Part shown: positions 1 through 64,000 of the stretch, piece after piece | Position numbering within the stretch: position 1 is the stretch's first letter | Layout of the letters: every line of letters starts with the position of its first letter | Source of the DNA: Nocardia higoensis NBRC 100133 | Lineage (GTDB): Bacteria > Actinomycetota > Actinomycetes > Mycobacteriales > Mycobacteriaceae | Length of the DNA: 64,000 bases | Direction of reading: 5' to 3' | Assembly: GCF_000308595.1 (NCBI RefSeq) | Contig: NZ_BAGA01000184.1 | Coordinates: 1 to 64,000, forward strand | Notes under the pieces: model-generated | What the model was told of the DNA's origin: nothing | What the model saw: the letters and a program-made list of their open reading frames with translations, nothing else | Database searches by the model: none | Program-made: the position numbers and the translations under genes

Positions 1-644
1 CGGGCGCGGCGGCCGCGGTGGCCGCGCGGACCATGCCGCCGGAACGCGGGGACTGGCAGCCGCTGCTCACCGCCGCGTTCGCGCTCGACTCCCGCGCGGT
101 GTCGGCGCAGCTGACCGCGCACCTGGCGGCCTACGGGGTCCTGGACACCTGGAATCTGTTGTGCCGCCCGGCATTCGCGGAGATCGTCGCGCGCCAGCTC
201 GGTGGTGAGGGCTGCATCGACGTCGAGCATCTGCTGTCCTGGTCGATCGCGGCGGCACTGCACGCGGGCACACCGCCCGCCGTCTCGGGGCAGACGCCCG
301 CCGCGGTGCTCGCCTGCACGAGCGGCGAGACACACGCCCTCGCCTTGGAAGCTCTGCGGGCCGCGCTCGTCGAACGCGGCGTGAACGCGTGGATGCTTGG
401 CGCCGATGTACCGACTGTCGCGATCGCGGACGCGATCGCGCGTATCGACGGCCATCCCGATGTGGTGCTGTGGTCGCAGCAGGAATCCACGGCGCTGACC
501 TCGGCCATCCGGGTCTGCGCGGAGGCGGGCGCCAGGGTGCTGGTCGGCGGCCCTGGCTGGGACGAGGTGATACTGCCGGACGGGGCGAGCGCGGTCCACA
601 CCCTCGAGGACGCGGTCGAGCGAATCGCCGGGCCCCTCGCCTGA
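1..644 (+). CDS. MerR-type regulator with B12-binding-like domain (5' end missing)
   Basis: The reading frame is open to the left edge, so this is the C-terminal part of a protein that starts outside the window. It is paralogous to the regulator at 1677-2615. Both share a helical segment containing DTWN.LCRPAF, a conserved VEH, and a Rossmann-like segment with GETHAL. The family (LitR/CarH-type MerR proteins) represses carotenoid and light-response genes and uses cobalamin as sensor. The His of the B12-binding motif is kept (GETH), but the Gly of D-x-H-x-x-G is Ala. The Trp that begins the CarH W-x9-EH motif is Gln here. The N-terminal helix-turn-helix cannot be seen. Cobalamin binding is therefore uncertain. 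Confidence 0.75.
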   Translation, partial: GAAAAVAARTMPPERGDWQPLLTAAFALDSRAVSAQLTAHLAAYGVLDTWNLLCRPAFAEIVARQLGGEGCIDVEHLLSWSIAAALHAGTPPAVSGQTPAAVLACTSGETHALALEALRAALVERGVNAWMLGADVPTVAIADAIARIDGHPDVVLWSQQESTALTSAIRVCAEAGARVLVGGPGWDEVILPDGASAVHTLEDAVERIAGPLA

Positions 645-657
645 CTTACCCGACGCG

Positions 658-686
658 GGGTGGGGCCGGAGCGACCGGCCCCACCC
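658..686. terminator. Bidirectional terminator hairpin
   Basis: A perfect 12-bp inverted repeat (GGGTGGGGCCGG, 5-base loop, CCGGCCCCACCC) lies between the convergent ends of the first gene and the fasciclin gene. There is no long T run, so it is a likely but not classical intrinsic terminator serving both strands. Confidence 0.65.
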
Positions 687-704
687 GCAGCGATGCGCCG
701 CGAA

Positions 705-1376
705 CTACCGCGCGGGCGGCATCAGCACCTGGTCGATGAGATAGACCGTCGCATTGGCGGTCTGGACGCCGCCGCAGACGACAGACGCCTGGTTGACGGA
801 GATGTTGTCGCCGTTCTTGGTCACGGTGACATCGGAACCCTCGACAGTGGTGTGGGTGCCCGCGATGTCGTTCGGAGCGATCCGGCCCGGCACCGCGTGG
901 TACGTCAGGATCGAGGTCAGTGCCGCCGAGTCGGTCTTCAGTCCTTCGACGGTGGCCGGATCGAGCGCCGCGAACGCGCTGTCCACCGGCGCGAAGATCG
1001 TGAACTCACCGCCGTCGAGGGTGGCGGCGAGATTCACCTGCGGATTGAGCTGACCGGAGACGGCCGCGGTGAGCGTTTTCAGCACCGGGCTGTCGGCCGC
1101 GGCCGCCGTCACCGGTTGCGTGGCCATCGACTCCAGGGAGCCGGGGCCACTCGGCACCTGTTCTGCGTATCCGGCGCAGCCGGGGCCGACCGGCGCGGCG
1201 GCCGTCGCGCCCTGCCCCTGCGTCGACTGCGTCGACATGGTCGTCGACGCCGCGCGGCTGCTGGTGGTGCTGCCGCTGTCCGACGTCGATGTGCCGTCGT
1301 TGCTACAGGCGGCACCGGCGATCGCGATCGCCGAAAGCGCCGCGATCAGCGCTGCGCGAGATGTACGAGTCCTCAT
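705..1376 (-). CDS. Fasciclin (FAS1) domain lipoprotein
   Basis: This encodes a 223-residue secreted lipoprotein. Residues 1-24 form a basic then hydrophobic signal ending in GAAC, a plausible lipobox with Cys24 as the lipidated residue. A Ser/Thr-rich linker follows, then one FAS1 domain (about residues 85-220) with the family motifs around FTIFAPVDSAFA and ILTYHAVPG. It resembles the mycobacterial MPT70/MPT83 proteins, which are surface or secreted adhesion-type proteins. A ribosome site (AGAAAGG) precedes the ATG. It sits between two B12-type MerR genes, so light or stress control is possible but not shown. Confidence 0.88.
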   Translation of the reverse strand: MRTRTSRAALIAALSAIAIAGAACSNDGTSTSDSGSTTSSRAASTTMSTQSTQGQGATAAAPVGPGCAGYAEQVPSGPGSLESMATQPVTAAAADSPVLKTLTAAVSGQLNPQVNLAATLDGGEFTIFAPVDSAFAALDPATVEGLKTDSAALTSILTYHAVPGRIAPNDIAGTHTTVEGSDVTVTKNGDNISVNQASVVCGGVQTANATVYLIDQVLMPPAR

Positions 1377-1524
1377 GTCGGGCCTTTCTCGTAGGGCGGG
1401 GTCAGGAATCGATCTGCCCGCTGCATCGATTTTGCATCATTTGTCGAGTATTGTGAAGTCCGCAGGAGAAATCCGAGCTGAGCCCGAGTACCCAATCAGC
1501 ACGATCCATCACAAGGAGAACGCC

Positions 1525-1641
1525 ATGCTTCCCAGCACGACCACCCGCTCGCTCGGATCGCCGGTGAGCGCCGGAGCCGCATCGCCGGCGGCCTTCGCCG
1601 GGGATTTCCGGACCCCGCAGGGATGCGTGTCGTCGGACTGA
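1525..1641 (+). CDS. Small ORF, 38 residues, unknown
   Basis: A short ORF starts at an ATG preceded by a good ribosome site (AAGGAG, 6 bases away) and ends 35 bases before the MerR gene at 1677. The peptide is Ser/Thr/Ala/Pro-rich at the start and ends in a Cys-containing tail. It has no recognisable domain. It may be a leader ORF for the regulator or a small protein; its position and ribosome site are the only support. Confidence 0.4.
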   Translation: MLPSTTTRSLGSPVSAGAASPAAFAGDFRTPQGCVSSD

Positions 1642-1676
1642 GATCGGAAGACTCCGAGCGGCGAAAGGGGTGAACA

Positions 1677-2615
1677 GTGGCCCGACCCGGTCTCGACGAG
1701 GGCAAGGATGCCGAGGCCGGGCTCACCGTGAGCGCGGTGGCCCGGACGCTGGGCATCCCGGTCGCGACCTTGCGCAGTTGGAACCAGCGCTACGACCTGG
1801 GGCCGTCGGATCGGCGACCGGGCAGGCACCGCAGCTACTCACCGCGCGACATCGCGGTGCTCGCCCGGATGGTCGAGCTGGTCAGAACGGGCGTCAGCGC
1901 GGCCAACGCGGCGACAGCGGCCAGGGCCGCAGCCGACCCCGTACCCGAACTCGGCGACGTGCGGGCGGTGCTGACCGCGGCCGAGGGTCTGCGCGCCACC
2001 GAACTACTCGCCCTGCTCACCGCCCATTTCGCGCACTACGGCGTGGCGGATACGTGGAATCGGCTGTGCCGTCCGGCATTCGCCGATCTGGTGACCCGCC
2101 AGCTCCGCGAGGAAGGGCTGATCGACGTGGAGCACGTGCTGTCCTGGGCGATCACCACCGCGCTGCACCGCGCGAAACCGCCCGTGCGTGACTCCCGAGG
2201 ACGCACCCCCGTCCTACTCGCCTGCACCGCGGGCGAGAACCACGTGCTGCCGCTGGAGATCCTGCGCGCCGCGCTGGCCGAGACCGAGATCCCGGCGCTG
2301 CTGCTCGGCGCCTCGGTGCCGGGCTCCGCGCTCGCCGACGCCGTGGGCAAGCAGCCACACCGCCCCATCGTGGTGCTGTGGTCGCAGAGCGAGCGCACGG
2401 CGAAGGACGTTTCCGCCCTGACCCCGGCGCCTGCGCTGCTGCTCCTGGCCGGCCCGGGATGGGCCGGGAAAGAGCCCTGCGCGGGAGCCCGCCGGGTGCA
2501 CACCCTCGAAGACGCCGTCCACCGCATCGACCGCGCCGTGCGCGCCGCCCCCGCGGTCGCCGAGCGTGGCGACCGGCCACCGAGCCGCCGAACACGAAAG
2601 ACGTCAAATGAGTAA
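1677..2615 (+). CDS. MerR regulator with B12-binding-like domain (LitR/CarH type)
   Basis: This is a 312-residue regulator starting at GTG after AAAGGGG. Residues 16-70 form a MerR winged helix-turn-helix (TLRSWNQRYDLG, then a basic wing). Residues 100-165 form the helical four-helix-type segment. Residues 178-280 form a Rossmann-like cobalamin-binding domain with ENH at 187-189 in place of D-x-H. The EH pair of the CarH W-x9-EH motif is at 152-153, but the Trp position holds Gln142. Family members repress carotenoid genes in the dark through adenosylcobalamin. The downstream overlapping prenyl-diphosphate synthase fits control of isoprenoid or carotenoid supply. Whether cobalamin is still bound is open. 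Confidence 0.85.
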   Translation: MARPGLDEGKDAEAGLTVSAVARTLGIPVATLRSWNQRYDLGPSDRRPGRHRSYSPRDIAVLARMVELVRTGVSAANAATAARAAADPVPELGDVRAVLTAAEGLRATELLALLTAHFAHYGVADTWNRLCRPAFADLVTRQLREEGLIDVEHVLSWAITTALHRAKPPVRDSRGRTPVLLACTAGENHVLPLEILRAALAETEIPALLLGASVPGSALADAVGKQPHRPIVVLWSQSERTAKDVSALTPAPALLLLAGPGWAGKEPCAGARRVHTLEDAVHRIDRAVRAAPAVAERGDRPPSRRTRKTSNE

Positions 2616-3774
2616 ATTCGACTCAGAAACGATGCAATCTGCGACGAAGTGTGTCAGGCTCGGAACTGTGAACGGACCACGAACCGCCCAACTGATCCGA
2701 ACCGACCAGCCCGGCATCGGCGAACCGGCATGGTTCGACCGGGTCCGGAATTCGCTACGCGAGCACACCACCGAGTTCGTGGCCGCCCGCTGTGCGGAAG
2801 AACTCGCGCCACTCGGGTTCGACGAGCCGATCCGCGCGCTGGGCACTGTCGTCGCGGGCGGCAAGGCGCTGCGACCGACGTTCATGTATCTCGGCTGGTT
2901 GTGCGGAGCCGCAGAATCCGAGGCGGCATTACGGGCGGCCGCGAGCCTGGAGTTGTTGCACGCTTTCGCGCTGTTGCAGGACGACGTGATGGACGAATCC
3001 GACTCCCGCCGGGGCAGGCCCGCCGCACACGTCCGGCTGGCCCGATGGCATGCCGGCCAGCAGCGCTCGGGTTCGCCGTCGCGGTTCGGCGAGTCCGCGG
3101 CGGTGCTGCTGGGCGACCTGTGCCTGGTGTGGGCCGAACGAATGCTTCGCGAAAGCGGTGTGGGCGCGGCGGCAGCGGCGCGGGTGTGGCCGCACTACGA
3201 CGCGATGCGCGCCGAGCTGGCGGTCGGACAACTCGCCGACCTGCTCAACGACGCGGCGCGCCTGCCCACGCTGGAGCAGGTTCTCGACATCGCACGCCGG
3301 AAGTCCGGGAACTACACCGTGCGCAGGCCGCTGGAACTGGGCGCGGCGATGGCCGGTTGCGCGGCGCCGGTGCTCGAGGCGCTGGGCGACTACGGCACGC
3401 TCATCGGCGAAGCCTTCCAGATCCGCGACGACCTGCTCGGCCTGTTCGGCGATCCCGCGATCACCGGCAAGCCCGCGGGCGCCGACCTGCGCGAGCGCAA
3501 GGCCACCACGGTCGTCGTCCTGGCGGAGCATCTCGCTTCGCCCGCCGAGCGCGCCCGGCTGCACCAACTCTGGGCACGTGGCGAATTCGACGACGAGGCG
3601 GTGACGGCGGCGCTGGCCGTGATCGTGGACAGCGGCGCACCGCGGCGAGCCGAGCAGATGATCAGCGAACGCCTGCAGCGCGCGGAATCGGTGCTCGACC
3701 GCAGCGGTATCGACCCCGTGGTCGCCTCGGCACTGCAGCGGATGGCGCTGGTGAGCACCGACCGCTGCCACTGA
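2608..3774 (+). CDS. Polyprenyl (geranylgeranyl-type) diphosphate synthase
   Basis: This protein condenses isopentenyl diphosphate onto an allylic diphosphate to give a C20-type prenyl diphosphate. The first Asp-rich motif is DDVMD at residues 125-129 and the second is DDLLG near 275. KALRP near residue 86 is the usual diphosphate-binding Lys/Arg region. The chosen ATG at 2608 overlaps the end of the MerR gene by 8 bases, implying translational coupling; a GTG at 2668 is an alternative start. At 388 residues it has a longer N-terminus than most family members. Linkage to a LitR/CarH-type regulator suggests carotenoid supply (CrtE-like), although no phytoene synthase is in the window. Confidence 0.87.
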   Translation: MSKFDSETMQSATKCVRLGTVNGPRTAQLIRTDQPGIGEPAWFDRVRNSLREHTTEFVAARCAEELAPLGFDEPIRALGTVVAGGKALRPTFMYLGWLCGAAESEAALRAAASLELLHAFALLQDDVMDESDSRRGRPAAHVRLARWHAGQQRSGSPSRFGESAAVLLGDLCLVWAERMLRESGVGAAAAARVWPHYDAMRAELAVGQLADLLNDAARLPTLEQVLDIARRKSGNYTVRRPLELGAAMAGCAAPVLEALGDYGTLIGEAFQIRDDLLGLFGDPAITGKPAGADLRERKATTVVVLAEHLASPAERARLHQLWARGEFDDEAVTAALAVIVDSGAPRRAEQMISERLQRAESVLDRSGIDPVVASALQRMALVSTDRCH

Positions 3775-4006
3775 CCGTCGCATCGGGCCATCGTCGTCCC
3801 GAAGCGGCGCGGCTCCAGCGCGTAGTCGATGCGCAGCGACGCCATCTCTACGCGCTGGCGCCCCCCGGCCCCGCAGACGACCGGGGTGCCGGCCGCGAAT
3901 GGATTTCGCGGGTCGTCCACTCCGGCCGTGCGGTCGACCGAATGCCGGCGGGCGGCGCAGCGGCGCGACGCTCGCCGCGCGGTCGGGCCTCTCGGTGCCG
4001 GGGCTC

Positions 4007-4590
4007 TCAGTGGTGTGCAGGCACCCGATGGTCGCGTCGGTCGACGAGGTCGACGGCGCCGATGCCGGTGGTGAATTCGTGGACGCGCCACCGCCCGCCG
4101 GCGTGGGCGTCCAGCGGTGGCGTGTCGCCGCCCGCATCGGTCCGCAGCCCGAGCAGCAGTTCCCGCAGGGCCTCGTCGGCGGTGAAGCGCGGCGTCCAGC
4201 CCAGTTCGGCGCGGGCCCGGCCGGTGTCGAGCAGCGGCAGGTGCATGAAGGCGTCGAACAGTTCGGGCGGCGCGGGCACCATGCGGGCGTGCCATGCCGT
4301 GGCCAGGGCAGCGCGCACCACGCGGTACGGCAGGCGCACCGTGCGTGCGCCGAACAGCTCGCCCAGCGCGGCGGCGTCGATGACCGGTTCGGCCGCGAGG
4401 TTGACCGGGCCACGCGCATCCGAGACGATCGCGGTGGCGAAGGCGCGGCCGATATCGGCCGAGTGCACGGCTTGGAAACGCAGTCCGTCCGGCAGCGGCA
4501 GAATCGGCCCGAGCCCGGTCGCACGAGCCGGTTCGGCACCAGCGGCCCCATGAACAGGCGGCGCTGCTCGCCCGCGGTTCGCTTCCGTCT
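4007..4590 (-). pseudogene. Remnant of an NAD-dependent epimerase/dehydratase
   Basis: The C-terminal half of a short-chain epimerase-type protein is readable on the minus strand (FQAVHSADIGRAFATA, then ELGWTPRFTADEAL, typical of the family's C-terminal region). The preceding segment (LFMGPLVPNRLV, about 4525-4560) lies in a different frame, so at least one frameshift is needed near 4525. The N-terminal Rossmann domain and its TGxxGxxG motif are absent before the next gene ends at 4625. The gene is therefore truncated and shifted. The adjoining stretch 3775-4006 holds no recognisable gene. Confidence 0.6.
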
Positions 4591-4624
4591 GCGTCGATAC
4601 CGAGCGGCGCCGACCGGCGCGGGT

Positions 4625-5713
4625 TCATGCGCGTTCGACCGCCTCCGCCGGATGCCGGTAGCGCGGATAGGTGAGGTACCCCTCGTCGCCGCCCTGGTAG
4701 TAGGTGGCCTCGTCGGCGACGGCCAGCGGAAGTCCGTCGCGAAGCCGCTCGACCAGGTCCGGATTGGCGAGATAGGCCCGGCCGAAGCTGATGAGGTCGG
4801 CGCCGAGCCCGAGCCAGTGACGGGCTTCGGCCGGTCCGGCGATCGCCGGGCCCATCGGCACGACCGGATTCATGATGAGCGTGCCCGGCCAGCGCCGGCG
4901 CAGTCCGAGCAGCACGTCTTCGGGAGCAGTGGCCTCGAGGTGCACGTATGCCGGTTCCAGGCGAGCGAGTTCGGCGAGCAGTGCCCCGTAGAGGGCGGGG
5001 GTCTCGCTCTCCTGGACGCCCCAGAACGTGCCGCCCGGCGAGAGGCGGATGCCGGTCCTGGCGGCGCCCACGGCATCGACGGTCGCGCTCACGGCCTCGA
5101 CCGCGAAGCGGATGCGGTTGGCGACCGAGCCGCCGTAACGGTCGGTGCGCAGATTGGCGTTCGAGGAGAGGAACTGGGAGATCAGGTAGCCGTTCGCCCC
5201 GTGCAGCTCCACGCCGTCGAATCCGGCGTCGATCGCCCGGAGTGCCGCTCGCGCATAGGATTCGGCGTGTTCGGCCACTTCGTCTGTGGTCAATGCCCGC
5301 GGGATCGGTGCGGGCCGTGGGCCGTTCGGGGTGAAGACCTCCCCGGCGGCGGGCACGGCCGACGGGCCGACCGGCTCCAGACCGGTCGTGTCGGGGTGGG
5401 AGACGCGGCCACTGTGCATGAGCTGAGCGAAGATCCGGCCGCCCGCGGTGTGCACGGCCTCGGTCACCGGACGCCACGAGGCGACCTGTTCGTCGGTGTG
5501 CAGACCCGGCGTTCCTGGGCTGGATTGCGCCACTCGGTCGGGCTGCACGCCCTCGGTCACGATCAGGCCCGCACTCGCGCGTTGCGCGTAATAGGTGGCC
5601 ATCGACGGAGTGGCCCGACCGTCGGCGGTGGCCCTGACCCGAGTCATCGGGGCCATCACCACGCGGTTGGGCAGGGTCAGTTCACCGAGCCGGTAGCTGT
5701 CGAAGAGCGTCAT
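4625..5713 (-). CDS. Old Yellow Enzyme family NAD(P)H:flavin oxidoreductase (alkene reductase)
   Basis: This FMN enzyme of 362 residues (NemA/OYE class) reduces activated C=C bonds of enones, nitro compounds or nitrate esters. Visible family features are the N-terminal NRVVMAPMTR, the substrate/flavin motif FDGVELHGANGYLISQFL, and the C-terminal DLISFGRAYLANPDL phosphate-binding region. The start is the Met at 5713, where family homology begins. It is divergently transcribed from a MerR gene across 71 bases, the usual arrangement for an electrophile-inducible OYE. The substrate cannot be read from the sequence. Confidence 0.9.
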   Translation of the reverse strand: MTLFDSYRLGELTLPNRVVMAPMTRVRATADGRATPSMATYYAQRASAGLIVTEGVQPDRVAQSSPGTPGLHTDEQVASWRPVTEAVHTAGGRIFAQLMHSGRVSHPDTTGLEPVGPSAVPAAGEVFTPNGPRPAPIPRALTTDEVAEHAESYARAALRAIDAGFDGVELHGANGYLISQFLSSNANLRTDRYGGSVANRIRFAVEAVSATVDAVGAARTGIRLSPGGTFWGVQESETPALYGALLAELARLEPAYVHLEATAPEDVLLGLRRRWPGTLIMNPVVPMGPAIAGPAEARHWLGLGADLISFGRAYLANPDLVERLRDGLPLAVADEATYYQGGDEGYLTYPRYRHPAEAVERA

Positions 5714-5718
5714 GACAG

Positions 5719-5754
5719 CTACGCTAAAACCTGACATCAATGTGAGAGGCAAGT
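5719..5754 (-). promoter_or_regulatory. Candidate MerR-type promoter/operator
   Basis: On the minus strand TTGCCT is followed, 19 bases later, by a weak -10-like TTAGCG. The 19-bp spacer is the elongated spacing typical of MerR-activated promoters. The spacer region has CCT...AGG outer symmetry. It lies between the OYE gene and its divergent MerR gene. The assignment is inferred from spacing and context. Confidence 0.4.
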
Positions 5755-5784
5755 GCTATGCCGCGGATCACATCGGAGGCGGAT

Positions 5785-6159
5785 ATGCGGATCGGCGAAC
5801 TCGCCGCCCGGACCGGCGTCAGCGTCCGGTCGCTGCGCTACTACGAAGAACAAGGGCTGCTCAGCAGCATTCGCAGCCCCAGCGGCCAGCGGCACTACAC
5901 CGACGACGTGCTCGAACGCGTCGCCTTCATCCAGCGCCTCTACGCCGCGGGCCTGTCCAGCCGCACCATCGCCGAACTGCTCCCCTGCGTCGACTCACCG
6001 AGCGCCGAGAACACCGAGACCTCGCTCGCTCGCATGATCCACGAACGTGACCGCCTCTGCGAGCACATCGCCGAACTCCAGCGCACCCGCGAATCCCTGG
6101 ACGGGCTCATCGCGGCGGCCCGCGCGCACCGGCAGCAACAGACGACAGCGAACAGCTGA
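5785..6159 (+). CDS. MerR family regulator of the adjacent OYE gene
   Basis: A 124-residue regulator begins with the classical MerR start MRIGELAARTGVSVRSLRYY. The helix-turn-helix and wing span residues 1-70. A coiled-coil dimerisation helix (RDRLCEHIAELQRTRESLDG) ends the protein. The ATG at 5785 has GGAGG five bases upstream and is preferred over the earlier ATG at 5758. There are no Cys residues, so sensing is by ligand binding rather than by metal or thiol chemistry. It probably activates the divergent oxidoreductase gene in response to small electrophiles. Confidence 0.87.
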   Translation: MRIGELAARTGVSVRSLRYYEEQGLLSSIRSPSGQRHYTDDVLERVAFIQRLYAAGLSSRTIAELLPCVDSPSAENTETSLARMIHERDRLCEHIAELQRTRESLDGLIAAARAHRQQQTTANS

Positions 6160-6164
6160 TCGAT

Positions 6165-6986
6165 TCAGACCGGGACACGCGCCGCTTCGTGCGCCGGTGC
6201 GCCGCGCCGGGCGCGGGCGTGCCAGCGACCGCGGGTTCGGGTGACCTCGATGGGGTGCGCGAAGGCGCGCGTGATCGTGTCGGTGGTGACGGCTTCCTCG
6301 ACCGCGCCGGTGGCGACGGCTCGTCCGTCCGCGAGGACGAGTGCGTGGCCGGTGGTCTCCGGCAGGTCCTCGAGGTGGTGGGTCACCAGGATCGAGGCGA
6401 GTTCCGGTGCGGTGCGGGGCAGGGCGTCGATGGTCTCCAGGAGTTGTTCGCGGGCGGCGACGTCGAGACCGGTGGTCGGTTCGTCGAGCAGCAGGAGCCG
6501 AGGTTCGGCGATCAGCGCGCGGGCGATCAGCGCGCGGCCGCGTTCACCTTGGGAGAGAGTCGGCCACAAGGCGTCCCGGCGCGCGGTGAGGCCGACTTCG
6601 GCGATCAGCGCGGTGGCCTTCTCGCGCTGCTCGACGGTCGGCTGCCAGCGCATCGGGGTCTCGATCGTGCCGGTGATGCCGGTCAGCACCACGGCCGGCA
6701 CCGACAGCGGTGACCGCAGCGGGTGACGCGGATCGACGTGCCCGATGTCGCGTCGCAGCTCCTGCACGTCGACCCGGCCGAGGCGACGACCGAGCACGTC
6801 GACCGTGCCGGAGGTCGGGTGGGTTCGGGCGCCGCAGAAGCCGAGGATGGTGGACTTGCCCGCACCGTTGGGGCCGAGCAGCGCCCAGTGCTCACCCGCC
6901 CGGACCGTGAGATCCACGCCGTGCAAGATCTGGACGCCCTCGCGACGGAAGGTCACCTGGTGCAATTCGAGGACGGTGGCGCTCAT
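6165..6986 (-). CDS. ABC transporter ATP-binding protein
   Basis: This is a 273-residue ATPase with Walker A GPNGAGKST near residue 39, signature LSQGERGRALIARALI, Walker B LLLLDEPTTGLD and switch His in VTHHLEDLP. It is a single-domain ATPase of the ModF/YlmA type and no membrane partner is next to it. Its start overlaps the stop of the upstream GntR gene by four bases (ATGA), so the two are co-transcribed. The substrate is unknown, and a non-transport role is possible for this subfamily. Confidence 0.87.
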   Translation of the reverse strand: MSATVLELHQVTFRREGVQILHGVDLTVRAGEHWALLGPNGAGKSTILGFCGARTHPTSGTVDVLGRRLGRVDVQELRRDIGHVDPRHPLRSPLSVPAVVLTGITGTIETPMRWQPTVEQREKATALIAEVGLTARRDALWPTLSQGERGRALIARALIAEPRLLLLDEPTTGLDVAAREQLLETIDALPRTAPELASILVTHHLEDLPETTGHALVLADGRAVATGAVEEAVTTDTITRAFAHPIEVTRTRGRWHARARRGAPAHEAARVPV

Positions 6987-7651
6987 GCGAGTCCTTCCTT
7001 CAGCGAGGCCAGGTGGGTGCGGCAGCGACGCGCGGCCGCGTCCTCGTCGCGCCCGGCGACCGCGTCGAAGAGCTCGACGTGTGCCTCGTGATCCGCATCG
7101 CTTCCGAATTCCTTTCGGATGCGCAGCATTTCGATCATCGCCTGGCGCACCCGTGGGGTGAATCCGTCGAACAGTTCCACGAGGATCGGGTTGTGCGCGG
7201 CGACGACGATGCTGCGGTGGAAGGCGGTGTCGGCGTCGACGTGCTCCTCGATGGTCGAGCGGTGTTCCGCCCGGCCGGCCAGGGCTCGGCGGATCGCGCG
7301 CAGGTCGGCGGGGGTGCGACGCCGGGCCGCGAGCGCGGCGGCCTCCGTCTCGATGGCGATGCGCGCCTCGATGACCGCGACGATATCGGCGCGGCGCAAC
7401 ACGGTGTCCCAGTCCTCGCGAGCGTCGAGCGCGGTGACGAACACGCCCGCGCCCTGCCGGGTGGCGAGCACACCCCGGCCCGCCAGCTGCCGGATCGCCT
7501 CGCGGACCGTGGAACGGCCGACGCCGAGCTGCGCGGCCAGCGTGGTCTCCCCCGGCAACCGCTCACCCAGACTCCATTCGCCGGACTTGATCCGCTCCAG
7601 CAGGAGATCGGCGGCCTGATCCGCCATGGAAGACCTTCGCACCTGCGCCAT
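6983..7651 (-). CDS. GntR/FadR family transcriptional regulator
   Basis: A 222-residue protein has an N-terminal winged helix-turn-helix ([25 protein letters not shown], residues about 33-57, typical of GntR) and a C-terminal all-helical FCD ligand-binding domain with the expected metal-binding acidic/His positions ([15 protein letters not shown]). It is translationally coupled to the ABC ATPase downstream. Members respond to organic acids or acyl-CoAs. The start at 7651 keeps the usual [10 protein letters not shown] lead-in. Confidence 0.85.
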
Positions 7652-7756
7652 CGCACCACCATTTCTCTACTTGTCTGCGGAGTTATGGCAGATTCTAGCG
7701 CGTGTTCGGACATCGCTTCTTCCTCCTCCTTCGCTGCCACGGCGGGGTCTGGTCGG

Positions 7757-8380
7757 ACCGGCTCCCGTCGTGGAGCTTGGTCGATCTGCGCGACGGCGAT
7801 CAGGCGCTCGCCGAACCGATGGCCCCGGACCGCAAACGCCGCTTCTTCGAGCGACATCCGAGCGGCCGGTGATCCTGAATCTGCCCGCAACCGTGGAGGT
7901 CGCCACCCCGAACGTGTACGCCGACCAGATCGAGTACATGCACAAGAACATCGCCCGCCGCATCGAGGTGCACCCCCGGCATCCCTACGCGGGCGACCTC
8001 GTGCACACCGCTTTCAGCGGCACCCACCAGGACGCCGTCAAGAAGGGCTTCGCCGAGCACCGGGCCCGCGCCGCGGCCGAGCGCAGGCCCGAGCACGAAC
8101 TGGAATGGCGGGTCCCCTATCTGCCGATCGACCCCGCCGACATCGGCCGCACCTACGACGCGGTGATCCGGGTGAACTCACAGTCCGGCAAGGGCGGCAT
8201 CGCCTGCCGGCCCGCGACTACGGCATCGAGATGTCCCGTCGTCAGCAGATCGAATTCGCCCGGCACGTGCAGGCGCACACCGACACGACCGGGCGGGAAG
8301 TCACCTCGGCCGAACTGTTCGAGATCTTCCGGCGGGTGTATCCGCTCCCGGCGACCGTTACGGCGGCTCAGCCGACGTAA
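7757..8380 (+). pseudogene. Decayed leuA (2-isopropylmalate synthase) remnant
   Basis: Four blocks of actinobacterial LeuA occur in order but with large gaps and frame changes. Block 1 is [20 protein letters not shown], the active-site strand around 7772-7840. Block 2 is [20 protein letters not shown] (about 7860-7950). Block 3, fused directly to it, is [20 protein letters not shown], continuing to [11 protein letters not shown]. Block 4, after a frameshift near 8205, is [20 protein letters not shown]. The catalytic His-x-His strand (SLHPHNDRG in intact enzymes) is deleted and no C-terminal regulatory domain is present. The gene cannot make active enzyme, and a functional copy is expected elsewhere. 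Confidence 0.75.
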
Positions 8381-9262
8381 CGGCGCGCGGGCGAGCGGCG
8401 CCGGGAATCCTCCAGCAGCACGAGTCCCGCCTCCACCTGCGCGGGCACGACGCTGCGCGCGCAGCACCCAGGGCGACCCGGCGACTGCCTCCAGCACGGC
8501 GGCGATCGCGGTCCGGTCGGTCGGCGCCGATCGCAGGACGACGGCGATCCGCCGGGCGGCGCTGCGGGCCGGGCGGCGCAACCACAACGTCCACAGGGTG
8601 TTTCGGATGCCGAGTCCGCGGCGACGGGTCGAGTCGCGGGCACGGGACGGCTCGTGGTGGATGATCATGTCCTCCAACCAGCACATCCACCAGCCGTTCA
8701 TCGCGAGGTCCAAGGCGAGCAGGTCCTCTTCGCCGCCGAACCACAGGCGCGAGGAGAAGCCGCCGACCTCGCGGAACGCGCTGACCCGGAAGGCGGACAG
8801 GCCGGCCGTCACGCCGAGCAGCGCGGGGCCGGGCAGCCAGTCGGGCCCGGGGACCGGGGAATCCCGCAACTCCGGGGTGATCGGGTCCTCGACGAGATCC
8901 GGTGCCACCAGACAGCGTCCGGTCACCGACGCCAGGCCGGGATACCGGTCGAGCACGTCGGCGGCGCGGGTCAGCGCGCCGGGCTGCCACCGGGTGTCGT
9001 CGTCGCAGAAGGCGACATACGGCGTGCTCACCCGATCGACCGCGATGTTCCTGGCGACGGCGCCCCGATTGTCCAGGGAGCGGATGAGTTCGACGGACGG
9101 GAACGCCGCACGCACCGCGTCGGCCGCGCCGTCGGTCGAGCCGTTGTCGACGACGATGATCGGGGCGGCGTCCGGGAGCCCCGTCATGTGCGCGAGGGTC
9201 TCCAGCAGGTGCTCGCGCCGGTCACGGGTGATGATGACGACGGTCATCCGGTCCGTGCGCAT
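8368..9262 (-). CDS. Family 2 glycosyltransferase (probable frameshift near C-terminus)
   Basis: The GT-A fold sugar transferase starts at an ATG preceded by AGGAAG. It shows [16 protein letters not shown], the nucleotide-binding VVDNGSTDG, the metal-binding DDDT and an acceptor-side [14 protein letters not shown]. The expected C-terminus ([14 protein letters not shown]... to ...RRYVG, stop at 8368) lies in a different frame from the catalytic domain. The shift falls in a GC-dinucleotide run near 8455. Uncorrected, the frame runs on to 8153 through sequence antisense to the leuA remnant, which has no protein-like features. This may be a true mutation or an indel error in the sequence. Its neighbour is another glycosyltransferase cluster gene. 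Confidence 0.75.
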
Positions 9263-9388
9263 CGGCGTCACTTCCTTTCTCCGGCGAGTTCGAGCGTCCT
9301 GGCACGGTGTTCCACCTCGGGCGGCAACTGCCTGAGTTGCGCCAGCGCCCACGGCAGGCGGGCGGTGGACACCCGGTGACCAGCACTC

Positions 9389-10783
9389 TCATGCCGGGGG
9401 TGCTGGTCGTAGGTGCACGACCTTCATCTGGGTCATCTCGTCCAGCAGTTCGGGGCCGTACCCGAAGCCGGATCCGCTGGCCCCGCGCGGCTGGGCGGCG
9501 CCGCCGGGCGCCCCGCCGAACACCGCGTTGATCTTCACCGTGCCGACCGGCAGTTCCCGCCACGCCCGCTGGGCATTGGCCATCGAGGGGGTCAGCACGC
9601 TCGCCGCGAGCCCGTACTCGTCGTTCGCCGCCTCGGCGAGGCCCTGCTCGAAGGTGCTCACCACCCGGACCGGCGCGACCGGGCCGAAGGTCTCCTCGCG
9701 CATGATCCGCATACCCGGATCGCAGTGCGCGAGCACGGTGGCGGGATAGTGCGCGCCCGGCCCTTCCGGCAGCACGGCGCCGGTCAACGGCTCGGCCCCG
9801 CGTTCGACGGCGTCGCGCACCTGGGCGTGCACCAGATCGCGGTGGCGGCGGTCCACCAGCGGCGCGGTGTGCCGTGCCCCGGCTTCGGCGGCCAGCGCGG
9901 TCAGGAACGGCTCGGCGATGTCGCGGTGCACGAAGATCCGTTCGACGGATACGCAGAGCTGACCGGAGTTGGCGAACGCGCCGAGCGCCGCCTGCCCGGC
10001 GGCCCACACCGGATCCACCCCGGCGTCGACGACGAGGGCGTCGTTGCCGCCGTTCTCCAGCAGCGCCTTCGCCCCCGTCGTGGCCACATTGCGGGCGATG
10101 GACCGGCCCGCGGCGGTGCTGCCGACATGCGCGACCACGGCCACGTCGGGGTGGCCGGCGAGTTGCGCGCCGACCCGTCCGTCGCCCTGGGCGATCTGCA
10201 GGACGTCCTCCGGCAGTCCCCGGCCGAGCAGTTCGGCCAGCAGCGCGCCGGTGTGGGGCGCGCGCTCGCTCGGCTTGTAGACGACGGTGTTGCCGGTGAC
10301 CAGCGCCGCGCCGATCAGGCCGCAGGACACCGCGACCGGATCGTTCCACGGAGTGAGGACGACAACCACGCCGCGCGGCTCCCACACCATCAGGTCGGTC
10401 GCCTCGAAGTCGCCGTGCAGGGTCCGGCCCCGGTGCAGCGGCCCCAGTTCGGCGTATTGCTCCAGGGTCGCGGCGCCCGCCCGCACCCCTTCGACGCCCT
10501 CGGCGCGCGGACGCCCGGTCTCGCGCTCGTCGAGTTCGGCGAGTTCGTCCGCGTGCTCGCGCAGCAGTGCGGCGGCGGCACGCACAACGGCGGCGCGTCG
10601 GGCTGCCGGGGTGCGCGCCCACATCGTCCCGGCCCGATCGGCCGCCGCCACCTGTCGGTCGATCTCCGCGCGACGGGTCATCGGCACCGTGCCGACGGTG
10701 GCACCCGTTGCGGGATCGAGAATGACGATCGTGTCGGTGGCCGTGCGGTCCCCGGTCACCGTGACAGCGTTCGGTGCGCTCAT
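9389..10783 (-). CDS. NAD(P)-dependent aldehyde dehydrogenase
   Basis: A 464-residue ALDH-superfamily enzyme oxidises an aldehyde to the acid. It has the cofactor-binding segment VVVVLTPWNDPV, the conserved Glu in LLENGGND and the catalytic Cys in NSGQLCVSVERIF, followed by EETFGPV near the C-terminus. The start at 10783 (MSAPNAVT) is chosen because family homology begins there; an upstream extension to 10933 is in frame but unlikely. It is divergent from a family 4 glycosyltransferase. The substrate is not identifiable. The interval 10784-11067 contains only the divergent control region. Confidence 0.88.
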   Translation of the reverse strand: MSAPNAVTVTGDRTATDTIVILDPATGATVGTVPMTRRAEIDRQVAAADRAGTMWARTPAARRAAVVRAAAALLREHADELAELDERETGRPRAEGVEGVRAGAATLEQYAELGPLHRGRTLHGDFEATDLMVWEPRGVVVVLTPWNDPVAVSCGLIGAALVTGNTVVYKPSERAPHTGALLAELLGRGLPEDVLQIAQGDGRVGAQLAGHPDVAVVAHVGSTAAGRSIARNVATTGAKALLENGGNDALVVDAGVDPVWAAGQAALGAFANSGQLCVSVERIFVHRDIAEPFLTALAAEAGARHTAPLVDRRHRDLVHAQVRDAVERGAEPLTGAVLPEGPGAHYPATVLAHCDPGMRIMREETFGPVAPVRVVSTFEQGLAEAANDEYGLAASVLTPSMANAQRAWRELPVGTVKINAVFGGAPGGAAQPRGASGSGFGYGPELLDEMTQMKVVHLRPAPPA

Positions 10784-11067
10784 GCCCCGGGTGTTGCCTG
10801 GCGCGACGGAACCAAACAGCGCGCCGTCGCGGGCACAGTACGACCTCGATTGTTTGAGTCCGGGGCGAAGGGCAAGAGCTAGGGCATGGCCGCGACGGGC
10901 GAACGGCTCACGACACTGCTCTGGCATGTGCACGGCTCCTGGACCACCTCGTTCGTCCGGGGTGCACTACGGCCTCGAAGCTTCTGCGCCGATGGGATGC
11001 CGTACTCGCCGGGCTGACCGGCCGATGACGCCGACCGGTCAGCCCGACCCCGGATGGAGGCCCGAGT

Positions 11068-12282
11068 ATGAAGATCGCGATGGTGTCCGAACACGCGAGC
11101 CCGCTCGCCCTGCTGGGCGGTGTCGACGCGGGTGGTCAGAACGTCCATGTCGCCGAGTTGTCCGGCGCGTTGAGCAAGCAGGGGCACGACGTCACCGTCT
11201 ACACCCGGCGCGAGGACCCGGACGCGCCGGAGTGCGTGCCGGCCGATCGGGGCTACCGCGTGGTCCATGTCCCGGCCGGTCCCGCCCGCACCCTACCGAA
11301 AGACGAATTGCTTCCGCATATGGGCGAATTCGGCGACTTCCTGCGTGCGCGGTGGCGCACCGAGCGCCCGGACGTGGTGCACGCGCACTTCTGGATGTCG
11401 GGGCTGGCCGCTCTCGCGGCCGCACGGCCCGCCGACATCCCGGTGGTCCAGACCTTCCACGCGCTCGGGGTGGTCAAGCGCCGCTACCAGGGGCCCGACG
11501 ACACCAGCCCGCCCGAGCGGATCGAGCTGGAACAGCGGATCGCGCAGCAGGCCGCTCGCATCATCGCCACTTGCACCGACGAGGTGTTCGAACTCGCCAG
11601 GATGGGGGTGCCGCGGTCGAGTACGTGCGTGATCCCGGGTGGCGTGCATCTCGGGCAGTTCGGCATCGACGGACCCGTCGAGGAGAAGACGGCGCGGTAC
11701 CGGATGATCAGTGTGGGAAGGTTGGTGCCGCGCAAGGGATTCGACACGGCGATCTGCGCGCTCACCGGCCTGCCCGACACCGAGCTGGTGGTGGTCGGCG
11801 GCGCGGACGCGGGCGAGCCCGCCGACGATCCGGAGGGCAGACGGCTGCTGGCGTTGGCCGACAAACTCGGCGTGCGCGACCGGCTGCACATGCTGGGGCA
11901 GGTACCGAGGAGCCGGGTGCCCGCCCTGCTGCGCTCGGCGGACGTGGCGGTCTGCGCGCCGTGGTACGAGCCGTTCGGCATGACGCCGCTGGAGGCGATG
12001 GCGTGCGGGGTGCCGGTGGTCGCCAGCGCGGTCGGCGGGTTGATCGATACCGTGGTCGACGGGGTGACCGGCCGGCTGGTGACCCCGCGCGATCCCGCGA
12101 AACTCGCCGAGGCGGTGCAGGATCTGCTCGCCGAGCCCGCGACCGCGCGCAGATACGGGCGTGCCGGGCACGCCCGAGTCGAGTCGCGCTACTCCTGGGA
12201 TCGGATCGCCGCCGAGGTGCTGCGTGAGTATCACCGCGTCGGCGCCACCGCCGTGGGCACCTCGCGAGAGCAGGCGCAGTAA
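11068..12282 (+). CDS. Family 4 glycosyltransferase (MshA/sucrose-synthase-like)
   Basis: A 404-residue GT-B transferase with N-terminal GGVDAGGQNVHVAELS, the MshA-like glycine-rich donor/acceptor loop, a middle VPRKGFDTAI and a C-terminal PFGMTPLEAMACGVPVVAS containing the E-x7-E nucleotide-sugar motif. It would transfer a sugar from an NDP-sugar to a small acceptor. It lies near a family 2 glycosyltransferase and an aldehyde dehydrogenase, an association suggesting a shared glycolipid or compatible-solute role. It is not necessarily the mycothiol enzyme itself, so no symbol is given. Confidence 0.88.
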   Translation: MKIAMVSEHASPLALLGGVDAGGQNVHVAELSGALSKQGHDVTVYTRREDPDAPECVPADRGYRVVHVPAGPARTLPKDELLPHMGEFGDFLRARWRTERPDVVHAHFWMSGLAALAAARPADIPVVQTFHALGVVKRRYQGPDDTSPPERIELEQRIAQQAARIIATCTDEVFELARMGVPRSSTCVIPGGVHLGQFGIDGPVEEKTARYRMISVGRLVPRKGFDTAICALTGLPDTELVVVGGADAGEPADDPEGRRLLALADKLGVRDRLHMLGQVPRSRVPALLRSADVAVCAPWYEPFGMTPLEAMACGVPVVASAVGGLIDTVVDGVTGRLVTPRDPAKLAEAVQDLLAEPATARRYGRAGHARVESRYSWDRIAAEVLREYHRVGATAVGTSREQAQ

Positions 12283-12315
12283 CGGCGTCCCCACGGCTCC
12301 GGCCCCGACGCGCTG

Positions 12316-12330
12316 TTCCGCTGGACTGAA
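12316..12330. promoter_or_regulatory. Candidate operator D of the catabolic regulon
   Basis: TTCCGCTGGACTGAA matches the half-site plan TTCCG-N5-CGGAA seen at 19349, 22304 and 22343, with one mismatch in the right arm. It lies 66 bases before the proposed TTG start of the gene preceding kshA. The link to the other sites is inferred from similarity. Confidence 0.4.
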
Positions 12331-12395
12331 TTCCTGTGGCCGCCGCCACATCCCGGTTCCTAGCCTCGTCCTCATCCGAGGAAGGGATCCGGACA

Positions 12396-12674
12396 TTGCA
12401 GCCGCTCGCCTGTCACACCTGTGACGCACGCGTATCCGTCGCGAAGTACAGCCCCGCGCACACCAGCATCCAATGGAACGCCGAGGCATCGCGGACCTGC
12501 CGGGAGATGAACGCCGCCACGGCCGTCGGCTGCGGCGGCTATCTGCTGCGCTGCGAGGCGCTCGATCGCACGGTCGACGAGGCGGTGGCGCGCGGCGAGA
12601 TCGCCATGACCACCAGGACCGAGCCCGCCGTGGCGCCCCTCGGCGCGACCGAACTCGTCGTTCCGCTCCGGTGA
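12396..12674 (+). CDS. Small Cys-rich protein upstream of kshA
   Basis: This 92-residue protein has CHTC near the N-terminus and three further Cys (SRTCREM, VGCGG, LLRCE). GAGGAAGGG precedes a TTG codon at 12396, which is the proposed start; a GTG at 12336 is the other option. It ends 53 bases before kshA on the same strand and is probably co-transcribed. The Cys set suggests metal or Fe-S binding, perhaps assisting the Rieske oxygenase, but the function is unknown. Confidence 0.55.
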   Translation: MQPLACHTCDARVSVAKYSPAHTSIQWNAEASRTCREMNAATAVGCGGYLLRCEALDRTVDEAVARGEIAMTTRTEPAVAPLGATELVVPLR

Positions 12675-12727
12675 CCACCAGTCCACGTTCAGCCCCTTCG
12701 AGTACCTACGCATCATTGGAGAAGCCC

Positions 12728-13864
12728 ATGACCGTCGAGCAGGAGCGGATCGAGATCCGCAACATCGATACCGGAACCAACCCGACGCGTTTCGCGCGCG
12801 GGTGGCACTGCATCGGGCTGGCGAAGAACTTCCGTGACGGCAAGCCGCACCAGGTCCGGGTCTTCGGCACCGAGGTGGTCGTCTTCGCCGACTCCACCGG
12901 CACGCTGCACGTGCTCGATGCCTACTGCAGGCACATGGGCGGCAATCTCGCTCGCGGCGAGATCAAGGGCGACGCCATCTCCTGCCCGTTCCACGACTGG
13001 CGGTGGAACGGGCAGGGCCGGTGCGAGTCGGTCCCCTACGCGCGGCGCACGCCGAAGCTCGCGCGCACCCGGACCTGGACCACGATGGAACGCAACGGCG
13101 TGCTGCTGGTGTGGAATTGTCCCCAGGGTTCGCAGCCGCCCGCCGAGCTGGCGATCCCGGAGATCGAGGGCTACGAGGACGGGCTGTGGAGCGACTGGAC
13201 CTGGACGACGATCCACGTCGAGGGCTCGCACTGCCGGGAGATCGTCGACAACGTCGTCGACATGGCGCACTTCTTCTACGTGCACTACCAGATGCCCGAG
13301 TACTTCAAGAACGTCTTCGACGGCCACATCGCCGGACAGCACATGCGCTCCTACGGCCGTGACGACATCAAGACCGGCGTACAGATGGATCTCCCCGAAG
13401 CGCAGACCATTTCGGACGCCTTCTACTACGGCCCCTCCTTCATGCTCGACACCATCTACACCGTCGCCGACGGCACCACCGTCGAGTCCAAGCTCATCAA
13501 CTGCCACTACCCGGTGACCTCGAACTCCTTCGTCCTCCAGTTCGGCACGATCGTCAAGAAGATCGACGGGATGACCGACGAGCAGACCGCGGAGATGGCG
13601 ACGCTGTTCACCGACGGGCTCGAAGAGCAGTTCAAGCAGGACATCGAGATCTGGAAGCACAAGACCCGCATCGAGAACCCGCTGCTCACCGAGGAGGACG
13701 GGCCGGTCTACCAGCTTCGCCGCTGGTACAGCCAGTTCTATGTCGATCTCGAGGACGTCACCCCGGAGATGACCCAGCGCTTCGAGTTCGAGGTCGACAC
13801 CAGCCGCGCGCTGGAGTCCTGGCACAAGGAAGTCGCGGAGAACCTCTCAGCTTCCGGCGAGTGA
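12728..13864 (+). CDS. kshA: 3-ketosteroid 9-alpha-hydroxylase, oxygenase component
   Basis: A 378-residue Rieske non-haem iron oxygenase. The [2Fe-2S] ligands are Cys67, His69, Cys86 and His89 (CRHMGG... and CPFHDW). The mononuclear-iron region reads EIVDNVVDMAHFFYVHYQ with the expected Asn/Asp and His ligands. KshA hydroxylates C9 of 3-ketosteroids, opening ring B with the help of the reductase KshB. A KshB-like gene lies at 24149-25207 in the same cluster. The start has GGAGAAG upstream. Actinomycetes often carry several KshA isoenzymes with different side-chain preference, so the natural substrate may be a sterol, bile acid or other polycycle. Confidence 0.92.
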   Translation: MTVEQERIEIRNIDTGTNPTRFARGWHCIGLAKNFRDGKPHQVRVFGTEVVVFADSTGTLHVLDAYCRHMGGNLARGEIKGDAISCPFHDWRWNGQGRCESVPYARRTPKLARTRTWTTMERNGVLLVWNCPQGSQPPAELAIPEIEGYEDGLWSDWTWTTIHVEGSHCREIVDNVVDMAHFFYVHYQMPEYFKNVFDGHIAGQHMRSYGRDDIKTGVQMDLPEAQTISDAFYYGPSFMLDTIYTVADGTTVESKLINCHYPVTSNSFVLQFGTIVKKIDGMTDEQTAEMATLFTDGLEEQFKQDIEIWKHKTRIENPLLTEEDGPVYQLRRWYSQFYVDLEDVTPEMTQRFEFEVDTSRALESWHKEVAENLSASGE

Positions 13865-14476
13865 GTTCGCTTCCCGCCCTGCCCCGCTCGGGGCAGGGCG
13901 GGGCCGCATGCCGTCGACGAACACCGAGATCACGGTGCGGGCGAGGTCGGCCAGGGTCTGCTCCGGGGACGGCCGGAACCAGCGCGAGGCATGCCAGACC
14001 GCGTCGTAGATCAGTTCCCGGAACACCTCCGGATCGATGTCGCCGCGCAGCTCGCCCGCCGCGACGCCGTCGCGGATGGCATCACGCCAGGCGACCTCCA
14101 TCATGTCCGCGGTCGCGGCCATGTCGGCCTCCACCACCCGTTCGCGCATGTACTCGCCCTCGCGGCGCCAGATCGAGGTGGCGCCGTGATAGTCCTCGCT
14201 GGTCGCCAACGCGATCTCGGCGAGCGCCTCCATCCGCCGCACCGGCGGCAGATTCCGCGCCAGCACCTGGCCGCAACGCGCCGACAGGTCCTCGATGTAT
14301 TCGCGGATGAGCTCGGTGACGATCGCTTCCTTGGACGGGAAGTAGTGGTAGAGCGCGCCGGAATACACCCCGACCGCGTCGGCGATCTCACGGATGGTCG
14401 TCGCGGAAACTCCCTTGCGAGCGAAGATCTCGGCCGAACGGTCGAGGATCAGTCTTCTGCGTTCCTGCGGGTCCAC
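13847..14476 (-). CDS. TetR family regulator (KstR2-like)
   Basis: A 209-residue repressor with an N-terminal helix-turn-helix (IREIADAVGVYSGALYHYF) and a helical ligand-binding domain. The overall layout, including the conserved W.S.RW[FY]RP-type segment near the C-terminus (WHASRWFRP), resembles KstR2, which senses steroid-derived acyl-CoA. The GTG start at 14476 follows GAGGGGAAG. Its last codons overlap the end of kshA on the opposite strand by 18 bases. A dyad lies between it and the divergent SDR gene. Confidence 0.85.
   Translation of the reverse strand: MDPQERRRLILDRSAEIFARKGVSATTIREIADAVGVYSGALYHYFPSKEAIVTELIREYIEDLSARCGQVLARNLPPVRRMEALAEIALATSEDYHGATSIWRREGEYMRERVVEADMAATADMMEVAWRDAIRDGVAAGELRGDIDPEVFRELIYDAVWHASRWFRPSPEQTLADLARTVISVFVDGMRPRPAPSGAGREANSLAGS
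13873..13902. terminator. Terminator hairpin after kshA, inside the TetR coding end
   Basis: A perfect 14-bp stem (CCCGCCCTGCCCCG, 2-base loop, then its complement) lies directly after the kshA stop. It occupies the last codons of the convergent TetR gene, so a transcriptional stop for kshA is embedded in coding sequence. Confidence 0.65.
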
Positions 14477-14536
14477 GGTCTTCCCCTCGTCGGATTCGGG
14501 CGCGGCGTGCCTGTGCGGGCCGATTCTGCCACACCC

Positions 14537-14554
14537 ATTGATCAAACGCTCAAT
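14537..14554. promoter_or_regulatory. Candidate TetR operator
   Basis: ATTGA and TCAAT flank an 8-base spacer in the 111-base interval between the divergent TetR and SDR genes. Dyads in this position are normal for TetR autoregulation. The same ATTGA/TCAAT words occur in the longer palindrome at 16948-16969. Confidence 0.45.
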
Positions 14555-14587
14555 GCGCCGTCCGACCTTCCCATCCCAGGAGTATGC

Positions 14588-15373
14588 ATGTCCGCGTCCC
14601 TTCCCCACCATCCGGCTTTCACCTCGCTGGCCGGCCACAAGGCCGTGGTCACCGGCGCGGGCCAGGGCATCGGGCGGGGCATCGCGCTGGCCTTGGCCGC
14701 GGCGGGCGCCCGGGTCGCCCTGGTCGGACGCACGGCCGCCACGATCGACGCCGTGGCGCGCGAGATCATCGCCCGCGGCGCGGCCGCCACGACATTCGTC
14801 TGCGATCTGACCGACGGCGACGCGATCGACGCGCTGGCGCCCGCGATCGCCGACGAACTCGGCGCAATAACCCTGCTGGTGAACAATGCCCAGACCCCCG
14901 CACCGGGGACACTGCTCGAGATCGACGAGCAGACCTATCACGCGGGCATGGCGTCGGGCCCCACAGCGACCTGGCGGATGATGCGGGCCTGCCATCGGCA
15001 CCTGAAGGGCGGCGGGGCGATCGTCAATCTGGGTTCCGCGGCGGGCATCCGCTGGAATCCGTCCGGCACCGGCGCCTACGCGGCCGCCAAAGAGGCGGTG
15101 CGCGTGCTGACCCGCACCGCGGCCTGCGAGTGGGCCGCCGACGGCATCCGGGTGAACGCGATCCTGCCGCTCGCCGACTCGCTGACGATGCAGCAGTGGG
15201 CCCGACACGAACCGGAGGCCGCCGCGGAGTACCTGCGGACGGTGCCCCTGGGAAGGCTGGGCGATCCCGAGACCGATATCGGCCCGGCCGTGGTCTTCCT
15301 GTGCAGCGATGCCGCCCGCTACATCACCGGCCATACGCTGGCCGTCGACGGCGGGCAGGCGCTGGTGCGCTGA
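14588..15373 (+). CDS. Short-chain dehydrogenase/reductase
   Basis: A 261-residue Rossmann-fold oxidoreductase with cofactor motif TGAGQGIG near residue 22, NNA in LLVNNAQ, catalytic Ser in NLGSAAG and YxxxK in YAAAK. It would oxidise or reduce a hydroxyl/keto group of a pathway intermediate. The ATG has AGGAG upstream. It is divergent from the KstR2-like gene and convergent with an IclR gene. The substrate is unknown; position suggests a steroid-type hydroxyl. Confidence 0.87.
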   Translation: MSASLPHHPAFTSLAGHKAVVTGAGQGIGRGIALALAAAGARVALVGRTAATIDAVAREIIARGAAATTFVCDLTDGDAIDALAPAIADELGAITLLVNNAQTPAPGTLLEIDEQTYHAGMASGPTATWRMMRACHRHLKGGGAIVNLGSAAGIRWNPSGTGAYAAAKEAVRVLTRTAACEWAADGIRVNAILPLADSLTMQQWARHEPEAAAEYLRTVPLGRLGDPETDIGPAVVFLCSDAARYITGHTLAVDGGQALVR

Positions 15374-15379
15374 GCCGGG

Positions 15380-16129
15380 TCAGCCCGCTCGCCGGCCGCC
15401 GCCGCGCTCGCCGAGGCTGCGCCAGATCACATGCGCCGCGGCCCGGACCGACCCGGCCAGCGCCACGTGGTCCACCCTGTCGACGGGACCGGTCACCGAC
15501 AGCGCCCCGGCGCAGGTGCGGCCGTTGCCGATCGTGGTGGCCACGCAGGCGATGCCCGCGAGGGACTCCTGTTCGTAGGCCACGCGCTGCTGGCGGATGC
15601 GGGCGATCTCGTGGCGCGCGAGCGGCGGGACTCCCGCACGCGATGTCGAGCCCGTGGTCGTCCCCGCGGCCGCCGGGTCGGTCCACGAATGTGCGATGAG
15701 AGCCTTGCCCAGCGCCGTCCGCAGCGCCGGCTGACGCCCTCCGATACGGGAAGGCAGCGCAACCGGGCCGTAGCCGACCTTGTCGAGGTAACGCACGTCG
15801 TCGCCGTCGAGAACGGCGAGGTGGACGATCAACCCGCTGGTCGCGTGCAGTTCGTGCAGCACCGGATGCGCGGCTCGCTGCAGGCTGTCGTGCTGCTGCG
15901 CCAGCGCGCCCCACTCGAACATCGTGCGGCTCAGGGCGTAAGCCTGACCGCGCCTGCCGACCCAGCCCAGCTCCACGAGCCGGGACAGCAGCCGGTGCAC
16001 GGAGGACCGCGGCAGTCCGGTACGGCACGCCAGCTGGGACAGCGTCAACTCCTCGCCGTCACGGAACTCGTCGAGCAGACCCGCGACGCGGTGAATGACG
16101 GCCGGGGAGAAATCGTCACCGTTCTTCAC
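15380..16129 (-). CDS. IclR family transcriptional regulator 1
   Basis: A 249-residue protein with an N-terminal winged helix-turn-helix (LACRTGLPRSSVHRLLSRLV) and a C-terminal GAF-like effector domain (ESLAGIACVATTIGNG). The GTG start at 16129 has GGAGG five bases upstream and is preferred over in-frame ATGs further out. IclR proteins commonly control aromatic and steroid catabolic operons. Its neighbour at 16266-16919 is a paralogue. The interval 16130-16265 contains TTGATCGAGCTCTTGATTG on the minus strand, a possible operator. Confidence 0.85.
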   Translation of the reverse strand: MKNGDDFSPAVIHRVAGLLDEFRDGEELTLSQLACRTGLPRSSVHRLLSRLVELGWVGRRGQAYALSRTMFEWGALAQQHDSLQRAAHPVLHELHATSGLIVHLAVLDGDDVRYLDKVGYGPVALPSRIGGRQPALRTALGKALIAHSWTDPAAAGTTTGSTSRAGVPPLARHEIARIRQQRVAYEQESLAGIACVATTIGNGRTCAGALSVTGPVDRVDHVALAGSVRAAAHVIWRSLGERGGGRRAG

Positions 16130-16265
16130 GGAAACCTCCATCGGTGAGCAGGCCGGGCTGTGGCCTGGAAACGCCGGAACATTTATCAATCAAGAGCTCG
16201 ATCAACAGCGCAGCGAGACAGCACAGGATTGCGACCCATCGATCAGCGAATTCGCGACTTGCGTC

Positions 16266-16919
16266 TCAAGCCAGGAGTTGAGCGACCACCCGGTCCACGA
16301 CGAGTGCTAGGTCACGCACCGCGCTGCCCAGGGGCTGTGCCGCCGGGCCGCTCACCGACAGCGCGGCGATCTCGCCGCATCCGGCATCGAACGCGATGGT
16401 GACGCAGCGCACCGGCTGACCGGAACCGCCCGGCACCACACTCTCCCGGAGAATGCGCCCGCGCCCGGCGCGCACGGCCAGCAGGGCGGCCCCCTCGGTG
16501 GCCGTACGCGCCGGACGGCGCTGCCCGCTGCGGGTGCGCAGCGCCGCAGCGGCCCAGCGTCCGCCGACCTTCTCGAGTACGAGCACATCGTCACCGTCGA
16601 GGACGGTCAGATGAACAGCCATGCCGGTGCGTTTGTGCAAGCGGTACATGGCCGGGGCGGCGGCTCGGTGGATCCGGTCGCGATCGCGAGCTCCGGAGCC
16701 GAGCTCCACCATTTTCGGGCCGAGGTGATAGCTGGTGCCGTCGCGGCGCAACCAGCCGACCTCGACGAGTTGCGACAGCATGCGATGGGTCGACGAGCGG
16801 GGAAAACCCGCGCGATCGGCCAGCTCGGTGAGGGTCAGGCCGTCGCGTTCGCGGAAGGGCTCCAGCAGCAACAGAACCCGCCCCATGACGGTGTGAGGTC
16901 GGTCGGCGACAGCGGTCAC
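16266..16919 (-). CDS. IclR family transcriptional regulator 2
   Basis: A 217-residue paralogue of the previous gene with helix-turn-helix (LADRAGFPRSSTHRMLSQLV) and an effector domain (VRCVTIAFDAGCGEIAALSV). The effector domain is shorter in its middle than the usual IclR module, so ligand binding may differ. The GTG start at 16919 follows GGAG. A palindrome lies just upstream at 16948-16969. Two adjacent IclR genes may sense different intermediates of the same pathway. Confidence 0.82.
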   Translation of the reverse strand: MTAVADRPHTVMGRVLLLLEPFRERDGLTLTELADRAGFPRSSTHRMLSQLVEVGWLRRDGTSYHLGPKMVELGSGARDRDRIHRAAAPAMYRLHKRTGMAVHLTVLDGDDVLVLEKVGGRWAAAALRTRSGQRRPARTATEGAALLAVRAGRGRILRESVVPGGSGQPVRCVTIAFDAGCGEIAALSVSGPAAQPLGSAVRDLALVVDRVVAQLLA

Positions 16920-16947
16920 GTGCACTCCAGAAACAACGAAATGTCGT

Positions 16948-16969
16948 ATTGATTGATCAAGCAATCAAT
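16948..16969. promoter_or_regulatory. 22-bp palindromic operator before IclR gene 2
   Basis: A perfect inverted repeat with 8-bp arms ATTGATTG and CAATCAAT around the 6-base centre ATCAAG lies 29 bases upstream of the GTG start. It is a strong candidate for an autoregulatory binding site. No gene begins on the other side for about 160 bases except the hsaC terminator. Confidence 0.6.
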
Positions 16970-17072
16970 GAACTGAGTTCTACTGTAGCCGGGGTTTCGC
17001 TGTGAAGGAAGTCACTGGCTCGCCAGGGCCGCACGCCCGAGACCGCCGTCACACACACCCCGTGACACACAA

Positions 17073-17102
17073 AGAGCACCGCGACTGCCGTCGCGGTGCT
17101 CT
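17073..17102 (-). terminator. Terminator after hsaC
   Basis: A perfect 13-bp stem (AGAGCACCGCGAC, loop TGCC, complement) lies 30 bases beyond the hsaC stop on its downstream side. It separates the hsaA-hsaC transcript from the IclR genes. Confidence 0.7.
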
Positions 17103-17131
17103 CTCGGCGCCCTGTGCGTGCCGTGCGGGAT

Positions 17132-18058
17132 TCAGCCCGCCTGCGGGATGAACGCCTTCAACGGCTCGGAGCCGGACTGATCGTGGCCCCAGTACGCGTC
17201 CGCGGTGATCTCCTCGGAGGTGTAGTAGCGCTCGTCCACCAGCATGCCCTCGGTGCCGAACTCGAGATCCCAGCCACCGGGGGCACGGACATAGAACGAG
17301 ATCATCTTGTCGTTGGTGTGCCTGCCCAGCGTGGAGGAGATCGAGAACTTCTGCCGGTTCACCCGGTCCAGCGCCTGGCCGACCGCGTCGAGGGTGTCGA
17401 CCTCGGTCATCAGGTGCACCAGGCCGGGCTCCTCCGTCGGCGGGGCCGGGCAGAGCGCGAGGCTGTGGTGGCGCTGATTGATGCCGAGGAAACGCACCCG
17501 GCTCACCCCCTCCTCGTCCAGCCGGATCGAACCGCGGGGCAGGAATCCCAGCACCCGGGTGTAGAAGTCATACGATTCGGCGAACTTCGCCGAGGGCAGC
17601 ACCACATGGCCGAGGCCGTGCGCGCCGGTCACCCACCGCCCGGCGAACGGAGTCACCAGCGGACTGTGGTCGAGCACCGGACCGAAGAACACCTCCAGGC
17701 GGGTCCCGGCCGGATCGTCGAACGCGATGGCCTGCTCCACGTCCAGGTAGGCGCATTCCTCGCGCGAGAGCACCGCGACGGCGCGTCCGGACTTCTCCAC
17801 CGCCTCGCGCACCCGAGCCAGCGCGAACTCGTCGCGCACTTCCCAGCCGACGGCCAGCGCCTTGTCGGAATCTCCGGGCAGCACCGCGATGCGGGCGCGG
17901 CGTTCGTCGACGCGGGCGTAGAGCGCGTCCGGGTCCGGGCCGGAGCCCACCGCCATGCCGAGACCGTCGATGAGCAGCTCGCGCCAGCGCGCGACATCCT
18001 GGCTCTGGACGCGGAGATATCCGAGACCGCGCAGTTCTGTTCTGGGGAGTTCTGTCAT
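17132..18058 (-). CDS. hsaC: Extradiol ring-cleavage dioxygenase (HsaC/BphC type)
   Basis: A 308-residue type I extradiol dioxygenase made of two vicinal-oxygen-chelate modules. The Fe(II) ligands fit His151 (HGLGH), His215 (GLVHL) and Glu266 (WDLEFG). HsaC cleaves the catechol 3,4-DHSA during steroid ring A degradation, and BphC does the same to dihydroxybiphenyl. The presence of HsaA- and HsaD-like genes nearby supports the steroid-type assignment. It follows the hsaA-like gene with a 27-base gap on the same strand, so the two form an operon. Confidence 0.88.
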   Translation of the reverse strand: MTELPRTELRGLGYLRVQSQDVARWRELLIDGLGMAVGSGPDPDALYARVDERRARIAVLPGDSDKALAVGWEVRDEFALARVREAVEKSGRAVAVLSREECAYLDVEQAIAFDDPAGTRLEVFFGPVLDHSPLVTPFAGRWVTGAHGLGHVVLPSAKFAESYDFYTRVLGFLPRGSIRLDEEGVSRVRFLGINQRHHSLALCPAPPTEEPGLVHLMTEVDTLDAVGQALDRVNRQKFSISSTLGRHTNDKMISFYVRAPGGWDLEFGTEGMLVDERYYTSEEITADAYWGHDQSGSEPLKAFIPQAG

Positions 18059-18085
18059 TTTCTCGTCCTCGAAAGTGATGGGGCG

Positions 18086-19258
18086 TCAGATCATCGCGCG
18101 GTACGGACCCTGCGGGTCACCGCCGAGCTGGGCGAGGGCGGCGGCGTGATAGGTCGTGCCGGGCACGTGGATGGCGTGGGTCAGGCCGACATGCGCGTCA
18201 CGCCAGAACCGCTGCATCGGCGTCTTCAGGTGCACCGCCGCGCCGCCCGCCCGGGCGAAGACCTCGTCCATCGCCCGCACCGCGCGCCAGGCGGACGAGA
18301 TCTGGGTGCGCCTGCCGATCGCGCGTTCCTCGAACCCGACTTCCTCGCCGCGCTCGGTCTTGTCCCAGAACCGGTCGACCGTCTCGAGCAACGCCAGGCG
18401 CGCGGCATTGATCTCCGAGGCCGCCTCGCTGATGGCGAACAAGACGTAGGGATCCTCTTTGATGGGCACGCCGGTGACCTGGACGCGCTCTTTCTGAGCC
18501 GCGATGTAGCAGGCCAGCGCACCCTCGGTCATCCCGATCAGCGACGAGGTGATGCCCAGCGGGAAGATGCACGAGAACGGGAAGCGGTAGAGCGTCTCGT
18601 CGCGACCCGCGTGCCGCCAGCCGTTGCCGCTGAGCACGATGTCGGCGTCGATCGTGCGGTGCTGCGGCAGGAACGCGTCCTTCACGATCAGATCCTTGGA
18701 ACCGGTCGCGCGCAGCCCGATCACATTCCAGCTGTCGTGGTCGATCTCGTAGTCCGAACGCGGCAGCACCACGTGCAGCACCTGGCCGGTGCGGGTGCCG
18801 TCCTTGTCGCAGACGGCGGCGCCGATCATCACCCAGCCGCAGTGGTCGGTGCCGGAGGAGAACGACCAGCGCCCGTTGAGGATGTAGCCGCCCTCCACGG
18901 GGACCGCGACTCCCATCGGGGCGTACGGCGAGGCCATCCACATGTCGTTGTCCTCGCCCCAGATCTCCTCCTGCGCCCGGGGATCGAAGAAGGCCAGCTC
19001 CCACGGATGGACGCCCACGATGCCGGCGACCCAGCCCGCCGCGCCGTCGATCGCGGCGAGCGCCATGATGGTTTCGGCGGCCTCGCGGGGATGGCCTTCG
19101 AATCCGCCGTACTCCTTCGGCTGGAACGTCCGGACGATGCCCGAATCACGCAGGTGCTTCGCCGTCGCGTCGGGCAGCCGCATCAGCGACTCGCCTTCGG
19201 CGGCTCCGGCGCGGATCTCCTCCGCGTGCTGCATGATGCTGTCCAATACGTGACCCAT
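18086..19258 (-). CDS. hsaA: Flavin-dependent monooxygenase, oxygenase subunit (HsaA type)
   Basis: A 390-residue protein with the acyl-CoA-dehydrogenase fold used by two-component phenol hydroxylases. GGFEGHPREAAETIMALA, GRWSFSSGTDHCGWV and the C-terminal RFWRDAHVGLTHAIH are typical of HsaA. It uses reduced FMN from a separate reductase (HsaB-like gene at 21708-22211) to hydroxylate a phenolic seco-steroid to a catechol, which HsaC then cleaves. The ATG at 19258 follows GGGAGAG; longer in-frame starts are not needed. It heads the hsaA-hsaC operon. Confidence 0.88.
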   Translation of the reverse strand: MGHVLDSIMQHAEEIRAGAAEGESLMRLPDATAKHLRDSGIVRTFQPKEYGGFEGHPREAAETIMALAAIDGAAGWVAGIVGVHPWELAFFDPRAQEEIWGEDNDMWMASPYAPMGVAVPVEGGYILNGRWSFSSGTDHCGWVMIGAAVCDKDGTRTGQVLHVVLPRSDYEIDHDSWNVIGLRATGSKDLIVKDAFLPQHRTIDADIVLSGNGWRHAGRDETLYRFPFSCIFPLGITSSLIGMTEGALACYIAAQKERVQVTGVPIKEDPYVLFAISEAASEINAARLALLETVDRFWDKTERGEEVGFEERAIGRRTQISSAWRAVRAMDEVFARAGGAAVHLKTPMQRFWRDAHVGLTHAIHVPGTTYHAAALAQLGGDPQGPYRAMI

Positions 19259-19348
19259 GGTGACTCTCCCTGGAATTCGGCCCCTCGTCGGACCGAGAAC
19301 TTCGTGTAGCCAGACACTTCCAGCGCAGAAGTGATCGCACATCCCGTT

Positions 19349-19363
19349 TACCGTTGAGCGGAA
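19349..19363. promoter_or_regulatory. Candidate operator A of the catabolic regulon
   Basis: TACCGTTGAGCGGAA is a near-perfect dyad of the form TTCCG-N5-CGGAA. It lies in the 193-base control region between the divergent hsaA and SnoaL-type genes. The same central word TTGAG occurs in site C at 22343, read on the opposite strand. Confidence 0.5.
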
Positions 19364-19451
19364 CGCGCGAGGCCCGGATCGGCCGCGGCCGGTAGAACAG
19401 GACGCGGCCCCGCCCGAGCGGGCGCGGCGGAAACCTCCGGAAGGGATCGCT

Positions 19452-19937
19452 ATGACCGACACCGCAGACCAGCTGGCCGCCTTGCTCGACCGGGTGCGGG
19501 CGCTCGAGGACAAGGCCGCCGTCCACGATGTGCTCACCGCCTACGGCCCCGCGGTCGATGCCGGTGACGCCGAGACGGTCGGCCGGCTGTGGGCCGAGAA
19601 CGCGGTGTACGACATCGACATCCGGGTCATGGAGGGCCGCGAGGCGATCACCGAGATGGTCCGCACCGCACCGCATCAGGACTACATCCACGAAGGCTGC
19701 GGGCACCTGCTCGATCCCGTCCACATCCGGGTCGACGGCGACACTGCGGTGGCGACCTGCCATTCGTTGCTGTTGCGCCGCAATGCCGATGAGGATTCGT
19801 TCCGGGTGTGGCGGGTCACCGCCAACCGATTCGAACTCGCCCGTGTGGACGGCGCCTGGCTCATCACACGGCGCACGGCCCGGCTGCTGGACGGCAGCGC
19901 GGCCGGGCGTGAATTGCTGGCCCGCGCGGGCAGCTGA
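19452..19937 (+). CDS. SnoaL/NTF2-like protein 1
   Basis: A 161-residue protein of the cystatin-like alpha+beta barrel (SnoaL_4-type). The early helix LEDKAAVHDVLTAYGPAVDAGD and the strand GDTAVATCHSLLL are typical. Members act as cyclases, isomerases, dehydratases or small-molecule-binding subunits; ketosteroid isomerase has the same fold. It is divergent from hsaA. The catalytic role cannot be assigned from motifs alone. Confidence 0.8.
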   Translation: MTDTADQLAALLDRVRALEDKAAVHDVLTAYGPAVDAGDAETVGRLWAENAVYDIDIRVMEGREAITEMVRTAPHQDYIHEGCGHLLDPVHIRVDGDTAVATCHSLLLRRNADEDSFRVWRVTANRFELARVDGAWLITRRTARLLDGSAAGRELLARAGS

Positions 19938-20010
19938 TCCGTTCCGGCCGCGGGCCCGCGGAGGCGCCGGCGCGGGAGCGGTGCGCAACGCTCCGGCGCC
20001 GGGCGTCGGA

Positions 20011-21156
20011 TCAGCGCAGGCTGCCTTCGTGGACAGCCCGATCGAACGGCGTCAGCGGCCCACCGGTGCGCAGCGTCGTCGCCAGATCGGGGTCGGCCAG
20101 GTGCATGCGCCCGATCGCGATCAGGTCGAACTCGCCCGATCCGATGCGACGCTGCACCTCGCCCACATTGTCGACGACCTGCGCGCTGCCCTCGCTCCTG
20201 CTCTCGCGCAACGGTTTTCCGAGACCGACGCTGCCCACGGCCATCGCGTGCCTGCCGGTGAGCTTCTTGGCCCAGCCCGCCAGCGACAGGTCACTGCCCT
20301 CGAACGCCGGTAGGTCGAAGCGGCGGCTACTCGCGTCGAAGACGTCGACTCCGGCATCGGCCAGCGCCCCGAGGACGACCCGCAGTTCGTCCGGGGTCTC
20401 GGCGATGCGGGCGGTGTAGTCCTGCTGCTTGTGCTGGGAGAACCGGAAGAACAGGGGCAGATCGGCGCCGACGGCGGCCCGGACGGCGCGCACCACCTCC
20501 GCGGGAAAGCGGCTGCGGGCCCGCGCGTCTCCGCCCCAACGGTCCTCGCGGGTATTGGTGTCGTGCCACAGGAAGGCGTCGAGCAGATAGCCGTGCCCGC
20601 CGTGCAGCGCGATGCCGTCGAAACCCAGTTCGGCCGCACTCACCGCGGCCCGCACATAGGCCGCCAGCACGTCGTCGAGATCGGTGGCGGTCATCGGTGG
20701 GGTGGGTCGCGCGGCGCGATCGATGTACTCGGCGGAGTAGGAGGTGGTGCCCGCTGTGCCCCACCGCCCGGACGGCCGCATCGGCGTGATCGCCGGGTCG
20801 GTCTCGCCCATCGCGCCCCAGAGCGGCCCGACATGCCACAGCTGCGGAATGATCCGGCCGCCCGCCGCGTGTACCTCCTCGACCACGTGCCGCCATCCGC
20901 GCAGCGCGTCCGCGCCGTACATGCGCGGCACCCGCGGGTTGTCCACCGCGGCGGGATGCTCGACGGCGACGCCCTCGGTGATGATCAGGCCGGTGCCGCC
21001 CTCGGCGCGACGCCGGTAATACCGGGCGACATCGGGCCCGGGCACTCCACCCGGCGAGGCCGAGCGCGTCATCGCGGACATGACGATCCGGTTCGGCAGT
21101 TCCAGGGAACGGATGGCCAGCGGCTCGAAGAGCGCCGGGTGATGATCGGTCGTCAT
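20011..21156 (-). CDS. Old Yellow Enzyme family oxidoreductase in the catabolic cluster
   Basis: A 381-residue FMN/TIM-barrel oxidoreductase. NRIVMSAMTRSASPGG, FDGIALHGGHGYLLDAFLW and the C-terminal FDLIAIGRMHLADPDL mark the OYE-like family. The usual catalytic HGA(N/H) pair reads HGGH here, as in some larger dienoyl-reductase relatives. ATG 21156 lies two bases after the stop of the preceding SnoaL gene, so it is the third gene of the hsaB operon. It may saturate or isomerise an enone of the steroid-type substrate. Confidence 0.87.
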   Translation of the reverse strand: MTTDHHPALFEPLAIRSLELPNRIVMSAMTRSASPGGVPGPDVARYYRRRAEGGTGLIITEGVAVEHPAAVDNPRVPRMYGADALRGWRHVVEEVHAAGGRIIPQLWHVGPLWGAMGETDPAITPMRPSGRWGTAGTTSYSAEYIDRAARPTPPMTATDLDDVLAAYVRAAVSAAELGFDGIALHGGHGYLLDAFLWHDTNTREDRWGGDARARSRFPAEVVRAVRAAVGADLPLFFRFSQHKQQDYTARIAETPDELRVVLGALADAGVDVFDASSRRFDLPAFEGSDLSLAGWAKKLTGRHAMAVGSVGLGKPLRESRSEGSAQVVDNVGEVQRRIGSGEFDLIAIGRMHLADPDLATTLRTGGPLTPFDRAVHEGSLR

Positions 21157-21158
21157 GG

Positions 21159-21692
21159 TCACAGCGCTTTCGAGAAACGGAAGAAGTCCGCGGGGGCGTC
21201 GACCCGCAGCCGGGTGAGTTTGCGGTAGCTGATCAGCCATCGGCCCGCCACCTTGCGGTACTCCTCGTGATAGTGGCCGTACCCGTGCAGGTGCACGTCC
21301 TCGTCGCCGTCACGCCACCACAGCATGTCCTCCATCGCCCAGACGCCGCGGGCGGTGGTGGCCGAGGTCAGCTCGATCTCCGGGGTGTGCCCGTGATGCA
21401 CGGTGGTCACCGGCACCGGGCCGTCGAGGAGCGTGCGGATCGTGTCGGCCAGTACCTCGTTGCCGACCACCCGGTTGGCTGTGCCGCCGCTGCGGGGCTG
21501 TTTGTCGTCGGGTAGCCCGCCCCAGGTCTCGCTGATCACGTCCTCGGTGTGCAGCGAGGCGTACCTGTGCCACTGCTTGGTGTCCATGTACCGCAGGCGG
21601 GCGGCGAACACGCGCTTGATCTCCTCCACGGCCAGTGCGGCATCGGCGGCGGAAACGCCGGGCGGCAGGGAATTCGTCGTGTGATCCGGCAT
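21159..21692 (-). CDS. SnoaL/NTF2-like protein 2
   Basis: A 177-residue SnoaL_4-type protein, related in fold but distinct from the one at 19452. The N-terminal VEEIKRVFAARLRYMDTKQW and the core strand VHHGHTPEIELTSATTARGVW are visible. It sits between hsaB and the OYE gene with 15- and 2-base gaps, so co-expression is near certain. A role as hydratase or isomerase, or as a binding protein, is possible. Confidence 0.8.
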   Translation of the reverse strand: MPDHTTNSLPPGVSAADAALAVEEIKRVFAARLRYMDTKQWHRYASLHTEDVISETWGGLPDDKQPRSGGTANRVVGNEVLADTIRTLLDGPVPVTTVHHGHTPEIELTSATTARGVWAMEDMLWWRDGDEDVHLHGYGHYHEEYRKVAGRWLISYRKLTRLRVDAPADFFRFSKAL

Positions 21693-21707
21693 GCGGGGAA
21701 AACCTTT

Positions 21708-22211
21708 CTAGGCGCTGAGCAGATTCGCGGGCGTGCCGATGCCGAACTTGCCCCGGAAGAAGATCATCGGAGGCTTCTCAGCGACGGTCTCGAGTTCGAG
21801 TACACGGCCGATCACCACGTCGTGATCGCCGGCCGTGTACACCTCGTGCACCTCGGCGTGCAGCCGCGCGAGCACGGCGGGTAGCGACGGAGTCGACCAC
21901 TTCGACATCTCGCAGTCGAGTTCGTCGAACTTGCGACCGTCGCGCGAACCGAAGCGCGTGCACAGGTCGGTCTGGTCCTCGTTGAGCACATTGACGGTGA
22001 ACCGCCCGGACAGGCGGATCCGCGGCCAGGAGCGTCCCCGGTGATCGGCGCAGAAGAGGATGAGCGGCGGGTCAAGGGAGACCGAGGCGAAGGACTGACA
22101 TGCGAACCCGATCGGGCCCTGCTCGTCCATCCCGGTCACCACGGTCACTCCGCTGGCGAATTGGCCCAGTGCCCTGCGCATCTCGGCCGGTGAGACCGAT
22201 TCCATGGTCAT
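21708..22211 (-). CDS. hsaB: Flavin reductase (HsaB type)
   Basis: A 167-residue FMN-binding split-barrel reductase with the family motifs FASGVTVVTG, GFACQSFASVSLDPPLI, FTVNVL and the late DHDVVIGRV. It supplies reduced flavin to the HsaA-like oxygenase. The ATG at 22211 is preceded by GGAGG. It is the first gene of a three-gene operon and faces the hsaD operon across 189 bases. Confidence 0.86.
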   Translation of the reverse strand: MTMESVSPAEMRRALGQFASGVTVVTGMDEQGPIGFACQSFASVSLDPPLILFCADHRGRSWPRIRLSGRFTVNVLNEDQTDLCTRFGSRDGRKFDELDCEMSKWSTPSLPAVLARLHAEVHEVYTAGDHDVVIGRVLELETVAEKPPMIFFRGKFGIGTPANLLSA

Positions 22212-22303
22212 CCGACCCACCTCCGATTCGTTGTGTGGTCGAGGCTGGCGACTGCGTCGACGGCTGCGAGCGTATGGCCGCCCGATGGCGGTTCCCACTC
22301 TGC

Positions 22304-22357
22304 TCTCGCTCAGTGGAACCCCCGGGCCGAACGAATTCGCTGTCTCGCTCAACGGAA
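22304..22357. promoter_or_regulatory. Candidate operators B and C of the catabolic regulon
   Basis: Two copies of the regulon motif lie between the divergent hsaB and hsaD operons. Site B (22304-22318) is TCTCGCTCAGTGGAA and site C (22343-22357) is TCTCGCTCAACGGAA, both shown on the plus strand. Their starts are 39 bases apart. Paired sites on a divergent promoter suit one regulator controlling both operons. Confidence 0.5.
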
Positions 22358-22400
22358 GCCCGGCTGTGGCGCGCGCCGCAGCCTGGCACGCTCTGCGCTC

Positions 22401-23276
22401 ATGAGCACCGAGGTGAGCTACGCGGGCAGCCGCAGAGAACTCGAGACGAGTACGGGCGTCCTGCGCTATCACGAGGCGGGCGACGGGCCGCCGCTGTTGC
22501 TGCTGCACGGCTCCGGGCCGGGCGTCACCGGATGGCGCAACTACCGCGGGGTGCTGGGCGAACTCGCCGAGCACTTCCGGTGCCTGGTGCTGGAATTTCC
22601 CGGCTTCGGCGTGAGCGATCCGGCCGACGGCCACCCGATGGTGACGGCGGAATCGGCCGTCGGCGGCTTCCTCGACGGACTCGGTCTCGGCGCCGTCGAC
22701 ATGATCGGCAATTCGATGGGCGGGATCGTCGCGACGAAGGTCGCGATCGCCGAGCCGGAGCGGGTGCGCACGCTGGTCACCATCGGCGGCGTGGGCAAGA
22801 CCATCTTCTCCTCGGGCCCCAGCGAGGGCATCAAGCTGCTGATGGAATTCACCGACGATCCAACGCGCGAAGGTCTGATCCGCTGGCTGCTGTCGATGGT
22901 CCACGATCCCGCGCTGGTCACCCCGGAACTGATCGACGAGCGCTGGGAACTCGCCACCGAGCCCGCCACCCTCGAGATCGCGCGCCGGATGTACAGCAGC
23001 AAAGCCTTCGCCACCACGATCGCGGCGAACGCGCTCGCCGACGCGGTGCCCTACTGGGCGCAACTACACAAGGTGCAGGCCCCGACCCTGCTGACCTGGG
23101 GACGCGACGACCGGGTCAGCCCGGTGGACATGGCCGTGCTGCCGATGCGCGACATCCCGCGCGCCGAACTCCACGTGTTCCCGAACTGCGGGCACTGGGC
23201 CATGATCGAGGCCCGCGAGGCATGGCTGTCGGCCGTGCTGGCATTCCTGACCCGCAACCGTGCCGACGCCCGCTGA
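22401..23276 (+). CDS. hsaD: Meta-cleavage product hydrolase (HsaD/BphD type)
   Basis: A 291-residue alpha/beta hydrolase with oxyanion segment LLHGSGPGVTGW, nucleophile Ser105 in GNSMGG, acid Asp in WGRDDRV (236-237) and His265 in CGHW. It cleaves the C-C bond of the ring-fission product made by HsaC. No strong ribosome site precedes the ATG, so the transcript may be leaderless or weakly translated. It leads the hsaD-maoC-kshB transcript. Confidence 0.87.
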   Translation: MSTEVSYAGSRRELETSTGVLRYHEAGDGPPLLLLHGSGPGVTGWRNYRGVLGELAEHFRCLVLEFPGFGVSDPADGHPMVTAESAVGGFLDGLGLGAVDMIGNSMGGIVATKVAIAEPERVRTLVTIGGVGKTIFSSGPSEGIKLLMEFTDDPTREGLIRWLLSMVHDPALVTPELIDERWELATEPATLEIARRMYSSKAFATTIAANALADAVPYWAQLHKVQAPTLLTWGRDDRVSPVDMAVLPMRDIPRAELHVFPNCGHWAMIEAREAWLSAVLAFLTRNRADAR

Positions 23277-23303
23277 CCCGAGGCCCGACAAAGGAAATCC
23301 GCT

Positions 23304-24152
23304 GTGACGTCTACACCTTCACCTTCCGCCGAGGCCACCGCGGGCCGGTGGGCCGGCGCGGACCTCGGCACCCGCACCGTCGCCTACACCGAGCGCGACG
23401 CCATCCTCTACGCACTCGCGGTCGGCGCCAGGGCCACCGAACTCGATCTCGTCTTCGAAGACCGGCTCCGGGTGCTGCCGACCTTCGCGCTGACCGTGGC
23501 CCAGTGGGCTCCCGACGAACTCGGCGCGCGCGGCGCCTTCGACACCGCCACCGCCGTGCACGGCTCCCAGCAGCTCACCGTGCTCGCGCCGTTGCCCCGC
23601 AGCGGCGAGATCACGATGTCGGCGTCGGTCGGCGCGGTATGGGACAAGGGCGCCGCGGCGATTTTCGAGGTGGTGGTGCGCAGCGAGTACTTCGTCGCCA
23701 CCTGGTCGCTGTTCGCGCCCGGCGCGGGCGGCTTCGGCGGCGACCGGGGTCCCGCCAAACCGCCCGGCCCGCATGGCGACCCGACCATCGAGGGTCTGCT
23801 GCGCACCACCGAGAACCAGGCGGCGCTGTACCGGCTGACCGGGGACCGCCACCACATCCACATCGACCCCGAGGCCGCGGCCCGGATCGGTCAGCCGCGC
23901 CCCATCATGCACGGACTGTGCACGCTGGGTGCCGCCGCGGTGGAGATCGCCCGCCTGATCGGCGCGCATCCGGCGGATCTGAGCGCCCTCGAAGGCCGGT
24001 TCGCCGCCGTCGTTCATCCCGGGGAGGCGGCCCGGCTCGTCGTGTTCGGCGCGGCGCCGGAAGTCGAGTTCGAACTGATCAGAGAAGGCACACCGGTTAT
24101 TTCGGCCGGAAAGGCCGTGTTCGCCGAAGTGGAAGGGCAGCAGCCGCGATGA
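23304..24152 (+). CDS. MaoC-like double hot-dog hydratase
   Basis: A 282-residue protein with two hot-dog folds. The second contains the hydratase-2 motif region (TGDRHHIHIDPEAA, then PIMHGLCTLG), with His in the catalytic position. Such proteins hydrate 2-enoyl-CoA thioesters in steroid side-chain or ring degradation. The GTG start is preceded by AAAGGA. Its end overlaps kshB by four bases (ATGA). Confidence 0.85.
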   Translation: MTSTPSPSAEATAGRWAGADLGTRTVAYTERDAILYALAVGARATELDLVFEDRLRVLPTFALTVAQWAPDELGARGAFDTATAVHGSQQLTVLAPLPRSGEITMSASVGAVWDKGAAAIFEVVVRSEYFVATWSLFAPGAGGFGGDRGPAKPPGPHGDPTIEGLLRTTENQAALYRLTGDRHHIHIDPEAAARIGQPRPIMHGLCTLGAAAVEIARLIGAHPADLSALEGRFAAVVHPGEAARLVVFGAAPEVEFELIREGTPVISAGKAVFAEVEGQQPR

Positions 24153-25207
24153 CGACAATCGATCAGCCCGCGGTGGCGCGGAGTTCGCGTTCGGTCGTGG
24201 TGACCGTCGCCGCGGTGGTGGAGGAAACCGCCGACGCGCGCTCGCTGGTGTTCGACGTCCCCGCCGACCGCCGGGCCGAATTCTCGTACAAGCCGGGCCA
24301 ATTCCTCACGCTCCGCATCCCGAGCGATCGGACGGGATCGGTGGCCCGGTGCTACTCGCTGGCGAGTTCGCCCTTCGCCGACGAACCGCCGAAGGTGACC
24401 GTCAAGCGCACCCGCGACGGTTACGCCTCGAACTGGCTGTGCGACAACGTGGCGGCCGGCGACGCGATAGAGGTCCTCCCGCCCTCCGGGATCTTCACCC
24501 CCGCGGACCTGGACGAGGACATGCTGCTCTTCGCGGCGGGCAGCGGGATCACCCCGGTCCTGTCGATCCTGCGCTCGGCGCTGACCCAGGGCTCGGGCCG
24601 GGTGCGCCTCGTCTACGCCAACCGCGACGAGCAGTCGGTCATCTTCGCCGGCGAGCTCCGGGAGCTGTCCGAGAAGCACAGCGACCGCCTGTCGGTGACG
24701 CACTGGTTGGAGTCCGTGCAGGGTCTGCCCACCGCCGCGCAACTGGCCGCGCTGATCGCGCCCTATCAGGACCACGCGGTGTACATGTGCGGCCCGAAGC
24801 CGTTCATGGACGCCGTCCACGACGCCGCCGCCCGCACGGGCATCCCCCGCAACCGGGTGCACGCCGAGACCTTCACCTCCCTGTCGGGCGACCCCTTCGC
24901 CGAGGTGACCCTGCCCGACGCCGCCGACGACGCCGAGGCCGCGACCGTCTCGGTCGACCTCGACGGGGCGACGCACGAGCTCCGCTGGCCACGCTCGGCG
25001 ACCCTGGTCGACGTGCTGCTGTCCAAGGGCGTGACCGTGCCGTTCTCCTGCCGGGAGGGCGAATGCGGTTCCTGCGCGGCCACTTTGACAGCGGGCGAGG
25101 TCGACATGGGCAACTGCGGGGTACTCGACGAGCAGGACATCGCCGACGGGTACATCCTGGCCTGCCAGGCCCGGCCGATCAGTGACAACCTCAGCGTGGA
25201 GTTCTGA
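24149..25207 (+). CDS. kshB: 3-ketosteroid 9-alpha-hydroxylase, ferredoxin reductase component
   Basis: A 352-residue electron-transfer protein with an FAD domain (RCYSLASSP, residues about 65-75), an NAD(P) domain (AAGSGITPVLSIL and CGPKPFMD) and a C-terminal plant-type [2Fe-2S] domain with ligands Cys301, Cys306, Cys309 and Cys339. This is the KshB/HmpX domain order. It carries electrons from NADH to the KshA Rieske centre. It is translationally coupled to the MaoC gene, placing it in the hsaD transcript rather than next to kshA. Confidence 0.9.
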   Translation: MTTIDQPAVARSSRSVVVTVAAVVEETADARSLVFDVPADRRAEFSYKPGQFLTLRIPSDRTGSVARCYSLASSPFADEPPKVTVKRTRDGYASNWLCDNVAAGDAIEVLPPSGIFTPADLDEDMLLFAAGSGITPVLSILRSALTQGSGRVRLVYANRDEQSVIFAGELRELSEKHSDRLSVTHWLESVQGLPTAAQLAALIAPYQDHAVYMCGPKPFMDAVHDAAARTGIPRNRVHAETFTSLSGDPFAEVTLPDAADDAEAATVSVDLDGATHELRWPRSATLVDVLLSKGVTVPFSCREGECGSCAATLTAGEVDMGNCGVLDEQDIADGYILACQARPISDNLSVEF

Positions 25208-25234
25208 GCCGACCGTCGTGCTCGCCGTGTTCGA

Positions 25235-25262
25235 CTTCGCGGCATGTCGCCGACCCGCGAAG
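25235..25262. terminator. Hairpin between convergent genes
   Basis: An 8-bp inverted repeat (CTTCGCGG and CCGCGAAG) with a 12-base loop lies in the 75-base gap between kshB and the convergent VWA gene. It is a probable shared terminator. Confidence 0.45.
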
Positions 25263-25282
25263 CGACAGTGCGGGGCGGCCCG

Positions 25283-26521
25283 TCAGCCCACCGTCCCGAT
25301 GTCGACGACCCGCGCCCAGTCCGGCGGCCGCTTCGGAACGTAGTCGGGATCGTGTTCGCTCCATGATCTCGTCCGGGAGAACAGCCCGACCACCGTCCGG
25401 CACGGCGGCCGGGCGGCGGGCCACGGTGTCCGACCGTCGGTCAGAGCGACGAGCACATCGGGACGCGGCTGTGCCCGTAGCGCCCTCGTGAAGCCGACGC
25501 GCAGGTCCGTGCCGCCGCCACCGATCAGCGGGATTCCCTCGGCCCGGCACAGCGGGTGCGCGATCCGCGCCGCCGCGTCACACGACAGCACGCTGACCAG
25601 GTCGCGGCGACCGCCCACGGCGCGGGAGATGGCGGCGACTTCGAGCAGCGCGCTGCCCAGTTCCGCGTCACCGACCGATCCCGAGGTATCGATGATCACG
25701 GTGACCCGGGGCGGCGTTCGCCGCAGGCTCGGCAACACGACGCCCGGAACCCCGGCCGAGCGCCGGGCCGGACGCCCATAGGTGTAGTCCTCGCCGGCAC
25801 CCGACGCGGAGGCCGCCGACCGGATGGCCGCTCCCAGCAGATCCCGCCACGGCTGCGGCGGATGCACCGCCTCTTCCGCCCAGCGCCGCCACCCCGCGGG
25901 CGTGTTCCCCGGACGGCCGATGATGCCCTGCGCCACGCGGAACCGCACGGCATCGCGTTGCTGCTCGGTGAGTCCGTCCGCGCCGTCCGGCCCGAGATCC
26001 CATGCCCGATCGATTCCGTCGGCGCCGCTGCCGCAGTCGAGCCAGGCCAGGTCTTCGGTGTGCCGCCCGAGCCGGAACTGGCGCAGGTAGTCCTCCATCA
26101 GCTCGCCCGCGCGCAGGCCCAGCGTCGCCGGGACGACAGCGCCCTCCGGTTGGACCAACCCGTCGCCGAACGCGTCGTCGTTGATCTCGGCATCCGCCGC
26201 GATGTTCATCCGCAGCCACTCCGCCGGACCGGTCAGGTCGTTCTCGCGAGCGAATCGCTCACTGCGGCCGTGGTGGTCGCGCAGCAGATGCGACACCTCG
26301 TGCACCAGTACCGAGGCGAGTTCCTCGACGGGCGTGTACGCCACGAACGCGGGCGAGACGTAGCACCGCCAGTAGCGGTCCACAGCCATCGTCGGCACTT
26401 CTCGCGACTCGACGATGTGCAGCGCGTACAGGGCGGTCGCCAGATAGGGGCGGGCGCGCACCGCCTGCAAGCGGGCGGAGAACAGCTTGTCGAAGTCGAG
26501 CTTCGCGGTATCCGGCGTCAT
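25283..26521 (-). CDS. Putative metallopeptidase plus VWA-like protein (DUF2201 type)
   Basis: A 412-residue protein with a zinc-peptidase-like N-terminal domain (HEVSHLLRDHH, with HEVSH at residues 74-78) and a C-terminal von Willebrand A-like domain whose metal site begins VIIDTSGSVGD. This two-domain layout is that of DUF2201 proteins, which pair with MoxR ATPases. Its ATG overlaps the MoxR stop by four bases. MoxR/VWA pairs are generally chaperone-like systems for cofactor insertion or complex maturation. The client is unknown. Confidence 0.85.
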   Translation of the reverse strand: MTPDTAKLDFDKLFSARLQAVRARPYLATALYALHIVESREVPTMAVDRYWRCYVSPAFVAYTPVEELASVLVHEVSHLLRDHHGRSERFARENDLTGPAEWLRMNIAADAEINDDAFGDGLVQPEGAVVPATLGLRAGELMEDYLRQFRLGRHTEDLAWLDCGSGADGIDRAWDLGPDGADGLTEQQRDAVRFRVAQGIIGRPGNTPAGWRRWAEEAVHPPQPWRDLLGAAIRSAASASGAGEDYTYGRPARRSAGVPGVVLPSLRRTPPRVTVIIDTSGSVGDAELGSALLEVAAISRAVGGRRDLVSVLSCDAAARIAHPLCRAEGIPLIGGGGTDLRVGFTRALRAQPRPDVLVALTDGRTPWPAARPPCRTVVGLFSRTRSWSEHDPDYVPKRPPDWARVVDIGTVG

Positions 26522-27765
26522 CGGCCCGCCCGTGCTGCGACCCGGGCCGCAGCCCGATCCGCCCCTTGCGATATCGACACCACGCCCGCGAGCCGTTCGA
26601 TCGCGGCGGGCACCGTCCAGTCGTCGCGCCGCAGCGTCGCGAGGGTGGTCGCCGGGACGACCACCAGATCCGGCGCCCCGGTCTCCACCGCCTTCACCAG
26701 CAACGCCCATGCCGCGTTCCACCGGGATCGCTCCGGATGCCTGCGCACGGCCGCCACGACCGCGTCCAGCACGACCTGACGCAGGTCACCCCGTTCGGGC
26801 AGTTCGGCCGCGGCCGGGTCGGCGAGCAGCGCCTCCGGATCGGGGAGGTCCATCCGGTCGATGAAGGTCAGCAGCTCGAAGCCCGGACCATCGCCCACGG
26901 CGCCCCGGACCAGCAGGGACAGCACATCCTGGGACGAACCGGCCGCGGTGGCGAAGGCGATCAGCCGCACGGTCATGTCCCAGCTGCGTGGCGACGGCCA
27001 GGCCCCGCCACGGCGCGTCTCGGTGCTCGGCAGCCGATGAACGAGCGTCGGCCGCGCCTCGAGCAGTCCGCATACCGCGCGACGCGCGAACGCGACTGCC
27101 TCCGGCAGCTTTTCGGGATCGAGTTCGGGCAGCGTGGCGCGCGGCCACGTCCCGCCGAGACCACGCACGACCACATCGTGATCATGGGTCCATTGCAGGT
27201 GCACGAACCGATTGGCCAACGGCGGACTCAGCTCCCAGCCGTCCGCCGCCGAGGAGCGCGGGTTGGCAGCCGCCACGATCCGGACACCGGGCGGCAGCCG
27301 CAGCGCGCCGATCCGCCGTTCCAGGACCAGCCGCAACAAAGCGGCTTGCACGGCAGGGGGCGCCGTCGACAGCTCGTCGAGGAACAACAGCCCCCGCCCC
27401 GCCCGCACGAGCCGCACCGCCCAGTCCGGCGGAGCCATCGGGACGCCGTTCTCCGCGGGGTCGTCGCCGAGGACCGGCAGGCCCGAGAAGTCCGATGGCT
27501 CGTGCACGCTCGCGATCACCGTGGTCAGCGGCAGGTCGAGCGACTCGGCGAGCTGGGTCAGCGCCGCGGTCTTGCCGATGCCCGGCTCACCCCACAACAG
27601 CACCGGCAGGTCGGCGGCCACCGCCAGCGTCAGCGCCTCCAGTTGAGTGTCGTGGCGGGGTTCGGTCGTCACCTCGCCCAGCAGGCACAGCAGTTCATCG
27701 GCGATGTCGAGCTGGGAGGTGCGGGCTCGCTGCGCGACGGGAGCGTCGGGAATGAATGCATACAT
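26518..27765 (-). CDS. MoxR-family AAA+ ATPase
   Basis: A 415-residue AAA+ protein with Walker A GEPGIGKTA near residue 60, Walker B GLLFLDEL and sensor AAANPRSSAADG. It partners with the VWA protein encoded immediately downstream. The unknown protein at 27843-29234 lies upstream with a 77-base gap on the same strand, so the three form an operon. Confidence 0.88.
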   Translation of the reverse strand: MYAFIPDAPVAQRARTSQLDIADELLCLLGEVTTEPRHDTQLEALTLAVAADLPVLLWGEPGIGKTAALTQLAESLDLPLTTVIASVHEPSDFSGLPVLGDDPAENGVPMAPPDWAVRLVRAGRGLLFLDELSTAPPAVQAALLRLVLERRIGALRLPPGVRIVAAANPRSSAADGWELSPPLANRFVHLQWTHDHDVVVRGLGGTWPRATLPELDPEKLPEAVAFARRAVCGLLEARPTLVHRLPSTETRRGGAWPSPRSWDMTVRLIAFATAAGSSQDVLSLLVRGAVGDGPGFELLTFIDRMDLPDPEALLADPAAAELPERGDLRQVVLDAVVAAVRRHPERSRWNAAWALLVKAVETGAPDLVVVPATTLATLRRDDWTVPAAIERLAGVVSISQGADRAAARVAARAGR

Positions 27766-27842
27766 GTGTGAATCACCTTGTTATCAAGAGAATCGGGACG
27801 ACGCCAGGTCACGTCGATGGGAGTGGAAGAGGGTCGCCGGGG

Positions 27843-29234
27843 TCAGCGCAGGGTTGCGTGGCGCGGGTGCGCGCGGCGGTCGCGACGACGAGCGGACGGG
27901 TCTCGGGTCGGGCCCGAGCAGGCCGAGCCCGCTCGGAACATCTCGTAGGCGGTCTGCCGTCGCGCGGACTCCTCGAGCGCGTCCAGCAACGCGCCCTCGC
28001 GCAACACGGCCTCGGGGCCGAGCAGCCCCTCGACCACGGCCAGCGCACCGGCGATATCGCCGTGGTCCAACCGCTCACGCACCCCGGCCAGGGAATCGGG
28101 ATGGCGATGGGCCCGGTCGATGGCCCGCAGGCACGGCAACGGAACACCGGTCAGCGCGACCAGCAGTTCCTCCCGCCGGATCTCGGCCGGGTCGTGATCG
28201 AGCGCGGTCAGCACGCCGTCGGCCAACCCGATCCGGTGTTGTTCGCCCCGGCACTCCACCACGTACGGACCGGCGGGCCGATCCCCGATCCGGGGCGCGT
28301 CGGGCCGCGGATGGTCCGGTGCCAATGCCGCCGCGACCAGCGGGTGAAGTCGATCCGGAGTCAGCGCACCGGCTCGCAGCAATTCCAGATCGGGCAACAC
28401 CCACGTCGCCGCGTCCGGCAGGACCGGCAGCGCCGGCACCGCGCCACGCGGGTACGCCTCGGCAAGGCGCAACACGGGCCGGCCGTCGCCGTCCGGCCCC
28501 GGCTCCACGAGCACCTCGCGCCGCGCCCCGAACCGCACCCGCAAAGGACCGGTCCGCCGCCCTTCGGCGCGCAACACGATGCCCGCCTCGGCGACCCATC
28601 GGCCGACGGCACAGCCCACCGGAACCATCTCCGACAGCGCGGGATCCACGCCGCCGTCCGGATATGTTCCGCTTGCGCCGCAACGCATTCGAAGTTCGCC
28701 GGCACGTCGCGCATCCCACAGGTGACGATGCAGGTCGAGACGGAAACGCCGATCGGGACGAGGATGCGGATGCGGATGCGGACCGCAGCGGGACCCGTCC
28801 CACAGGGCGAGGGCGACCCGCTGCCCGGCATCCGCCCAGGCCGGTGCCGTCCGCACCACCAGCGACACCGAACCAAGTGGGCCACAACCGGTTCGGCTAT
28901 CCGGTGGTATCCCGTATCGCGCCAGCGCGATGGTCAGCCCCGGCCGCAACAATCCGTCGGGCGCGACTCTCGGCAGATGCCAACGCAACAGATCAGGCGC
29001 CAGAAAGCGCAGATCATCCTCGATCCGGCCCGCGACGTCCCGGCCGTAGGTATGCGCCGGCGCCCGCAGATCGATATCGACATCGAAACCCGCGGCGGCG
29101 CACGCCCCCGCCCAGTCCCCGGCACGACGCCGGGCAGTCGCGGTCTCGATCATGGAAGGCGGCACGGCGAACTCGCGCACGCGCAGCCAGAAGGACAGTC
29201 GGGAATCGTTCCCATTCGTGTTCGCGGTGCCCAT
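27843..29234 (-). CDS. Unknown protein of the MoxR-VWA operon
   Basis: A 463-residue protein without a motif that can be named. It is rich in Arg, Ala and Pro, has a His-Pro alternation in its middle (HPHPHPRPDRR) and an Arg-rich C-terminus. It is the first gene of the operon with MoxR and the VWA protein, so it is likely an accessory or client factor of that ATPase. The ATG at 29234 follows GGTGAG; a GTG two codons earlier is possible. Confidence 0.65.
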   Translation of the reverse strand: MGTANTNGNDSRLSFWLRVREFAVPPSMIETATARRRAGDWAGACAAAGFDVDIDLRAPAHTYGRDVAGRIEDDLRFLAPDLLRWHLPRVAPDGLLRPGLTIALARYGIPPDSRTGCGPLGSVSLVVRTAPAWADAGQRVALALWDGSRCGPHPHPHPRPDRRFRLDLHRHLWDARRAGELRMRCGASGTYPDGGVDPALSEMVPVGCAVGRWVAEAGIVLRAEGRRTGPLRVRFGARREVLVEPGPDGDGRPVLRLAEAYPRGAVPALPVLPDAATWVLPDLELLRAGALTPDRLHPLVAAALAPDHPRPDAPRIGDRPAGPYVVECRGEQHRIGLADGVLTALDHDPAEIRREELLVALTGVPLPCLRAIDRAHRHPDSLAGVRERLDHGDIAGALAVVEGLLGPEAVLREGALLDALEESARRQTAYEMFRAGSACSGPTRDPSARRRDRRAHPRHATLR

Positions 29235-29606
29235 CAGCACTCACCGCGCACGAACAGGACCCCCAATCTTTGCTCGGAATGAGTCATCACGGAATCGAGC
29301 ATAACCCCTCCGCCCCCGAATCGGGCGCCGGTCTTGCCCGCCCTCAGGCCGCATGCCCTGTCCACGACGCCCGGTCAGAGCCCGCGGGCAACGCCAACGG
29401 CGGGGTTCATGCCCAGCCTCCGCCGATCGCGTACGACGTGTCCACGGCGGATCCGAGCGCCGCCTTCGATCCCGGCAGCGCGTGACATCCGCATCGCACG
29501 AGGTCCGATGCGCGGCGGCGAGATATCGAGAGGGTCTCACCGGGCCAGGTGAGCAACTTCCTCGCTATTCTGGTTCTCGGCGGCCTGGTCCCGATTGGAG
29601 GACGAC

Positions 29607-30167
29607 ATGCCCGCGAGCGATCACGAATGGAGCGAACCAGCGGCACTGGCCATCCCCGCGGAGGGCTATTTCGAGCTGGAGCGGGGCCGGTACGGCCCGG
29701 TCTATCCACGAACCCCGGCGTGCTACGGATTCTCCATCATCGCCAAGGTCAAACCGGGGCGCGAAGAGGCCGTCCGCGAGTACGGGAAGCAGATCGAGCG
29801 CGCCGTGGCCGACGATCCACATGTGCTGGCGCCGCTGCGGCTGCACTATCTGCGGTGGTTGTTGTTCGATGTCGGCTCGGGACTGCATTTCCAATATCAG
29901 GGCATCTTCGACACCGATTTCGACAAGTACACCGAGGACGCCGTGACGCTCTTCGGACAGACCGGAATCACCACCGTCTTCACCAATCTCGAGGGATTCC
30001 CGGAGGATTGGAAGGAGAATCCGGCGGCATTCGCCCGTTTTGTCCGGGAACACCAATGCCCCAGCTTCCTGGAGTACGGCGAGTATCCCTCGGTCACCTC
30101 CGAGGAGATCAAGAAGGCGCTGCGATTGAAGGCCGCGTTCTCCGACATGCTCGACCAGATGCAGTGA
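29607..30167 (+). CDS. Unknown protein before the DyP peroxidase
   Basis: A 186-residue soluble protein starting at the ATG with GGAGG upstream. Family-level features cannot be named. It has a possible ferredoxin-like alpha/beta pattern (FSIIAKVKPGREEAVREYGK, and repeated strand-helix units), reminiscent of dimeric alpha-beta barrel proteins. It ends seven bases before the DyP gene and is evidently co-translated with it. Confidence 0.7.
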   Translation: MPASDHEWSEPAALAIPAEGYFELERGRYGPVYPRTPACYGFSIIAKVKPGREEAVREYGKQIERAVADDPHVLAPLRLHYLRWLLFDVGSGLHFQYQGIFDTDFDKYTEDAVTLFGQTGITTVFTNLEGFPEDWKENPAAFARFVREHQCPSFLEYGEYPSVTSEEIKKALRLKAAFSDMLDQMQ

Positions 30168-30174
30168 GAGCCTC

Positions 30175-31515
30175 ATGCCGACGCTCGAACTCGACGATAT
30201 CCAGCACATCCTGCTGACCCGCACCCCGGCGACGACCGGCCGCTACGAGTTCCTCTCCTTCGACGATCCGGCCGGCGGCCGGGCCTGGCTGGCCGCCATG
30301 GTCGACCGCGTACAGTCCGCCGCCGACGCCCGCGCCACGATGGAAAGCACCGAACACTGGATCACCCTGGCGTTCACCTGGCGCGGGCTGCGGGCGCTCG
30401 GCGTGCCGGACGAGGCGCTGGCCACCTTCCCCGACGAGTTCCGTGAGGGCATGCCCGCCCGCGCCGACATCCTGGGCGACACGGGCGCCAACCACCCGAC
30501 GAAATGGGTGGGCGGGCTGGCCGGCGACGACCTGCACGCCATCGCGATCCTGTTCACCCGCACCGAAGCCGAACACCTGCGGTGCACGACAGAACACGAC
30601 GAGCTGGTGGCCCGATGCCCCGGCGTGCGCGTGCTGTCGTGTCTGGATCTGAGCGCGACGCCGCCGTTCGGCTACGCCCACGACCATTTCGGGTACCGCG
30701 ACCGGTTGTCCCAGCCGGTCATCGAGGGGTCCGGCGACATGCCGACTCCGGGCTCGGGGGCGCCGTTGCAGCCCGGCGAGTTCATCCTCGGCTACCCCGA
30801 CGAGGAAGGGCCGCCGCACGGGCTCCCGCAGCCGGAGATACTGTCCCGCAACGGCAGTTATCTGGCCTACCGGCGGCTGCGCGAGCATGTCGGCGCGTTC
30901 CGTGACTATCTGCGCGAGCACGCCGATACTGCGGAGGGGCAGGAACTGCTCGCCGCGAAGCTCATGGGACGCTGGCGAAGCGGCGCTCCTCTCGTCCTGG
31001 CGCCCGACCACGACGACCCGGAATTGGGCGCGGATCCACTGCGCAACAACGACTTCGGCTATCAGCAGATGGACCCGCACGGCTACGCGGTGCCATTGGG
31101 CGCGCATGTGCGGCGCCTCAATCCACGCGACACGGCAGTGAACATGAACCGCCGCAGGATGATCCGCCGGGGCGCCACCTACGGCCCCGCCCTGCCCGAA
31201 GGGGTCCCCGATGACGGCGCCGACCGGGGTATCGCCGCATTCATCATCTGCGCCAGCCTGATTCGCCAGTTCGAGTTCGCCCAGAACGTCTGGATCAACG
31301 ACAAGACCTTCCATGAGCTGGGCAACGAACACGATCCCATCTGCGGCGCGCAGGACGGCACCCTGCAGTTCACGGTCCCGAAGCGGCCGATCCGCAAGGT
31401 TATTCCCCGGCTGCCCGCGTTCACCACACTCACCGGTGGCGCCTACTTCTTCCTCCCCGGCATCGGCGCTCTCCGGTATCTGGCCGCTCTCCACACCGAA
31501 GAGGTGATCTCATGA
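30175..31515 (+). CDS. DyP-type haem peroxidase family protein
   Basis: A 446-residue protein of the dye-decolorising peroxidase family. The distal motif normally GxxDG reads GYRDR (in FGYRDRLSQP), keeping the catalytic Asp but not the last Gly. The proximal haem-ligand His is probably in GAHVRRLNP, and NRRRMIRRGATYG supplies the conserved Arg region. No Tat or Sec signal is visible, so it is cytoplasmic or carried by a partner. It overlaps the next gene by four bases. Confidence 0.85.
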   Translation: MPTLELDDIQHILLTRTPATTGRYEFLSFDDPAGGRAWLAAMVDRVQSAADARATMESTEHWITLAFTWRGLRALGVPDEALATFPDEFREGMPARADILGDTGANHPTKWVGGLAGDDLHAIAILFTRTEAEHLRCTTEHDELVARCPGVRVLSCLDLSATPPFGYAHDHFGYRDRLSQPVIEGSGDMPTPGSGAPLQPGEFILGYPDEEGPPHGLPQPEILSRNGSYLAYRRLREHVGAFRDYLREHADTAEGQELLAAKLMGRWRSGAPLVLAPDHDDPELGADPLRNNDFGYQQMDPHGYAVPLGAHVRRLNPRDTAVNMNRRRMIRRGATYGPALPEGVPDDGADRGIAAFIICASLIRQFEFAQNVWINDKTFHELGNEHDPICGAQDGTLQFTVPKRPIRKVIPRLPAFTTLTGGAYFFLPGIGALRYLAALHTEEVIS

Positions 31516-32525
31516 GCGCCCCGTCGCCGGCACGCACCTACAACCAGACCCACGTGCCGCGCAAGCACGACGGGCACAGGCGGATGAGCATCTACTGGGC
31601 GTGGAGCTATCCGTGGGAGGCCCAGCGCGATCCCGCCGAAATCGACAACCGCTTCTCCACGATGACCGAAGTCCGCATCGCCGCATGGCCGAACTACGAG
31701 ACCCCCGCCTACGACGCGGCGCACTTCCTGCAGGGCATCGCGGGCACACTGGAGCTGTTCCATCGCTCGACACTGGCGTTTCAGCAACTGGCCGGGGAGG
31801 TGACCGGCCATCGCGTCGCGGTGTTCCAGCGCATCGATCAGGCCGGCTACCCATTGCCGATCGACGAGCGGATCCTGGCCAACACCGACACGCTGATGGT
31901 GTTCGGGCTCGATCACCTGCTCTCCGGGCAGGAGGCCGCACCCGCGGAGTGCGCCGCGATCCGGGCCTGGTTGCAGCGGGAAGGCACCTGCCTGCTGTTG
32001 GCGCCGCACCATGACGTCGGCTTCACCGACGACTACGCGCAGCGGCAGATGGAATACCTCCACCACGGCGACCGGCTGACGCCCCGGCAACAGCGGTTCG
32101 GCCGATACACCCGTTCGCTGATGAAGGCCCTCGACGTCCCGGTACACAACATCTGGGGTCTACGCCCCGCGGTCGTCGACGGTACCGGCGCGATCGCTCC
32201 CCTCACCGCGTACCGCGATCTGGACACACCCCGGCTGCTGGACACGGTCACGACATTCAATTTCCACCCCCATCTGCCGCACTACGAGCTCACCGCCCCC
32301 GAAAGCGACGCGCTCCGAGTCCTGGGCCGACAACGCATCGACCTCACGCGGCCCCACCCGTTCACCGAAGCGGGCAACACGGAATTCAACGCGCTGGTCT
32401 GGATGCCACCCGCCGGCCCGCGCGCCGGTGACATCGTGCTCATCGACTCCACCAACTTCACGACGCTGTTCGGCGGCACCGAGAGCCTCCAGAACCTCTG
32501 GCGCAACTTCGCCACCATGACCTGA
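31512..32525 (+). CDS. Unknown protein coupled to the DyP peroxidase
   Basis: A 337-residue soluble protein starting in an ATGA overlap with the DyP gene. A middle segment resembling a Rossmann-like strand-loop pattern (CLLLAPHHDVG) and a late strand (AGDIVLIDSTNFTTLFGG) are visible. No catalytic motif can be named. Strict coupling suggests that it works with the peroxidase, for example on the same substrate. Confidence 0.7.
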   Translation: MSAPSPARTYNQTHVPRKHDGHRRMSIYWAWSYPWEAQRDPAEIDNRFSTMTEVRIAAWPNYETPAYDAAHFLQGIAGTLELFHRSTLAFQQLAGEVTGHRVAVFQRIDQAGYPLPIDERILANTDTLMVFGLDHLLSGQEAAPAECAAIRAWLQREGTCLLLAPHHDVGFTDDYAQRQMEYLHHGDRLTPRQQRFGRYTRSLMKALDVPVHNIWGLRPAVVDGTGAIAPLTAYRDLDTPRLLDTVTTFNFHPHLPHYELTAPESDALRVLGRQRIDLTRPHPFTEAGNTEFNALVWMPPAGPRAGDIVLIDSTNFTTLFGGTESLQNLWRNFATMT

Positions 32526-32585
32526 CCACGGCATCCGCCCGGACCCGCACAGGATGTGGCCCCGTCCACGAGCAAAGGAGCAGTC

Positions 32586-33347
32586 ATGGGCAAGGAACCG
32601 AACCACGATGGGCAGCCGGACTTCGAAGCGCTGTACCGCGAGGCGTCGCCGGAACAGGACGCTCCCGCGACGATCCCCTGGGATATCGGCGAACCGCAGC
32701 CGGCGGTGCGCCAGCTGGTGGCCTACGGCGCCCTGCGGGGCGAGGTGCTCGACCCGGGAACCGGCCCGGGACACCACGCCATCCACTTCGCGTCCAAGGG
32801 CTATGCCACCACCGGAATCGACATGTCGCCGACGGCGATCGAGCGCGCCGAACGCAACGCGGACCGTGCCGGGGTGCGGGTGAACTTCCGGGTGGCCGAC
32901 GCCACCGAACTCGACGGGCTGGAGAATCGCTTCGACACCGTCGTCGACAGCGCGTTCTACCACGTGTTCCTCGACGACGAACAAACCCAGACCCGGTACC
33001 TGCGGGCCCTGCACCGGGCCACCAGAGCCGGCGCGCGACTGTTCATGTTCGAATTCGGCCGCCACAACGTCAACGGCCTGCAGCCCGAAGGTCTGCCCGC
33101 GGAGAACTTCGAACGTGTGCTGCCCGCGGCCGGGTGGCGCATCGACGACCTGGGGACCACCACTTTCCAGGCCACCTTCAGCCCGGACACCTTCACCCGT
33201 CTCACCCAGCAGATCGGCGGCGACGATTCGGGATGGGCCGAGCGGATGAGGCCGGTGCAAGAACAATTCCAGATCATCGCGCCCTTGCTGAAGAACAACC
33301 GCGTGCACCTGCCCGCGTGGGCCGTGACCGCCACCCGCCTCGACTAG
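32586..33347 (+). CDS. Class I SAM-dependent methyltransferase
   Basis: A 253-residue methyltransferase. Motif I is VLDPGTGPGHHAIHFA (the usual G-x-G-x-G reads GTGPG), motif II GIDMSPTAIERA and motif III FDTVVDSAFYHVF. The ATG follows AAAGGAG. Similar proteins methylate small molecules such as thiols or tellurite, but the substrate is open. It lies 60 bases after the preceding gene and may share its transcript. Confidence 0.85.
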   Translation: MGKEPNHDGQPDFEALYREASPEQDAPATIPWDIGEPQPAVRQLVAYGALRGEVLDPGTGPGHHAIHFASKGYATTGIDMSPTAIERAERNADRAGVRVNFRVADATELDGLENRFDTVVDSAFYHVFLDDEQTQTRYLRALHRATRAGARLFMFEFGRHNVNGLQPEGLPAENFERVLPAAGWRIDDLGTTTFQATFSPDTFTRLTQQIGGDDSGWAERMRPVQEQFQIIAPLLKNNRVHLPAWAVTATRLD

Positions 33348-33464
33348 CGATCCGGCACAGCCCGGTTCGACCATCGACAACAAGATCGCCGGCCGGCCGG
33401 AGTTCCATCGGGCGCGGCCTCGGCGACGTGTGTACGGAACGTCTCCGCGGCCTAGGGTGTGGTG

Positions 33465-34139
33465 ATGGCAGACGCTGTGGTGTCGGTTCCGGATCTCATG
33501 CGGGTCCTGGATCTGACGGGGGTCCTTGCCAACGGATTGCTCGGCGGGGCGGTCGCGCGGAGGATGCGACTCGATCCGATCGGTTTCGGGGTGCTCGCCA
33601 TCGTGTCCGGGCTCGGCGGCGGCATCATCCGCGACACATTGCTGCAGCAGGGCGCACCGATCGCGCTGACCGACTACGCGTACCTGACCACCGCGATACT
33701 CGCCGCCGCGGTGGCGTTCGTGGTGCGGTTCGAAGGTCGCACCTGGGACCGAACGTTCCCCTTCGTCGACGCGCTGGCTTTGGGCTGCTGGGCCGCGGTC
33801 GGAGCGCAGAAGACCCTGCTGGTCGGGTTCGGCTGGCTCCCGGCGGTGTTGTTGGGCATGGTGACCGCGGTCGGCGGCGGCGCCGTACGCGACATCGCGG
33901 TCGGCGATATTCCGGCGATCTTCGGCGGGAACACGCTCTACGCGTCGTGCGCGCTGGTCGCCAGTGGCACACTGGTGGTCATCCACTATTCCGGGCACCC
34001 CCAGGCTGCGGTGCTCACCGCCACGACGGTCGGCGCGGTGTTGTGCCTGCTCGCCCGCTGGCGGGGCTGGATGCTCCCACACGAGGTCACCTGGCGTCGT
34101 CCTTCCCCTTTCCGGCCCGGCAGGGGAAAGGAGAAGTGA
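33465..34139 (+). CDS. TRIC/UPF0126 family membrane channel protein
   Basis: A 224-residue integral membrane protein with about seven hydrophobic segments and the duplicated family motif GLGGGIIRDTLL and VGGGAVRDIAVG, which line the ion path in trimeric intracellular cation channels. The C-terminus is a short basic cytoplasmic tail. It overlaps the M20 peptidase gene by one base, so the two are co-translated. Confidence 0.88.
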   Translation: MADAVVSVPDLMRVLDLTGVLANGLLGGAVARRMRLDPIGFGVLAIVSGLGGGIIRDTLLQQGAPIALTDYAYLTTAILAAAVAFVVRFEGRTWDRTFPFVDALALGCWAAVGAQKTLLVGFGWLPAVLLGMVTAVGGGAVRDIAVGDIPAIFGGNTLYASCALVASGTLVVIHYSGHPQAAVLTATTVGAVLCLLARWRGWMLPHEVTWRRPSPFRPGRGKEK

Positions 34140-35395
34140 TGCACACACCGGGGAGAACAGCGAAGGTGTTGTCCGGGTCGGCCGATGTCCGCACATGGCA
34201 GGAGCCCTTCTACCGGGACCTGCACCAGCATCCGGAACTCTCGCATCGGGAGCATCGCACCGCAGCGCTGGTCGCGGACCGGCTGCGCGGGTTCGGCTAC
34301 GAAACCCACGACGGCGTCGGTGGCACCGGCGTCGTCGGTGTACTCCGCAGCGGCGACGGCCCCACTGTGCTGCTCCGGGCGGACATGGACGCACTGCCGA
34401 TCCGAGAGGCGACCGGACTGCCGTACGCCAGCACCGTCTCCGCGACCGACGCGGCCGGTGACCCGGTGCCGGTGATGCACGCCTGCGGCCACGACATCCA
34501 CGTCGCCTGTCTGCTCGGTGCCGCACAACTGCTCGCCGACGGCACCGACCACTGGCGGGGCACCGTGATCGCGCTCTTCCAGCCGGCCGAGGAGACCGGT
34601 GACGGGGCCCGCGCGATGATCGACGACGGACTGGCCGAGCTGGTGCCGAAGGTCGATGTCGCCCTGGCCCAGCACGTGCTTCCCGCACCGGCGGGCACGG
34701 TCGGCACCCGTCCTGGGCCGGTGTTGTCCGCGGCCGACAGCATGCGCATCACCGTCCACGGACGCGGTGGGCACGGCTCCATGCCCCAGGCCACGATCGA
34801 CCCCGTGGTGCTGGCCGCGATGATCGTCGTCCGGTTGCAGACCGTCATCTCCCGGGAGACCGCACCCGGCCGGGCGGCGGTGCTGACCGTCGGCCGGATC
34901 GCTGCCGGCAGCAAGAGCAACATCATCGCCGAACACGCGGTTCTCGAACTGAACATCCGAACCTACAGCGACGAGGACCGCGACACGATCCTGGCCGCCA
35001 TCCGCCGAATCGTCGTCGCCGAGTGCCAGGCCTCGGGGTCGCCCGAAGAGCCCGAGTTCGAGATGTTCGACCGGTTCCCGCCCACTGTCAACGACCCCGA
35101 GGTCACCGCACGGGTGGCGGCCACCTTCACCGAGCACTTCGGCGAGCACGCCACGACACTGCCTCCGCAGAGCGCCAGCGAAGACTTCAGCGACCTGCCC
35201 ACCGCCCTCGATGTGCCCTACACCTACTGGGGAATCGGCGGCATCGACCCCGACACCTATCGCCGAGCCGAGCAGGCCGGACGCATCGCACAGGACATCC
35301 CCGTCAACCACTCCCCCACCTTCGCGCCGGTGATCCAACCCACCCTCGCCACCGGAACAGCAGCCCTCGTCGCCGCCGCGCTCACCTGGCTGTGA
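34139..35395 (+). CDS. M20-family amidohydrolase
   Basis: A 418-residue metal-dependent amidohydrolase of the IAA-amino acid/hippurate hydrolase class. Metal-binding segments are ALLxADMDALP-like (LLRADMDALPI), HACGHDIHVACLL and PAEETGDGA, with a late SEDFSDLP ligand. The ATG shares its first A with the TGA stop of the channel gene. It cleaves an N-acyl amino acid or similar amide; the substrate is not identifiable. Confidence 0.9.
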   Translation: MHTPGRTAKVLSGSADVRTWQEPFYRDLHQHPELSHREHRTAALVADRLRGFGYETHDGVGGTGVVGVLRSGDGPTVLLRADMDALPIREATGLPYASTVSATDAAGDPVPVMHACGHDIHVACLLGAAQLLADGTDHWRGTVIALFQPAEETGDGARAMIDDGLAELVPKVDVALAQHVLPAPAGTVGTRPGPVLSAADSMRITVHGRGGHGSMPQATIDPVVLAAMIVVRLQTVISRETAPGRAAVLTVGRIAAGSKSNIIAEHAVLELNIRTYSDEDRDTILAAIRRIVVAECQASGSPEEPEFEMFDRFPPTVNDPEVTARVAATFTEHFGEHATTLPPQSASEDFSDLPTALDVPYTYWGIGGIDPDTYRRAEQAGRIAQDIPVNHSPTFAPVIQPTLATGTAALVAAALTWL

Positions 35396-35504
35396 TGAAC
35401 AATCGGACACCGTATTTCCCTGTCACGACGAGGCGGGCCGACACGGCGCGCGCAACAGGTGGCGTTCGAACCGAAGCAGTGTCCATCGATCACCGGAGGT
35501 AGTG

Positions 35505-35960
35505 ATGACGACAGATTTGCGCGGCAGGCTGATCGGCTCGTGGAAGCTGGTGTCGTACAGAGAGATTCCCGTGGACGGGTCCCATCCGTTCGAACCGCTC
35601 GGACACACCCCTCGCGGCCTGATCATCTACACACCGGACGGCTACATGTCAGCACAGTTGGCCGCACCCGACCGCCCGAACTTCGCTTCGGGTGACTGGT
35701 TCGACGGGACAGCAGAGGATTACAGCTCGGAGGCATCCTCCTACATCGCGTACTCGGGGCCGTTTCATGTCGATGAGGACGCACAGACACTCACTCATTC
35801 GATGTTCGTGTCCCTGTTCCCCAACTGGACCGGCCAGACCCAGCCACGGCGGGTCACGCTCGACGGCACCACCCTCACGCTCGGCACCACATCACCGATC
35901 CGATCCGGCGGCACGACGGTCGACTCGGTCCTGACCTGGCACCGCGCCGAACCGAACTGA
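35505..35960 (+). CDS. Lipocalin-like domain protein
   Basis: A 151-residue protein beginning LIGSWKLVSYR, the signature start of lipocalin-like family 5 proteins, followed by RGLIIYTPDGYMSAQL and alternating beta-strands. It probably binds a small hydrophobic molecule. The ATG at 35505 has GGAGG upstream. It stands 42 bases before an SDR gene and may be in operon with it. Confidence 0.82.
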   Translation: MTTDLRGRLIGSWKLVSYREIPVDGSHPFEPLGHTPRGLIIYTPDGYMSAQLAAPDRPNFASGDWFDGTAEDYSSEASSYIAYSGPFHVDEDAQTLTHSMFVSLFPNWTGQTQPRRVTLDGTTLTLGTTSPIRSGGTTVDSVLTWHRAEPN

Positions 35961-36002
35961 CCGACAAGACCATTCCGACCTCTGCACTCGAAGGAGTAAC
36001 AC

Positions 36003-36779
36003 ATGGGCACCGGGCGACGCGTGGTGGTGACAGCAGGGGCAGGCGGTATCGGACTCGCAATCGCACAGCGGTTCGCGGCCAACGGGGACCGAGTGCACAT
36101 CTGCGACATCAACGACAAGGCTCTGCAACAGGTCACCCGCGAGAACCCGTCGATCAACGGCACCGTCTGCGATGTGTCGGATCGGCACGCGGTCGAGACA
36201 TTCATCGCGACCGCAGCCGATGACCTCGGCGGCATCGACGTGCTGATCAACAATGCCGGCATCGCCGGGCCCACCACCTCTGTGGAAGACATGGACCCCG
36301 ACCGGTGGGATGCTGTCCTCGCGGTCAATCTGACCGGCACCTTCAACGTCACGCGACTGTCCATCCCGCATCTGAAGAAATCCGATGCCGGTGTCATCAT
36401 CGTCATGTCCTCACTCGGTGGACGATTCGGATACCCAGAACGCAGCCCCTACGCGACCACCAAACGCGGATTGATCGGCTTCGCGGAAACACTGGCCATC
36501 GAGCTCGGCGGCGACGGAATACGGGTCAACACCATCGCCCCCGGCGCCGTCGACGGCGACCGCATCCGACAGGTCCTCGCCGGACGCGCCGCATCCACCG
36601 GGCGCAGCCTCGAAGAGGTGACAGCCGATGCTTTGAGCATCCAATCCATCAAGCGGTTCGTCGACCCCGACGACATCGCCGCACTCGCGGTCTTCCTCGC
36701 CTCCGACCACGCCACCTCGATCTCGGGGCAGACCATCCCCATCGACGGTAATTCCCGCGCCGCCCAACAAATGAGATAG
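36003..36779 (+). CDS. Short-chain dehydrogenase/reductase
   Basis: A 258-residue SDR with cofactor motif TAGAGGIG (the first Gly of TGxxxGIG replaced by Ala), NNAG, catalytic Ser in MSSLGG and YATTK. The C-terminal SGQTIPIDGN is typical. The ATG follows AAGGAG. It is the last intact gene before the tRNA fragment. The substrate is unknown. Confidence 0.87.
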   Translation: MGTGRRVVVTAGAGGIGLAIAQRFAANGDRVHICDINDKALQQVTRENPSINGTVCDVSDRHAVETFIATAADDLGGIDVLINNAGIAGPTTSVEDMDPDRWDAVLAVNLTGTFNVTRLSIPHLKKSDAGVIIVMSSLGGRFGYPERSPYATTKRGLIGFAETLAIELGGDGIRVNTIAPGAVDGDRIRQVLAGRAASTGRSLEEVTADALSIQSIKRFVDPDDIAALAVFLASDHATSISGQTIPIDGNSRAAQQMR

Positions 36780-36799
36780 CCGCACGACGGCACAGCGAT

Positions 36800-36930
36800 G
36801 ATCTGGCCCCTGTGGACGAGGCCATCGTTGTCGCGCTGGATCTGGTAGTGGCCGATATGGCCGACCTGCAGGCGACGCAGCGAGTTCTCGACCGCTGTCA
36901 CGAACCAGCGCCGCGAGGCGCCCTGCTGGG
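36800..36930 (-). pseudogene. Aldo/keto reductase fragment
   Basis: A short stretch on the minus strand reads GASRRWFVTAVENSLRRLQ followed by a degraded ..HIG.YQIQR. This closely matches the family's conserved helix-strand around SRRWIxxAVENSLRRLxTDYIDLYQIHR. The rest of the (beta/alpha)8 barrel is absent on both sides. It is therefore a gene relic next to the putative insertion site. The remainder of 36780-37210 holds no convincing gene. Confidence 0.5.
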
Positions 36931-37212
36931 GTCTGCCGGTCGACGAGCCACCCGCTGCTGGTGCTTATCCAGGTCGCGAGGAAGGTCGGAATTTGTGCAA
37001 CGCAAACAGCCCGAGGGCGCAGCCGATAGTGAGAGCAAGCTCGGCGAATGCCGACTCGGTATTCGTGGTCGGGTGCTCGCGGTCCCACACCCTCGACGCG
37101 ACAGGCGACGCCGACACCACTGTGGGGAGGTACAGCGTGGCGATGGCCAGCACCCCGCTGGATGGGTCGTTCGGCCGAGGTGTGATTGTCGTCAGAAGTG
37201 TCGTCAAATGAG

Positions 37213-37241
37213 AAAAGGTCCGACATGATGTCGGACCTTTT
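37213..37241. terminator. Terminator downstream of the tRNA fragment
   Basis: A perfect 13-bp stem (AAAAGGTCCGACA, loop TGA, complement ending TTTT) is symmetrical, so both strands end in a T run. It lies three bases beyond the CCA end of the tRNA fragment, as expected for the original tRNA terminator. Confidence 0.8.
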
Positions 37242-37244
37242 CCC

Positions 37245-37275
37245 TGGTGGAGCTAAGGGGACTCGAACCCCTGAC
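37245..37275 (-). other. 3' end of a tRNA (probably tRNA-Ala): putative attachment site
   Basis: On the minus strand this is the T-arm (GGGGTTCGAGTCCCC), the 3' acceptor strand TAGCTCC and an encoded CCA of a tRNA. No matching 5' acceptor strand, D-arm or anticodon arm follows in the next 100 bases, so the gene is only a 3' fragment. The acceptor strand and T-arm fit tRNA-Ala. Such fragments mark the distal end of elements inserted in a tRNA 3' end; the intact tRNA would be at the other end, to the right. Confidence 0.7.
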
Positions 37276-37293
37276 TCCACTGCGAGAAAATGC

Positions 37294-37532
37294 CAGGTCA
37301 GCAATCTGGTGCGGGGCTCTCACCGCAGGTCAACAGCCGTTTCGCGACCGTTCGTGCCATTTCAGGACCAAAGCTAACCTCCAGGTGGTGACGGCGTCAA
37401 CGTCGCAGGTCATCCAGCCCCCCCTTTGAGTGGTGGTGACCGCGTCACCACCACCGAACCCGGCTACAACATCCACACCCGACGTGAGGTTCTCGCCAGC
37501 CGTTACCGAGGGGCGTCGATCGTCGCAGGTCA
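37294..37532 (+). repeat. Four direct CAGGTCA repeats beside the tRNA fragment
   Basis: CAGGTCA occurs at 37294, 37326, 37406 and 37526. The last two are within the longer shared word CGTCGCAGGTCA. The spacings (32, 80 and 120 bases) and position next to the crossover site would suit arm-type integrase or excisionase sites. The interval 37276-37977 has no recognisable gene. Confidence 0.35.
37431..37453. repeat. Perfect 10-bp inverted repeat
   Basis: TGGTGGTGAC and GTCACCACCA are separated by three bases. A half copy (GGTGGTGAC) lies 46 bases to the left. It could be a protein-binding site of the element end or a small hairpin; no gene is adjacent. Confidence 0.4.
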
Positions 37533-37977
37533 CCGAAGCCACCTACTACCGGGAGGCGTAACCAATTCGGCCGGTTGAAAGCTCACTCCACCAAACCGCT
37601 CAGAGACCTCGAATGGAGAACTCGGCCCTGAAGCGAGTGCAGCAGTCGGGCGGCGGGCTCGTTCCCGGTCAGAGCGTCGGCCACTCCCTGCACGGCAACG
37701 CCGGACGCCATGGTCATCGAGGGCCGGGTCGACGGGCCGACAGTCAGCACCGTTCCGACAGGCGCAATCGGCCAGTCCCCGATGAAGAAGCGAGACCAGG
37801 TGGACGCTTTCGAGGACTCGGCATTGCGATGCTGCCGTGACCATCGCCCTCATCGTGCTCCGCGCTGCCCAACGTGTCGTGCTCGAGGAGAAGATTCGAG
37901 CTGCATCAGTCAAGAGCATGGTCGACAAACGAGGCCTCCAGTCGACATCTGGCCCCACTGTTAATTGAGGAGATGAA

Positions 37978-38289
37978 ATGTCCGAAGAGTTTCGCCTTGT
38001 GCATTTGCCGCTGCGACTGTTGGTGCGCAATGAGTTCAATACTCAGTGGAATGCGTTCGGCCCGTACTTCGACGATTTCCACGACCTAGTCCAGTACATG
38101 AGAGAGTCCCAGATCTCCCGGGCACGGAAGCGAATTGTGCAGGTCTGGATTCGCGACCGACGGGAGCACGGCGAAGTGCGATACCGAATGACGACCGTAT
38201 GGGAAGGCACCCGTATTTCTTCCGGCATGGGCAAGCGCTTCGCCGTAGAGACTCCCGAGTACCCCCGAGACTACGATTCCCGTGACTGA
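37978..38289 (+). CDS. Unknown 103-residue protein at the island edge
   Basis: The ATG follows a good ribosome site (GAGGAG). The protein is soluble and charged, with an Arg-rich middle (SRARKRIVQVWIRDRREHG) and a plausible beta-strand pattern. No family is recognised. It is the first gene inside the proposed island and converges with the nuclease gene of the defence unit. Confidence 0.55.
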   Translation: MSEEFRLVHLPLRLLVRNEFNTQWNAFGPYFDDFHDLVQYMRESQISRARKRIVQVWIRDRREHGEVRYRMTTVWEGTRISSGMGKRFAVETPEYPRDYDSRD

Positions 38290-38375
38290 CAGCGGAAGCT
38301 GGACCCACACGCCCAGCGGGCGAGTGCTCGATCACTCATCCGCCCAATCTGTCTCCTATGACGGCAAAATCGCCG

Positions 38376-39257
38376 TCACGCCAGTTCTCTTCCCGGCCGG
38401 ATCTCCCATGTCTCGACATCGGTGTAGAAGCTGCCGAAGTGCCGTAACCACGCAGCGATCGTTTCGGACGCTCTCTTTGCCAATTCGCCGGTCATGCCGA
38501 CCGTTTCCTGCAGTGCAATTTGCAGCTCGACATTGGTGAGGGAGCCGCCTTCCACCAACGTCTTGAGGACAGGGATGGCGTGCAACCGAGCCTCAATCCA
38601 AGCTGAGAACTCCTCCTCGGATAGCCCGGGAGGGATGCCGAGGCACGCAAGATCTCGGAGAATGGCCGCCTCAACCGATCGACTGTACCGAACCCGCCCG
38701 CAGTAGTATCCGTAGACGACCTGCGGACGGCGTGTTACCGGGTACCATTCCTGCCGAGGGCTAGATACTGACTCATTCTTCAGCAGGTCCGCTTGCTTTC
38801 GAGCCATCTCTGCCATGTGTGATGATGCCTCGACAGCTTGTCTCTGGATCTCCGTGAGTACCCGATCTACTTCGGAGTGGTTTGCGGGGATTTCGACCAG
38901 GATTTCGATATTCGAATATGCAGCCAGACCTGTCGCCTTGCCGGTTAGGTTTGCCGACCCGAGCAGACAATGGTCGTCGGCGAGATAGAGTTTCGCATGC
39001 AGTCGCGGGCACAGCGCAATATGCAGCCGTTTGTCCTCCGCAGCGAGTTCGATGATCTCGGGGTCAGAGACACCGGCTGCGACCTCCTCGGGGACCCACC
39101 TAGTTACACACTTGATGCTATCGACGACGTCAGGAACCACGGCGAGCGTAGCGGCCAGGACGTCTCTCTTGATGAACGGCGCAACCAGCGTGACCTGCTC
39201 ACGTGCCCCGGCCATAAGTTCTGAGACCTGCCGCCAAATATGGGCGGACTCGGTCAC
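38376..39257 (-). CDS. Phospholipase-D-fold nuclease of the defence island (SspFGH-like unit)
   Basis: A 293-residue protein with one HKD-type active site at residues 87-103 (HAKLYLADD, then LLGSANLTG). A single motif implies that a dimer forms the active site, as in PLD-type nucleases such as Nuc. The GTG start shares its first base with the stop of the GHKL ATPase gene, so the two are translated together. It is the last gene of the minus-strand trio. Role inferred from context: DNA cleavage in an anti-phage or anti-plasmid restriction arm. Confidence 0.82.
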   Translation of the reverse strand: MTESAHIWRQVSELMAGAREQVTLVAPFIKRDVLAATLAVVPDVVDSIKCVTRWVPEEVAAGVSDPEIIELAAEDKRLHIALCPRLHAKLYLADDHCLLGSANLTGKATGLAAYSNIEILVEIPANHSEVDRVLTEIQRQAVEASSHMAEMARKQADLLKNESVSSPRQEWYPVTRRPQVVYGYYCGRVRYSRSVEAAILRDLACLGIPPGLSEEEFSAWIEARLHAIPVLKTLVEGGSLTNVELQIALQETVGMTGELAKRASETIAAWLRHFGSFYTDVETWEIRPGRELA

Positions 39258-41128
39258 TAGTCGGCCCCTCCGTCTACGAAGTCGCGAGCATATCGGCCCC
39301 ACTCTCGTCGGGCGTCGGCGATCCGTTCACGCTCTTTGTCTGGATAGGTTTCGTCTTCCATGCGAGCCCAGGAAAAGAGGAGGAGCTTGAAGGTTTCTGC
39401 TGCTTGTTTGAGCCGGTCGCGCAGATCGTACTCGTCGGCATCCTTGGGTACTTCTTCGAGGACGGCCATCAATTGGTCATGGACCGGGTGCCTCTTGTTG
39501 AAGATCACCTGAAGCATGCCGGCCATCAGGTCGATGCCGAAGAAAGCGGACGTGTCCTGGAAACCGGAGATCCACCGGGCCCGCGAGTCCTGTTCGAGGG
39601 CCTCTTCGACCATGGATTTGGCGGTATCTTCGTCGAGATGGTGCGTCTTCGTGAGGGACTCGACCTGTTCATGCCGCTTGCTCTCTTCGGTAGCATCTTT
39701 ATCCAGGTCATCGGTCTTACCGGTGTGCCCCTCCGCTCCACGGCGTTTGACAGTGTCGGTTGCCCTGGATGCGACGTCATCGCTGTAGCGCTTATTACCC
39801 TTGCGATTACCCACAGTTTGCTGCTTCAGCTTGTTGCGCATGCTCTTGAGCAGCTTGTTTTCCAGGTATTCGACCAGGTCGATCAGTGGAAGCCGAGGGT
39901 CTCCGAGGTCTTTGAGTCGCTGTCTGAATTCTTTCGGGGATTCGCCAGCTTCGGCGTGGGCCCGCCAATCGAAGTGCGCCAAAGAGGAAAACACTGTGGC
40001 GCTCTGTTTGTTATTCGTCACCCCAAATACCGAGTCAAGTTCCGGCGGAAACTCGATCTCGATGCCCCACCACCGCTCCGTTGGCTCGTATCCGATTGCC
40101 CATGAAGTGTCGAGTTCCAGTTCGCGCCCCTGACGCACCAACGAGATACCGATATTGCGGCCAGCGTGCTTCCCCCAAGGCAACCGGCCGGCGTCGCCCG
40201 TGGCACTGATTCCCGCAGGCCAGGGGTGTCCATCCACATCGCCGCGGCGAGCCTCTGGCCGGGCAATCGATGCTCGAACCGTGATGTTGTACTTCTTGCC
40301 GTTGTAGGTTACCGGGATCTCGCGGAAACCTGGCTCGGCTTCGTTGCCCATCGAGTGCGGCATGAACATCGGTTTGCCCGAAAACGGCTCCGGAACAGAA
40401 TTCGAAGCCATCAGGTAGAGCGGGTCATTGGGTTCTACCCTCTTGAGGGCGCTGTCCACGACCTTCCCGTCGCGGACGGGCGCCAGACGGATGTCGACAC
40501 GTCCATCATTGATGTAGTACCGGTATATCCGGCCGATCAGGTCGGCGGTGTTCCGCAAGGTGGCGGCAGCGCCGTACCAGTTGACCCTGTCTAGTTCGCT
40601 CCACACAACGAGGGTGCCAGTGGGGCCGAGTCCTTCACTCAGGTCTTGCCAATAGTCCGGCAGTGGCTGGTGTGTGGGTTCGGGTACATCGTCGACCTGG
40701 CCTTTCTCTATCTCTTCGAGGCTGAGGTAAGTGTGCATGGCGTTGGCCGGCCCGTTTGTCCAGGACCAGACGTCAAGTCGGGTGCACTGTGACATGCTCG
40801 AGTTAGGCAGGCCCATGCCGAAGCGGCCGATGCGAGTGGGATCGGTGCCGTGCCCGTCTCCATATTTGAGCGCGCGACGCAGCGTCGGAGGGGCCATGCC
40901 CTCACCGTTGTCGAGAACCGCGATTCGCTCGACACGGTAGCTGGTGCGCGACTCGACCATCACGGGCGCTTCGCAGGCGAAGACCTCGACGAGTTCGGCC
41001 TTTGCATCGATGCTGTTGTCGATCAGTTCCGCGAGGGCATATGCGGTGTTCTTGTAGCCGCTGTCTCGCATGGCTTTAACGGTCAGCGTGGGGCTGACGA
41101 TCCGGTAGTTGCCGTCTTCGCTGGTCAC
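39257..41128 (-). CDS. GHKL (HATPase) protein of the defence island
   Basis: A 623-residue protein with a Hsp90/MutL/MORC-type ATP site: N-box ELIDNSIDA at residues 34-42, DNGEGM at 73-78 and GRFGMGLPNS at 101-110. The middle contains a GHKL transducer-like region and the C-terminal 180 residues are charged and helical. The GTG start overlaps the helicase stop by four bases with GGGAG upstream. ATP-driven dimer closure on DNA, coordinating helicase and nuclease, is a reasonable inference. Confidence 0.83.
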   Translation of the reverse strand: MTSEDGNYRIVSPTLTVKAMRDSGYKNTAYALAELIDNSIDAKAELVEVFACEAPVMVESRTSYRVERIAVLDNGEGMAPPTLRRALKYGDGHGTDPTRIGRFGMGLPNSSMSQCTRLDVWSWTNGPANAMHTYLSLEEIEKGQVDDVPEPTHQPLPDYWQDLSEGLGPTGTLVVWSELDRVNWYGAAATLRNTADLIGRIYRYYINDGRVDIRLAPVRDGKVVDSALKRVEPNDPLYLMASNSVPEPFSGKPMFMPHSMGNEAEPGFREIPVTYNGKKYNITVRASIARPEARRGDVDGHPWPAGISATGDAGRLPWGKHAGRNIGISLVRQGRELELDTSWAIGYEPTERWWGIEIEFPPELDSVFGVTNNKQSATVFSSLAHFDWRAHAEAGESPKEFRQRLKDLGDPRLPLIDLVEYLENKLLKSMRNKLKQQTVGNRKGNKRYSDDVASRATDTVKRRGAEGHTGKTDDLDKDATEESKRHEQVESLTKTHHLDEDTAKSMVEEALEQDSRARWISGFQDTSAFFGIDLMAGMLQVIFNKRHPVHDQLMAVLEEVPKDADEYDLRDRLKQAAETFKLLLFSWARMEDETYPDKERERIADARREWGRYARDFVDGGAD

Positions 41129-43044
41129 GTTGTCTCCCATACGTCTTCCCAGTTCGTGAATGCTTCTGCCACATCGCCGAATCCGGGGAGTTCCGGGTTG
41201 ACGACGGTGACGATTTCGCAAGTGGCGGTCCCGCCGGCCTTCGGTCCACGTATCACGCGGCCTACCATCTGGCTGTAGAGAACCAAAGATTTGGTGGGCC
41301 GGGCTATCACGGCCGCGCTAGCGGCCGGTGCATCGAATCCGGTTGTCAGGACGCCGAAGTTGCACAGAACCATGGGGCGCCGACCGGCTCCTTTGAACCG
41401 AGAAATGACCTGCCCCCGGTGCCGAGGGGAGGACTCACCCGTGACGAATTCTGCATCGACCCCGGCAGCGGACAACACCGCTGCAATCAGTCGGCAGTGC
41501 TCGACTGATGCAGCGAACACCAGAATCCGATTGTGCTGCTGAAGTAGGTCGGTGATCGTCTCAATGATCTTGAGGTTCCACTGCTCGTCTTGGGCGAGCT
41601 CGGCCAACATGGCAGGTGGAATATCGAACGACTTCGCCAACAGCTGCTGCTCACGTGCGGACAAGTGCGTTCCTGCTTTGGCGGCCACGGTACGCATCAG
41701 TGGTCTCGCCAGGTATCCCTGTTCGATGAGGGCCGTGACCGGGTTGGTGAAGCCCTCGATCTCCAGCATGACTTTCTGCCGGGAAAAGTAGTCGGAGAGC
41801 TCCTCATCTTTGGATATATCAGCCCACGTCCGCCCAGGGGTGGCGGTCAACCCGAGAAGGCTGGCGTCGTAGCGGATCGTCAGGTCATCGACGACGGCTT
41901 GGTAGGTCGGTGCAATGATCTGATGTGCCTCATCGAATACCGTCAGCGTGCTGCGGGCTGCCAGGGTGGTCAGGAATGCAGGGTCGGTTTTGGCGGCGGA
42001 TACGGCCTTCTCCAAGCCGAGGACCACAAGGCCGTCGGTGAGGTCGTCCAGAGTCGTCGGGGTCGTCCCCCACAGACGGACTGCGGACAGAGGTCGATCC
42101 CCGAGATTTTTCCAAGCTTTGTCGAACTCGGCGGCGGCCTGCTCCAGAAGTTCACGCCCGTGCGCCAGCCACACCACCACGGTCGGTTCGTTTTTCCGCA
42201 GATGATCGCAGATCAGGCTCATGCCCGTCCGGGTCTTGCCGACGCCGGTAGGCAGGTGCAATACCACCCGTCTCGGGCTGTCGTAGAGAAGCTCCTTCAC
42301 ACGGGCGGCGGCGCGGCGCTGATGCGGGAATAGAGCGTAGTCCGGCGCGGTGCGTGCGCTGTACAGCGGAGGAAGAGAGGGTGCTCGATCGACCGCAAGT
42401 CCTAGGAACTCAAGGAGCTCGCGCCGCTGCTCCGCTATCCAGTCGAGCTCGCGCAGGCAATCCAGCGGTGACTGACCGTCGACGCGCGCGCCGAGCCTCT
42501 GCACCAGTTCGATCTGCTTCGGCTCCGGAAGCAATCCGAGCAGCGTAGCGCGCTCGGCACCGTCGGCCACCAACCGCTCCACGTCGATGTTGATCGAGGC
42601 GACGGCCCGGAGTCGATCACTGTCGGCCGCACCGCCGTTGAGCAAATCGAGAAGTGCACACAGCCGATCCCCAAGCTGCTCCCGGATGTACGGCATCGGC
42701 GCCATCTCGACAAGTTTCTTGAACGAGATGCCCGGTGACCACACTGTCACAGACCCTCCCACCCCCTTCGTGGATAGCAGTGCATACACACACCATCCGA
42801 CGCCACCGTCGTCATCGAACTCCCACCTCTGGTCGAGCGCGCCGAGCACACCATCCCATGCGCCTGCGGCGCGCCTCAGCGCGCACGCCATCCTAGTAGC
42901 GCTCACCGACAGTGGGTGTGGCTCAGCCGAATGAGCCAGATAGAGAGCGCTTTTCGAGCCTGACGGACAGCCCCATGAGATCCTCCAACAGGTCACGTTG
43001 GCGGCGCCCTCTAGCGGTGAGATAGAGATCTCCCCGACCTCCAT
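41125..43044 (-). CDS. DEAD/DEAH-box superfamily 2 helicase of the defence island
   Basis: About 639 residues. The N-terminal 230 residues are specific to this protein. A restriction-type SF2 helicase core follows with Q-region LFPHQRRAA, Walker A PTGVGKTRTG, DEAH box VFDEAH, LTATPGR and motif VI SQMVGRVIRG. The ATG at 43044 has GAGGG six bases upstream; a GTG at 43065 is an alternative. It is the first gene of the minus-strand trio, divergent from the SspABCD-like operon across about 130 bases. Confidence 0.85.
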   Translation of the reverse strand: MEVGEISISPLEGAANVTCWRISWGCPSGSKSALYLAHSAEPHPLSVSATRMACALRRAAGAWDGVLGALDQRWEFDDDGGVGWCVYALLSTKGVGGSVTVWSPGISFKKLVEMAPMPYIREQLGDRLCALLDLLNGGAADSDRLRAVASINIDVERLVADGAERATLLGLLPEPKQIELVQRLGARVDGQSPLDCLRELDWIAEQRRELLEFLGLAVDRAPSLPPLYSARTAPDYALFPHQRRAAARVKELLYDSPRRVVLHLPTGVGKTRTGMSLICDHLRKNEPTVVVWLAHGRELLEQAAAEFDKAWKNLGDRPLSAVRLWGTTPTTLDDLTDGLVVLGLEKAVSAAKTDPAFLTTLAARSTLTVFDEAHQIIAPTYQAVVDDLTIRYDASLLGLTATPGRTWADISKDEELSDYFSRQKVMLEIEGFTNPVTALIEQGYLARPLMRTVAAKAGTHLSAREQQLLAKSFDIPPAMLAELAQDEQWNLKIIETITDLLQQHNRILVFAASVEHCRLIAAVLSAAGVDAEFVTGESSPRHRGQVISRFKGAGRRPMVLCNFGVLTTGFDAPAASAAVIARPTKSLVLYSQMVGRVIRGPKAGGTATCEIVTVVNPELPGFGDVAEAFTNWEDVWETT

Positions 43045-43133
43045 GCAACGCCCTCGCAGAGTCACACCCTGAGACTAGGATCGCCTTATGCTCCTGGCGG
43101 AACCCCGACAGCGGAGAGAGGGATTCACCAGGA

Positions 43134-43147
43134 GTAGATTGATCTAC
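43134..43147. promoter_or_regulatory. Palindrome in the divergent defence promoter
   Basis: GTAGATTGATCTAC is a perfect 6-2-6 palindrome in the interval between the helicase and cysteine desulfurase genes, 26 bases before the sspA ATG. It is a candidate operator controlling one or both operons. No dedicated regulator gene is seen in the island. Confidence 0.45.
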
Positions 43148-43173
43148 ATAGCGACCGGAAAGGGGTAGCCACA

Positions 43174-44331
43174 ATGGGCGGACCAATCGAGGTAGATGAG
43201 TGCTACCTCGACTACAATGCCACCGCGCCACTCCGTCCTGAGGCGCTCGCCGCAATCACCGACGCCATGCAGGCAGTTGGGAACGCGTCTAGCCTGCATC
43301 AACCGGGACGCCGTGCTGCCGAGAGGGTCAGCAAGGCTCGTCAGCAGGTAGCGGAGCTCCTCAATTGTTCACCTGGTGAGGTCATCTTCACCTCTGGAGC
43401 CACCGAAGCGAACAATCTGGCCCTCCAGGTCTCCTACACCCCCGGAAGACCACTGGTGACAAGCCCTGTGGAGCATCCGGCAGTGCTGGAGACCGCACGG
43501 ACTCTGACCATCGACCACCCGAACGACCTCGTGCTACTGCCAGTCGCCACGGACGGCCTGGTGGATCTCAGCGCTCTCGATCAGGTCCTCGCCGCAGGCT
43601 CCGGCGGCACGGTGTCATTGATGTCCGCGAATAACGAGACCGGCGTTCTCACCGATATCCGGATCGCCGCCAAGTCCGCCCATGAGGCCGGTGCCATTGT
43701 TCATACTGACGCCACGCAGGTCATCGGGCGACTCCCCGTTGATGTCGCCGAACTCGATGTGGACTTCCTGTCGCTGTCTGCTCACAAGTTCGGCGGCCCG
43801 CAAGGCGTCGGCGCCCTCTATGCCCGCCGCGGAGCGTCCGTGCCCTATCGTCCGCTGCTCCGCGGCGGAGGACAGGAACGGGGCTGGCGGCCGGGCACTC
43901 TCAACGTTGCAGGGATAGCGGGACTGGGCGCTGCCGCCGAGGCGGCTCGCATCGGCATGGAACAAGAGGCGGCGCGGACCGCCGTCCTGCGGGACCGACT
44001 CGAGGGCCAACTGATCCGTAACGTTCCCGGGTGCCGAATCAACGGTCGGCTCGACCAACGCCTCCCCGGAGTAACAAACATCACTTTTCCAGGTGTTCCC
44101 GCTGACGCCGTTTTGGCCGCCATGCCAGATGTCGCCGCCTCAGACGGCAGCGCCTGCGCCTCCGGCGCCCCGACTCCCAGCCATGTCTTGCTAGCGATGG
44201 GGCTGTCCCGACAAGACGCTGATTGCACCATCCGCTTCTCGCTGGGGCACGCCACCACCAGTGCAGAGATCGAGCATGCAGCACAGGCCGTCACGCAGGC
44301 CGTCACGCGGGTCCGGATCGCGATGGAATAG
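43174..44331 (+). CDS. sspA: Cysteine desulfurase, SspA/DndA-like
   Basis: A 385-residue PLP enzyme of the IscS/NifS class. The PLP Lys is Lys205 (LSAHKFGGPQG), the cofactor-stacking His is His101 (VEHPAVL) and the sulfur-carrying Cys is Cys328 (GSACASG). It would mobilise sulfur from cysteine to the PP-loop protein encoded at 49069-49902 for DNA phosphorothioation. AAGGGG precedes the ATG. The next gene starts after a 71-base gap and the following genes overlap. The symbol is given by operon context; a chromosomal IscS would look similar alone. Confidence 0.85.
   Translation: MGGPIEVDECYLDYNATAPLRPEALAAITDAMQAVGNASSLHQPGRRAAERVSKARQQVAELLNCSPGEVIFTSGATEANNLALQVSYTPGRPLVTSPVEHPAVLETARTLTIDHPNDLVLLPVATDGLVDLSALDQVLAAGSGGTVSLMSANNETGVLTDIRIAAKSAHEAGAIVHTDATQVIGRLPVDVAELDVDFLSLSAHKFGGPQGVGALYARRGASVPYRPLLRGGGQERGWRPGTLNVAGIAGLGAAAEAARIGMEQEAARTAVLRDRLEGQLIRNVPGCRINGRLDQRLPGVTNITFPGVPADAVLAAMPDVAASDGSACASGAPTPSHVLLAMGLSRQDADCTIRFSLGHATTSAEIEHAAQAVTQAVTRVRIAME
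43187..43211 (+). repeat. Perfect hairpin in the first codons of sspA
   Basis: TCGAGGTAG and CTACCTCGA form a perfect 9-bp stem around a 7-base loop, covering codons 5-13. A stem so close to the start can limit ribosome access or bind a regulator. It shares the word GTAG..CTAC with the upstream palindrome at 43134. Confidence 0.4.
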
Positions 44332-44402
44332 TCCGACTTTCGGATCGCGCGACGGCCGCACCAATTTTCAGAGCACTACCATTGGACTACAGAGAGGTTC
44401 GG

Positions 44403-45497
44403 ATGTCGGACGGTCGACTTGCGGACGCTGCCCATTTCGCCTTCGCGCGCCATGAAACCTTCGCGCCGCGCTTCGGCTGGTTACACAAGTCGTACATGCA
44501 GGTCAGAGATGACCCAAGCGCATTCCTCGCCGAGGACGCACCCGTGTTGTTCGGTGTGGGCAAGAACATGGTCTATGCGATGCGGTATTGGTCGCGCGCT
44601 TTCAAGCTAACTCGGGAGCACTACCCGGCTCCCGGCGCCCGTTCGAAGTTCTCCTACCCGACGTGGGAGGCGCGCTGGCTCCTCGACGAGGACGGCGCCG
44701 ACCCGTATCTGGAGGAGCACGGCAGTCTGTGGCTGCTGCACTGGTGGCTGGTGTCGTCTCGCCCCGGGGCCAAGAGTCACGCACCGACCTGGTACACCGC
44801 CTTCCACCTTGCTCCGTTCTCACGGTTCACGGTGGCAGACCTGACGCAGGTCGTTGTCCGGCATGTCAACTTCTCCTACAAAGAGAGTCCTGTCGAAGCC
44901 TCGATCGTCCGTGACATCGACTGCCTGACCAAGATGTACGCTCGCACCGCTCCGGAGAAGGCAGGATCCCCCGGCAATTACGAGGATCTGCTGGCATGCC
45001 CCTTCCGGGATCTCGATCTCCTCACGTTCGTCGGGACACGCGGGAAACCCGAGTGGCAGTTCACCAGCGGGCACCGCACCACCCTGCCAGCACCTGTTTT
45101 GGCCTACGCCTGTCTTGATTATGCAGCTACGTTCACCCGTCAGGCCAATTCGATCTCGGTAGCCCGACTCGCGAACGAACCCGGCTCTCCTGGGCGCGCG
45201 TTCCGCGTCCGGGAGAACGAAATCGTCAATGCCCTGAAGAAGGTCACCGCAAACCATAGGCAGCTCAACCTCACCGAAACCGTTGGTCAACGCAGCCTCA
45301 CCTTCGCCGATGATCCCCTCGACTTGGCGTGGGAAGTTTTGGACGAACAATACGGCGGAGTCACACGCCGCCCGGGGTTTCCCAGCCGTGCCGAATGGAC
45401 CGCACGATTCCCCCAACTGACCGAAGCTGAGCACAGGGAACGCACGGCCACCACCGCTTCCGACAACACCGAACTGCTCTTCGAGGAGACCGCGTGA
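44403..45497 (+). CDS. sspB: DUF4007 protein, SspB-like
   Basis: A 364-residue protein beginning with the DUF4007 pattern ARHETFAPRFGWLHKSY and VLFGVGKNMVYAMRYW. In SspABCD systems the DUF4007 protein SspB is the DNA-nicking component that gives access for sulfur insertion. The ATG at 44403 follows GAGAGG; upstream in-frame sequence back to 44223 overlaps sspA and is not needed. Its stop overlaps the next gene by four bases. Confidence 0.83.
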   Translation: MSDGRLADAAHFAFARHETFAPRFGWLHKSYMQVRDDPSAFLAEDAPVLFGVGKNMVYAMRYWSRAFKLTREHYPAPGARSKFSYPTWEARWLLDEDGADPYLEEHGSLWLLHWWLVSSRPGAKSHAPTWYTAFHLAPFSRFTVADLTQVVVRHVNFSYKESPVEASIVRDIDCLTKMYARTAPEKAGSPGNYEDLLACPFRDLDLLTFVGTRGKPEWQFTSGHRTTLPAPVLAYACLDYAATFTRQANSISVARLANEPGSPGRAFRVRENEIVNALKKVTANHRQLNLTETVGQRSLTFADDPLDLAWEVLDEQYGGVTRRPGFPSRAEWTARFPQLTEAEHRERTATTASDNTELLFEETA

Positions 45498-48400
45498 CCA
45501 CCGCATCGCCCACGCGCCCCCAGATGAGCGTGACCAGTTCTACGCCACAGTTCCCTGCGGGCATCGAGCTTGTCGGCTCGCACATGCGCTCGACCAATCT
45601 GGAACGCGACATCCGGGACTCTCTGCACGACCCCTACGTCGGCGCTCAAGCCGTCGACGTCATCGAGAGGGTCGCCAGTGCATTAGCCGACAGTCGACGT
45701 ACCAGGGCATGGTCTTTTACTGGGCCGTACGGGTCCGGAAAATCCACTTTGTCCAACTTCGTCGACGCGCTGTTGGGCCAAGACCTCGAGCGACGCAAAG
45801 AAGCCGAGCGCATACTCATCGAGGCCAGCCCTGCACTCGCGCAGCGGCTCGGCACGGCGCGCGACGCCTTGACAGCAAAGGGTTTTCTCGGCGGTGTAGC
45901 CACCGCTCGGCGTGAACCTCTGGTGGCGACTCTCGGTCGCGCCTTGCACACCGCCGCGGAGCGGCGCTGGGGCAAGCGCATACCCAAACCGGTCGCGGTG
46001 GCACTCAATGGGTGCGCTGACCCGGATACCGCAGGCTCCAAGGAAATCCTTGAAGCGGTCACTCTGCTGACCGCCGATGGACAGCCCCTTCTTCTCATCA
46101 TCGACGAGTTCGGCAAGACGCTGGAACACCTCGCCGGCCACAACGAGTTCACCGGTGCCCAGCACGACCTTTTCCTGCTACAAGAACTCGCCGAGAAGGC
46201 CGCTGGCGCCAAAGGTCTGCCTGTCTACTTGATGACCTTGCAGCACTTGTCGTTCATGGACTACGCCTCACGGTCGAGCGAGCTCATGACCCGGGAATGG
46301 GCCAAGATCCAGGGCCGCTTCGAAGACATCACGTTCGTCCCACACCACGGGGACTCCCTGCAGCTTCTGCGCCGTGCTCTCGACCATTCGAACGTCGGCC
46401 GGTCCGGTCACGCCTTGATCGCCAAGGCAGCGGAGGCATCCGCAGATATCTGGACTCAGCACGGCCTCGGCGTCCTCGCTGATCTCGGGCCCGAGCATTT
46501 CGCGGACCTGTACCCGCTGCACCCTCTCACCGCCCTCGCCGCGCCGATCCTGGCCGCGCAGATCGGACAGCACGACCGCAGCCTCACGGGATTCCTCAAC
46601 AGTGGCGAGCCCAACACCGTCCGATACACGCTGGCGCGTTACTCCAAGCAGAAGCCCGACACCGCCAGTACGGTGCAGCTGCCACAGCTCTACGACTACT
46701 TCCTGAACTCCGGTCGCACGACACTTCTCGCCTCGGTCAACGCGACCAGGTGGATCGAAGTTGATATGCGCATTCGCGAAGCGAACGGCCTTCCGGAGGC
46801 TGACCAGGACATCGTCAAAACCGTCGGAGTCCTCAACCTGATCGACTCCGACGGAGTCCTCAGCGCAACCGCCCCGATGATCCACTTCGCCCTCCACAAC
46901 CCGACCGAGGTGGCCGACCCGGACGCCTTCCTTGCTCTCCAAGAGCGACTCGCGGACCTCGTCGGGCGAGGTCTCCTCGTCCATCGCGAATTCAGCGGCG
47001 AGTACCGCGTGTGGCAGGGCACCGACGTAGATATCGATGGGCGGCTCAAAGAGATCGTCGCCCACCTCGACGAGGCGTCAGTGATTCGCCGTCTCGGCAA
47101 CTTCGTCCCACAAGCATTTGTCGCAGGACGCCATAGCCAGGTCACCGGGATGATGCGCGTATTCTATTCCGCGGTCAGCGGACCGGAGACCAACCGTGTC
47201 ACCGCGCCCGACAATCTGAGAGAGCCCGCCGATGGTCTCCTCATCTTCCACCTCGGTACCGATGCCGACCGACCGACCGTCGACTCCTCCCTGCCGGTGC
47301 TCGTAGGTACCACCCCTGACCCGAAAACGGTAGTGGCAACAGCGACATATCTGGTCGCGCTGAAAGAGCTCAGCAACGAGCACGATCTCGACCATGTTGC
47401 CCGGCGCGAGATCACCGAACGAATCGTGCAGGCCGAAGCCGAACTACTCGAACTCGTTCAAGAGGCGTTCTATCCGCCTTCCTCTCAGGCAACGTGGTGT
47501 TTGTGGCACAGCGGAATCGCACCCGCCGAAGAGCCTGCCGCCTCCGGTCTGGTCGCGCGCAGTCTCAATGGGCTGGTTTCCTTGGCCTGCGAGGCTGTAT
47601 ATCCGCATACGCCGCATATCCGCAACGAGATGCTCGGCCGTCATGTCCTGACCAGTCAAGCTGCCCAGGCCCGCGGCGTACTGCTCGCGGCCATGCTCTC
47701 TGCGTCCGCGCAGAAGAATCTGGGCTTCAACGACGGATACCGCGCCGAACGTGCGATGTACAGCGGTGTGCTCGCCTACCTGGGCCTGCATCGTGAAAAC
47801 GGCGTGACGCAAGCCGAAACCCAGCACGACAGTCTCCTCCCCTACGGTTTCTCACCCCCAGGCCAAGGACACGAACACGCCCAGCCGGCCTGGAATGCAC
47901 TGAACGAAACTCTGACAGCAGCCACCAAACAAACCAACCTCGAGCAGACCATCCGCGTATTGATGAGTCCGCCATTCGGGCTGAAAGCTGGCGTCGTTCC
48001 GGTCTTTCTGATTCCGGCACTGATCATTCGTCAGCACGATGTCGCCCTGTTCGAGGAGGGCACCTACCTTCCGCGGCTTGCTCCTGAGGTGGTTGAACGT
48101 CTCGTCAAAGCCCCGGCGCGCTTCTCGATCAAGTGCACTCCGGCTGGAAAGGGACAGCGCGGTAGTGTCCTTAAAAAGCTGGCGACCTCACTCGGCGTCG
48201 AAGCCACACGTTCTAAGGCCGTGCGCAACCCCGATATTCTTCCTGTCGCCCGGGCCTTGATCTCGCGGGTAGCCGGCCTCAGTAAGTACGGCCGGACAAC
48301 CAAGAACATCTCGGCAGATGCTCAAGCTGTGCGTGCAACCATCGCCAAGGCGCTCGATCCCGACGATCTGATCTTCAGCGCTCTGCCCAAGGCGTTGGGG

Positions 48401-49072
48401 CTGTCCGAAATCGCCGTTGACGCGCGAGTGAACGCCGAGGCTGCGAAAACGTATGTGGACCGTCTCACGGCAGCAGCCGATGAGCTTGTCGCTATCAACA
48501 GCCGACTGCGGACCGATGTCGTGAGTTCTCTGGCTGAGGAGTTTCGGCTGCCCGCGACGCTACCGACTCTTCGCTCTGAGCTCGCTGCCCGGCTCCGGGG
48601 ATTCAGTGACGCCCCCCTGACCTCGGAACTGCGAGGCTTTGTCGACTTCGCTCTCAGCGAAAGCCTCGAGGATGACGACTGGCTCGATCCGATCGTCGTC
48701 CGGCTGACCAACTCTGCACTCGGCGACTGGGACGACCGCGAGGCCGAAGCCTTTCCACAGAAGGCCCGGGCCATGGCCTCGGCACTCGACCGCGTTGGGC
48801 ATCTCCATCATGCCGGTCAGGAGCAGGACGGTCGGGAAGAAAAGCTCGACGCACAGTTGTTGACCTTGACCGACAGCAGCGGCGTCGAGCAGCGCACCCT
48901 GATCTACATACCAGCGCAGGTTCGCAACGATGCACACAATTTGGCCGCTGACGCCGTGCAACAGGCCGAGAAGCTGCTCGGCCCGGACGGAGCACGCATC
49001 CTGCTCGCCGCCCTGGCACAGCGCGTTGCCGACGTCGCCACCGCCGCAAGCGAACGAAAGGGAGGGGAATGA
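45494..49072 (+). CDS. sspC: Large P-loop ATPase, SspC-like
   Basis: A 1192-residue protein with Walker A GPYGSGKS at residues 77-84 and Walker B LLLIIDEFGKTLE near residue 200. The N-terminal third is a STAND/AAA-like ATPase and the rest is a long helical region with no named domain. SspC of phosphorothioation systems is an ATPase of this kind, and BREX BrxC is a distant analogue. It starts at a GTG in a GTGA overlap with sspB and ends in an ATGA overlap with sspD, so all are translated as a unit. Confidence 0.82.
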   Translation: MTTASPTRPQMSVTSSTPQFPAGIELVGSHMRSTNLERDIRDSLHDPYVGAQAVDVIERVASALADSRRTRAWSFTGPYGSGKSTLSNFVDALLGQDLERRKEAERILIEASPALAQRLGTARDALTAKGFLGGVATARREPLVATLGRALHTAAERRWGKRIPKPVAVALNGCADPDTAGSKEILEAVTLLTADGQPLLLIIDEFGKTLEHLAGHNEFTGAQHDLFLLQELAEKAAGAKGLPVYLMTLQHLSFMDYASRSSELMTREWAKIQGRFEDITFVPHHGDSLQLLRRALDHSNVGRSGHALIAKAAEASADIWTQHGLGVLADLGPEHFADLYPLHPLTALAAPILAAQIGQHDRSLTGFLNSGEPNTVRYTLARYSKQKPDTASTVQLPQLYDYFLNSGRTTLLASVNATRWIEVDMRIREANGLPEADQDIVKTVGVLNLIDSDGVLSATAPMIHFALHNPTEVADPDAFLALQERLADLVGRGLLVHREFSGEYRVWQGTDVDIDGRLKEIVAHLDEASVIRRLGNFVPQAFVAGRHSQVTGMMRVFYSAVSGPETNRVTAPDNLREPADGLLIFHLGTDADRPTVDSSLPVLVGTTPDPKTVVATATYLVALKELSNEHDLDHVARREITERIVQAEAELLELVQEAFYPPSSQATWCLWHSGIAPAEEPAASGLVARSLNGLVSLACEAVYPHTPHIRNEMLGRHVLTSQAAQARGVLLAAMLSASAQKNLGFNDGYRAERAMYSGVLAYLGLHRENGVTQAETQHDSLLPYGFSPPGQGHEHAQPAWNALNETLTAATKQTNLEQTIRVLMSPPFGLKAGVVPVFLIPALIIRQHDVALFEEGTYLPRLAPEVVERLVKAPARFSIKCTPAGKGQRGSVLKKLATSLGVEATRSKAVRNPDILPVARALISRVAGLSKYGRTTKNISADAQAVRATIAKALDPDDLIFSALPKALGLSEIAVDARVNAEAAKTYVDRLTAAADELVAINSRLRTDVVSSLAEEFRLPATLPTLRSELAARLRGFSDAPLTSELRGFVDFALSESLEDDDWLDPIVVRLTNSALGDWDDREAEAFPQKARAMASALDRVGHLHHAGQEQDGREEKLDAQLLTLTDSSGVEQRTLIYIPAQVRNDAHNLAADAVQQAEKLLGPDGARILLAALAQRVADVATAASERKGGE

Positions 49073-49902
49073 CCGACACAGAGAACACCCGGAAGGTCAG
49101 GCACGTACTCGGCATCTCCGGCGGCAAGGACTCCTCGGCGCTCGCCGTCTATATGCGCGACCGCGTCCCTGAGATGGAGTACTTCTTCTGCGACACCGGC
49201 GCCGAACTGCCCGAAACCTATGAGTACCTCAACCGCCTCGAAGCCGCGCTGGGCAAATCCATCGTTCGCCTCAACGCCGATCGCGACTTCGACCACTGGA
49301 TGCAGGTCTACCAGGGAACTCTTCCCAGCCCCCAGATGCGCTGGTGCACCAAGAACCTCAAGATCAAGCCGCTGGAGGAATGGGTCGGCGAAGACAGAGT
49401 CATCTCCTACGTCGCGATCCGAGCCGACGAGAACCGACTCGGCTACGTCAGCACCAAACCGAACATCGAGGCAGTCTTCCCCTTCCGCGAGGACGACATC
49501 GACAAAGACGGAGTGATGCGCATCCTCGACGAGGCCGGCATCGGCCTGCCCGCATACTACGAATGGCGCACCCGCTCCGGCTGCTACTTCTGCTTCTTCC
49601 AGCGCAAGCACGAGTGGGTAGGCCTCAAGGAACGACACCCTGAGCTATTCGACCGAGCAGTCGAATACGAAGAAAAAGTCCGATACCGCCACACCGCCAT
49701 GAAGGGCCGCAACTACACGTGGTCCCAAGGCGAGTCGCTACCAGAGCTCATCGACCGCAAAGACGAAATCGAGGCCAAACACCAAGCAGCTCTAGAACGC
49801 GCCGCCCGGAGAATCAAACCCAACCGCCCCCTCCTCGAAGTGCTCAACGACGCGCTCGATGAAGACGATGACGAAGCAGGCTGCTCGGTCTGCCATTTGT
49901 GA
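49069..49902 (+). CDS. sspD: PAPS-reductase-like PP-loop protein, SspD-like
   Basis: A 277-residue ATP-pyrophosphatase. The PP-loop motif is SGGKDSSA at residues 17-24. Cys93 (RWCTKNLK), Cys172 and Cys175 (SGCYFCFF) are placed to bind an Fe-S cluster as in DndC, and a C-terminal CSVC adds two more. It would activate the DNA phosphodiester with ATP and receive sulfur from SspA. It closes the operon. The absence of DndB-, DndD- and DndE-like genes argues for Ssp rather than Dnd type. Confidence 0.83.
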   Translation: MTDTENTRKVRHVLGISGGKDSSALAVYMRDRVPEMEYFFCDTGAELPETYEYLNRLEAALGKSIVRLNADRDFDHWMQVYQGTLPSPQMRWCTKNLKIKPLEEWVGEDRVISYVAIRADENRLGYVSTKPNIEAVFPFREDDIDKDGVMRILDEAGIGLPAYYEWRTRSGCYFCFFQRKHEWVGLKERHPELFDRAVEYEEKVRYRHTAMKGRNYTWSQGESLPELIDRKDEIEAKHQAALERAARRIKPNRPLLEVLNDALDEDDDEAGCSVCHL

Positions 49903-50122
49903 GTGACGGCACGGGCACGATGAGGAACCCGAGTGCCCACACCGCGGGCTCCACGACCGGCCAGCCGGCTGCAGAGAACAGCTACAGCAACCGTCTGTTC
50001 GATGTACGCCCCTCGATGCGCCTTCGTAGCGTGCCGCATGGCCGCCGCGAGTTAAGTTGATCACTCAAATCCTGACCAGGTACCAAAACCCGCTCGACAG
50101 CGCGTTGGCGAGGGTGTTGGAT

Positions 50123-50144
50123 AGCGTGCAGAGTTCTCTGCACG
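50123..50144. repeat. Perfect inverted repeat after the defence operon
   Basis: GCGTGCAGAG and CTCTGCACGC are separated by two bases, 220 bases after sspD and about 50 bases before the next gene. It can be a hairpin terminator without a T run or a repressor site. The interval 49903-50196 holds no gene. Confidence 0.45.
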
Positions 50145-50196
50145 CACCAGCACCACAAGCACACCGCAAGAGCGGCTTTGGGAGGTGGATCCCAGC

Positions 50197-50805
50197 GTGA
50201 ACATCAACATCAGCTGCCCCGGTTGTGGTCTGCTCGACTGCGTCCAGAGTGTCCCCGCATTATGCGCCGGTGGCACCTCGACTTCTCTCGCGACGGGCTC
50301 GTACTCGGGCGTTACTTTTTCGTCGGCTGGGTTCATGCCGGTCGTCGGGACCATGACCGTTGACCGCACGCACACGTCCTCCCTGGCGGCCAGCTTCGCC
50401 CTCTCTCCGGCCATGCGTGCGACGAGTCGGTTGACTCGGATGGGCTGGCTGTTGATGATTCCGGCAGTGCTGGCATTGCCACCGTCGATCGGGTCCGTGG
50501 TCATGGAGGACCCTGATGTTCCTCGCTGGGCAGCGGTAGTCGTTGCACTGTTCTTCGTAGGTGCGCTCGCCTCCCCCGGACTGCTGACCTTGGCCGTAGC
50601 CAGCGGTCGACGTCGCATCAATCGTCGGATCGCTCGTGGCCGCGGTCGTGCGCGCCCGGTGTGGCAGGCCGGGTTCTATTGCCATCGATGCGGCTCCGGA
50701 TTCTGGCCGCACTCGCCCGCTCCGGGTATCCCTGCCCGTCAGGCGCTTGCGCCTCAGCACTTTCGGCGGCATGTGTGGCAGGCCGGTGGCTACGCCGCGT
50801 ACTGA
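50197..50805 (+). CDS. Zinc-ribbon membrane protein, unknown
   Basis: A 202-residue protein with an N-terminal CPGCG...C metal-binding motif, two hydrophobic segments (WLLMIPAVLALPPSIGSVV and WAAVVVALFFVGALASPGLL), a basic stretch and a second CHRCGSGFW knuckle near the C-terminus. The start is the GTG at 50197 with GGAGG upstream. It is the first gene of the element backbone after the defence island. Function unknown. Confidence 0.6.
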   Translation: MNINISCPGCGLLDCVQSVPALCAGGTSTSLATGSYSGVTFSSAGFMPVVGTMTVDRTHTSSLAASFALSPAMRATSRLTRMGWLLMIPAVLALPPSIGSVVMEDPDVPRWAAVVVALFFVGALASPGLLTLAVASGRRRINRRIARGRGRARPVWQAGFYCHRCGSGFWPHSPAPGIPARQALAPQHFRRHVWQAGGYAAY

Positions 50806-50970
50806 TCTCCTCGTTTCTCCGTTGGACCACTCACGCTGATCAGCGGGTATGTCCCACGTGGACTTCAGGCCCATGGCCGGCCGAGTATCGCCCGTCGCCG
50901 CCGCCGCGATACCTGCAGCTCACTTACAGCAAATACATACCGTCCGGTGTGATCAGCTAGTGTTCAACGG

Positions 50971-51165
50971 GTGAATTTCGAGGTCGGGTCGTTGATCAAG
51001 GTCGTCGCTGGCGGTGTCAGCGTGTTCCGGGTACTCGAGATCGGTGTCGATGGCAACCCGGATATGGCGTTGGTGCAGTCCGTGGAAGACCAGCCCGGTG
51101 TCTACCCGTGGCGAACCGAATTGTCTCTGGCGGTGCCCGCCGATCTTCCACCCTCGCCGAGGTAG
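50971..51165 (+). CDS. Small unknown protein, 64 residues
   Basis: A GTG-started ORF with a beta-rich pattern (FEVGSLIKVVAGGVSVFRVLEI, written here in part) and no clear ribosome site; the transcript may be leaderless, since TACATA lies about 35 bases upstream. Its last 64 bases overlap the convergent gene at 51102-51749. Function unknown. Confidence 0.45.
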   Translation: MNFEVGSLIKVVAGGVSVFRVLEIGVDGNPDMALVQSVEDQPGVYPWRTELSLAVPADLPPSPR

Positions 51166-51749
51166 TCGGGCGAGCTGCCAGCGGACCCGCCGGGAACGAG
51201 TGAACCTTCTTCTCCTCCTCCGCCGCCGCCGTTCGTGCGTGCGGATCGATCGCCGCTCTGCAGGGGTACTCCCGGGTCGCCGGACGGGGCTTCAGAATCG
51301 GATACTGCGATCGCCGCTCGAGGGTGCGCTGCCGAGGGCTGCGGCTGTTCGGCCCGCGCGAGGGCGAGGAGTTGGCGGACCTGCTTGGGGGTGATTTCGA
51401 GCAGGTTGGCGACGTCGTCATCGGTGTGGCCGGGTTGGTCTCGAATCGTTCTAGCCGCGGCGGCTTGCTCTGCGCGTAGCTGCACGATGCGCGCATCAGC
51501 CGCGTTTTCGACGACGCCGATTTGGCGGCGTAGTTCCGCGATCTTGTCATCGCGTTCGGTCTCGCACAGGGTGATCGATTGCCACGCAGCGAGATAGCGC
51601 CGCACTGCGGCCGTGGTGGCACGTTCTCGCTCACGCATCTGTTCACGGCGCTGGCGCACGCGCGTTCGTGACCGTTCCAGTCGTTGAAGGAGTTCTGGTG
51701 ATCGACCGGCTCGTGGTCGTGATGTGCGTGGCGGGCGTCGTGAAGTCAT
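51102..51749 (-). CDS. Coiled-coil plus helix-turn-helix protein
   Basis: A 215-residue protein starting at an ATG with GGAGG six bases upstream. Residues about 20-110 form a long Arg/Glu-rich coiled coil. A small helix-turn-helix-like segment follows (DDDVANLLEITPKQVRQLLA). The C-terminus is low-complexity Gly/Ser. Such layouts occur in plasmid partition or replication-control proteins. It is the only minus-strand gene in the backbone region. Confidence 0.6.
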   Translation of the reverse strand: MTSRRPPRTSRPRAGRSPELLQRLERSRTRVRQRREQMRERERATTAAVRRYLAAWQSITLCETERDDKIAELRRQIGVVENAADARIVQLRAEQAAAARTIRDQPGHTDDDVANLLEITPKQVRQLLALARAEQPQPSAAHPRAAIAVSDSEAPSGDPGVPLQSGDRSARTNGGGGGGEEGSLVPGGSAGSSPDYLGEGGRSAGTARDNSVRHG

Positions 51750-51879
51750 AGCTGACCTCCAAAGGGCGTTCGGCCAGCCCGCTCGATCCTCCTCCGACGA
51801 TCTTACCGCAGCTCGATACCTGAGCACCGCCCCTTGATTGCTACTCCCGCTACCTTGTCCTGCTTTTCCCTCGCCCCTC

Positions 51880-51916
51880 GAACGCCGGCCCGGAGTCCTG
51901 CTCCGGGTCGGCGTTC
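51880..51916 (+). terminator. Strong intergenic hairpin before amidoligase 1
   Basis: GAACGCCG...CCCGGAG pairs with CTCCGGG.CGGCGTTC (about 15 bp with one bulge, 5-base loop), followed by TTTC. It lies 24 bases before the amidoligase ATG. It can act as a terminator or as a 5' mRNA stem. Confidence 0.6.
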
Positions 51917-51939
51917 TTTCATTTCCGGAAGGTGCTGTC

Positions 51940-53148
51940 ATGCCTCATCCCGTTCTCGCGGCGAATCCGGCGTGCGCGCTGTGTCGCCGCGCCCGCGCCG
52001 GCGACTTTTACATGCTCGACGAAATCCCTGATCAGTGGCTGTGCCAGACCTGCGTGTCCGAGGTGCCGCGCTGTGATCGGTGCCGCGGATTCACGCGCGA
52101 ACCGATCACCACCTCGGAGGATCAGCGACTGTGCCGGTCGTGCGCGGCGGGGCTGGTGGGGTGTGTGTCGTGCCGGGCGTTGACCGACCCGTCGTTGCGC
52201 ACCGACACCGGCGAGTTCGTGTGTGCCCGGTGCGCGATGGTGTTCTTCGATCGTTGCTTCAGTTGCGCGCGCTACAGCGACGCCAGCCGCTATCTCTCCG
52301 GCGGCCAGCGGGTGTGCCGACGATGCGTGAGCGGGTTCGAATCCTGCACGGCCTGCGGCACGCTGGTGCGTGCGGGCCGGGGATGTGATTCATGCGCGCG
52401 CCCGGATCGGGTGTGGAACTACAGCTACAAGCCCGATCCCCAATTCCACGGCGAAGGGCCGCTGTTCCTGGGGCTGGAGCTCGAGATCATTGTCCCCGAG
52501 CATTCCTACACCGAGTGCGTCGCCCTCGCGGCCGAAGAACTGGGTGGTCTGGGCTATTTGAAGCAGGATTCCTCGATTCGGCCCACCGGGTTCGAGCTGG
52601 TCACCCATCCGATGTCTTACGGGTACGCGATCGAGCGTTTCCCGTGGTCGCTGCTGGAAGCGCTGGCCGAGCGCGGGTGTGAGACCGACTCCACGGTCGG
52701 GTTGCATGTGCATGCCAGCCGCACCGGGTTCGTCTCCCCTGCGCACATCTATCGCTGGTTGAAGCTGTTGTACCGCAACGAATCCGCGGTCTCCCGGTTG
52801 GCGCGGCGGCGGTCGCATTACGCGCCGTTCGACGTGCTCGCCCGGGCGAAGGCTCGCGATACCGCCAAGAGCCACCAGCACGCGCTCGGGCTGGACCGGT
52901 ATCAGGCGATCAACCCCTACCCCCGTCACACCCTCGAGCTGCGCGTGTTCGCCAGCTCCTTGGACGTGCAGTGCGTGCAAGCGGCGCTGGCCTTCACCGC
53001 CGCCTCGATCCACTACACCCGCAACCTGCTGGTCACCGACGTGCGTGCCGGAGCCTGGGAATGGACGCAGTTCGCTGCCTGGGCCGCCGCGCAACCCGCC
53101 TATCGGCCGCTGGTCGCGGAGATGGAGGACCTGGCATGTGCCTGCTGA
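51940..53148 (+). CDS. Zinc-array amidoligase 1
   Basis: A 402-residue protein. Residues 1-150 carry ten CxxC pairs, enough for five four-Cys zinc sites. The C-terminal domain has Amidoligase_2-type motifs: LFLGLELEII, SSIRPTGFELVTHP, GLHVHASRTGF and HTLELRVFASS. Amidoligases are glutamine-synthetase-fold COOH-NH2 ligases that join an amine to a carboxylate using ATP. The stop overlaps the start of the class II amidotransferase gene by 13 bases. The substrate is unknown; the zinc array may bind a protein or nucleic acid target. Confidence 0.75.
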   Translation: MPHPVLAANPACALCRRARAGDFYMLDEIPDQWLCQTCVSEVPRCDRCRGFTREPITTSEDQRLCRSCAAGLVGCVSCRALTDPSLRTDTGEFVCARCAMVFFDRCFSCARYSDASRYLSGGQRVCRRCVSGFESCTACGTLVRAGRGCDSCARPDRVWNYSYKPDPQFHGEGPLFLGLELEIIVPEHSYTECVALAAEELGGLGYLKQDSSIRPTGFELVTHPMSYGYAIERFPWSLLEALAERGCETDSTVGLHVHASRTGFVSPAHIYRWLKLLYRNESAVSRLARRRSHYAPFDVLARAKARDTAKSHQHALGLDRYQAINPYPRHTLELRVFASSLDVQCVQAALAFTAASIHYTRNLLVTDVRAGAWEWTQFAAWAAAQPAYRPLVAEMEDLACAC

Positions 53149-53918
53149 CCTACTACCCACCCACCGTCGTCCCGGATCCGGTCGCCTTGTCCTATGGCGC
53201 GGCGGTGAACCCGCACGGGCACGGCTACGCCGTCGTCACCGACGACGAGGTCATCGTCGGCCACGGCATGGCCGCCGAGCCGGTGATCGAGGAGTTCCTC
53301 ACCGTGCGGGCACGTCACCGCCACGGCGCAGCGCTGTTCCATTCCCGTTACGCCACCAAAGGAACCCGTGAGCTCGGCAATTGTCACCCCTTCCCGCTCG
53401 GCGATGACAGGCGAACAGTGTTGGCGCACAACGGGACTCTGCCCAAACGGGTGCATCCCCGGGCCTACGATCCGCGCTCGGACACCCGGATCGCCGCCGA
53501 GGACTATCTGCCTGGTTCTCCGTTCGGGTCGATCGACACCCGACGCGGGGCACGCGGACTGTCGCAGTGGCTGGGCCGCAGCAAGCTGGTGATCCTGACC
53601 GTCGATCCTGCCTATCAGCAGCAGGCGTACCTCTTCGGTGAGCACGCCGGCACCTGGGATGACGGGGTCTGGTACTCCAACACCAGCTACCTCCCGCCGA
53701 CGCGGCGCTGGCCGGAAAAGTACCGATACCTGTGCGGATACTGCCGGCGTTTCGACGCCTACCGCACCAGCCGCTACTGCCGTGACTGCGGCTGGTGCTT
53801 CGCCTGCAGCACCCCCGTCCCTGACTGCTCCTGCCGACCGCCACGGCCCGGCGAACCCGGCGCAGACACCCCAGCGCGACTGCCGGAAGACATCGTCGCG
53901 CCGCTGCCTCCTCGCTGA
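53136..53918 (+). CDS. Class II glutamine amidotransferase 1
   Basis: A 260-residue Ntn-hydrolase-type amidotransferase. Cys2 directly after the initiator Met (MCLLTYYPP) is the expected nucleophile. FHSRYATKG and VLAHNGTLP match the glutamine-binding and HNG segments of the family. The last 80 residues carry a Cys-rich tail (CGYC, CRDCGWCFAC, CSC) that probably binds zinc. It would release ammonia from glutamine for the overlapping amidoligase or hydrolyse a related amide. Confidence 0.8.
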   Translation: MCLLTYYPPTVVPDPVALSYGAAVNPHGHGYAVVTDDEVIVGHGMAAEPVIEEFLTVRARHRHGAALFHSRYATKGTRELGNCHPFPLGDDRRTVLAHNGTLPKRVHPRAYDPRSDTRIAAEDYLPGSPFGSIDTRRGARGLSQWLGRSKLVILTVDPAYQQQAYLFGEHAGTWDDGVWYSNTSYLPPTRRWPEKYRYLCGYCRRFDAYRTSRYCRDCGWCFACSTPVPDCSCRPPRPGEPGADTPARLPEDIVAPLPPR

Positions 53919-53945
53919 CCCACCCCTGATCTTTCCGTCCCTTGC

Positions 53946-53988
53946 AGAGCCCCGCACCAGCTGATTCTCGCTGGCGCGGGGCTCTTTT
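53946..53988 (+). terminator. Intrinsic terminator between the two amidoligase modules
   Basis: AGAGCCCCGC pairs with GCGGGGCTCT, with an inner CCAGC/GCTGG stem, followed by TTTTC. This is the clearest intrinsic terminator in the element and separates the duplicated modules. Confidence 0.8.
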
Positions 53989-54020
53989 CTGTCCCCTTGT
54001 CCGAAAGGTCGTGATCATTC

Positions 54021-55250
54021 ATGCCTGCTGCCACCCTGGCCGACACCGCGTGCGAAGAGTGCTCCCGTCCCGTTGCAACGATCGCACTGACCGAGACGAT
54101 CGAAGGCGACCGACTGTGCCCGCCCTGCCTGTCCGAGGTCACGTGCTGTGACGAGTGCGCCACTCCTGCCCGGGAGCGGCACCTGACGGTGGATGGCACG
54201 TGGTTGTGCAGTGAATGCCGTATCGGCTGGCATCGCTGTCAGGACTGCGACCACTACACCCGCGACATCACCGCGATCATCAGCGGCAACGACGTGTGCG
54301 AGGACTGCCGCGACCGCTACGGCACCTGCGACGACTGCGGCGCCTACGCCGCGGACACGGTCTACGTCGATGACGGCGACCAGGTGTGCTCGACCTGCGA
54401 ATACGACAACTACCACGAGTGCGCCGACTGCACCACGCTCATTTCCCGCACCGATTCCTACTGCAGCTCGTGCGAGCACTCCCCCACCGGCCATCCCCAC
54501 ATCCACGACTACGACTACAAGCCCGACCCCGTCTTCCATGGGGACGGCCCGCTGTTCCTGGGACTCGAGCTGGAACTGAAGACCCCACGCCACGTTCTCG
54601 ACGAGGCCGCCGACACCGCCGTCGAACACCTCCGAGGGCTCGGCTACCTGAAGGAAGACGGGTCGATCCACCCCTGTGGTTTCGAACTCGTCACCCACCC
54701 GATGTCGTATACCTTTGCCCGCGAACAGTTCCCATGGTCGCTGCTGACCCGGCTGCGTCTGCTCGGCGCCTACACCGACGACGGTGTAGGCATCCACATC
54801 CACCTCTCCCGAGCGGGGTTCACCGGCGCCGGGCACATCTATCGGTGGCTGAAGTTCGTCTACCGCAACGAAACCCCGGTCACCGCCCTGGCTCGGCGCA
54901 GTTCCAGCCAGTGGGCCGAGTTCAGTCCCGACGCCCGGGCACGTGCGGCCGACGACGCGAAAAGCGCCTATCGCCGCGACGTCTTCATTCCGCGCTACGA
55001 GGCGGTCAACGTCCGCCCCACCACCACCCTCGAGCTGCGCATGTTCGCCAGCTCGCTCAGACCGCAGCAGGTCAAGGCCGCGCTTGCTTTCGCAGCCGCG
55101 TCGGTGGAATACACCCGCCACCTCTCCGCTGCTCAGATCGCGCGTCGCCGCGGCTGGGAATGGCCCGCGTTCTGCGCGTGGGTCGCCAACCGCCGCCCCG
55201 CCTACGCCCCGCTGCTCGCCGAAATGGAGGCCCTGCGTTGTGCATCCTGA
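54021..55250 (+). CDS. Zinc-array amidoligase 2
   Basis: A 409-residue paralogue of the gene at 51940. It again has ten CxxC pairs in residues 1-155 (including CEEC, CPPC, CDEC, CQDC) but with a much more acidic loop composition. The ligase domain repeats LFLGLELELK, GSIHPCGFELVTHP, GIHIHLSRAGF and TTLELRMFASS. Between the halves both proteins share YKPDP.FHG.GPLFLGLELE. The gene overlaps its own amidotransferase partner by 13 bases. Conservation of both copies argues that each is functional. Confidence 0.75.
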   Translation: MPAATLADTACEECSRPVATIALTETIEGDRLCPPCLSEVTCCDECATPARERHLTVDGTWLCSECRIGWHRCQDCDHYTRDITAIISGNDVCEDCRDRYGTCDDCGAYAADTVYVDDGDQVCSTCEYDNYHECADCTTLISRTDSYCSSCEHSPTGHPHIHDYDYKPDPVFHGDGPLFLGLELELKTPRHVLDEAADTAVEHLRGLGYLKEDGSIHPCGFELVTHPMSYTFAREQFPWSLLTRLRLLGAYTDDGVGIHIHLSRAGFTGAGHIYRWLKFVYRNETPVTALARRSSSQWAEFSPDARARAADDAKSAYRRDVFIPRYEAVNVRPTTTLELRMFASSLRPQQVKAALAFAAASVEYTRHLSAAQIARRRGWEWPAFCAWVANRRPAYAPLLAEMEALRCAS

Positions 55251-56011
55251 CCTTCCTCAAACCCGGCCACGCACCTGACTTCGATGCCCTGCACCAGGGT
55301 GCGTTGGCCAACCCCCACGGCCACGGCTACGCCATCATCACCGGCGCTACCATCACCGTCGGACGCGGCATGGACGCCGCCGACGTGCTCACCGAATTCA
55401 CCACCGTCCGTGAGCATTTCCCTGATGGTCCGGCGTTGTTCCATTCACGGCTGGCCACCCACGGCCTGCGCACGATCGACAACTGTCACCCGTTCCGGGT
55501 CGGTGGTGACGAGCGGACCGTGCTCGCCCACAACGGGATCCTGCCGGCCCACGTGCACCCGGCCCCGGGAGACGACCGCTCCGATACCCGGATCACCGCC
55601 GAGGACTACCTGCCGGGCCAGCCGTTCGGGTCGCTGGACTCCTGGGCCGGACGCGAACGGCTCGAACGCTGGCTGGGCAGCGACAAGATGGTGCTGCTCA
55701 CCACCGATCCCGCCTACAAGCACTCGGCGTACATCTTCAACGAACACGCCGGAATCTGGGACCAGGGCTCCTGGTACTCCAACACCAGCTACCTGCCCCA
55801 CCCCTACGACGGCTGGTACGACATCGCGGGCTACTGCCTCAACTGCGCAGAACCCACCGACACCGCAGACGACGGCACGGAGATCACCGGCCCGCACTGC
55901 CCGTGGTGCGGATTCTGCGCCGACTGCAGCCGCGTCTTCCCCCGATGCGCCTGCCCCGCCCTCGACAGCACCCACCGCTACGCCGACATCCTCGACCTCG
56001 AACACACCTGA
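55238..56011 (+). CDS. Class II glutamine amidotransferase 2 (TTG start)
   Basis: A 257-residue paralogue of the gene at 53136. A TTG at 55238 is the proposed start because the next codon encodes the nucleophile Cys (MCILTFL), exactly as in copy 1. FHSRLATHG and VLAHNGILP are conserved. The C-terminal tail has CLNC, CPWCGFCADC and CAC. It forms a coupled pair with amidoligase 2. Confidence 0.78.
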   Translation: MCILTFLKPGHAPDFDALHQGALANPHGHGYAIITGATITVGRGMDAADVLTEFTTVREHFPDGPALFHSRLATHGLRTIDNCHPFRVGGDERTVLAHNGILPAHVHPAPGDDRSDTRITAEDYLPGQPFGSLDSWAGRERLERWLGSDKMVLLTTDPAYKHSAYIFNEHAGIWDQGSWYSNTSYLPHPYDGWYDIAGYCLNCAEPTDTADDGTEITGPHCPWCGFCADCSRVFPRCACPALDSTHRYADILDLEHT

Positions 56012-56017
56012 TCCCTT

Positions 56018-56049
56018 CCCCGGCCGCAGCGCACGAGACGGCCGTGGGG
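56018..56049 (+). terminator. Terminator-like hairpin after module 2
   Basis: CCCCGGCCG pairs with CGGCCGTGGGG (one bulged T) seven bases after the amidotransferase stop. There is no T run. Confidence 0.45.
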
Positions 56050-56170
56050 TGACCGGATAACGCCGCCAGCGGATGTGTACTTCGCTGCTCGGCATCCCCG
56101 CCTCGCGCGCCGCCAGCCGTTCGCCATCCCGCCTCGACAGTCTTCCTTTCCCCGATTGCAGGAGTAGACG

Positions 56171-56584
56171 ATGACCGACCCCCTCCAGCCTGATCCCACA
56201 GCCGTTGCCGAGGGCCCCGAACAGCGGTTCCTGCAGCAGGTTCTGCATCACCTCGACCGCTGGTTCGGCGACGACAAACACCTCGAGCACCTCGGACACG
56301 CCCGCGACCTGCTGCGCCGAAGGATCACCGTCCTGGCCGAGACCGATGCCGACACCGTGCGGGAGTCGGCGGTAGCGGTTCTCGGGGCCGAACTGCATCG
56401 CGCGCGACGCACCGGCGCACTGGTCTCGATCCGCACGCGCGGCGGCCACCGCTACCGGGCGGTGCGGGTCGAGGCTGTGCACCGCCACCACGCCCGCCTG
56501 AGCAGCCACACCCACCAGGGTGTGTTGCTGCCGCTGGCGTTCATCGAGTCCCTCCATCACCTCGACCGGGAGCTCCCGCAGTGA
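56171..56584 (+). CDS. Unknown backbone protein, 137 residues
   Basis: The ATG follows GCAGGAG. The first half is helical (FLQQVLHHLDRWFGDD) and the second half has a small beta-rich part (TGALVSIRTRGGHRYRAVRV). It overlaps the next gene by four bases (GTGA). It belongs to the run of small co-directional genes typical of actinobacterial element backbones. No family recognised. Confidence 0.6.
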   Translation: MTDPLQPDPTAVAEGPEQRFLQQVLHHLDRWFGDDKHLEHLGHARDLLRRRITVLAETDADTVRESAVAVLGAELHRARRTGALVSIRTRGGHRYRAVRVEAVHRHHARLSSHTHQGVLLPLAFIESLHHLDRELPQ

Positions 56585-56850
56585 GCGCGGGTCCAGACGA
56601 TGGCGCCGTGCCCCTGCCCCGAGAGGAAGCCCTGGCCGTGCTGGTGGAGGGGCTGACAGGCTATTTCGCGTCGGTGCGGCAGTTGCTGGGCGCCGGACAG
56701 GCGATGGCCCGGCTGCTCGGCGACGACCATCTGGTCGTGTTCGCGCAGATGCTGGCCGAGCACGAGCGCCACGACCGCGTCGTGCATCTCACCCACCACG
56801 CTTTGCTCCACCGACCCCATCCCAGGAGCGGGGACGACTGTGAACACTGA
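56581..56850 (+). CDS. Unknown helical protein, 89 residues
   Basis: A GTG-started small protein in a four-base overlap with the previous gene. It is mostly helical and rich in His near the C-terminus. It overlaps the next gene by 11 bases. Function unknown; support comes from coupling. Confidence 0.55.
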   Translation: MSAGPDDGAVPLPREEALAVLVEGLTGYFASVRQLLGAGQAMARLLGDDHLVVFAQMLAEHERHDRVVHLTHHALLHRPHPRSGDDCEH

Positions 56851-57346
56851 CGCCGACCGCTACCTCGCCCGGATGACACTCGCTCCGGCCTACGCCCGCT
56901 ACGCGCCCGAGACCGCCGCGCCGAGCGGGCCGATCGTGATCGTCGGCTACCACGCCGCGTTCGCCTTCCACCCTGCTCCCGGCACCGCTCTGGCCGCATT
57001 TCCTGGCATCGACCTCGAAAGCATGACCGCGAGCAGCTTGCCGCTGATGGGGCTGGTGCGTATCGAACACGCCACCGAAATCGTCACCGTGCACCGCGAC
57101 GGCAGCACCTCCACCGAATGGAACGACACCACATTCGACCAACTACCGCACGGGACCACCTGGTATCTGACGCCCGCAGAACCCGACCCGATGACCGGAC
57201 GGCCCCGCACAGCGGCCGGACGCTGGGCCGCCGGGAGACACCGAGCACAGCTGCCACGCTCGGTCGCCCTCCAGGTTCCCGGAGCACCAATCGCCGTGAC
57301 CATCCACGACCACGACCCACACACCGGCCGCCACTGGTCGCCCTGA
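56840..57346 (+). CDS. Unknown backbone protein, 168 residues
   Basis: A GTG-started protein with a beta-rich N-terminal half (GPIVIVGYHAAFAFHP) and an Arg-rich C-terminal half. No Cys-based motif or membrane segment is visible. It continues the run of overlapping small genes. Function unknown. Confidence 0.55.
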   Translation: MNTDADRYLARMTLAPAYARYAPETAAPSGPIVIVGYHAAFAFHPAPGTALAAFPGIDLESMTASSLPLMGLVRIEHATEIVTVHRDGSTSTEWNDTTFDQLPHGTTWYLTPAEPDPMTGRPRTAAGRWAAGRHRAQLPRSVALQVPGAPIAVTIHDHDPHTGRHWSP

Positions 57347-57468
57347 CCATCACCGTGTCCAGCCCGCAGTCCCCAGCGGATGAGCACCGTCCGTCCGGGC
57401 AACTGCGCGGCGGTCGTGGCTCACAGCCGTCCCTCTATCCATCGACGCCCTATCGATTCGAGGTGATC

Positions 57469-57897
57469 ATGACCGACTCGAACACCCCAGCACACCGCAC
57501 CGACCGGATGCCGATTCCGATCCGGCTGGTCGGTGCGCCTACTGCCCAGGGCATGGTCGTGCCGTTCGTGACCTTGGCCCACCGTGACCGGTCCCGCCCG
57601 GTCTGGGGCAAGCTCGACCCGACCCGGTTGCGGGAAGTGTTGCAGCACAGGCTGTGCCAGATCTGCGGGGAGCCGCTCACCGACCCGGTCGTGCTGTACC
57701 TGCGCCCGGCGGACTATCTGCGGGGCGTCGCGGTGGAGCCGGGCCTGCACCCCGAATGCGGCCTCCTCTCGAAACGGATATGTCCGATGTTGTCCGGGGC
57801 GGTGGACCGCTACAACCCGCACCCCACCGTTCACCGCTGCGCCGATCCCGCCTGCACGTGTGCCCGCTGGATCGAACCCGAACCTCAGTCCCGGTGA
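57469..57897 (+). CDS. Zinc-finger-like unknown protein, 142 residues
   Basis: It starts at the ATG after GAGGTG. It has CQICGEPL and a His/Cys pair (HPECGLL), then CADPACTCARW near the C-terminus, forming one or two possible zinc sites. LRPADYLRGVAVEPGLHPE between them resembles an HNH-like or treble-clef arrangement, but catalytic residues are not certain. It is part of the element backbone. Confidence 0.6.
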   Translation: MTDSNTPAHRTDRMPIPIRLVGAPTAQGMVVPFVTLAHRDRSRPVWGKLDPTRLREVLQHRLCQICGEPLTDPVVLYLRPADYLRGVAVEPGLHPECGLLSKRICPMLSGAVDRYNPHPTVHRCADPACTCARWIEPEPQSR

Positions 57898-58147
57898 AGC
57901 CGTCCGCGACGGCCAGCCCGCCGATGCCTGGTACGAGGCGTGGATGGCGTTGGGCGATTACACGATCGTCTCCGACCCCGGCACCGGAAACACCGCACCG
58001 GCCACCGGTGTCGATCTGCGGCCCTCGTCGCGGATCCGCCGCTTGCGCCGCATCCGCGATGCCGCCCCCGGCGCGCACACCCTCGACCTGCTCGCCGCGC
58101 TCATCGCCACCCGAGCCCTGTTCCCGAGCGTGGGCGAACCGGAATGA
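57860..58147 (+). CDS. Unknown small protein, 95 residues
   Basis: The frame is open from a GTG at 57860, overlapping the previous gene by 38 bases; an ATG at 57944 is an alternative start. The recognisable part (DAWYEAWMALGDYTIV, then RIRRLRRIRDAAPGAHTLDL) has helical character. Function unknown. The interval 58148-58313 holds only the leader of the next gene. Confidence 0.45.
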   Translation: MPAGSNPNLSPGEAVRDGQPADAWYEAWMALGDYTIVSDPGTGNTAPATGVDLRPSSRIRRLRRIRDAAPGAHTLDLLAALIATRALFPSVGEPE

Positions 58148-58313
58148 ACACCGCCGAGCAATGCTGCCAGCATCAGAGATTCTCAGCCGAAGCCGTCGAA
58201 CCGGCACGGCACCCACCTCGTGCACTCCCCCGCCATCCGCAACACCAATGCGTGCGCGCTCGAGCGGATTCCGCGTCATCTTGTCGCGACCCTGTCCCCC
58301 TGAGGAGGCTCCC

Positions 58314-59336
58314 ATGTCGCTGTTGCATGCCCCGGGCCGGTTCATCGCCGAGACACTGACCTGGCTGCCGACGCCGCCACAACGATCGCTGTTGTTGCTG
58401 CGACTCCACGAGATCGATTGTCGGCCGGAACCGTATGTCGTTGTCGAGGCGATCCGCCGCCACAACCTGTATCTGGTGCTGGACTATCCCGCCACGGTCG
58501 CGATCTCAACCAGCGCATTGCAGATCAGCGACCGGTATCGGCCCGACGCGATAGCCGTGGTCATCATCGACGACGACCGAGACGGCAACCAGACCGGTCC
58601 GGTCGCGATGCATCGTGAGCTGACCCAACTGCTGCGCGACAGGCTCGCCGATAACGGAACCGACCTCATCGCAGCATGGTCGGTCTTCGGCACCACCCCG
58701 GGCAGCTCCTGGATCAGCCTGTTCGACAACGACCACGGCACACTGCCATCCCACCCACCGACCGCCACTGCCACCTCCAACGATGTTCCAGCGCCGGTCG
58801 GTGGGATCCGCCCTCACACCGCGACCGCCGAACGGGTCGCAGCCGAACTCGCCCGCCACCTGCCGCCACCAATCTCCACGGCTGGACCGGACGCGGATCG
58901 CGATCGTTCACGACAACGGGCGCGACTGGTGCTGGGGTGGGCGCGTCAGGTTCACAACGGCGCGACGGTGACCATTGCAGGGCTGGCAGCGATGGCAGAA
59001 GCGTTGCAGGACAGCGATGTCCGCGATGTCTTATTCGCATTCGCCCTCGGCCCGCACGGCGAGGTGGCGAGCCCGTTATGGATGGTGCTGGCGCGGTGTC
59101 TGCCCGCCACACATCGCGGGCGTCCCGCGTTGCTGCTCGCCGTCACCACCTACCTGTCGGGCCGACGCCAGCGCGCACTGACCGAGCTGCGGTACGGACT
59201 CTCTGACACCCCCGACGATCCGACGCTGCTGGCGATGGCACGCGCCTTCGCCGACCGCGTTCCCGCCGAGGTCCTGCACGCGGTGGCTCGCAGTGGCCGC
59301 ACGACCGCCGCCGATCTCGGCATCGACCTCGATTGA
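58314..59336 (+). CDS. DUF4192 family protein
   Basis: A 340-residue protein of the actinobacterial DUF4192 type: an N-terminal alpha/beta segment with AIAVVIIDDDR, and a C-terminal helical part (LLAVTTYLSGRRQRALTEL, then LLAMARAFADRVP) typical of the family. The function is not known. These proteins are common in actinobacterial chromosomes and large mobile elements. GAGGAGG precedes the ATG. Confidence 0.75.
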   Translation: MSLLHAPGRFIAETLTWLPTPPQRSLLLLRLHEIDCRPEPYVVVEAIRRHNLYLVLDYPATVAISTSALQISDRYRPDAIAVVIIDDDRDGNQTGPVAMHRELTQLLRDRLADNGTDLIAAWSVFGTTPGSSWISLFDNDHGTLPSHPPTATATSNDVPAPVGGIRPHTATAERVAAELARHLPPPISTAGPDADRDRSRQRARLVLGWARQVHNGATVTIAGLAAMAEALQDSDVRDVLFAFALGPHGEVASPLWMVLARCLPATHRGRPALLLAVTTYLSGRRQRALTELRYGLSDTPDDPTLLAMARAFADRVPAEVLHAVARSGRTTAADLGIDLD

Positions 59337-59373
59337 CCACTCACACCCTGCCTGCCTTCTGTCTGGAGGATCC

Positions 59374-60306
59374 ATGTCCACTGACACTGCCGCGCCCACC
59401 CCTACCGCCTCGAGTCCGGATCGTCGACTCGCGTGGGCGGTCCTCGCCCGCGCCGCGTTGACCGCCCCGACCGCTGTCGAGCACCTGCTGGCCGACACCG
59501 ACGTCGAGGACGCCGCCCACCGATTGGTCGATGCCGGCGAGACGTTCTCGGTCCCGGCCGACCTGCGTGAGCAAGCGATCCGTGATCTCGACCGGGCCGA
59601 TGCTGTCGGCGCCCGGCTGTTGACACGGGAGGAGTTCGAGTGGCCGACCGCACGACTGGCCGGACTGGGCGCCCCGGGAGTCGGTGGCAGGATGCCAGTG
59701 GCGCTGTGGCTGCGAGGCCCCGCCCGGCTCAACACATTCTCCGGCCACAGTGTCGCGGTGATCGGGGCACGCGCGTCCACCCAGTACGGCGACACGGTAA
59801 CCCACGACTTCGCCGGGCACTTCGCCGAACGCGGATGGACAGTGCTCAGTGGTGGCGCGTTCGGCATCGACGCCGCCGCCCACCACGCCGCCCTCGCCCA
59901 AGAGGGTGCCACGGTGGCGGTGATGGCGACCGGGATCGACCGCTACTACCCAGCCGGTAGCCAGAAGTTGTTGGCCCGCATCGCTGAGCGCGGTCTCCTC
60001 GTCTCGGAGTACCCACCCGGCGAAGCGGCGCGACGGGACCGGTTCCTGGAACGTAATCGGCTCGTCGCCGCTCTCGCCGCCGGTGTGGTCGTCATCGAGG
60101 CCGGACACCGCAGCGGCGCCCTCAACACAGTCGGATGGGCCCACCAGCTTGCCCGACCAGTGTTCGCCACTCCCGGCTCCATCTATTCCGCCGCATCGGC
60201 CGGAGCCCACGACCTGCTGCGGCAACGCCGCACTGGGCTGGTCACCCATCCCGAGCAGGTCATCGACGCCATCACCCGCCCGGACCCCACCGGCCTCACG
60301 CACTGA
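59374..60306 (+). CDS. DprA/Smf-like DNA-processing protein
   Basis: A 310-residue protein with the DprA Rossmann core: VAVIGARASTQYG, LSGGAFGIDAAAHHAAL, VMATGIDRYYPA and a late ARPVFATPGS. DprA binds single-stranded DNA and loads RecA. On mobile elements it is associated with single-stranded transfer and establishment. The N-terminal 110 residues are an extra helical region. A neighbouring SSB gene fits the same role. Confidence 0.87.
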   Translation: MSTDTAAPTPTASSPDRRLAWAVLARAALTAPTAVEHLLADTDVEDAAHRLVDAGETFSVPADLREQAIRDLDRADAVGARLLTREEFEWPTARLAGLGAPGVGGRMPVALWLRGPARLNTFSGHSVAVIGARASTQYGDTVTHDFAGHFAERGWTVLSGGAFGIDAAAHHAALAQEGATVAVMATGIDRYYPAGSQKLLARIAERGLLVSEYPPGEAARRDRFLERNRLVAALAAGVVVIEAGHRSGALNTVGWAHQLARPVFATPGSIYSAASAGAHDLLRQRRTGLVTHPEQVIDAITRPDPTGLTH

Positions 60307-60378
60307 CCTTCACGTTCCCTGCCACCCTGTCCGCGCGACACACACCGCATATCCCCTGTATCAGAGGAGATTTCGCCC

Positions 60379-60621
60379 ATGCCCACATCCACTCCCACAG
60401 TTCAGAGCCTGACCCGTGCCGAGTTCGACCAGCTCGAACACCGCGGCGCCGCCGGCGCCACCCCCGCCCTTACCGAAGCGACGGTGCTCGACCGGTGGCG
60501 CACCGAACATCGTGGCTGGCGGGGCCGTCACTGGGCGTTCCTCGACGACGCCCACGGTGTGTTGCGCCTGCATCCGGTCAACGTCACCCGCGCCACCCGC
60601 TCCCAGACCGCCGCGGCCTGA
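60379..60621 (+). CDS. Unknown small protein, 80 residues
   Basis: The ATG follows AGAGGAG. It is a Thr/Arg-rich protein with a central WRTEHRGWRGRHWAFLDD. No family recognised. It sits between the DprA-like gene and a strong hairpin. Confidence 0.5.
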   Translation: MPTSTPTVQSLTRAEFDQLEHRGAAGATPALTEATVLDRWRTEHRGWRGRHWAFLDDAHGVLRLHPVNVTRATRSQTAAA

Positions 60622-60664
60622 CCACCAGCCCTTCCACACACTCACCCACACCCGCCCATTCCTT

Positions 60665-60704
60665 GGCACGGCCGCATCGCACTTCCTGGCGATGCGGCCG
60701 TGCC
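60665..60704. repeat. Very strong 16-bp hairpin before the ParB-like gene
   Basis: GGCACGGCCGCATCGC is followed by an 8-base loop and its perfect complement, ending 25 bases before the ParB-like ATG. There is no T run. It can be a terminator, an mRNA-stabilising stem or a binding site. Confidence 0.65.
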
Positions 60705-60729
60705 ACTGTTCCAGCTCGAGGAGGCCCGA

Positions 60730-62403
60730 ATGACCGCCACCACACTGAGCGTCGTCACCGACAACACCGATCCCCCGGCCGATTCCATTGCCGACTCCGA
60801 GACCGGCGCAGCCGAGTTCCCGGCCTACGGCACCGATGAGTCGGTGACCGCCACGGCGCGGCCGGCGAATGCCCGCGCACAGTATCTGGATCCGAACGAC
60901 CTCGTGATCGGTGAGAACGTGCGCGTCAGTTTCGATCTCGACGACCATCCGGCAGAAGCCGATTCGATCCGCCGGTTCGGAGTGCGTAACCCGATCCTCG
61001 CCGAACGCCAACCCGACGGAAGCATCTACGTCGTCGACGGTCAGGTCCGCACCCTCATCGCCCGCGCCGTCGGCACCACCCAGGTCCCGGTGTGGGTCAC
61101 CGATGCCCCCACCGGTGTCGCCGACAACGAACGCCGCATCGCGCGGACGTTGGATCAGATCAACCTCAACGACCGCCGCATCCCACTGTCGGAGGCCGAC
61201 CGCGCCGCCGGTGTGGCGTTGATGCTGGACCTGGGTGCTTCGGCCACCCGTATCGCCCAAGGGTTGCAGCGCACACGCTCCGAGATCCGCCAGGCCGCCA
61301 CGATCGGCCGCTCCGCCACCGCGAAGCAGTTGCTCGACGACGGCCAGTACACCCTCGAACAGTTAGCGGTCATCGCCGACTACGAAGCCGCCGACGACAC
61401 CGACGCCGTCCAGGAATTGACTCGCGCGACCCGCTACCAATTCGGCTACGTCGCCCACCGCATCGCCGACGACCGCACCGAAACCCGTGACCGCCTCCAC
61501 GCCGCCCTGCCCTACGCCGCCACCGGCTTCGGAATCCTCACCCGCGAACCCGACAACGCAAGCGAGCAGGCAGTGTTCGTCCCGGCCGCCGACCTCACCA
61601 CCACCGCCGGCAGCCCGGTCGGTGAAGAACAGATCTACGCCGACCCCAGCCGCTGGGTGGTGTTCCTCGAAGTCGAGGAGAACGCCGAGCTCGTCGACAT
61701 CGACAGCGGCGACCTCGTCGACCCCGGCACCGTCGACTGGGACACCGAACCTTTCCCAGACGCTGCGGCGGGTGAAGGGTTGCGCCACGTCGACACCGTG
61801 CGATGGCGGGACCGGTGGACACCCACCTACTACCTGGTCGCCGACCGGCTGCCCGACAGCGGCCTCGCACTCGCCACGCCGCCTGACACCAGCGATGAGC
61901 AGGTCCGTGCACTGGTCGCTGCCGAAACCGCTGCGCGGGAAGCGGCCCGGCAGGACTACCGGCGGGTGCGGGAGTTGAACAAGCGCGGCGCCGCCGCCAA
62001 ACAGCGGCGCGAGGAATTCCTCACCGAATACCTCACCCGACGCCAGCCGCCCACCCAGGCCGCCGGGTTCGTCGCCACCTACCTGGCCGGCCAGCTCGAC
62101 ACCCCGACGGTGCAGCTGGTGACCACGATCCTCGGCATCGGCAACTCCCGGAACGAGCTGCAGACCGCGATCACCGACACCCCGGTCAACCGTGTCTGGG
62201 TGATCGTGCTGGCCATGGTGCTCGCGACCCACGAAGCACCGATCGACAAGAGCTTCTGGCGGGCCGGGTCGAGCACGACGACCAGTTACCTGCATCTGCT
62301 CGCCGAACTCGCCGCCGACGTCGGCTCGGACTTCGCGCTCGTCGACGTCGAACAGGCCGCCGCTGGTGAGATCGACTACCACGACATCGATCTCGCCGCC
62401 TGA
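60730..62403 (+). CDS. ParB N-terminal-domain protein
   Basis: A 557-residue protein. Residues about 55-135 form a ParB/Srx-type domain ([26 protein letters not shown] and [13 protein letters not shown], the last like the ParB GHRR region). A helix-turn-helix segment follows ([20 protein letters not shown]), then a long C-terminal region specific to element backbones. It may act in partition, in replication control or as a CTP-dependent DNA-loading protein. No ParA-type partner is adjacent. GAGGAGG precedes the ATG. Confidence 0.8.
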
Positions 62404-62431
62404 GCTCACCTTCCGCACGGCTCGACCCGCG

Positions 62432-62456
62432 GCCGCCACCGGATTCCGGTGGCGGC
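62432..62456. repeat. 11-bp hairpin before ssb
   Basis: GCCGCCACCGG and CCGGTGGCGGC flank a 3-base loop, 48 bases before the SSB start and 28 bases after the ParB-like stop. It is another member of the hairpin series. Confidence 0.55.
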
Positions 62457-62504
62457 GCGGCTATCCACACCTGTTATCCACAACCTGTGAAAGGAGGGCG
62501 AATC

Positions 62505-62882
62505 ATGGCCGGGGACATCGTTGTTACCGTCACGGGGAATGTGACGGACTCGCCTGAGCTGAGATTCACCCCCGCAGGCGTCGCGGTGGCCAACTTTACC
62601 GTCGCCTCGACCCCGCGGTTCTTCGATCAGCAGTCCAACGAGTGGAAAGACGCCGACGCTCTGTTCCTGCGCTGCACTCTGTGGCGAGAACCTGCCGAAT
62701 ACGCCGCCGAATCGCTGACCCGAGGTGCGAGGGTGATCGTCACCGGACGGCTCAAACAGCGAACCTATGAGACCCGCGAAGGCCAGGCCCGGACGGTCGT
62801 CGAACTCGACGTCGACGAACTCGGCGCATCCCTGCGGTATGCCACCGCGACCATCTCGAGAGTCAGCCGCACTGCGGCGTGA
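62505..62882 (+). CDS. ssb: Single-stranded DNA-binding protein
   Basis: A 125-residue OB-fold [28 protein letters not shown] (given in part), [34 protein letters not shown] and a [15 protein letters not shown] strand. It coats single-stranded DNA during transfer or replication of the element. It ends at SRVSRTAA and lacks the acidic partner-binding tail of chromosomal SSBs. AAGGAGG precedes ATG 62505. Confidence 0.87.
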
Positions 62883-63116
62883 CGAGCAGCAGCTCGAATG
62901 CCAGCAGTGGTGACGATACCCGCTGGGGTGCACAGCAGTCCGGCGAGTCTGCCTTCACCGGATCCGGATTTGTGAACGCGAATAGACCATCGTTCTGACG
63001 TTACGGCCGAAGCCTTTCCCCTCGAGGTCCGGCGACAGGACGTAATCGGTGCACCGGTCGGCTCGATCGCCGAGCCCAACCCAGCTGATCGGTGGTGTCG
63101 ATGGTGAGGGCTGTTC

Positions 63117-63437
63117 GTGTGGCCATCTGCCCCGCCTGCCCGAGTGCTACCAGGGCGTGCTCCCGCCACACTGCGGGCCCGCGCCCGGCCGTCACCGAAT
63201 TCGCACCAACGCGCCGCCGGTCACGCATCCGGCGGCAAGCGATGTGAGCGCAGCGAATTCGGCGCCGACCGCATCGGCGCGTTCCCTCCGTCGTGTCGGG
63301 CTCCCGCCCCGGTCGAGACGCACTCAGGCGGGTCAGACGACCCGCCGCACAGCCCCGTGCCGGAGTTGCGTGCCTCGTGTGCGTGCGCCCGGTGCGGGGC
63401 CGAGCTGTTTTCCACCGACAGAACAGGACCCTGCTGA
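63117..63437 (+). CDS. Possible Cys-rich small protein
   Basis: A GTG-started frame of 106 residues whose last 30 residues look protein-like (ASCACARCGAELFSTDRTG, one CxxC knuckle) and whose stop overlaps the next start as TGATG. The N-terminal part is Arg/Pro/Ser-rich and could be non-coding. Coupling to the next gene is the main support. The interval 62883-63116 shows no other gene. Confidence 0.3.
   Translation: MWPSAPPARVLPGRAPATLRARARPSPNSHQRAAGHASGGKRCERSEFGADRIGAFPPSCRAPAPVETHSGGSDDPPHSPVPELRASCACARCGAELFSTDRTGPC
63197..63260. repeat. Nested inverted repeats
   Basis: Outer arms GAATTCGC (63197) and GCGAATTC (63253) enclose an inner stem GCCGCCGG / CCGGCGGC with an 8-base loop (63213-63236). 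The structure could form a cruciform or an RNA stem. It is unusual in an element region containing ParB-like, DprA-like and SSB genes. Confidence 0.4.
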
Positions 63438-64000
63438 TGACCGCTACGTTGAACAGTCCCGACACCACCGGCGAAGCCGCTGAGGTGGTTTCACCGTTCG
63501 CCGCCGCGCTCGGCGAAATCGACTACCTGCTCGAGGTCGACCCCGACACCGCGCGTGAGCGTTTCACCGCGGTGCTGGCTCTCGCCTCCCCTGCCGAGCG
63601 TGAGTTCCTCGACCGCGCCGCCGACGTCATGGCCCGCGCCCCGTGGAAGGTCGCCGCCCGTCGACTGGGGTGGATGGCCAAGAGCCGCCCCGAACTGCGA
63701 CCGATGATCATCGACCACACCGCCACCGGTGACCCCGGCCTGTACCGCCCCGAACTGCCCGCCCAGTCCGACACCTCGATCGAGGCCGCCGAATGGGTCC
63801 GCCGCTCCATCCGCGACCACCGCCACCGCGACCGGCTCACCGCCACCGCGTCAGCCGCGACCGACGCCGCCCGCTACTCCGCCGAGGCGGTCGCCGAACG
63901 CCGCTCCCGCATCCCCGCACCGGCCATCGGGGTGGTGGATCTGCGTCACCGTGAGCGCGACCTGCGCGTGACCGAACGCCGTGAACGCGGCTACGCCAGC
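63437..64000 (+). CDS. Unknown protein (3' end outside the window)
   Basis: The frame is open from the ATG at 63437 to the right edge (188 residues seen). The visible part is helical and rich in Arg, Ala and Glu (YLLEVDPDTARERFTAVLAL, then SIRDHRHRDRLTATASAATD), without a named domain. The ATG overlaps a possible upstream stop (TGATG). It continues the plus-strand backbone genes. Confidence 0.6.
   Translation, partial: MTATLNSPDTTGEAAEVVSPFAAALGEIDYLLEVDPDTARERFTAVLALASPAEREFLDRAADVMARAPWKVAARRLGWMAKSRPELRPMIIDHTATGDPGLYRPELPAQSDTSIEAAEWVRRSIRDHRHRDRLTATASAATDAARYSAEAVAERRSRIPAPAIGVVDLRHRERDLRVTERRERGYAS

Follow-up and report, generated by a model that had tools for sequence, protein, structure and literature searches.

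Which proteins act beside the many phosphorothioate (PT) loci that have no recognised restriction partner? In the 2021 paper on SspFGH, 2,211 of 2,678 sspBCD loci were without SspE or SspFGH, and further restriction partners were asked about (PMC8092258). The window analysed here, a 64,000-nucleotide stretch of Nocardia higoensis NBRC 100133, raises this question in concrete form, since it holds an SspABCD operon and, divergent from it, three overlapping genes (hereafter the trio) that the original prediction took for a restriction arm of the SspFGH type. Our analysis indicates that the trio is quite likely a dedicated effector (restriction) module of PT defence that works with SspABCD, and thus a concrete candidate restriction partner for a share of the sspBCD loci without SspE or SspFGH.

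The trio and the divergent SspABCD operon

Inspection of the sequence confirms three uninterrupted and overlapping minus-strand ORFs, reading 38376-42750, which we call HEL, GHKL and PLD. The motif GTGA at 41128-41125 contains both the HEL stop and the GHKL GTG start (4-base overlap), and at the next junction the GHKL stop overlaps the GTG start of PLD by the single base 39257. As predicted, Pfam finds the domains of an SF2 DEAH helicase, a GHKL ATPase and a PLD-fold protein, and the domains found in the trio are only ResIII/Helicase_C/DEAD, HATPase_c_3/HATPase_c and PLDc/PLDc_2.

HEL (41125..42750, minus strand, 541 aa) is a RadD-like SF2 (DEAH) helicase with Pfam matches to ResIII (4.5e-19) and Helicase_C (3.7e-13). 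Its closest match in the PDB is RadD (6jde, 9.5e-44), SauUSI is also matched by sequence (2.3e-18), and the NCBIfam RadD model matches at 4.8e-34 with a score far below the model cut-off. The Walker A motif, with lysine K172 (541-aa numbering), and the DEAH motif are conserved among relatives. Comparison with these relatives suggests that the start is probably GTG 42750 rather than ATG 43044 (639 aa), because they have an N-terminus with ...WSPG.SF in common at that point. In-frame stops upstream in the relatives examined exclude starts as early as 43044 in those genes, and such a stop is also found in the closest relative (locus L012, 89% identical). With this start, the region between HEL and SspA (42751..43173) measures about 423 bp instead of the originally proposed gap of about 130 bases; the trio is indeed divergent from the operon.

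GHKL (39257..41128, minus strand, 623 aa) matches HATPase_c_3 at 4.9e-20, and its matches in the PDB by sequence are MORC2, MORC3, MORC4 and SMCHD1, of which the first three are best. Residues E38, D41, N42, D77, G81, G105, G108 and G110 (in the numbering of a 627-aa version) are invariant across 61 family members, so the N-box and G boxes are intact, as the original prediction had it, and with MORC2/3/4 as its nearest relatives in the PDB we assign this ATPase module to the MORC type. An AlphaFold2 model (pLDDT 86), used whole as a Foldseek query, retrieves Hsp90, MORC2, MutL and SMCHD1 with modest TM scores and matches that extend past the ATPase domain. An alternative start at ATG 41140 is possible.

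PLD (38376..39257, minus strand, 293 aa) is a phospholipase-D-fold protein and predicted nuclease, whose matches to Pfam PLDc and PLDc_2 lie just under their cut-offs. Its AlphaFold2 model (pLDDT 92) matches SauUSI best (Z 15.7), followed by NucT (14.5), Nuc (14.2), BfiI (12.8) and NgoAVII R (11.8), in a search that barely covered the C-terminal half (residues about 150-293) and that intersperses non-nucleases, namely FAM83 proteins, phosphatidylserine synthase and vaccinia F13, among the nucleases. H87, K89, G100, S101, N103 and E118 are invariant in 59 aligned rows. The proposed one-HKD protein is thus borne out in its fold, H and K but not in its D, which varies within the family; the resulting HxK...GSxN site on a modelled PLD fold is the predicted signature of a PLD-superfamily nuclease.

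On the plus strand, PADLOC identifies a complete SspABCD set in one operon: SspA, a cysteine desulfurase (43174..44331, 1.1e-129); SspB (44403..45497, 3.4e-122; DUF4007 6.6e-88), whose start was assigned by hand to the ATG that precedes the region matched by the profile; SspC, an ATPase (45494..49072, E 0, 1321 bits); and SspD, a PAPS-reductase-type sulfurtransferase (49069..49902, 2e-120).

Linkage of the trio to PT-modification cores

To what extent does the trio accompany SspABCD elsewhere? In a profile survey of 397 genomes of the order Mycobacteriales, GHKL occurs in six, PLD in the same six, and SspD in eight that include all six (hypergeometric 5e-12, and 1.5e-8 when the window's genome is left out along with one of two genomes that share a genus). 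Across many phyla, 71 of 80 loci carry SspB, SspC or SspD within 10 kb on either side of the trio genes, although these are the best 80 of 204 relatives, found with a profile built from Ssp-linked members, and distant unlinked relatives are therefore under-counted. In 58 of the 71 linked loci the nearest Ssp ORF lies within 1 kb (median 238 bp). At one further locus (L069) a BrxP-type core lies about 7 kb from the trio genes, BrxP is also identified near the trio in a Treponema locus, and a linked core is absent in eight of the 80. Moreover, all 12 plasmids with a full-length GHKL of at least 37% identity, two near-identical strains among them, carry SspD, a gene found in 70 of 72,556 plasmids overall, and all four viral contigs with a GHKL of at least 36% identity have SspA-D, HEL and PLD; on the viral contigs with five weaker GHKL matches, no Ssp gene was found. 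Plasmid pROLI83 of the non-pathogen Roseobacter litoralis carries the trio together with a full SspABCD set. The check proposed with the original prediction, whether the trio mostly travels without Ssp genes, thus gave the opposite result in genomes, loci, plasmids and viral contigs alike.

The linkage has exceptions. PLD above threshold is missing in 14 of the 80 loci, 13 of them cyanobacterial and some with broken Ssp genes. Four cyanobacterial loci of Microcoleaceae/Oscillatoriaceae (L064, L078, L082 and L089) have HEL-GHKL, with no PLD in the stretch examined and no SspD in the genome, so this pair can persist without PT. SspB and SspC are present at L074 and L075, with SspD not found in the genome, and a distant GHKL of Roseivivax (30%) adjoins DruA with no Ssp gene.

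The trio itself behaves coherently. Its genes occur in at least six orders with Ssp linkage kept, and pairwise distances correlate strongly within the trio (Pearson 0.90, Spearman 0.71) and in the three SspABCD pairs that were compared (0.92-0.98 and 0.78-0.88), and less well between the two modules (0.65-0.77 and 0.39-0.48), with exchange between trio and Ssp core at p-AU 0.0004. The three genes are one evolutionary unit that is swapped between Ssp cores. One may argue that two mobile modules with partly decoupled phylogenies (cross-module r 0.65-0.77), which also occur apart (SspD without GHKL in the Mycobacteriales genomes G284 and G308, HEL-GHKL without SspD at L082), are independent defence systems that merely share defence islands. 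We consider this improbable, since co-occurrence is complete in separate collections (6/6, 12/12 and 4/4), nearest ORFs lie within 1 kb in most linked loci, with several gene orders and in many phyla, and co-directional layouts exist, for example on Treponema pTS1.

Other actinobacterial SspABCD loci have PbeA and PbeC, or SspE, in place of the trio; full-length PbeA and PbeC were found there, PbeC at L116. Within the window genome, SspE has no match (positive controls matched), the SspF and SspG models have none in searches run without a positive control, and the PbeA model matches only helicase parts, the window HEL among them. Of 15 further SspD genomes sampled from Actinobacteria, seven have the trio, six lack it in the stretch examined and two are undecidable; about half of the judged loci are thus without it, and SspABCD is not dependent on the trio. 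Among the 70 plasmids with SspD, 12 carry it. In cyanobacteria, genes of about 750 aa upstream of HEL encode SspE at L077 and L085; the idea that all such genes are SspE was rejected, those of L061 and L087 having no PADLOC match.

RadD and MutL homologues function in DNA repair. As RadD is closest to HEL and MutL profiles match GHKL weakly, the trio could serve to repair or process PT-DNA rather than to restrict foreign DNA. This reading is slightly less credible still than that of independent systems: the third gene has a PLD fold, sequence comparison with the PDB places GHKL closest to MORCs, and the trio is closely paired with mobile PT cores and is replaced at other loci by SspE or Pbe.

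Comparison with known defence systems

Is the trio, then, a known system? Like SspFGH, it is a three-gene cassette encoded beside SspBCD, and SspFGH is likewise proposed to attack PT-less DNA (PMC8092258). However, the proteins differ: in Vibrio anguillarum FF-93, SspF has a Walker A motif, SspG is described without homology and SspH is FtsK/SpoIIIE-like (PMC8092258), whereas the Walker A motif of HEL belongs to a DEAH helicase and Pfam finds no FtsK/SpoIIIE domain in the trio. No trio protein matches the PADLOC models of SspF (PDLC02793, PDLC02796) or SspG (PDLC02800) at E<=0.001, the comparison that had been suggested. SspFGH identity was therefore rejected, no SspF/G/H letter applies to any trio gene, and "SspFGH-like" holds only as an analogy; the proposed role as a restriction arm beside SspABCD stands to the extent that linkage data can support it.

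In the DndCDEA-PbeABCD system, too, the PT partner includes an SF2 helicase as well as a PLD/HKD domain, but PbeA is a PLD-helicase fusion, PbeC is an ABC-type ATPase and PbeB and PbeD are small (PMC6459918), whereas the trio has a separate PLD and a GHKL ATPase. PbeABCD identity was rejected, as the PbeA match (1.4e-21) covers only the helicase part of HEL and PbeC has no match. MZA was rejected as well: all 61 GHKL members match MzaB, which shares the GHKL ATPase domain, but only in the ATPase part, and the window protein scores about 66.6-66.8 bits against an equivalog cut-off of 850. So was DISARM, with 27.1 bits against a DrmC equivalog cut-off of 133.

In Shedu VcSduA (paraMORC3), phage defence likewise depends on a GHKL ATPase and on a nuclease, each shown to be essential, but its nuclease is of the PD-(D/E)xK type and fused to GHKL, and its description yielded no helicase or PT link (PMC12137116); the likeness is one of analogy only. 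The prokaryotic MORC/paraMORC restriction-modification operons share with the trio a GHKL ATPase (GHKL-S5 in those operons), an SF2 helicase and endonucleases including HKD, but are tied to DNA methylation, with no PT or Ssp link found in the account of them (Iyer 2008, PMC2292703). In CglI and NgoAVII, nuclease and helicase-like ATPase are separate subunits of an ATP-driven R2H2 complex, and PLD has NgoAVII R among its fold neighbours (Z 11.8), but their partner is a methyltransferase and none of the three named genes is a GHKL (PMC4267653, PMC5737866). SauUSI, the best fold match of PLD and a sequence match of HEL, couples a PLD nuclease to an SF2 helicase motor, but in a single fused polypeptide that targets methylated DNA (PMC7913695). 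A published description of the trio as a PT partner was not found in a full-text search of open-licence PMC papers; a supplementary neighbourhood table could already show the trio.

A candidate PT effector with a MORC-type ATPase

The restriction-arm reading is favoured because of co-occurrence, close linkage, conserved predicted catalytic residues, a SauUSI-like PLD fold and alternation with Pbe or SspE elsewhere, and the trio would then probably represent an undescribed way of attacking unmarked invading DNA. In the mechanism that we propose, SspABCD would mark host DNA with PT, and the RadD-like HEL would load on DNA without enough PT marks and translocate using ATP. A dimer of the MORC-type GHKL, acting as an ATP-gated clamp or loop, may close on the DNA and so license the complex or keep it in place, and a PLD dimer with a single composite active site would nick or cut. 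The protective effect of PT would lie in preventing the loading, the translocation or the cleavage step. In outline, the whole would resemble CglI/NgoAVII in being a split, ATP-dependent restriction enzyme of the PLD/helicase kind, with an additional MORC-type ATPase and with sulfur rather than methyl as the self mark.

The reverse logic deserves serious attention, even if we hold it to be considerably less likely: the trio may sense PT, as SspE does, or be an abortive modification-dependent effector, silent without SspABCD. Such an effector fits the linkage data equally well, SspE, which also partners SspABCD, requires PT to be active (PMC8092258), and SauUSI, the closest PLD fold, is a modification-dependent, ATP-driven PLD-helicase (PMC7913695). 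By analogy, the multi-gene layout of ATPase, motor and nuclease argues rather for attack on unmarked DNA, as it resembles CglI as well as SspFGH and DndFGH, both described as attacking PT-less DNA. None of the three trio profiles matched a sulfur-binding-domain structure in PDB sequence searches (E limits 0.001, 0.1 and 1e-8).

On balance, we lean towards a widespread new class of PT effector, composed of a MORC-type GHKL clamp, a RadD-like motor and a PLD nuclease and forming an exchangeable cassette of SspD-type and BrxP-type cores from Actinobacteria to Spirochaetes. If so, it would account for part of the sspBCD loci called orphan so far. Eukaryotic MORC relatives act in transposon silencing, and the trio would offer a bacterial case of a MORC-type ATPase that helps to distinguish self from foreign DNA by reading an epigenetic mark or responding to it. 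It places such an ATPase in a self/non-self setting where the chemical mark can be genetically added or removed, and the idea that MORCs originated in restriction systems becomes directly testable. As a side observation, Nitrococcus mobilis is in the species list of Iyer 2008 (PMC2292703), and locus L042 of our set comes from the same species.

Composition and identity of the trio

Two divergent gene sets lie in the window: a complete SspABCD operon of phosphorothioate (PT) modification genes on the plus strand, and a trio encoding a helicase (HEL), a GHKL ATPase and a PLD-fold protein on the minus strand. PADLOC recognizes SspA (43174-44331; E-value 1e-129), SspB (44403-45497; 3e-122), SspC (45494-49072; 0) and SspD (49069-49902; 2e-120). 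The 4-base and 1-base overlaps of the three minus-strand genes are present as originally described; the start first assigned to HEL probably lay about 98 codons too early, as homology together with in-frame stops in relatives favors the GTG at 42750. The resulting HEL (41125-42750) is an SF2 helicase nearest to RadD, which it matches in NCBIfam at 4.8e-34, yet far below the model cut-off, and in the PDB at 9.5e-44 (family profile; 6jde). By sequence, the closest solved relatives of the GHKL ATPase (39257-41128) are MORC2, MORC4 and MORC3 (1.5e-8 to 5e-5) and SMCHD1, and the fold of its AlphaFold2 model (pLDDT 86) matches Hsp90, MORC2 and MutL with modest TM scores. The model of the PLD-fold protein (38376-39257; pLDDT 92) best matches SauUSI (Z 15.7, rmsd 2.4 over 141 residues), followed by NucT (Z 14.5) and Nuc (Z 14.2); the restriction enzymes BfiI (Z 12.8) and NgoAVII R (Z 11.8) come further down, where non-nucleases of the superfamily (such as FAM83 proteins, phosphatidylserine synthase and vaccinia F13) rank among them. 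H87, K89, G100, S101, N103 and E118 are invariant in the PLD family, and the D of the textbook HKD varies. Just past the Ssp operon, the product of 51838-53148 (plus strand) has a weak Amidoligase_2 match (1.5e-4) and, by our own reading, a zinc-ribbon-like N terminus.

The original prediction regarded the trio as an SspFGH-like restriction arm. This identity is ruled out, since the trio matches none of the SspF and SspG models in PADLOC and the published composition differs: SspF carries a Walker A motif and SspH resembles FtsK/SpoIIIE, with no further homology noted (PMC8092258). PbeABCD was likewise rejected, because PbeA is described as a PLD-helicase fusion and PbeC as an ABC-type ATPase, unlike the trio's proteins (PMC6459918, PMC10853773).

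Linkage to Ssp genes

Whether the trio travels without Ssp genes, a question raised with the original prediction, was examined in genomes, plasmids and viral contigs, and linkage to Ssp was found in each. With the window's GHKL as sole query (E<=1e-30), six of the 397 genomes searched in the order were positive, the same six found by the PLD family profile, and all six are among the eight with SspD (hypergeometric P 5e-12; 1.5e-8 once the window's genome and one member of a same-genus pair are omitted). When a GHKL profile built from six members was run against 84,980 species genomes, it picked up 204 relatives, the best 80 of which were retained and scored with profiles made in this analysis, over stretches of up to 10 kb on each side. 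Among these best 80 of 204, obtained with a profile drawn from Ssp-linked members, HEL occurs in 77, PLD in 66, SspC in 70, SspD in 66, SspB in 65 and SspA in 58; 63 have a complete trio and 49 the full SspA-D (many contigs are cut), and 71 have SspB, SspC or SspD. In these 71 loci the nearest Ssp-to-trio ORF gap has a median of 238 bp and is at most 1 kb in 58. Elsewhere, a core variant with a BrxP-type PAPS reductase lies about 7 kb from the trio (L069), three loci without linked SspB/C/D have SspD elsewhere in the genome (L043, L073, L080), and five have neither SspB/C/D at the locus nor an SspD match in the genome (L064, L066, L078, L082, L089). Four Microcoleaceae/Oscillatoriaceae loci (L064, L078, L082, L089) hold a helicase-GHKL pair, possibly orphan or repurposed, with PLD not found in the stretch examined (which stops at GHKL in L064). 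In eight Nostocales loci (L067, L070, L072, L074-L077, L085), apparently decaying systems, PLD is not above threshold and several have short helicase ORFs or split SspB/SspC; SspE adjoins the trio in L077 and L085.

Across 72,556 plasmid records, 24 have GHKL matches (E<=1e-10) and 70 have SspD, and SspD is present in 12 of 12 plasmids with a full-length GHKL of at least 37% identity. Three of the remaining 12 GHKL plasmids were inspected: Treponema pTS1 (L132, 806-12663) carries, co-directionally, a BrxP-type PAPS reductase (PADLOC BrxP, 5e-81), SspB, SspC, SspA, HEL, GHKL and PLD; on CP049030 a distant GHKL and a DEAD helicase are separated from SspD by about 9 kb; and the Roseivivax GHKL belongs to another system, with DruA and without Ssp. 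Viral contigs gave nine GHKL matches, with SspA-D, HEL and PLD in 4 of 4 at 36% identity or more (PLD on the opposite strand in L126), and no Ssp gene was seen on the contigs of the other five. In L132, in L059 with L122, and in L138 (beside L069), the trio is paired with SspB, SspC and SspA together with a BREX type 4-like, BrxP-type PAPS reductase (E 5e-81 to 2e-88) that takes the place of SspD.

Exchange of the trio and its proposed action

The trio is one module that has been swapped between Ssp cores. Pairwise distances correlate at Pearson 0.90 for GHKL-HEL and GHKL-PLD and at 0.92-0.98 for SspC versus SspB, SspD and SspA, as against 0.65-0.77 for trio versus Ssp; Spearman values are lower with the rank order unchanged (trio 0.71, Ssp 0.78-0.88, cross-module 0.39-0.48). 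SspC of L029 is 85% identical to that of L010, but its GHKL is only 31% identical to L010 and 69% to L021, and forcing L029 to group with L010 and L011 in the GHKL data lowers the log-likelihood by 40 units (p-AU 0.0004; quick trees with long branches). Likewise, SspC of L019 is nearest L037 (73%) among 16 loci compared, but its trio is nearer L021 (76, 81 and 65%) than L037 (52, 63 and 48%). The divergent layout of the window recurs in 32 of the 87 loci classified by gene order; the others include co-directional SspABCD-trio (5), SspA opposite with SspBCD-trio (7), convergent arrangements, and SspBCD-trio with SspA downstream (cyanobacteria). Linkage kept through exchange and re-ordering argues for function and against chance inheritance.

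Some loci carry further genes. Downstream of PLD in 19 loci, nearly all Streptomyces-type (L014:12977-14637 and equivalents), lies a conserved pair encoding a 214-aa protein with, by our reading, two repeated HTH-like stretches and an SspD-like protein of 312 aa that contains a PP-loop-like motif, SYGGGVQST; this pair was not found next to the window's trio. Four trio loci (L051, L053, L054, L056) have two extra uncharacterized large gene families (about 630-660 aa and 660-780 aa, the second with a HATPase_c domain in L051), which in L051 and L056 sit between the trio and SspCD. In an Anaerolineae locus, GHKL and PLD are separated by an additional, divergent GHKL gene (L059:11761-13554).

Beyond the observed composition, conservation, linkage and exchange of the trio, we propose that HEL may act as the motor, GHKL as an ATP-gated clamp and a PLD dimer as the cutter, with PT as a veto on attack. 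The main rival is a PT-activated mode, as for SspE. Among known families, CglI pairs a nuclease with a separate helicase-like ATPase (R2H2), requires ATP hydrolysis and communicates along DNA (PMC4267653, PMC5737866); SauUSI translocates and its nuclease domains dimerize (PMC7913695); defense by VcSduA, a GHKL-nuclease fusion, requires both ATPase and nuclease (PMC12137116); and MORC/paraMORC proteins of restriction operons were proposed to loop DNA (Iyer 2008, PMC2292703). The GHKL-helicase-nuclease theme dates from 2008 (PMC2292703), and a separate nuclease/helicase enzyme is already known in CglI (PMC4267653, PMC5737866). No account tying the trio to PT modification was found in the main text of open-licence papers, nor were "phosphorothioation" and "GHKL" found together in that literature; of two papers mentioning phosphorothioate and GHKL, one deals with Vibrio cholerae defense, where the PT passages concern SspE only, and the other with yeast MutL-gamma, and a 2026 BREX/PT survey contains no occurrence of MORC, GHKL, MutL or HATPase. 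Where recent PT papers discuss effectors, they name SspE and SspFGH for SspABCD, and SspFGH, SspE, DndFGH(I), BREX type 4 or Pbe for PT systems at large, with GHKL not seen in those passages. We rate PT-based restriction as known and the trio, as a proposed effector set of it, as new.

Other possible partners of SspABCD

The window's own genome gave no match to SspE, nor to the SspF and SspG models in searches run without a positive control. Among 15 other actinobacterial SspD genomes (seven from the 397-genome set and eight others), the trio is present in seven and absent from the stretch examined in six; in the other two (G569, G617) one side ends at a contig edge, leaving its presence undecidable. 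Of the six without the trio, one has SspE (L117), and in two (L109, L115), where the scan covered one or two genes, only a DndB-like gene turned up. In the remaining three (L108, L114, L116), full PbeA homologs (E 2e-156 to 9e-172) accompanied by a PbeC-like ATPase lie downstream of SspD, directly after SspABCD in L108 and L114 and with one unknown gene intervening in L116. Pbe is a partner of Dnd, and these three loci suggest that it also serves SspABCD.
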